Shown here piece after piece: positions 1-21,653 of a stretch of DNA of 21,653 nt. This stretch comes from an uncultured Oscillospiraceae bacterium. Lineage in GTDB: Bacteria > Bacillota > Clostridia > Oscillospirales > Oscillospiraceae. Below the pieces are notes generated by a model. The model was not told the origin of the DNA. It did not search any database and worked only from the letters and a program-made list of their open reading frames with translations. The translations under genes were made by a program, and so were the position numbers. Position 1 is the stretch's first letter; the number at the start of each line of letters is the position of its first letter. Where the stretch lies: NCBI GenBank assembly GCA_934675115.1, contig CAKUPH010000036.1, positions 1-21,653 of the forward strand, written 5' to 3'.

Positions 1-380
1 CGCTGGACGAGCTGATGGCGCAGGCGGACATCGTCACCGTCCACACCCCCCTCACGCCGGAGACAAAGGGTCTCATCGGCGCGAAGGAGATCGGCCTGAT
101 GAAGCAGGGCGCCATCCTCATCAACACCGCCCGGGGTCCCGTGGTGGACACGCAGGCGCTGGCCGACGCCCTCAACGCCGGAAAAATCTGCGCGGGCATC
201 GACGTGTACGAGAACGATCCCCCGCTGCCCGCCGACCACCCGCTGATGGGCGCGAAAAATCTGGTCTGTACTCCGCATGTGGGCTTTGATACCCGGGAAT
301 CCATCGACCGCCGTGCGGTCATGGCGTTCGAGAACGTCACTTCCTGGCTGGAAGGCACGCAGATCCGGACGATGCTTTAA
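1..380 (+). CDS. D-2-hydroxyacid dehydrogenase, C-terminal part (5' end outside the window)
   Basis: The gene is open from the left edge in the frame starting at base 3 and ends with TAA at 378-380, so only about the last 125 residues are visible. They form the end of the NAD-binding domain and the return to the catalytic domain of the D-isomer-specific 2-hydroxyacid dehydrogenase family. All three family active-site landmarks are visible: the Arg in 'INTARGP', the Glu in 'IDVYENDPP' and the His in 'CTPHVGFDTRE'. These enzymes reduce 2-oxoacids to D-2-hydroxyacids with NAD(P)H in the cytoplasm; phosphoglycerate, lactate, glycerate and glyoxylate dehydrogenases share these motifs. The visible part does not reveal the substrate. 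No ACT domain follows, which argues against the ACT-containing type of phosphoglycerate dehydrogenase. The first in-frame ATG, at 15, lies inside the domain and is not the start. The LysR gene downstream might regulate it, which is inference. Confidence 0.9.
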   Translation, partial: LDELMAQADIVTVHTPLTPETKGLIGAKEIGLMKQGAILINTARGPVVDTQALADALNAGKICAGIDVYENDPPLPADHPLMGAKNLVCTPHVGFDTRESIDRRAVMAFENVTSWLEGTQIRTML

Positions 381-445
381 GCTTGCCTCGCATGACAGGG
401 CCGGCCGCATTTTATGTGTGGTCGGTCTTGTTTTATCCGTGTTCA

Positions 446-473
446 CGTTATAAAATATATCTTCAGTATAACG
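446..473. promoter_or_regulatory. Dyad upstream of the LysR gene, possible autoregulatory operator
   Basis: Arms CGTTATA (446-452) and TATAACG (467-473) are perfect inverted repeats separated by 14 bases, in an AT-rich stretch 44 bases before the LysR start codon. LysR regulators typically bind interrupted dyads of the T-N11-A kind near their own promoters, so an operator is plausible. TATAAA at 449-454 may serve as a -10 element, but no convincing -35 was found. The function is inference. Confidence 0.35.
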
Positions 474-516
474 TTGTTCAACATTTCAGGTCTTTCGACG
501 GAAGTGAGGCAGCATT

Positions 517-1431
517 ATGAGCATCGACGAACTGAGGATCTTTGTCACCGTAGCGCAGACACTGAATTTCACCCAGGCCGCGGAGCAGCTGCATTTCAGC
601 CAGCCTACCCTGAGCCGCCGCATCTCCGACCTTGAAAAGGAGCTGGGGCAGGAGCTGCTGACCCGGACCACCCGGAAGGTGGGGCTGACCGAATTCGGGC
701 GCAATTTCCTGATCAAGGCCCGCTGGCTGCTCAACAGCTATGACCAACTGCTGGACCAGATGTCCAACCTGGGCAAGCAGAGCTTCGGCACCCTGTCCGT
801 CGCCACCCCCGATGTCATGACCCGCGCCTTTCTGCCCGACGTGATCAAGCGGTTCAATCAGGCATATCCCGGCGTGATGATCGACCTGCGCATCATTGAG
901 CCGGGGGCCTGCATCAATATGCTGAAGAACCGGGTCATCGACATCGGCTTCTTTGCCTCCACCGATTCTGACGTGAACCAGTCGTCCATCGAGATCGAAA
1001 CGGTCAGCGAGGGCAAGCTGGTGCTGGTGGTGGGCGAGACTCACCGGCTGAGCGGCTATACCTCCGTCCCGCCCGAGGAGCTTCAGGGGGAGCGCATCTA
1101 CGTATCCAACCGGAACAGTACGCCTTACCTGTGGTCCACCATCAACCAGTACCTGATCCAGCACAACCTGTCTACGGCGATCCTGGAAGAGACAAATTCC
1201 AACAGCGCCATCATGATGATGGTGGAGGCCGGTCTGGGCGTGAGCATCATGGCCAGCCACCTCATTGACGCGCCCGCAAACAGCACGGCGCTCCGGAAGA
1301 TCAAGCTGGAGCAGCTGGACGTCCCCGGAAAGCTGAACGTAGCATGGAACAAGTCTCCCTCAAGCATTTATCTGCCGAACTTTATCGAAGTTCTCCACAA
1401 GGTCTGTAAAGAAAAAAATATTGGAAACTGA
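517..1431 (+). CDS. LysR-family transcriptional regulator
   Basis: This 304-residue protein has the usual LysR length and plan. An N-terminal winged helix-turn-helix spans about residues 1-60, with the characteristic 'FVTVAQTLNFTQAAEQLHFSQPTLSRRI' region read in two parts (recognition helix around 'SQPTLSRRISDLE'). A linker helix follows, then a periplasmic-binding-protein-like effector domain from about residue 90 to 295. Such proteins bind promoter dyads and respond to a small-molecule ligand, which is not predictable here. The ATG at 517 is chosen because a purine-rich GAAGTGAGG sits at 501-509 with normal spacing. The MATE transporter gene starts 15 bases after the stop, so the two are probably co-transcribed and the regulator may control export. 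A regulator of the upstream dehydrogenase is the alternative. Confidence 0.95.
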   Translation: MSIDELRIFVTVAQTLNFTQAAEQLHFSQPTLSRRISDLEKELGQELLTRTTRKVGLTEFGRNFLIKARWLLNSYDQLLDQMSNLGKQSFGTLSVATPDVMTRAFLPDVIKRFNQAYPGVMIDLRIIEPGACINMLKNRVIDIGFFASTDSDVNQSSIEIETVSEGKLVLVVGETHRLSGYTSVPPEELQGERIYVSNRNSTPYLWSTINQYLIQHNLSTAILEETNSNSAIMMMVEAGLGVSIMASHLIDAPANSTALRKIKLEQLDVPGKLNVAWNKSPSSIYLPNFIEVLHKVCKEKNIGN

Positions 1432-1446
1432 TCAAAGGCTATTACC

Positions 1447-2787
1447 ATGAACAAAGATTTAACGCAGGGGCCCGTTATGCGCACCATGCTCTGCTTCGCT
1501 GTCCCGATGATTTTGGGCGACCTCCTGCAGCAGTGCTATAACGTGGCCGACACACTGATCGTCGGGCAATTTCTGGGAAAGAACGCGCTGGCCGCGGTGG
1601 GTTCTTCCTTTACCCTGATGACGTTTCTCACCTCCATCCTGCTCGGGCTGTGTCTGGGCAGCGGAGCGGTGTTTTCCATCCGGTTCGGCCAGCGGGACGA
1701 AAACGGGCTGCGGGAGGGGGTATACGCCTCCTTCGTGCTCATCGGCGTGCTGGCGCTGGTGCTGAACGCCGTCGCCCTCGCCTGTCTGGACTGGCTTCAG
1801 GTCTTCCTCCGGGTGGACGATTCGGTATGGGGGCTGATGCGGGACTATCTCGCTGTCGTATTCTGCGGCATCCTCGCTACCTTTCTGTATAATTACTTCG
1901 CTTCCTTTCTGCGGGCGGTGGGCAACTCCGTGATCCCGCTGGTGTTTCTGGCGGTGTCCGCCGTCCTGAACATCGTGCTGGACCTGTGGTTCGTCCTCGG
2001 ACTGGACCGGGGCGTTTCCGGCGCGGCGGAGGCCACCGTCATCGCCCAGTATGTCTCCGGCGTCGGGATCGCCGTCTACACGTGGGTCCGTTACCCCCAG
2101 CTGCGGCCCGTCCGCGGGCGCTTCCGCGTCCGGTGGAGCTGCATCCGGGAGATCGGCGGCTTTTCCGTGCTGACCTGCGTGCAGCAGTCCATTATGAACT
2201 TAGGCATCCTGCTGGTGCAGGGGCTGGTCAACAGCTTCGGCCCCACGGTCATGGCGGCGTTCGCGGTGGCGGTGAAGATCGACGCCTTTGCCTATATGCC
2301 GGTGCAGGATTTCGGCAACGCCTTCTCCACCTTCATCGCCCAGAACTACGGCGCCCGTCAGGAGCAGCGCATCCGCGCCGGGCTGCGGGGCGCTGTGCGC
2401 GCGGCGGCTGGCTTCTCCATCGCGGTGTCCGCGCTGGTGTGCATCTTCGCCCGGCCGCTCATGGGGCTGTTCGTGTCGTCGAACGAGGTGGAAATTCTGG
2501 CCGAGGGCGTCCGGTATCTGCGCATCGAGGGCTCCTTTTACTGCGGCATCGGCTGCCTGTTCCTGCTCTACGGCCTGTACCGGGCGCTGGGGCGGCCGGG
2601 AATGTCTGTGGTGCTGACCGTGATCTCCCTCGGCACCCGGGTGGCTTTGGCTTACGCCCTCTCCGCGATCCCGGCGCTGGGCGTGGTGGGCATCTGGCTG
2701 TCCGTGCCCATCGGCTGGGCGCTGGCCGACGACGTGGGGCTGCTGTATTACGCGGTGCGGAAAAAGCAGCTGTTTTCGGCGCTCTGA
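1447..2787 (+). CDS. MATE-family multidrug/organic cation efflux transporter
   Basis: The 446-residue product is an integral membrane protein with about twelve hydrophobic segments in two homologous halves, the normal size for the MATE (NorM/MepA/DinF) family. The N-terminus carries the typical opening 'GPVMRTMLCFAVPMILGDL' followed by 'QQCYNVADTLIVGQFLG', close to the MepA-like clostridial branch. The second half begins near residue 235 with a matching helix ('IGGFSVLTCVQQSIMNLGI'). MATE proteins export drugs, cationic metabolites or other organic molecules, driven by Na+ or H+ gradients; the substrate here is unknown. The ATG at 1447 has only a weak purine-rich stretch (CAAAGG, 1434-1439). 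The gene follows the LysR stop by 15 bases and is followed by terminator-like hairpins. Confidence 0.93.
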   Translation: MNKDLTQGPVMRTMLCFAVPMILGDLLQQCYNVADTLIVGQFLGKNALAAVGSSFTLMTFLTSILLGLCLGSGAVFSIRFGQRDENGLREGVYASFVLIGVLALVLNAVALACLDWLQVFLRVDDSVWGLMRDYLAVVFCGILATFLYNYFASFLRAVGNSVIPLVFLAVSAVLNIVLDLWFVLGLDRGVSGAAEATVIAQYVSGVGIAVYTWVRYPQLRPVRGRFRVRWSCIREIGGFSVLTCVQQSIMNLGILLVQGLVNSFGPTVMAAFAVAVKIDAFAYMPVQDFGNAFSTFIAQNYGARQEQRIRAGLRGAVRAAAGFSIAVSALVCIFARPLMGLFVSSNEVEILAEGVRYLRIEGSFYCGIGCLFLLYGLYRALGRPGMSVVLTVISLGTRVALAYALSAIPALGVVGIWLSVPIGWALADDVGLLYYAVRKKQLFSAL

Positions 2788-2805
2788 CAGACAATCTGAA
2801 CAAAA

Positions 2806-2843
2806 AAGAACGGCTCAGCACAACTGAGCCGCTCTTCCTTTCA
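2806..2843 (+). terminator. Stem-loop terminator after the MATE gene
   Basis: Arms CGGCTCAG (2811-2818) and CTGAGCCG (2824-2831) form a perfect stem with a 5-base loop. The stem extends outwards through one mismatch to AAGA/TCTT, followed by the pyrimidine-rich TCTTCCTTTC. It lies 19 bases beyond the MATE stop codon and is the likely end of the LysR-MATE transcript. Confidence 0.75.
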
Positions 2844-2850
2844 ATCATGC

Positions 2851-2896
2851 ATAAGCCTCCGGCGTCCCGATCAGGACGCCGGAGGCTTATTATTTT
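2851..2896 (+). terminator. Second stem-loop in the convergent intergenic region
   Basis: A perfect 17-bp stem is formed by 2851-2867 and 2874-2890 around the loop CGATCA, followed on the plus strand by TATTTT. It looks like a strong back-up terminator for rightward transcription. On the minus strand the bases after the stem are not T-rich, so it would act there only as a hairpin. Confidence 0.75.
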
Positions 2897-2897
2897 C

Positions 2898-2950
2898 CCG
2901 GACAAAATGAATGGCGCGTCAGCCGCTGCATTCACGGCTGACGTGCCATT
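2898..2950 (-). terminator. Stem-loop terminator for the giant SLH gene
   Basis: Positions 2910-2925 and 2935-2950 form a 16-bp stem with one G-T wobble. On the minus strand it is followed by CATTTTGTCC. It lies about 30 bases after the stop codon of the SLH/LRR gene and is the natural end of that transcript. Confidence 0.7.
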
Positions 2951-2981
2951 GCATTATCGGGTCATATCCCGATGGTTTCTT

Positions 2982-5900
2982 TTACTTCCCGACCGTCTCG
3001 CGGAAGCGCATCAGAACAGTGGCAACCTCACCGCGGGTGGCCTTGTCCTTGGGCGCGAGGGCATCGGAGCGGCCCTTGATGAGCCCGTTGGCCACGGCCC
3101 ACTTCATGGCGTCCTCCGCCCAGCCGGAGACCTGATCGGCGTCAGTGAAGGAGATCAGCTCCACGGTGGCGGAAACGTCATAGCCCTTGAGCTGGGCGCA
3201 GCGGTACAGCATGGTGGCCAGCTGCTCGCGGGTGATCTCGGTCTCCATGTTGGTGCCGTCGGACACGCCGTTGGCCATGGCCCACTGGCGGCCCGCAGCG
3301 TACCACGGGGTACCGGCGGTGTTCACGCCCTCCATGCGGGCGAGAACGGTGACGATCATGCCGCGGGTGGTGTTGGCGTAGGGGTCGAAGGTGTCGGCGG
3401 AAACGCCGTTCATCAGGCCGTTGGCCCAGACGTAATCCACGCCCTCATAGAACCAGTCGCCGGTCTTTACATCGGTGAAGGGGAAGTTCGCCTGCACGTC
3501 CTCCGTCCACTTGGCATAGACAGTGGTGGTGCCGGTGAGTGTCACCTCGGCGACGGGCTGGGTCAGCGCCGCATCCAGATACCAGCCGCCGAAGGTATAG
3601 CCGGTCTTGGTGGGCACATAGCCCGCAAGGCTGATGACCGTACCCTTGGGCGCGGTGACATTGGGGATGACGCTGCCGCCGTTGGTGCTGAAGATCAGGG
3701 TGCAGGTGCTGGGATCCACAGGGGCGAACAGCGTGAACTCCGCAGAAGCCACGGCGCTGTCATAGAACTCATCCTTCACGGCGATGGCCTTGACGGTCAG
3801 CGTCTGATAGATGTTCAGCGGGCCGGTGTAGACGGGGCTGTTCGCGGTGGGCGTAGTCCCGTCGGTGGTGTAGTGGATGACCGCCCCCTCAGTCGCGCAG
3901 GTGATGCGGACGGTGGTGCCGCCAGTGAAGAAGCCGCCGTTGGGATCGATAACGGGGGTCTTGACGGTATCCATGTCGGTCTTGTCGAAGGTCTTCTTCA
4001 GCTTCACCGCGCCAGTCGTCTCATCCAGACCGTCCAGCGTCCAGCCGTCGGGGAACTCAGTGCCGTCGAAGCTGTGGTTCTCGTCCGGGGTGAGGGTCAC
4101 GGTGGCGGTATAGGCCGTGTTGAAGTCGAAGGGATCGTGCGCGGGGCTCCAGCTGATGCTGGCGGTGTAGCCCGTACCGGCGGTCACGGTATCCTGCGGC
4201 TTGTTGCCCACCGCGGGAGCGGCGACGTCCAGATCAACAGAAGCGATGGCCGCCTTGTTGACGGTGATGGTGTAGGCCTGCTCGCAGACAGTGCTGCCAG
4301 CCGCGTTCACCAGACGGAGCTTGAAGCTCACGCTGCCGGCGGCGGTGGGCTTACCGGAAACGGTGCCGTCCTTATAGGTCAGGCCAAGGCCGAGCTTGCC
4401 GTCGGTCACAACATTGCCCTTAGCGTCCAGCAGAACGATGGTGCAGCCGTCGTCAGCCGTGAGAGCGGAGTCGTCGGTGCGCACGGCGGTGATTTTGGCG
4501 CTGGTGTAGTCCGCGTCATAGGTCGCGTCGGCCAGCGTATCCGGGGTGAACTTGGCGGAGTCGACAGGCACGCGGACCTCCCACTGAGCATACAGGTTCA
4601 CGTTGCCGTCATTCACGGCGGTGAGGTTCTTGACCGTCTGCCCGTCGCTGTATTTCTCGCCGGTACCGTCAGACTTGGTGTTCCAACCGGCGAAGTTGTA
4701 GCCCGTGCGGGTGAAGGCGTTGGCGGTCAGGTTCTGAGCCACATCGTAGGTGAAGGTCTGAGCGTCCATGGTGCCCTCGCCGCCGTTGGCGTCAAAGGTC
4801 ACCTTGTAGGTGTTGGCCTCCCACTGCGCGACAAAGGTCCAGTCGCCGGTGACAGGCACGGTGTGATCATCTTCAGACGTATAGCGGAAGCCCCCCAGAT
4901 CCCAGCCAGTGAAAGTATAACCCTCGCGGACGGGGGTCGGGAAGGTCAGGTCAGCGCCCTTCACATAGTAGCCGCTGACGTCAGCGGACACGGTGCCGCC
5001 ATTGGCGTTAAAGGTCACATTGTAGACAGTGAGGGTGCCGTCCATATGATAGCCGATCGAATAGCTGTTCCAGCCGCCATGAGTGCTGGGGTTGTAATTC
5101 AGATCCGTCCAGACGATCTTGTCACCCAGCGTGAAATTCTTACTGTCGTCATGGCGCTCGGCGGTAGTATCGGCGGCTGCCAGCTCGGCCAGCACAGTGC
5201 TGAACGGGGCCGCATTTTTGTCAGTGTACGTCGTACCCCTCACCGTGGGCAGCGCCGCGTTGGAGGTCAGCTTGACATAGCAGTACCAGTCGTCGCCGTT
5301 CAGCCGATCTTTCTGGAGCCCGGCGCGGGCCAGATCGGCCGCGGAGAGATCCGCAAGATCGCCATTGCTGTCAACCGTCTTGAAGAAGAGAAATACCGGG
5401 ATCTCGTGCTTGACCTTGATGGTGGCCTGAACCTTGCTGTCGGCGACAGGCTTCCACGCGCCGTTCTCCCACATCCACGTAAGAGTCATGCTGGTGGACC
5501 CGGAAGTCTTCACATGGTTGCCATCGGTCTTATCCGCGTTATACAGCGCGATAAACACGGCCGGGTCAACGGTGATGGAGTAGGTAAAGCCGCTGATGGC
5601 GTTGCCCTCCCGGCCGATCTCGGTAAAGCCGCCCTCGGTATCAAGGGCGTACTCCTTGCGGCCAGTTCTGTCCGTGTGCTCCACGCGGACGGTGTAGGCG
5701 CTGAAATCGGGCTTCAGGTCGCCCGGCTCGGCCTTGACCCACTTGGCGTAATAAGTCTCGCCTGCGGTGAACGTCTCAACGGCTTCGCCGCTGAAATCAG
5801 CGGTGGTGTACCAGCCCTTGAAGTCGTAGCCGTCCTTCTTGGGGGTGACGAGGACGAGGCTGCCCGCATCGTCGTGGCAGTCGTCGTAGTAGCCCTTGTC

Positions 5901-8327
5901 GGCGGGGATGCTGCCGCCGTTCAGGACGGCAAAGATAGCTTTTGTCTTATTGATGCTCTTACGTGTAAGCATCTCAGCATGCTCTTGTGTATCAAAATAG
6001 TACGCAGCAACAGACTCGGCCCCGAAGAAGCTCCAGTTAATCGTGCCAAAAGTAGTGCTGTTGCTTAAATCAACGGTGGTCAATCTGTTCTGACGCAGGA
6101 ACGGGCTGTTTTCCATATCCGGCAGGTTGCCCGCAAAGGTGACCTTTTCAGTGCCGCCCGCACCGGTGAGGTTTTTGAACGCCTGCGCCCCAATGGAGGT
6201 CACACTGGCCGGGATGACCAGTTCCTTCACGTTGGGGAGGTTGTAGCTGGCGCCCTCGCCGATCTTGGTCAAGCGGGTGCCGAGGTCGAGGGTCTTCAGC
6301 TCGGGCAGACCGACAAACATACCGCTGACGATCTCCGTCATGCTCGCGTTGAACACGATCTCTTCCGTGGTGGAAGCGGAGAAAGACCACGCGGGGAAGT
6401 AGGTCACGGTCTCGGGGATAACGACCTTCTGCGCGTCGCAGCCTACGAACGCGCCGCCGACAACATTGGTCACGGTGCTGGGGATCACGTACTCAGCCAC
6501 CGCGTCCGCGCCGCCGGGATAGGCGATGAGGGTAGCCTTGTCGGCGGTCATCAGCACGCCGTCCACCAGCGTAAAGCTCTTGCTGCTGCCGATGTTGAAG
6601 GTCTTGGCGCTCTCGGTGTCGATGCCCCAAGTCGCAATGTCGGTCACGGTGGTGGCAATGTTGTAAGTCTCAACGGAACCCAGGCCGTTAAAGGCATACT
6701 TGCCGATGTTGGTGACCTGCGGGGCCACGGTAACGGCGGTGATGGCGCTGTAGGGCACGCCGGTCTTGGAGACGTTCCACGGCTGGGTGGAATCCGGCTT
6801 AGTGATGTTGCCCTTGAAGTCGGCCATCTTGCCAGAGCCGTAAATGGTCAGGGTGTAGCCGTTTCCGTTGGGAGTCAGGTTCCACTTGGCGTTAGAGCCA
6901 AAGTTGCCGCTGCTGTCCACCGCGCCGCAGTTGCCGGACAACTGGGCATCGTCCCACTTGGCGTAGTAGGTGTTTCCAGCCTTGGCGGGATTCTCATCGG
7001 TAACTTCATTACCATTCTTGTCGAACCAGCCCTTGAAGAGGGAATCGAGCTTCGTGGGGGCAGCCAGCGTACCGGCGGTAAACACGGTCTCGTCGGAGAA
7101 CGTGCCGCCGTCGGTGACGGCGTAGATGACTCTGCTGGAGCTGGAGTTATTGTTATTTCTGTTGCCCCAGTTGTCGTTGGCCAGAGTGCTCTGGACATCG
7201 CTGTTGTTCACATAGAAAATGCAGTCAACGGGAAACTCCCCAGACGCGCTCTTATAGGTATTGAAGGAGATGTCGACCGTGATCGGGCCAACGATCTTGG
7301 ACATATCCACAGAGTGGAGCTGCTTGGCATTAGCGAACGCCGAGTTTCCGATGTCCGTAAGCGTGCTGGGCAGTCTCAGGGTCTGCATGGATCGCCATTC
7401 ACGGGCCACAGAAGCCGGAAGCACCTTCATGCCCTCTCCAACCACCAGAGAGGTCGCGCTGAATTCCTCAGCGAACGCATTGCTGAGGTTGTTGTTTTTT
7501 CCGCCAAGAACGAACTTCATGTATCCGGGCACGGTCAGGGATTCAAGGTTCTGCATATTGGCGAAGGAATAGTAGCCGATCTGCTTGACGTTCGGCAGAT
7601 TGTTCTCGAAATCCACGGTGCGGAAAGCCGTGCCGTAGAAGCCGCTGGTGCCCACGGCGACCACCTCAGCGGGCACCGCCACCGTATCGACGTAGGTGGT
7701 GCCGCCCACAATGCAGGTATTCAGCTTGCTGTCCGAATCGAAAATATTGCTGGGAAGGGCACAGCCGTTGAAATACCCATCGTCACCCTCAGCCAGCTTC
7801 ACCTCGGTCGGCTCAAAGCCGTTCCAGTTCACGGTGGTCAGTTCGGCGCAGTTGGAGTAGATGCGGATGCCGTAGCGGGTCACACTGGAGGTGAACTTCG
7901 CTTCGGTGACCTGCGTATAGGCGAAGGCCCAGTTGCCCAGACCGGTGACGCCGTCCTCCACCACGACCTCCGTGATGGGAACGGTGTGGTTCTCGCTGTC
8001 CGCGAGAGCCGCCAGCGCGGTGTACCACGGGGCGACGGAGACGCCCGTTGCGGGGTCGGTGGGGTTGGTGAAGTCCGCCATGTTGGCGGTCTCAGCGCCT
8101 TCCTTAGCGGAGATGGTCAGGGTGTAGGTGCCGGGGACGTTCTCGTTCTCGGTCAGCGTCCAGGTGACGCTGCTTCCGTCCGCGCCGCACTCGCCGGTCG
8201 CAAAAGCCGCCGTTCCGGTCTCGCCGGTTCCTTCGGTCCCGTCGACCTCATCGGCAAACACCGCCGTTGGAAGAAGCGACAAGACCATCGCCACGGAAAG
8301 AAGAATACTTAGTACTCGCTTTCTCAT
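2982..8327 (-). CDS. Giant secreted surface protein: LRR_5 (BspA-type) modules, InlB B-repeats, chitobiase-like domain, C-terminal SLH domains
   Basis: The product has 1781 residues. A signal peptide (residues 1-25, 'MRKRVLSILLSVAMVLSLLP' then TAVFA|DE) is followed by a module of BspA-type leucine-rich repeats (about 45-395) and an InlB B-repeat ending in 'YYAKW' (about 400-458). A second copy of the same module follows (LRR about 464-790, B-repeat about 796-863). Residues 865-1095 are not recognised. Two more B-repeats lie at about 1100-1168 and 1174-1250. An Ig-like stretch spans about 1250-1460. A chitobiase/hexosaminidase C-terminal-like domain ('HYTTDGTTPTANSPVYTGP') lies at about 1462-1530. 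A fifth B-repeat (about 1543-1607) precedes three SLH motifs (about 1612-1780), which normally anchor proteins non-covalently to secondary cell-wall polymer. An adhesion or surface-structure role is inferred. The start has AAGGAGG at 8336-8342. The gene lies 60 bases after the small cysteine protein and may share its transcript. Confidence 0.92.
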   Translation of the reverse strand: MRKRVLSILLSVAMVLSLLPTAVFADEVDGTEGTGETGTAAFATGECGADGSSVTWTLTENENVPGTYTLTISAKEGAETANMADFTNPTDPATGVSVAPWYTALAALADSENHTVPITEVVVEDGVTGLGNWAFAYTQVTEAKFTSSVTRYGIRIYSNCAELTTVNWNGFEPTEVKLAEGDDGYFNGCALPSNIFDSDSKLNTCIVGGTTYVDTVAVPAEVVAVGTSGFYGTAFRTVDFENNLPNVKQIGYYSFANMQNLESLTVPGYMKFVLGGKNNNLSNAFAEEFSATSLVVGEGMKVLPASVAREWRSMQTLRLPSTLTDIGNSAFANAKQLHSVDMSKIVGPITVDISFNTYKSASGEFPVDCIFYVNNSDVQSTLANDNWGNRNNNNSSSSRVIYAVTDGGTFSDETVFTAGTLAAPTKLDSLFKGWFDKNGNEVTDENPAKAGNTYYAKWDDAQLSGNCGAVDSSGNFGSNAKWNLTPNGNGYTLTIYGSGKMADFKGNITKPDSTQPWNVSKTGVPYSAITAVTVAPQVTNIGKYAFNGLGSVETYNIATTVTDIATWGIDTESAKTFNIGSSKSFTLVDGVLMTADKATLIAYPGGADAVAEYVIPSTVTNVVGGAFVGCDAQKVVIPETVTYFPAWSFSASTTEEIVFNASMTEIVSGMFVGLPELKTLDLGTRLTKIGEGASYNLPNVKELVIPASVTSIGAQAFKNLTGAGGTEKVTFAGNLPDMENSPFLRQNRLTTVDLSNSTTFGTINWSFFGAESVAAYYFDTQEHAEMLTRKSINKTKAIFAVLNGGSIPADKGYYDDCHDDAGSLVLVTPKKDGYDFKGWYTTADFSGEAVETFTAGETYYAKWVKAEPGDLKPDFSAYTVRVEHTDRTGRKEYALDTEGGFTEIGREGNAISGFTYSITVDPAVFIALYNADKTDGNHVKTSGSTSMTLTWMWENGAWKPVADSKVQATIKVKHEIPVFLFFKTVDSNGDLADLSAADLARAGLQKDRLNGDDWYCYVKLTSNAALPTVRGTTYTDKNAAPFSTVLAELAAADTTAERHDDSKNFTLGDKIVWTDLNYNPSTHGGWNSYSIGYHMDGTLTVYNVTFNANGGTVSADVSGYYVKGADLTFPTPVREGYTFTGWDLGGFRYTSEDDHTVPVTGDWTFVAQWEANTYKVTFDANGGEGTMDAQTFTYDVAQNLTANAFTRTGYNFAGWNTKSDGTGEKYSDGQTVKNLTAVNDGNVNLYAQWEVRVPVDSAKFTPDTLADATYDADYTSAKITAVRTDDSALTADDGCTIVLLDAKGNVVTDGKLGLGLTYKDGTVSGKPTAAGSVSFKLRLVNAAGSTVCEQAYTITVNKAAIASVDLDVAAPAVGNKPQDTVTAGTGYTASISWSPAHDPFDFNTAYTATVTLTPDENHSFDGTEFPDGWTLDGLDETTGAVKLKKTFDKTDMDTVKTPVIDPNGGFFTGGTTVRITCATEGAVIHYTTDGTTPTANSPVYTGPLNIYQTLTVKAIAVKDEFYDSAVASAEFTLFAPVDPSTCTLIFSTNGGSVIPNVTAPKGTVISLAGYVPTKTGYTFGGWYLDAALTQPVAEVTLTGTTTVYAKWTEDVQANFPFTDVKTGDWFYEGVDYVWANGLMNGVSADTFDPYANTTRGMIVTVLARMEGVNTAGTPWYAAGRQWAMANGVSDGTNMETEITREQLATMLYRCAQLKGYDVSATVELISFTDADQVSGWAEDAMKWAVANGLIKGRSDALAPKDKATRGEVATVLMRFRETVGK

Positions 8328-8387
8328 TTGGTTTCCTCCTTATGTTTAAGTAGGGTATCCATCTATATAAAACCCGAACCACATCAT

Positions 8388-8609
8388 TCAGGCATAATCT
8401 TTGCAGGCGTACACGCTCTGCCAGCACTCCGGGCACAGCTGCCCCGCGCCGTCCACGTACCCCCGCCGCGTCCCCACGGGGGCGTCCCGCCGGACGCCGG
8501 TGGAGCCGCCGCACAGGGCGCAGCGCTCATATTCAACGCCGCGCTCCGCCGGGGCCATCGCTCCGCGAACGGGACGGAACGCAAAAAGCCTGGAAAAACT
8601 TCTCTTCAT
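8388..8609 (-). CDS. Small four-cysteine (zinc-ribbon-like) protein, function unknown
   Basis: This 73-residue basic protein carries two CxxC knuckles, 'CALC' near residue 30 and 'CPEC' near residue 58, the typical spacing of a structural zinc site. Between them lies 'GGSTGVRRDAPVGTRRGYV'. No signal peptide or membrane segment is present, so it is probably cytoplasmic. The ATG at 8609 is chosen over an upstream in-frame ATG at 8666, which lies inside the preceding gene; a purine-rich GGAAAGTGAG precedes 8609. It starts 7 bases after the stop of the SLH metalloprotease and ends 60 bases before the giant SLH gene, so it sits inside a surface-protein transcription unit. I do not recognise a named family. 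Coding status is supported by the spacing, the paired cysteines and the absence of a competing frame. Confidence 0.6.
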   Translation of the reverse strand: MKRSFSRLFAFRPVRGAMAPAERGVEYERCALCGGSTGVRRDAPVGTRRGYVDGAGQLCPECWQSVYACKDYA

Positions 8610-8616
8610 CTGAAAC

Positions 8617-9762
8617 TCACTTTCCGGCCACCCAGCCGTCCGCCGCCAGCCGATCCAGCATGGCACAGGTCAGCGGCGTGCGCATCTCGTCACACTTGCC
8701 CAGCCGGTAGGCCCGGTAGGCTTCCGCGAAAAACTCGGACGCGCTCTTCTTGCAGTCGCTCCGGCCGAGGACGGACGCCAGCGCGTCCCGCTCGGCGGCG
8801 TAGGCGGCGTTCAGCGCGCCATCCAGCCACGCCGGGGCGTTATGCTGCACGAAGTGGCCCAGCTCGTGGAGAATGGTGGTGCTGTCCCGCGTGAGGACGT
8901 TGCCGTGAACGTCCACGCAGATGAGGGAGCGGGCCGCGTCGGTCAGGCCGTTGGCATTGCCGTAGACCGGGTAGACGGACGCGATGCCGCCGGTGACGAA
9001 CTCGACGGTCCAGCCGTCCTTCGCCATGGCCCGCAGGATCGGCTCCGGCGTCTCGGCCACGTAGGCCCGGGCGCGGCTGGAATTGCTGTAAGCGGTGTTG
9101 TTTTCATATTTAAATGTAAGGCCGGACAAATTTTCCGGACGGAGGACCTTTTCGGCGTCCGCCGGGACGTTTTTGAGGGCCAAGATCATGTGCAGGGCCT
9201 CGGCCCGGGTGACGAGACGGTCGGGGGCGAACGTTCCGCCGTTTCCGCTGACGATGCCCAGCGCCGCGGCGCACTCAATGGCGCTGCGCTGGGCGGCGGT
9301 CAGGCCGTCCAGATCGTCAAAGACCGGCTCCGCCTGGGGCCACGCGGTTGCGCGGGTGGCGGCAAAGACAAGGCACACCGCCTGCGCCCGGGTCAGGGCC
9401 GCGTCCCGGGCCATGGACGCATCGGCGTCCAGCGTCGCCCGGACGGTGAGCACCGGGTTTTCAAGGGCGACGTCGTTGAATTTTTTCACGGAGGAGAGAC
9501 AGCGCACCAGCATCCCGGAGAATTCCTCCAGCGTCACGGTGCCGCCGGCCTTGAACTGCTTTCCGGAAGTATTTTCCAGCACTCCGGACTTCACCGCGTC
9601 GGCCACGTCCTGATAGTACCACTGGCCCGCCCAGACATCAGTGTAGCCGGTGGGAGCCTTCCCACCGGCTGATGCCGCCGCGCCAGCCGGGACGGAGCTC
9701 ACAAGGAGCACCGCCGCCAGCAGAAATGCCGTAGTCATACGCAATTTTTTCAGATAAACCAT
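8617..9762 (-). CDS. SLH-domain secreted metalloprotease with anthrax-lethal-factor-like (ATLF/M34) zinc motifs
   Basis: The product has 381 residues from the ATG at 9762. A signal peptide ('LRMTTAFLLAAVLLVSSVPA') is followed by SLH motifs: one at about 38-88 ('YTDVWAGQWYYQDVADAVKS'), a degenerate middle one, and one at about 150-200 ending 'FAPDRLVTRAEALHMILALK'. The C-terminal domain contains the zincin motif HELGH (H299, E300, H303), then SEFFAEAYRAY with E343 as likely third zinc ligand. This EFFAEA motif about 40-45 residues after HExxH is the arrangement of anthrax lethal factor (AEFFAEAF) and resembles clostridial Pro-Pro endopeptidases, family M34. A surface-anchored endopeptidase is inferred; the substrate is unknown. 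The ATG at 9771 directly abuts the AGGGG ribosome binding site, whereas 9762 has proper spacing, so 9762 was chosen. A small zinc protein and a giant SLH protein follow on the same strand. Confidence 0.85.
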   Translation of the reverse strand: MVYLKKLRMTTAFLLAAVLLVSSVPAGAAASAGGKAPTGYTDVWAGQWYYQDVADAVKSGVLENTSGKQFKAGGTVTLEEFSGMLVRCLSSVKKFNDVALENPVLTVRATLDADASMARDAALTRAQAVCLVFAATRATAWPQAEPVFDDLDGLTAAQRSAIECAAALGIVSGNGGTFAPDRLVTRAEALHMILALKNVPADAEKVLRPENLSGLTFKYENNTAYSNSSRARAYVAETPEPILRAMAKDGWTVEFVTGGIASVYPVYGNANGLTDAARSLICVDVHGNVLTRDSTTILHELGHFVQHNAPAWLDGALNAAYAAERDALASVLGRSDCKKSASEFFAEAYRAYRLGKCDEMRTPLTCAMLDRLAADGWVAGK

Positions 9763-9871
9763 AATAAACATCCCCTGATTTTTAATTTTTCTCTACTGGG
9801 CAAATACCAATTTCGCCGGGGTCTGGTTCATCTTGATACATTGCTCATTGTTTGCGCGTATTCAGTTGTAT

Positions 9872-11011
9872 TCACAGGCCGCGCAGCTCCCCGGCAAAGG
9901 GGAGCGCCGGCTCGGGGCAGTGCCGTTTGCGGCTGACCGTCCCGGCGCACACCGGGCAGCCGGTGCGCTTGTACTGGTTCGTGCGGTTGCAGACGGCAGT
10001 GCGCCACGCATGCCCCTCCGGGCACTGCCACCAGACCTTCCGGGCGCTGCCCGCGGTGACCTGATCCGGAGTAAGACTGCCGTTGAGCTCCGGGTGCCAC
10101 TGGGCGGCCAGCTCCGGCTCGAGACTGGCGAGGTCGTTGAACCCGGCCAGCACCTTTTTGTTGGCACAATAGGGGCAGCCGTTGGTGCTGCGGGTGCGAT
10201 CCACGATCTTAGCCCGCCACTCGTGGCCAAGGGCGCACTGCCACCACGCGGAGCGGCTGCTGCCGGACACGACCTGCTCCGGCGTGAAGTTCCCGTTCTT
10301 TTCCGGGTGCCATTCGGCGGCGATGACCGGATACTGCGTGCGCAAATCGTTGTATCCGGCAAGAACCACGTCGTTCGCGCAGACGGGGCAGCCGGACCCC
10401 ATCCGGACCCGCGTGTGCGGCGAGGCCTGCCATTCATGGCCCTTCCTGCACATCCACCAGACTTTTCTGTCGTGGCCGTAGGTGACCATCTGGGGCGTAA
10501 GATCGCCGTTCTTCGTCGGGTGCCACTGGGCGGCCAGCTGGGGGTGAGTGGTGGCGAGATCGTTCACCCCGGGGACCACCACGCGGTTGGCGCACACCGG
10601 GCAGCCGCAGCCCGACGCCCGGGAGGACACCGCCGCCTGCCAGCTGTGGCCCTTTTCGCACCGCCACCAGATCTTCTGGTGGCTTCCGGCGGACAACTGC
10701 TCCGGCGTGAGATCGCCGTTCTTTTCCGCGTCCCACTGGGTGGCCAGCTGAGGGTGCGTGGTGGCAAGGTCGTTGAACCCGGCCTGAATCACCCGGCCCG
10801 CGCAGACGGGGCAGCCGCGGTTTTTCTGGAGGCGGTCGTAGGCGGTCTGCTGCCACGTGTGGCCAAAGCGGTCGGACCACCAGATCTTCACGCTGCAGTC
10901 GGACGCGGATACGCCGCGCATGTCGATGCCGGCGTTTTTCGTCCGGTCCCACTGGGCGATCAGATCGGTACGCCCCTGGATCCGGCACCCTTCCGCAAGG
11001 CTCGCTTTCAT
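9872..11011 (-). CDS. Protein of five tandem zinc-ribbon repeats (DUF4379-like)
   Basis: The 379-residue product consists almost entirely of five repeats of about 70 residues, at about 14-81, 82-151, 152-222, 223-293 and 294-360. Each has the pattern AxQWxxxKNGxLTPxxxxxGSxxKxWWxC, then GHxWxxxxxxR, then GCPxCA and a terminal GFND-type turn. The Cys, the His of GH and the two Cys of CPxC would bind one zinc per repeat. Repeat 1 has Asp47 in place of the first Cys and is probably degenerate. The pattern matches the probable zinc-ribbon family PF14311 (DUF4379), which is of unknown function; nucleic-acid binding is a common guess. No signal peptide is seen. A GTG at 11020 is possible, but AAAGGGG sits 8 bases before ATG 11011, so the latter was chosen. 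No terminator is evident in the 109 bases before the protease gene. Confidence 0.85.
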   Translation of the reverse strand: MKASLAEGCRIQGRTDLIAQWDRTKNAGIDMRGVSASDCSVKIWWSDRFGHTWQQTAYDRLQKNRGCPVCAGRVIQAGFNDLATTHPQLATQWDAEKNGDLTPEQLSAGSHQKIWWRCEKGHSWQAAVSSRASGCGCPVCANRVVVPGVNDLATTHPQLAAQWHPTKNGDLTPQMVTYGHDRKVWWMCRKGHEWQASPHTRVRMGSGCPVCANDVVLAGYNDLRTQYPVIAAEWHPEKNGNFTPEQVVSGSSRSAWWQCALGHEWRAKIVDRTRSTNGCPYCANKKVLAGFNDLASLEPELAAQWHPELNGSLTPDQVTAGSARKVWWQCPEGHAWRTAVCNRTNQYKRTGCPVCAGTVSRKRHCPEPALPFAGELRGL

Positions 11012-11104
11012 CTGAGCCACCCCTTTCTATCGTCATTATGTTCCTATTGTGTTCCGTACCATTGAACTACACCAAGTACACCAATAGGACAACAGAAGTT
11101 TCAA

Positions 11105-11140
11105 CAAAAAAAGACACACCGGAGGCTTCCGGTGTGTCTT
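11105..11140 (-). terminator. Rho-independent terminator of the two-component operon
   Basis: AAGACACACCGGA (11111-11123) and TCCGGTGTGTCTT (11128-11140) form a perfect 13-bp stem with a 4-base loop. On the minus strand it runs straight into seven further T residues. It lies 24 bases after the response-regulator stop codon. Confidence 0.92.
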
Positions 11141-11164
11141 TCCCGTTGCTGTTCTGATGGTGTT

Positions 11165-11983
11165 TTACCGATCCTGTCTGGTTTCCTTCTCCTCTTCTTC
11201 CAGACAGTGGGTGTACAGTTCGCCGTTGGTGAACTCCGCCCAGCTGTAGTTGCTCATATACTCGCCCTGATAATTTCCCGTGGCCTGGGGGTCTCCGGCC
11301 AGATAGTCGTACAGGTCGCACTGGACCCGCGACGTATCCACCGAGGTCTGGTTCCGCGTCCGGACCAGCACATCCCCGCAGCCCGCCTCCTCCAGCGTCT
11401 GCCGCAGGGAGGACATGACGGTCTGCACGTTGCGGACCTTGGTATCGTCGTCCCAGAGCACCATGGCGATCTCCGCGTTGCTCACCGGCGCGCCCCGCCG
11501 GTCGATGAGGAAGGCAAACAGCTCCTTGGCCTTCTGCCGCTTCCACGGCAGGAGCTTTCCCTCGTGGAACACGGCGAAGTTGCCGAAGGTCTGGACGTAC
11601 AGGTGCGAAGTCTCCTGCCGGGGCAGCATCAGGTCGATCTGCTTGAGGGCGCCCCGGATCTTTTCCTCCGTGATGGGCTTGAGCAGGTAGCCCACCGCGT
11701 AAATGTTGAAGGCGTCCAGCGCGAATCCGGCGTAGGCCGTGCAGAAAATGATCCGCACCGCCGGGTGCTCCTTCTTGATCTCGGCGGCAAGGTCGATGCC
11801 CAGCATCCCCCGGAGCTGGATGTCCAGAAAGGCGTAGACCACCGGGGCGGCGGCATCCTTCAGAAAAGCGATGGCATCCGTCGGCTCGTCAAAGGAAACG
11901 ACCTCGTATTCCTCCGCCTGGAACACCTTTTTCAAGCTGTTGGTCAGTGCCGTCAGCATCAGCGGCTCGTCGTCCACCGCCAT
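11165..11983 (-). CDS. Response regulator with receiver, OmpR-like winged helix and SARP-type (BTAD-like) C-terminus
   Basis: The 272-residue product begins with a receiver domain (1-120): acidic pocket D4/D5, phospho-acceptor D54 ('FLDIQL'), T82 and K102 ('LLKPI'). A trans_reg_C-type winged helix follows at about 128-200 ('WKRQKAKELFAFLIDRRGAP'). A short C-terminal part ('DYLAGDPQATGNYQGEYMSN') resembles the start of the bacterial transcriptional activator domain of SARP regulators. It is the phosphorylation partner of the adjacent kinase and probably a DNA-binding activator; its targets are unknown. The kinase stop lies inside AGAGGTGA, a good ribosome binding site, but the first ATG is 24 bases beyond it. 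An in-frame ACG about 6 bases after that site would add TDTNAYI, so the true start may be non-ATG. A strong terminator follows. Confidence 0.88.
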   Translation of the reverse strand: MAVDDEPLMLTALTNSLKKVFQAEEYEVVSFDEPTDAIAFLKDAAAPVVYAFLDIQLRGMLGIDLAAEIKKEHPAVRIIFCTAYAGFALDAFNIYAVGYLLKPITEEKIRGALKQIDLMLPRQETSHLYVQTFGNFAVFHEGKLLPWKRQKAKELFAFLIDRRGAPVSNAEIAMVLWDDDTKVRNVQTVMSSLRQTLEEAGCGDVLVRTRNQTSVDTSRVQCDLYDYLAGDPQATGNYQGEYMSNYSWAEFTNGELYTHCLEEEEKETRQDR

Positions 11984-12004
11984 GATATATGCGTTCGTAT
12001 CGGT

Positions 12005-13216
12005 TCACCTCTTTGGTATCTCTATGCGCACCGTAGTGCCCACGCCGCTGGTGCTGGTAAAAAACACGTCGCCGCCGGTGAGGGTGCGGATCCGTTCCCG
12101 CACGCTCTCCAACCCGATGTGCTCCCGGTCGCCGCTGAGTTTGATCTCGTCGATGCTCTTCGCATCGACGCCCACGCCGTTGTCCTGCACCGTGATGACG
12201 TAGTTCGCGCCCTCCTCCCGGACAGAGAGGGAAACCGTTCCGCCGCCGGGCTTCTGGCCCACGCCGTGGCTCACCGCGTTGCTCAGAATAGGCTGAATGG
12301 TGAGGGACGGAACGCCGAAGTCCACGTCCGCGATGTCGTAGACGATGTTCAGCTTTTTACCGTACCGGAGCAGCTCCAGATCGGCGTAGCGGCGGACATT
12401 GGCCACCTCCTGCGCAACGGGGATCAGCTGCGCGCCGCCCACGGCGGCGTTGATGTTCTCCCGGAGGACGGTGCACAGCTGGTCGATGTAAAACTGCGCC
12501 TGTTTGGGGTCCATGTCACACAGAATGCTGATGGACGCCAGTGAATTGCAGATAAAGTGGGGCTGCACCTGATCGAGCATGAGCCGCGTCCGCGTTTCGC
12601 GTTCCCGGATCTTCTTCTCTTCTGCCTCGTGGATGAGGGCGTCGTAGTGGTTCTTGGAGCGGTACCAGCCCATGGGACAGCCCAGCACGGCGGCGAATAT
12701 GTAATTAAAGGTATTGGCCACCGTCAGCGCGTCTCTGACAATGCCGTGCTCGATGCCGATGGAGATGCACAGCGCAGCGGCCGTCAGCGAGAAGTTCACC
12801 CGTGGTCTGCCGTCAAAGAACGTGTTGAAGGCCACCAGCGCGATGCACTGCATGACGTTGACGACCTCCGGGTAGAGCCGCATGTCATAGTAAAGCGCCG
12901 AAAAGTACACGAGGACGATGAACCCGGTACACATCAGGCGGCTGTATTTGAGCTGTCGCTCCCGGATCATCCACCTGACCACCGGACGCGTGAGGAGCAG
13001 CACCGCGATTGGCAGGAGAAAACGAAGCCGCAGGCTGGGATCGGCGCTGGGGAGAAACCAATAGACAACGCCGGCCACAAATATGGCCGGGATGAACAGC
13101 GTGTAGTAATCCATCAGGTAGCGCAGATTGTCATACGCGATCCTGTCGTTGAAAGCATTCAGCTCCTGCTCCGTATGGCCGAGCAGCATCCATCGTTTCC
13201 ACTGTTCTCTGAACAT
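12005..13216 (-). CDS. LytS-type membrane sensor histidine kinase (His_kinase + HATPase)
   Basis: The 403-residue product from ATG 13216 has about six hydrophobic segments between residues 30 and 190. A short coiled stretch ('EAEEKKIRERETRTRLMLDQ') leads to the H-box 'QPHFICNSLAS' with H220. The HATPase domain has an N-box-like 'IQPILSNAVSHGV', a G-box 'DNGVG' and 'HIGLESVRERI'. This is the LytS/YesM-type architecture, in which the kinase autophosphorylates on the His of QPHFxxN. The Cys after 'HFI', where Phe or Tyr is usual, is unusual. An upstream ATG at 13288 has no ribosome binding site, while GGAGGG precedes 13216 with a 10-base gap. The stop overlaps the ribosome binding site of the response regulator, so the two are translationally linked. 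Its promoter appears to lie in the possibly invertible region upstream, with a leader of roughly 270 bases. Confidence 0.9.
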   Translation of the reverse strand: MFREQWKRWMLLGHTEQELNAFNDRIAYDNLRYLMDYYTLFIPAIFVAGVVYWFLPSADPSLRLRFLLPIAVLLLTRPVVRWMIRERQLKYSRLMCTGFIVLVYFSALYYDMRLYPEVVNVMQCIALVAFNTFFDGRPRVNFSLTAAALCISIGIEHGIVRDALTVANTFNYIFAAVLGCPMGWYRSKNHYDALIHEAEEKKIRERETRTRLMLDQVQPHFICNSLASISILCDMDPKQAQFYIDQLCTVLRENINAAVGGAQLIPVAQEVANVRRYADLELLRYGKKLNIVYDIADVDFGVPSLTIQPILSNAVSHGVGQKPGGGTVSLSVREEGANYVITVQDNGVGVDAKSIDEIKLSGDREHIGLESVRERIRTLTGGDVFFTSTSGVGTTVRIEIPKR

Positions 13217-13398
13217 GGACCAAACACCCTCCGTTTCTCCGGGTTCTCCACTTCGGTGTTTCCGGGAATTGCAACAGAACAACAACAAAAACCTCCGGCC
13301 CGCGAAAAATTTTTTCTGCTTTTTTCCGAAAATTTATCCGGAATTTCCAGCGTGTGTCAGATACCCTTTATATGGAAAATTCATTTTCAAGGGACCAA

Positions 13399-13416
13399 AC
13401 ATAATTTTTGTTATGT
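13399..13416 (+). repeat. Recombinase-core-like repeat, copy 1
   Basis: The sequence is ACATAATTTTTGTTATGT: inverted arms ACATAA/TTATGT around the asymmetric spacer TTTTTG. It is identical to copy 2, which starts 33 bases later in the same orientation. The outer arm bases (ACCAA to the left, GGTGT to the right) differ from copy 2, so conservation stops at the 18-bp core. Confidence 0.85.
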
Positions 13417-13431
13417 GGTGTACGCCTTGCG

Positions 13432-13449
13432 ACATAATTTTTGTTATGT
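13432..13449 (+). repeat. Recombinase-core-like repeat, copy 2 (best dif-like symmetry)
   Basis: The 18-bp core is identical to copy 1. Here the dyad extends to 11-base arms: TTGCGACATAA on the left and TTATGTTGCAA on the right of the 6-base spacer, with one mismatch. Two 11-base arms around 6 bases is the XerC/XerD (dif) format, and the right arm resembles the TTATGTTAAAT arm of E. coli dif. This is probably one recombination site of the switch. Confidence 0.75.
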
Positions 13450-13496
13450 TGCAAAAAAGTTCCAAAAAACGCGGAATACACCTCATCGCATACACT

Positions 13497-13525
13497 AAAA
13501 TAGCACATTCAGATGAGATGTTCAA
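13497..13525 (-). promoter_or_regulatory. Promoter candidate inside the switch, directed at the histidine kinase
   Basis: On the minus strand, TTGAAC (-35, 13520-13525) is followed by a 17-base spacer and TATTTT (-10, 13497-13502), preceded by an extended -10 TGC. In the present orientation it would start transcription near 13490 and read leftward through copies 2 and 1 into the kinase gene. Inversion would turn it towards the recombinase 3' end. Confidence 0.6.
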
Positions 13526-13598
13526 GCCTGAATTGCAGTTTTTGCGTTCAGGCCCGCAGTACCGCACATTTTCAAAAGTACAACAGGCACGAAAACAA

Positions 13599-13634
13599 GG
13601 CCAATGAGTACCAATTTTTCATTGGCCGGTTTTG
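13599..13634. terminator. Terminator-like hairpin inside the switch
   Basis: GGCCAATGA (13599-13607) and TCATTGGCC (13619-13627) make a perfect 9-bp stem with an 11-base loop. It is followed by GGTTTTG on the plus strand and TTGTTTTCG on the minus strand, so weak termination is possible both ways. It would stop recombinase read-through before the kinase-directed promoter in either orientation of the segment. No other terminator follows the recombinase. Confidence 0.5.
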
Positions 13635-13646
13635 CCATGTTAAAAT
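13618..13646 (+). promoter_or_regulatory. Weak extended -10 promoter candidate, rightward
   Basis: TGT precedes TAAAAT (13641-13646) as an extended -10, with only a poor -35 (TTCATT, 13618-13623) 17 bases upstream and partly inside the hairpin. It now points towards the recombinase 3' end; after inversion it would face the kinase. Confidence 0.3.
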
Positions 13647-13713
13647 GGAGTATGCTGCATAAATATTCTGCCGAATATTCATCCTGTGTACGCGATCACA
13701 GGGCGCCGTTGTC

Positions 13714-13731
13714 ACATAACAAAAATTATGT
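13714..13731 (-). repeat. Recombinase-core-like repeat, copy 3 (inverted)
   Basis: Read on the minus strand this is exactly the same 18-mer as copies 1 and 2, including the asymmetric TTTTTG spacer. It is therefore in opposite orientation to both. It lies 38 bases beyond the recombinase stop codon and forms the right boundary of the possible invertible segment. Confidence 0.8.
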
Positions 13732-13769
13732 TGCGGACGCCTGTGCGGGAAAAAGCTATGTCGCCGCCG

Positions 13770-14609
13770 TCATGCCAGCAGCCGCAGCCGCTCCATCTGC
13801 TTCCGGTGTTCCTGCCCGGTGGTCATGATATAGATGCGCGTGGTGTTGATGCTGCTGTGGCCCAGCACGTCGGCCAGCTTCGCGATATCCTTATCCAGAC
13901 TGTAAAACGTCCGGGCAAAGAGCTTCCTCAGATTGTGGGGAAACACTTTGTCCGGATTTACGTCTGCCCGCTGGCACAGGGCTTTCATGGCCGCCCAGAT
14001 GTGACTGCGGTTCATCGGCCTGCCCGTCCGGGTGCGGAAGATGACCCCGCCGGTGATGCCGGACCTTCCCGCATACCGCAGCAGCAGCTTCTGGAGCTTG
14101 GCCGGGATGAGGATCTTCCGGGTCTTGTTCTTGCAGGTCACGCTGATCTCTCCCCTCCGCGCCGCCTCCACCGTGAAGTATTGCAGCTCTGACACCCGGA
14201 TGCCGGTGGCGCAGATGGTCTGAAGCAGGAGCCACAGCCGCCGGTCCCCCTCCGCCGCCTGCAAAAGCCGCAGGTACTCCGCCCGGCTCAGCTCCTTTTC
14301 CTCCGGCAGGTAGATCTCCCGCTGCATCCGGCACAGCTTGACCTTGCAGTCCGTCCGACCGCAGAAGGTCAGAAAGCTGTTCAGCGACGCCAGCATGGAG
14401 TTGATGGACCGCGGGGCGTAGCCCTGCTCCGTCAGGTGCTGCTTGTAGGCGATGGCCCGCTCCTTTGTGACCGGCTCCCCGGCCAGATACCGGGCGAAGT
14501 GCCGGACGTCCCGGAGATACTTCTCGATGGTCCGGCTGCTCTTCTCCTCTTCGTACAAATTCTGCGCGTACCGTCCGATGATCGCCTGCGTCAGATAAGT
14601 TTCTTCCAT
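13770..14609 (-). CDS. Tyrosine recombinase (XerC/D-like), probable DNA invertase of the adjacent switch
   Basis: The 279-residue product has the two domains of compact tyrosine recombinases. The N-terminal SAM-like core-binding domain (about 1-95) contains 'KSSRTIEKYLRDVRHFARYL'. The catalytic domain carries R138 ('TGIRVSEL'), a beta-hairpin Lys ('CKNKTRKILIP'), H225 and R228 ('PHNLRKLFA'), His251 ('LGHSS') and the nucleophile Y260 ('NTTRIYI'), so all key residues are present. Such enzymes cut and rejoin DNA at paired core sites with 6-8 bp spacers. There are no phage or conjugative genes nearby, and three dif-like sites lie just downstream, so promoter inversion is the favoured role. ATG 14609 has an AAAGGCGGAG ribosome binding site. 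The ATG at 14666 has none and would place the TATAAT inside the coding region. Confidence 0.9.
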   Translation of the reverse strand: MEETYLTQAIIGRYAQNLYEEEKSSRTIEKYLRDVRHFARYLAGEPVTKERAIAYKQHLTEQGYAPRSINSMLASLNSFLTFCGRTDCKVKLCRMQREIYLPEEKELSRAEYLRLLQAAEGDRRLWLLLQTICATGIRVSELQYFTVEAARRGEISVTCKNKTRKILIPAKLQKLLLRYAGRSGITGGVIFRTRTGRPMNRSHIWAAMKALCQRADVNPDKVFPHNLRKLFARTFYSLDKDIAKLADVLGHSSINTTRIYIMTTGQEHRKQMERLRLLA

Positions 14610-14640
14610 ATCGCTCCGCCTTTCCGTGATGATACAGCTT

Positions 14641-14646
14641 ATTATA
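14641..14646 (-). promoter_or_regulatory. -10 element of the recombinase promoter
   Basis: A perfect TATAAT lies on the minus strand 31 bases before the chosen start codon. The matching -35 position holds only TTTATG after 17 bases, so the promoter is probably weak or needs an activator. Confidence 0.5.
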
Positions 14647-14775
14647 CCCGGGACGGCGGTTTTCATAAATAAAGGAGCGGTGTGCCGCCTGTTGACATGT
14701 GCCAGACTTCGCCCGCGGTGGGCTGCTGGCCTTCCGCGTAATCAGCACGTTATGAGCAAAACAGAATAAGCCGCA

Positions 14776-14832
14776 CAAAAAGCACAAGGCCCGCAACCTT
14801 CCCGGCGCGGGCCTTGTGCTTACAGTTTTTTC
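14776..14832 (-). terminator. Terminator of the sigma/DUF4179 operon
   Basis: AGCACAAGGCCCGC (14781-14794) and GCGGGCCTTGTGCT (14807-14820) form a perfect 14-bp stem with a 12-base loop. On the minus strand it is followed by TTTTTGTG. It begins 12 bases after the DUF4179 gene stop and separates that operon from the recombinase gene. Confidence 0.88.
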
Positions 14833-16173
14833 TCAGTAAACGGTGATCTCCATGGGCGTCTCCAGACTGTACCACAGCGTCCGGCTCAGCCGGAGGGTCA
14901 CGGTGTCGTAGGCGTAGTCCGGGTTCAAAAAGACATAGGGGGTCATGATGTCCAGATCATCGCGGGTGCCCACGCCGCCCTGGGTGCAGTAGTACTCCTC
15001 CCCCGTTGGGTCGAAGTAGGTCCAAGCGAACAGATCACCGGCCCCGGAGCCGTGCAGCGGCGCCTCAAACGCCAGTCTGATGCTTTTCTCATCGCCGTCG
15101 CGGTATACGCCGGTGAGCTTCGCGCCCTCCGGCAGGCCCGACGCCGTCTTGTGCACCAGATCCACCGTCACGTCCCGCTTGTCCGGGTCCAGCCACGAAA
15201 CGCCGGTGACGCACAGGGTCAGGTGCTTTGCCTTGGAGAACCACGGACTGGCCACCCGGCGGTCGAAGGCAAAGCCCGTCACCGGGTCGCTGTACCCGCC
15301 GATGCCGCCCTCCATCTCGTAGCGGTTTCCGTCGTCGTCCTCCAGATAAAATTCCAGATCCTTCAGGCGCATGGTGTTGTCCCCGCTGTCCCCAAGCTTG
15401 AGCCGGGCGTGGGTGGGATAGATCTCCAACGTCTCCACGTAGATGTGCTGGCCGTCCAGCTCCAGCCAGCGGCCGATCTCGCACACCTTGCCGCTGGCGG
15501 TGTACGCCGGGTCGAAGCTGATGTCGAAGGTGAACTCCGTGCCCGTCGGTTCGGTGTCCGCGGGCCGCCCGGCCTCGGCCACGGCGGTCAGGCTCTCGAA
15601 GGGATAGGCCCGGAAGGTGATGGTCATGTGGTCGGGCACCTGATTTTTGTCGTTGAAGTCGATGATATACCGGCGCAGCTCGCCGTTTTCCTCCTGCTGG
15701 CCCTCCGTGACCACCGCGAATTCCCGGCCGCCCACGTCGATGTCGTAGTTGAGCACGGTGTAGGGCTTCGTTTTGTCGTCGTTCTTTACGGAGACGAACA
15801 GGTTCACCTGCTGCTGATCCACGATGACGTATTCCGCCGTCATGGTGATGCCGTTTTTCGTCTGTCTCTGGCCGATGACCTGCACGTAGTCGTTTTCCAC
15901 CGCCCGGCTCAGGCTCCCCGACCAGTCCACCGCCGCCGCCAGATCGCCCAGCACCGGGATGCCGGAGCAGGCCAGCGCGAAGGTGGGCACCGTGTTCACC
16001 AGCAGCACAAATGCGGCGAACACCCCCGCAAGGCTCCCCAGCGGCAGGCCCCAGCGCCGCGCCCGGCGGCTGCTCTTCGCCCGGGCCCGCGCCCGGGTCA
16101 CGGTGTATTCCAGCTCCGCCGGGGTATTGTCCAGTTCCCGGTCCAGCGCTTCAAATTCTTCCATCCGGTTCAT
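14833..16173 (-). CDS. DUF4179-domain membrane protein, probable anti-sigma factor of the adjacent ECF sigma
   Basis: The 446-residue product starts with a short Glu-rich cytoplasmic segment and a strongly basic stretch ('RARARAKSSRRARR'). A single membrane helix follows at about 41-66 ('LPLGSLAGVFAAFVLLVNTV'). The large extracytoplasmic part opens with the DUF4179 signature 'VPTFALACSGIPVLGDLAAA' and continues with a mostly beta-strand region. DUF4179 proteins are regularly encoded after ECF sigma factors in Firmicutes, where they are thought to hold the sigma factor at the membrane until a signal arrives; the signal is unknown. The start codon overlaps the sigma stop codon (ATGA at 16170-16173), and AGGAGG lies 8 bases upstream, so translation of the pair is coupled. 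A strong terminator follows. Confidence 0.87.
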   Translation of the reverse strand: MNRMEEFEALDRELDNTPAELEYTVTRARARAKSSRRARRWGLPLGSLAGVFAAFVLLVNTVPTFALACSGIPVLGDLAAAVDWSGSLSRAVENDYVQVIGQRQTKNGITMTAEYVIVDQQQVNLFVSVKNDDKTKPYTVLNYDIDVGGREFAVVTEGQQEENGELRRYIIDFNDKNQVPDHMTITFRAYPFESLTAVAEAGRPADTEPTGTEFTFDISFDPAYTASGKVCEIGRWLELDGQHIYVETLEIYPTHARLKLGDSGDNTMRLKDLEFYLEDDDGNRYEMEGGIGGYSDPVTGFAFDRRVASPWFSKAKHLTLCVTGVSWLDPDKRDVTVDLVHKTASGLPEGAKLTGVYRDGDEKSIRLAFEAPLHGSGAGDLFAWTYFDPTGEEYYCTQGGVGTRDDLDIMTPYVFLNPDYAYDTVTLRLSRTLWYSLETPMEITVY

Positions 16174-16673
16174 GTCTCTGCCTCCTCTCCAAGCTCCAGC
16201 CGCAGCAGGGCCAGCGCCCGCCGCTGGCGGCCCGCCGCCGTCCCCTGAGGGATGCGCAGGATGTCCGCCGTCTCCGCGAGGGTGTACCCGGAAAAATACC
16301 GCAGGGCCACCACCGCCCGCAGCTCCCGGGGCAGGCGCTCCACCGCCTCCCGAAGGGGCAGGGCGTCAAACTGCTCCGCCGCCGTCTCCGGAAGCTCTTC
16401 GGTGGCCAGCTCCCGCTTTCTCCGCCGCAGCTCGTTGTTGCACTCATTCATTAAAATTCTTGTCATCCACGTGGCGAAATACTCCGGCTTTTTGAGCTTC
16501 TTGCAGCTTAAAAAGCCCTTGTATACCGCCTCGTCCACCGCGTCCAGCGCGGCGCTCTCTCCGCCGAGATACATCCGGGCGGTGCGGTACAGCCGCTTTT
16601 TGAGCTCCTGCACCCGCTCCGCGTATTCCTGTTCGTTCAGGGCGCCCGCCCCCTTTCTGAAAGGTCCTTTCAC
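16170..16673 (-). CDS. ECF-type RNA polymerase sigma factor
   Basis: The product has 167 residues from GTG 16673. Sigma region 2 spans about 25-85, with the core-binding and -10 recognition part 'KLKKPEYFATWMTRILMNEC'. Region 4 spans about 105-160 and contains a helix-turn-helix ('GYTLAETADILRIPQGTAAG'). The length and lack of regions 1 and 3 fit ECF sigma factors, which direct RNA polymerase to stress or envelope promoters. It is coupled to the DUF4179 gene by an ATGA overlap. The GTG has no clear ribosome binding site. AAAGGGGG lies 8 bases before an in-frame CTG at 16637 that would give (M)NEQEYAERV, the usual-looking N-terminus of this group, so the true start may be that CTG. The gene is divergent from mutY. 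Confidence 0.9.
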   Translation of the reverse strand: MKGPFRKGAGALNEQEYAERVQELKKRLYRTARMYLGGESAALDAVDEAVYKGFLSCKKLKKPEYFATWMTRILMNECNNELRRRKRELATEELPETAAEQFDALPLREAVERLPRELRAVVALRYFSGYTLAETADILRIPQGTAAGRQRRALALLRLELGEEAET

Positions 16674-16710
16674 CTGTTAGACGGGGAGCGGGCCTGTTTT
16701 TATCACGCCA

Positions 16711-16739
16711 TTGAAAAAATTTTTTCCTCAGGGTATAAT
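16711..16739 (+). promoter_or_regulatory. Sigma-A promoter of mutY
   Basis: TTGAAA (16711-16716), a 17-base spacer and a perfect TATAAT (16734-16739) make a near-consensus promoter. Transcription should start near 16746, about 34 bases before the GTG start codon. Confidence 0.88.
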
Positions 16740-16779
16740 GTTCCGGATCGATCTCATCATAACACACAGGAGGCCGCCA

Positions 16780-17841
16780 GTGGAACCCTTACATCAGCTC
16801 CCCATCCCGCTGCTGGAATGGTATCGGGACAACGCCCGCCGCCTGCCGTGGCGGGACGAGCCCACCGCCTATCACGTCTGGGTGTCCGAGGTCATGCTCC
16901 AGCAGACCCGGGTGGCGGCGGTGCTGGACTATTACCGCCGCTTTATGGCGGAGGTGCCCGACGTGGAAACGCTGGCCGCCCTGCCGGAGGAGCGGCTCAT
17001 GAAGCTGTGGCAGGGGCTGGGGTACTACTCCCGGGCCCGGAATTTGCAGGCCGCCGCCCGGCAGATCATGGACGAGCATGGCGGCGTGTTCCCGTCCGAC
17101 TACCGGAGCATCCGCGCCCTCAAGGGCGTGGGCGACTACACCGCCGGAGCCATCTGCTCCATCGCCTTCGGCCTGCCGGAGCCAGCGGTGGACGGCAACG
17201 TCCTCCGGGTGGCGGCCCGGATCACCGGAGACGGCGGCGACATCACCTCCCCCGCCATGAAAAAGCGAGTGACGGAGGGGCTGCGGGCCATCATCCCCCT
17301 GAGCGCCCCCGGGGCCTTCACTCAGGCCATGATGGAGCTTGGGGCCACGGTTTGCCTGCCCAACGGCGCGCCCCTGTGCCCGCGCTGCCCCGCCGCCCCC
17401 TTCTGCGCCGCCCTCCGGGACGGCCGCATCGCCGAGCTGCCCGTCAAGGCCCCGAAAAAGCCCCGCCGCGTCGAGGAGCGGACGGTGTGGTTCCTGTTCC
17501 ACGGCAGCGCCGTCGCCCTCCGCCGCCGCCCGGCAAAGGGCCTGCTGGCCGGGCTGTGGGAGTTCCCCAACGAGCTGACGCCGGAGCTACCCGTGGCATG
17601 GGGCGTCGTCCCCCTGTCCGACGAGTACGGCGGGCAGGCAAAGCACATCTTCACCCACATCGAATGGCGCATGACCGCCCGGATCGTCCAGACTGCCGGG
17701 CCGGAGCTTCCGGAGGGCTGGGTGTGGGCGGACGCGGACGAACTGCGGCATACCTACGCCGTTCCCAACGCCTTCGACGGCTTCCGCGCCCTTTTAGATG
17801 AAGGACTGAGACCACAGGGAGGGACCCTTTTTGATCTGTAA
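16780..17841 (+). CDS. mutY: A/G-specific adenine DNA glycosylase MutY
   Basis: MutY removes adenine mispaired with 8-oxoguanine, preventing G:C to T:A mutations. The 353-residue product has the helix-hairpin-helix glycosylase domain with the catalytic Glu in 'WVSEVMLQQTRV', the hairpin 'LKGVGDYTAGAI' and the catalytic Asp in 'AVDGNVLRVAAR'. A 4Fe-4S loop follows ('CLPNGAPLCPRCPAAPFC'), with a first spacing of seven residues where E. coli MutY has six. The C-terminal half is the NUDIX-like 8-oxoG recognition domain ('GLLAGLWEFPNE', 'HIFTHIEWRM'). GTG 16780 is the start because AGGAGG lies 7 bases upstream and the promoter sits in any longer frame. The gene overlaps the radical SAM gene by 11 bases. 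Confidence 0.96.
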   Translation: MEPLHQLPIPLLEWYRDNARRLPWRDEPTAYHVWVSEVMLQQTRVAAVLDYYRRFMAEVPDVETLAALPEERLMKLWQGLGYYSRARNLQAAARQIMDEHGGVFPSDYRSIRALKGVGDYTAGAICSIAFGLPEPAVDGNVLRVAARITGDGGDITSPAMKKRVTEGLRAIIPLSAPGAFTQAMMELGATVCLPNGAPLCPRCPAAPFCAALRDGRIAELPVKAPKKPRRVEERTVWFLFHGSAVALRRRPAKGLLAGLWEFPNELTPELPVAWGVVPLSDEYGGQAKHIFTHIEWRMTARIVQTAGPELPEGWVWADADELRHTYAVPNAFDGFRALLDEGLRPQGGTLFDL

Positions 17842-18709
17842 CCTCTGTCCCCGCCGCTGCGGGGCGCTGCGGGACGAGACTCACGGCGAGGGCTGGTGCC
17901 GGATGCCCGACGCCCTCACCGTGGCCCGGGCCGCCCTCCATATGTGGGAGGAACCATGCCTGTCCGGTACAAACGGGGCGGGCACCGTGTTTTTCTCCGG
18001 CTGCACGCTGGGCTGCGTGTTCTGCCAGAACGGGCAGATCAGCCACGAAAACTACGGGAAGGTCATCACCGAGAATCGTCTGTACGAAATTTTCGCCGGT
18101 CTGGCCGCGCAGGGCGCCCACAACATCGAGCTGGTCACCCCCACCCAGTTCACCCACATCCTCAGCCGGGTGCTGGAGCGGCCCGTCCCCGGCGGCCTGC
18201 CGGTGGTGTGGAACAGCGGCGGGTACGAGTCCCTGTCCGCCCTCCGCACTCTGGAGGGCAAGGTGGACATCTACCTGCCCGACCTGAAATACGTCACCCC
18301 GGAAAAGGGGGCACGCTACTCCGCCGCGGCGGACTACCCGGAGGCGGCCAAGGCCGCCGTGCTGGAGATGTACCGCCAGCGGGGGCCGGCGCGGTTCGAG
18401 GGGGAGCTGCTGAAAAGCGGCGTCATCATCCGGCACCTGCTCCTTCCCGGCGGCCTTGCCGAGGCCAAGCGGGTGATGGACTGGGTGTCGGAGCAGTTCC
18501 CGCCCGGGGCGGTGCTGTTCTCCCTCATGGCCCAGTACACCCCCATGGGCGACCTGTCCGCCTGCCCGGAGATCAGCCGCTCCCTGCGGCCCAGCGAGGC
18601 CCGCGCCGCCCGGCAGTACATGGCGGATGTGGGGCTGTCCGGCTATGTGCAGGATCTGGAGTCCACGGGCGAGGGCTTTATCCCGGCCTTTGACCTCACC
18701 GGGCTGTAA
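17831..18709 (+). CDS. PflX-like radical SAM protein (pyruvate-formate-lyase-activase-related, COG1313)
   Basis: The 292-residue product carries the radical SAM motif CxxxCxxC as 'CTLGCVFCQN' (C58, C62, C65), which binds a 4Fe-4S cluster and S-adenosylmethionine. An N-terminal cysteine cluster, 'CNLCPRRCG' (C3, C6, C10) plus C23, is typical of the COG1313 family. Other hallmarks are 'HMWEEPCLSG', 'NIELVTPTQFTHI', 'VWNSGGYES', 'DIYLPDLKY', 'IIRHLLLPGG' and 'SLMAQYTPMG'. These proteins are related to pyruvate formate-lyase activating enzymes, but their target is not established, and no glycyl-radical enzyme gene is in view. The start is a TTG at 17831 inside the end of mutY, with GGGAGGGA upstream, so it is probably co-transcribed and translationally coupled with mutY. 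Confidence 0.9.
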   Translation: MICNLCPRRCGALRDETHGEGWCRMPDALTVARAALHMWEEPCLSGTNGAGTVFFSGCTLGCVFCQNGQISHENYGKVITENRLYEIFAGLAAQGAHNIELVTPTQFTHILSRVLERPVPGGLPVVWNSGGYESLSALRTLEGKVDIYLPDLKYVTPEKGARYSAAADYPEAAKAAVLEMYRQRGPARFEGELLKSGVIIRHLLLPGGLAEAKRVMDWVSEQFPPGAVLFSLMAQYTPMGDLSACPEISRSLRPSEARAARQYMADVGLSGYVQDLESTGEGFIPAFDLTGL

Positions 18710-18737
18710 TTGCGGAGAAATCCGCTGAAAAAAGGCA

Positions 18738-18766
18738 TTGCGTTTGGTGTCAAGACAGCTTATAAT
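18738..18766 (+). promoter_or_regulatory. Sigma-A promoter of pncB
   Basis: TTGCGT (18738-18743), a 17-base spacer and a perfect TATAAT (18761-18766) lie between the radical SAM stop and the pncB start. They give pncB its own transcript with a leader of about 24 bases. Confidence 0.8.
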
Positions 18767-18796
18767 AGGCTTACTTTAACAAAGGTGGATAACTCA

Positions 18797-20224
18797 ATGA
18801 AACATGACGTCAACTACACCATGCTCTTCGATTTTTATGAGCTGACCATGGGCAACGGCTATTTCCAGACCGGCCTGAAGGACCGCATCTGCTACTTCGA
18901 CGTATTTTTCCGCAACGTCCCCGACGGCGGCGGCTTCGCAATTGCCGCGGGTCTGGATCAGGTCATCCAGTACATCAAAAATCTCCACTTCGATCAGGAG
19001 GATGTGGATTACCTGCGCACCAAAGGCGTGTTCTCCGAGGAATTTCTGGACTTTCTGCTGACCTTCCGCTTCACCGGCGACATCTGGGCCGTGCCTGAGG
19101 GAACCCCCATCTTCCCCCGGGAGCCTATCCTCACCGTCCGCGCCCCCGCCATTCAGGCCCAGTTTATCGAAACTTACGTCCTGCTGGCCCTAAACCATCA
19201 GTCCCTCATCGCCACTAAGTCCAACCGCATCGTCCGGGCCGCCGAGGGCCGGGCAGTGTCCGAGTTCGGCTCCCGCCGGGCACAGGGGGCCGACGGCGCT
19301 CTGCTGGGCGCCCGGGCAAGCTACATCGCCGGCTGTGCCGGCACCGCCTGCGCCATGGCCGACCAGATGTTCCGCACCCCCGCCACCGGCACCATGGCCC
19401 ACTCGTGGGTGCAGATGTTCCCCGACGAGTACACCGCCTTCAAGACCTACTGCCAGATCTACCCCACCGCCGCCGTCCTGCTGGTGGACACCTACAATGT
19501 CCTGCACTCCGGTGTGCCCAACGCCATCCGCGCCTTCAAGGAGGCGGGCATCACAAAGGGCGGCATCCGCATCGACTCCGGCGACCTTGCCTACCTGTCC
19601 CGGAAGGCCCGGAGGATGCTGGACGACGCGGGCCTTCCCGACATCCGCATCATCGCCTCCAACTCGCTGGATGAGTATATCATCCAGGACTTGCTCAAAC
19701 AGGGCGCGCGGATCGACGGCTTCGGCGTGGGTGAGCGGCTCATCACCTCCAAGTCCGAGCCGGTGTTCGGCGGCGTATACAAGCTGGCCGCCATTGAGGA
19801 CGAGAACGGCAACATCATCCCCAAGATCAAGATCAGCGAGAACCCCTCCAAAATCACCATCCCCCACTTCAAGAAGGTCTACCGCCTGTTTGAGAACGCC
19901 ACCGGCAAAGCCATGGCCGACTATGTCTGCCTGCACAGTGAAGAGCCAGACTTCACCCAGCCGCTGGAGCTGTTCGACCCGGAGGCCACGTGGAAGCGCA
20001 AGACCGTCACCGACTTCACCGCCGTGCCTCTGCTGGTGCCCATTTTCGAGAAGGGTGAGCAGGTGTACCAGTCCCCGGCCATCGAGGACATCCGCGCCTA
20101 CTGCGCCGAGCAGGTGGACAAGCAGTGGGAGGAAGTCAAGCGGTTCGAGAATCCCCACAACTATTACGTCGACCTGTCCCAGACCCTCTGGGACGTCCGG
20201 GAGGACCTCCTCAAGCAGCATTAA
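18797..20224 (+). CDS. pncB: Nicotinate phosphoribosyltransferase
   Basis: This enzyme makes nicotinate mononucleotide from nicotinate and PRPP in the NAD salvage (Preiss-Handler) pathway, in the cytoplasm. The 475-residue product starts 'MKHDVNYTMLFDFYELTMGN', the classic N-terminus of the family ('TDLYxLTM'-like). It contains 'SEFGSRRAQGADGAL', the His-containing 'GTMAHSWVQMF' that carries the regulatory phospho-histidine in the family, 'LLVDTYNVL', 'IRIDSGDLAYLS' and 'FGVGERLIT' for phosphoribosyl binding. Its length fits the bacterial long form. ATG 18797 is chosen because AAAGGTGG lies 8 bases before it and the promoter occupies the longer upstream frame. A stem-loop terminator follows, so it is probably monocistronic. 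Confidence 0.96.
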   Translation: MKHDVNYTMLFDFYELTMGNGYFQTGLKDRICYFDVFFRNVPDGGGFAIAAGLDQVIQYIKNLHFDQEDVDYLRTKGVFSEEFLDFLLTFRFTGDIWAVPEGTPIFPREPILTVRAPAIQAQFIETYVLLALNHQSLIATKSNRIVRAAEGRAVSEFGSRRAQGADGALLGARASYIAGCAGTACAMADQMFRTPATGTMAHSWVQMFPDEYTAFKTYCQIYPTAAVLLVDTYNVLHSGVPNAIRAFKEAGITKGGIRIDSGDLAYLSRKARRMLDDAGLPDIRIIASNSLDEYIIQDLLKQGARIDGFGVGERLITSKSEPVFGGVYKLAAIEDENGNIIPKIKISENPSKITIPHFKKVYRLFENATGKAMADYVCLHSEEPDFTQPLELFDPEATWKRKTVTDFTAVPLLVPIFEKGEQVYQSPAIEDIRAYCAEQVDKQWEEVKRFENPHNYYVDLSQTLWDVREDLLKQH

Positions 20225-20239
20225 AATACGAAAATCTTC

Positions 20240-20278
20240 AGCCGCCTCCGGATATAATCCGGGGGCGGCTTGCTATTT
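20240..20278 (+). terminator. Stem-loop terminator after pncB
   Basis: Positions 20240-20252 and 20258-20270 form a 13-bp stem with one wobble pair and a 5-base loop, followed by TGCTATTTG. It lies 15 bases after the pncB stop. The T tract is short, so termination may be incomplete. Confidence 0.75.
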
Positions 20279-20307
20279 GCAGTCCCGGATAAAAATTTCC
20301 TGAAACA

Positions 20308-20340
20308 TGACAGAGGGTGTCAGGGTTTCCGCATTATAAT
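20308..20340 (+). promoter_or_regulatory. Promoter region of the small zinc-ribbon gene, with a short dyad
   Basis: A perfect TATAAT at 20335-20340 lies 29 bases before the ATG. No good -35 is present. Instead a short dyad TGACA-GAGGG-TGTCA (20308-20322) overlaps the -35 area and could be an activator or repressor site. The dyad may be chance. Confidence 0.45.
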
Positions 20341-20369
20341 GTAACCATCAACAACAGGGAGGTCCAACA

Positions 20370-20639
20370 ATGGATTACACAAACATGAAGTTCTGCCAGT
20401 CCTGCGGGATGCCCTTGACCCCGGAATGCGAGTACGGCACCGAGGCCGACGGCTCTAGGAGCACCGATTACTGCTCCTACTGCTACCAGAACGGCGCGTT
20501 CTGCGGCGAGATGACCATGGAGGACATGATCGACTTCTGCGCCGGGCCCATGGCGGAGCACACCCCCGGCATGACGAAGGAGCAGGCCAAGGAGCAGATG
20601 CGGAAATTCTTCCCCATGCTCAAGCGCTGGAACCACTAA
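20370..20639 (+). CDS. Small putative zinc-ribbon domain protein
   Basis: The 89-residue product fits the 'putative zinc ribbon' family (PF12674-like). It opens with 'KFCQSCGMPLT' (C9, C12) and has a second pair 'YCSYC' (C35, C38) followed by 'NGAFCGEMTMEDMI' (C45). The C-terminal third is a helical tail with 'GMTKEQAKEQMRKFFPMLKR'. The four paired cysteines would hold one zinc. It has no signal peptide. Members of this family occur alone or attached to transcription factors; the molecular role is unknown. GGGAGG sits 8 bases before ATG 20370, and a terminator follows, so it is expressed as a single gene. Confidence 0.88.
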   Translation: MDYTNMKFCQSCGMPLTPECEYGTEADGSRSTDYCSYCYQNGAFCGEMTMEDMIDFCAGPMAEHTPGMTKEQAKEQMRKFFPMLKRWNH

Positions 20640-20653
20640 GGAAAACAGCTTTG

Positions 20654-20690
20654 AAAAGAGCGGACTGCCGGGCAGTCCGCTCTTTTCGTC
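20654..20690 (+). terminator. Rho-independent terminator after the small zinc-ribbon gene
   Basis: AAAAGAGCGGACTG (20654-20667) and CAGTCCGCTCTTTT (20673-20686) form a perfect 14-bp stem with the loop CCGGG, ending in a short T run. It could work in both directions. Confidence 0.88.
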
Positions 20691-20743
20691 ATTCTCTGAA
20701 TTCGTTAATCTAATTTCAATAATTATATTTTATGGTTTCTCTC

Positions 20744-20772
20744 TTGATATTATATCATAACGGTGGTATACT
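20744..20772 (+). promoter_or_regulatory. Sigma-A promoter of the hemolysin III family gene
   Basis: TTGATA (20744-20749), a 17-base spacer and TATACT (20767-20772) lie in an AT-rich stretch 38 bases before the start codon. Confidence 0.75.
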
Positions 20773-20809
20773 ATGTTTATCCTGAAAGCATTGAAAGGAA
20801 GCGCAAGTC

Positions 20810-21547
20810 ATGGAATACGCCGCCGTTCCTGATCCTTTTGACCTGAATACCGTCCACTCTCACCGCCGCCTCCGCCCGCAGGAGCAGGGCCGCGATCCAT
20901 ACGACGGGCTCCGCCCCTGGTCGGCCATCACCCATGGCGTGGGCGCGGCGCTGGCCCTGCTGGGCACCGTCCTGCTGCTGGTCCGGGCCGCCCTCACCGG
21001 GGCCGGCCCGTGGAAGCTGGTGTCCTTCGCCGTATACGGTCTGTCCATGATCGGGCTGTATACCGCCTCCACCCTGTACCACTGCGTCAACACCACAGTG
21101 CGGGGCCGGATCAACCTGCGGAAATACGACCACACCTCTATTTATTTTCTCATCGCCGGGACCTATACCCCCATCTGCCTGACCGTGCTGCGGGGCCCGT
21201 GGGGCTGGTCGCTGTTCGGCGTCATCTGGGCGCTGGCCATCGCGGGCATTTTTATGAGCCTGTTCTGGATCAACTGCCCCCGGAAGCTCACCTCCACCAT
21301 CTATATCTCCATGGGCTGGCTGGCCATCATCGCCATCTGGCCCCTGTGGCAGACCGTCGGCTCCACCGGGCTGTTCTGGCTGCTGCTGGGCGGTCTGCTG
21401 TATACCGTAGGCGGCGTGCTGTACGCCCTCAAGTGGCCCGGCCGGAACAACCCCCGCTTCGGCTGCCACGAGATCTTCCACGTGTTCATCGTCCTCGGCT
21501 CCATCGCCCACTTCATGCTGATATACCGGGTGATCCTGCCCTTCTAA
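20810..21547 (+). CDS. Hemolysin III / TrhA (PAQR-type) integral membrane protein
   Basis: The 245-residue product has a polar N-terminus of about 38 residues and then about seven hydrophobic helices, the usual plan of the HlyIII/PAQR family. Family motifs are visible in order: 'AITHGVGA', 'STLYHCVN', 'KYDHTSIYFLIAGTYTPICL' and the C-terminal 'GCHEIFHVFIVLGSIAHF'. The His of STLYH and the two His of HEIFH are the presumed metal ligands of the superfamily. The name comes from a Bacillus cereus haemolysin, but most bacterial members are not toxins and are linked to membrane fluidity or lipid homeostasis. AAGGAAG lies 8 bases before ATG 20810. The gene has its own promoter and a strong terminator. 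Confidence 0.95.
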   Translation: MEYAAVPDPFDLNTVHSHRRLRPQEQGRDPYDGLRPWSAITHGVGAALALLGTVLLLVRAALTGAGPWKLVSFAVYGLSMIGLYTASTLYHCVNTTVRGRINLRKYDHTSIYFLIAGTYTPICLTVLRGPWGWSLFGVIWALAIAGIFMSLFWINCPRKLTSTIYISMGWLAIIAIWPLWQTVGSTGLFWLLLGGLLYTVGGVLYALKWPGRNNPRFGCHEIFHVFIVLGSIAHFMLIYRVILPF

Positions 21548-21560
21548 ATCCCATAGCGCC

Positions 21561-21600
21561 AAATCGCCCCGCGGCTCACCGCCGCGGGGCGATTTTTTGT
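21561..21600 (+). terminator. Rho-independent terminator after the hemolysin III gene
   Basis: AAATCGCCCCGCGGC (21561-21575) and GCCGCGGGGCGATTT (21581-21595) form a perfect 15-bp stem with the loop TCACC, followed by further T residues. It separates convergent genes and could also terminate the leftward gene. Confidence 0.93.
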
Positions 21601-21601
21601 C

Positions 21602-21653
21602 TCAGAACGGCAGGCTGCCGTCCCCTTCCTCCTCCGGCTCCCGCCGGGGAGCC
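21602..21653 (-). CDS. ssb: C-terminal tail of a minus-strand gene, probably single-stranded DNA-binding protein
   Basis: Reading leftward from the window edge, the last 16 codons before TGA (21602-21604) encode APRREPEEEGDGSLPF. A proline- and acid-rich tail ending in an acidic stretch and Leu-Pro-Phe is the protein-interaction tip of bacterial SSB, which ends in similar forms such as DDDLPF or DDDIPF. Only this tail is visible, so the identification rests on one short motif. The rest of the gene lies to the right of the window. Confidence 0.6.
   Translation of the reverse strand, partial: APRREPEEEGDGSLPF

Follow-up and report, generated by a model that had tools for sequence, protein, structure and literature searches.

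The locus described here is best explained as a promoter segment that would be flipped by the tyrosine recombinase encoded beside it, switching a histidine kinase and response regulator operon ON and OFF, with a probability estimated at about 0.87 from sequence comparison. It lies within the window, which is the whole stretch of 21,653 nucleotides that was analyzed and comes from a Clostridia-type gut bacterium. An invertible promoter ahead of a two-component system had been proposed in the preliminary description, and this is supported by spacers that match in 55 of 56 strict site pairs, site pairs at 87 of 125 loci vs 0 of 625 shuffled stretches, segments in both orientations among relatives, and the position of the promoter. 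For the family as a whole, comparison of the loci shows the site pairs, spacer pairing, phased distances, both orientations, promoter position and placement of target genes; that the copy in the window flips now is what we infer.

In the proposed mechanism, the tyrosine recombinase would bind the ACATAA and TTATGT arms of its sites, and the proximal core would synapse, over a DNA loop, with one or other of the distal cores, both of which are inverted relative to it. Strands would then be exchanged within the 6-nt spacer, inverting a segment of 264 or 297 bp. In the ON orientation the embedded promoter would transcribe the kinase and regulator genes, and in the OFF orientation it would face the 3′ end of the recombinase gene.

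Cores, segment and recombinase in the window

Three identical 18-bp cores, two direct and one inverted, had been noted previously, and both their sequence and their positions are exact. Each is near-palindromic, with 6-nt arms (ACATAA and TTATGT) around the asymmetric 6-nt spacer TTTTTG, and matches the motif of the family. The outer distal copy is at 13399..13416 (plus strand), the inner distal copy, a direct repeat of it, at 13432..13449 (plus strand; 33 bp from start to start), and the proximal copy, inverted relative to both, at 13714..13731 (minus strand). The proximal core is 282 bp from the inner and 315 bp from the outer distal core, start to start. The predicted invertible segment (13450..13713) therefore measures 264 bp between the inner cores, or 297 bp with the outer distal core, the sizes that had been given before. 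All four inverted pairs of exact 18-mers that lie up to 400 bp apart in the window come from the two core pairs, and 100 Markov-1 simulations of the window gave zero such pairs. The exact 18-mer core has no further copy in the window and none in the 96 family loci searched, and a search of viral contigs returned four single matches. A hairpin with a perfect 9-bp stem (GGCCAATGA/TCATTGGCC) lies inside the segment at 13599..13627, with a folding z-score of -2.8, and is possibly a two-way terminator. Rfam models gave nothing at the gathering threshold over 11000-15000 of the window.

The gene at 13770..14609 (minus strand) encodes a tyrosine recombinase of 279 aa, with a catalytic domain (PF00589) and a SAM-like N-terminal domain (PF02899). 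Its reading frame is intact and ends 38 bp from the inverted core, in agreement with the complete gene reported earlier. Residues R138, H225, R228, H251 and Y260, presumably the catalytic positions of a tyrosine recombinase, are invariant across the 26 recombinase sequences aligned. Compared by sequence with solved structures, the recombinase comes closest to an XerC-like protein, XerA and XerD; its best score with the XerC, XerD and XerA models is 135.8 bits, below a cut-off of 220. The protein is 33% identical to a record annotated as PsrA, and its size fits the "simple" class, in which short recombinases without an arm-binding domain are grouped in a passage of PMC8138268. Upstream of the recombinase, at 14780-16673, are genes for an ECF-type sigma factor and a DUF4179/DUF5643 protein, which is perhaps its partner, and a perfect 15-bp inverted repeat at 14780-14821 may be the terminator of these genes.

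A family of loci with paired sites

Relatives were collected through the recombinase, with the best 120 of 7999 scored candidates taken as homologs. An alignment of 26 recombinases, used as the query, gave genome loci (the best 80 of 412) and 16 loci from the viral collection; a scan of the genomes with the single protein found no relative, whereas the alignment-based scan did. The set of 97 sequences (the window plus 96 loci) contains 140 copies of ACATAA-N6-TTATGT, spread over 80 of its members. The same arms with 5 or 7 nt between them occur zero times in those 97 sequences, and the 6-nt form was counted 0 times in each of five Markov-1 copies of the set.

At 87 of 125 recombinase loci (window included), an inverted site pair whose spacers are complementary lies next to the recombinase gene at its 3′ end, with distance measured from the end of the tblastn match, not from the stop codon. 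The controls gave no pair in any of the 625 shuffled stretches, nor in 116 stretches upstream of the recombinase. Since the criterion demands complementary spacers, the count is no independent test of spacer pairing, which is provided by the 56 strict pairs considered below. The 125 loci omit L097-L114 and L116, from genomes already represented and mostly repeats of earlier loci, among which L100 and L106 are separate loci that both have site pairs. The 38 pairless loci comprise 21 with <330 bp of downstream DNA and 17 with >330 bp; recombinase identity is 45-55% at 14 of these 17 and 58-63% at the other three. At L115 there is a complementary pair 511 bp apart, beyond the distance limit of the survey, and some more distant recombinases have related arms (e.g., ACAAAA/TTTTGT or ACAGAA/TTCTGT) with spacers that are still complementary. 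No site pair was found at L184, a relative from a phage record. The switch is present in Cuneatibacter caecimuris and Hespellia stercorisuis (L015 and L058), and in Monoglobus pectinilyticus, Subdoligranulum variabile and Pusillibacter faecalis, all named isolates or records.

The association was also approached from the sites, by a pattern-first search of 17 genomes known to hold the family, which gave 10 further regions with 11 pairs. A recombinase of the family is found in 9 of the 10, and the contig of the tenth ends ~0.5 kb past the pair; of the 13 regions fetched, this count leaves out L159 (reached via its recombinase), L170 (the same locus as L058) and L171 (one core only). Together with the pairs at 87 of 125 recombinase loci, this upholds the tie between recombinase and repeats that had been drawn from the window. 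The single core at L171 (G011:C28, 4369-4966) lies beside a broken-up recombinase match, and this locus is likely a dead switch.

A strict pair with 228-258 bp between cores occurs in 3 of 300 genomes of one family sample, the reversed-pattern control giving 0 among the matches listed, and a recombinase homolog at E up to 1e-60 in 78 of 300 genomes, a sample of the same family. Some relatives sit on plasmids, and 9 of the 16 viral-collection loci have a pair by a looser criterion. These relatives, and the matches of the recombinase to Xer-type models, albeit under their cut-offs, lend something to the reading that the cores have no role in gene control and serve a mobile element or an Xer/dif-like system for attachment or resolution. 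This is very unlikely, as the paired cores are inverted and not direct in 55 of 56 cases, they enclose a promoter at a preferred position, and the next open reading frame is on the same strand at 71 of 83 loci; 1 contig of IMG/VR, moreover, carries the strict pair at a core separation of 228-258 bp, other spacings also existing there.

The arms are conserved across loci and the 6-nt spacer differs by locus. Among the 56 strict pairs, which were picked regardless of spacer and include 38 distinct spacers, 55 have spacers that are exact reverse complements and 0 have direct copies; the lone exception (L066) has spacers one base apart. When spacers were dealt among the loci in 2000 shuffles, the mean was 1.7 matches and the maximum 7. 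Strand exchange within the spacer would require such reverse-complementarity. Avoidance of shared spacers within multi-switch genomes was considered but cannot be claimed, as random loci share spacers in only ~3% of cases (1.7/56) and one genome (G011) repeats a spacer. That genome also has, at L166 (G011:C18, 4694-5687), a duplicated switch segment: the two copies share their spacer and 339 identical bp, face opposite ways and are separated by ~0.5 kb.

The distance between sites is phased with the DNA helix, with 10.5 bp the best of the periods tried between 5 and 25 bp (n = 81 of 87, R = 0.58, nominal p ~1e-12; six loci with distances of at least 320 bp left out). The loci are related to each other (L090 and L091 look identical), and after thinning for this test to recombinases <70% identical, ~39 loci still give p ~3e-5. 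Calculated by hand from the mean phase, the distances of 282 and 315 bp in the window each deviate from the favoured phase by no more than 1 bp. With an overlapping match at L125 disregarded, 12 of 87 loci have additional cores in tandem, and the 14 spacings of tandem cores (one from L020) fall near multiples of the helical turn (R = 0.65, p ~0.003). Inversion using the outer core would move the extra core to the other end of the segment.

Tandem copies spaced in this way, and cores that are near-palindromic, AT-rich and close to a promoter, would also suit operator repeats that are bound by a regulator and never recombined. There is no evident reason, however, for operators to keep a locus-specific asymmetric spacer inverted between distant copies, or for related loci to carry the segment in opposite orientations, and this reading is the least credible of those considered. 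With recombination sites as the preferred reading, what was a single locus becomes a family with a readable grammar of conserved arms, a variable paired spacer, a phased distance and a promoter offset. Constant arms, locus-specific paired spacers and a phased distance were not found described together in openly licensed text, searched mostly as titles and abstracts.

Promoter position and orientation of the segment

Segments of the family are rich in predicted sigma-70-type promoters: 53 of 174 segment strands have one scoring 9.2 or more, compared with 4 of 348 mononucleotide shuffles. For 50 of these 53, the gap between the end of the -10 element and the site ahead is 25-53 bp, with most values near 36-37 or 45-50 bp. 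The candidate in the window (13497..13525, minus strand) was picked by position and comparison with the family, and consists of a -35 element TTGAAC at 13525-13520, a 17-bp spacer, and a -10 element TATTTT at 13502-13497 preceded by TGC. The interval between the end of this -10 element and the site ahead is 47 bp, which is frequent among family members, and the candidate would transcribe toward the kinase. A promoter aimed at the kinase had been put forward in the preliminary description; the family position supports one, but the consensus is weak and scores below the threshold of the consensus scan. That scan, over 13216-13780, returned TTAACA-18-AAAAAT (13643-13614) and CTGACA-18-TAAATT (13360-13331), i.e., 2 against a shuffled mean of 0.7. 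Hairpins are present in many segments of the family, and promoter and terminator are opposed in 19 of 28 decisive segments, which is only suggestive because many of the hairpins look two-way.

Related segments are found in both orientations, as revealed by the alignment of homologous loci that had been recommended for finding the flipped form. With all loci turned to the same recombinase strand, 45 comparisons of homologous segments gave 26 on opposite strands and 19 on the same strand. The clearest example is L030 with L056, where a shared stretch of 1002 bp that takes in the recombinase is 83% identical on the same strand, and the segments are 80% identical on opposite strands. Opposite-strand homology of segments at loci that otherwise align on the same strand implies that related segments have flipped. 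The promoter state predicted the strand of homology in 35 of 36 decidable comparisons, with 9 of the 45 dropped for an ambiguous state and with L048, L056 and others recurring in many comparisons. No flip was seen between the kinase loci of genomes G154 and G391, which have the same relative orientation, and the segments of L162 and L165 are likewise on the same strand. Three plasmid-borne relatives were searched for second alleles in the plasmid collection, and each query matched only itself.

Over the 87 loci, 21 were called ON, 53 OFF and 13 ambiguous, under a rule whose position range was set after viewing the distribution and which assigns a state to 85% of real segments and to 30% of shuffled ones. 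The window scores as ambiguous, as the difference between its strands is only 0.2, under the threshold of 1.0. A test of alignment direction, which gave the correct sign in 64 of 68 segments on calibration, gives the window a mean of +2.5, 45 of its 68 comparisons being positive. A profile of family segments, which in leave-one-out trials on 24 clear segments was right for 21, wrong for two and without a hit for one, had no hit in the window segment. The ON state that had been assigned to the window is therefore probable on account of the 47-bp promoter position and the alignment direction, whilst the promoter score leaves it ambiguous. With the grammar of the family, ON or OFF states can be estimated from assembled genomes, and switch targets listed across uncultured Clostridia.

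The weak promoter consensus, and the single orientation at hand for the window, would also agree with a switch that is real by descent and that this strain now holds in one orientation through locking or decay. Among relatives there seem to be cases of decay, as in the spacer mismatch at L066 and the single core by a broken-up recombinase at L171. In the window, by contrast, the three cores are identical and the recombinase frame is intact, so this alternative is regarded as improbable, if the most serious of those weighed here.

Known switches and genes downstream of the segment

The fimS switch of Escherichia coli is a short invertible promoter that is turned by the local tyrosine recombinases FimB and FimE, with a recombinase gene beside the switch. 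The window has the same predicted layout, with different sites and target and with one recombinase. In Clostridioides difficile, the signalling operon cmrRST (Cdi6), which encodes a kinase and regulators, is phase-variable through a short invertible element (PMC6837544, PMC5903667). The window differs in that the segment directly adjoins the recombinase gene and appears to contain the promoter, whereas in the 2019 paper the switch mechanism is termed undefined and a sigma-A promoter is put upstream of the switch (PMC6837544). The cwpV switch, also from Clostridia, employs RecV, a tyrosine recombinase of the XerC/D family, to invert 195 bp of DNA ahead of the gene for a surface protein; there the promoter is outside the segment and a terminator is proposed to form in OFF (PMC2784873). 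PsrA of Streptococcus is likewise a tyrosine DNA invertase, but it is described as shuffling the coding sequence of hsdS, and not a promoter (PMC7096588). The window locus is thus a well-supported further case of a known mechanism, phase-variable signalling being already known from cmrRST.

A closer counterpart may be inverton group 139 (invertase group 35), with 33 invertons, 32 of them from Clostridia, a tyrosine-type recombinase family and orientation changes in reads (PMC11892184). Repeat coordinates from that source give start-to-start distances of 241 in Intestinimonas butyriciproducens and 231 in Clostridium sp. D5, at or next to distances common in the present family (230 and 241-242). 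The two may be the same, the comparison being by repeat distances only and not by motif; the passages on group 139 make no mention of constant arms with locus-specific spacers, of phasing, or of a kinase-regulator locus.

A broader reading, which is put forward tentatively and which the evidence does not yet favour, is that these loci are a modular cassette of Clostridia, with surface-protein or two-component targets and a flip-driven feedback on the recombinase that favours OFF. The locus-specific spacer would then serve as an address for a single recombinase family with conserved arms, so that one genome could carry several independent switches. Since only a few tens of bp separate the end of the recombinase gene from the segment, a flip would alter its mRNA tail and antisense transcription. 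This proposed built-in feedback may be likened to fimE in E. coli, the mRNA of which is affected by switch orientation, as recounted in the cwpV paper (PMC2784873). Spacer-based insulation and recombinase feedback both become directly testable.

In the window, the histidine kinase gene (12005..13216, minus strand; 403 aa, LytS-type, His_kinase PF06580 and HATPase_c domains) is followed after 21 bp by the response regulator gene (11165..11983, minus strand; 272 aa, receiver and Trans_reg_C domains), which is SARP-like by the author's reading. Three more genes follow on the same strand, which were absent from the preliminary description. These encode a DUF4379 treble-clef protein (9872..11020, 144 bp after the regulator) and a protein with a domain match to S-layer homology (SLH; 8617..9771), both possible members of the operon, and a 1781-aa surface protein with BspA-type LRR, Listeria-Bacteroides repeats and SLH (2982..8327), a possible member of the regulon, ahead of which is a weak terminator-like hairpin (8393-8372). 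The regulator would control these downstream surface genes.

The same wiring of recombinase, switch and homologous kinase and regulator is shared by L016, L159 and L150, the recombinase of the last being cut by the contig end. The regulators of the kinase-regulator loci are ~40% identical over 256 residues. Genes of surface type come next: a 1196-aa open frame with a marginal Listeria-Bacteroides repeat at L159, a signal peptidase gene at L016, and at L150, just before the contig ends, the first part of a protein similar by eye to the 1196-aa one. Kinase homologs at E up to 1e-40 are found in 15 of 400 genomes, 2 of the 15 with an adjacent switch. In a quick tree the window recombinase is far from those of L016 and L117 (the L159 locus), and such distance means that the wiring may have arisen or been re-fitted on more than one occasion. 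From these kinase-regulator loci it would seem that a signalling relay, and not just a single surface gene, can be set by a flip.

Where 900 bp or more follow the distal site (83 loci), the longest reading frame nearby is on the recombinase strand at 71, of which 67 start within 200 bp, and on the opposite strand at 12. First target genes were listed for 47 loci and 39 were scanned, 11 without a Pfam match at 1e-4. About 13 are of surface or export type by the author's reading, with signal peptidase S26, collagen repeats, LRR, Listeria-Bacteroides repeats, SpaA and cohesin/dockerin, and others are DUF4379 (3), SPFH, TIR, PLD-helicase, NRPS, TetR and a histidine kinase. The zinc-finger-like DUF4379 proteins recur, as the first target at L013, L065 and L071 and as a downstream gene in the window. 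Defence-like genes are found directly after the switch at L052 (TIR domain, 7134-9764) and L061 (PLD-helicase, 7146-10325), as is a TnpB-like protein with a Cas12f1-like TNB domain at L040 (7121-8449), and a nonribosomal peptide synthetase gene follows the switch at L077 (5515-9780).
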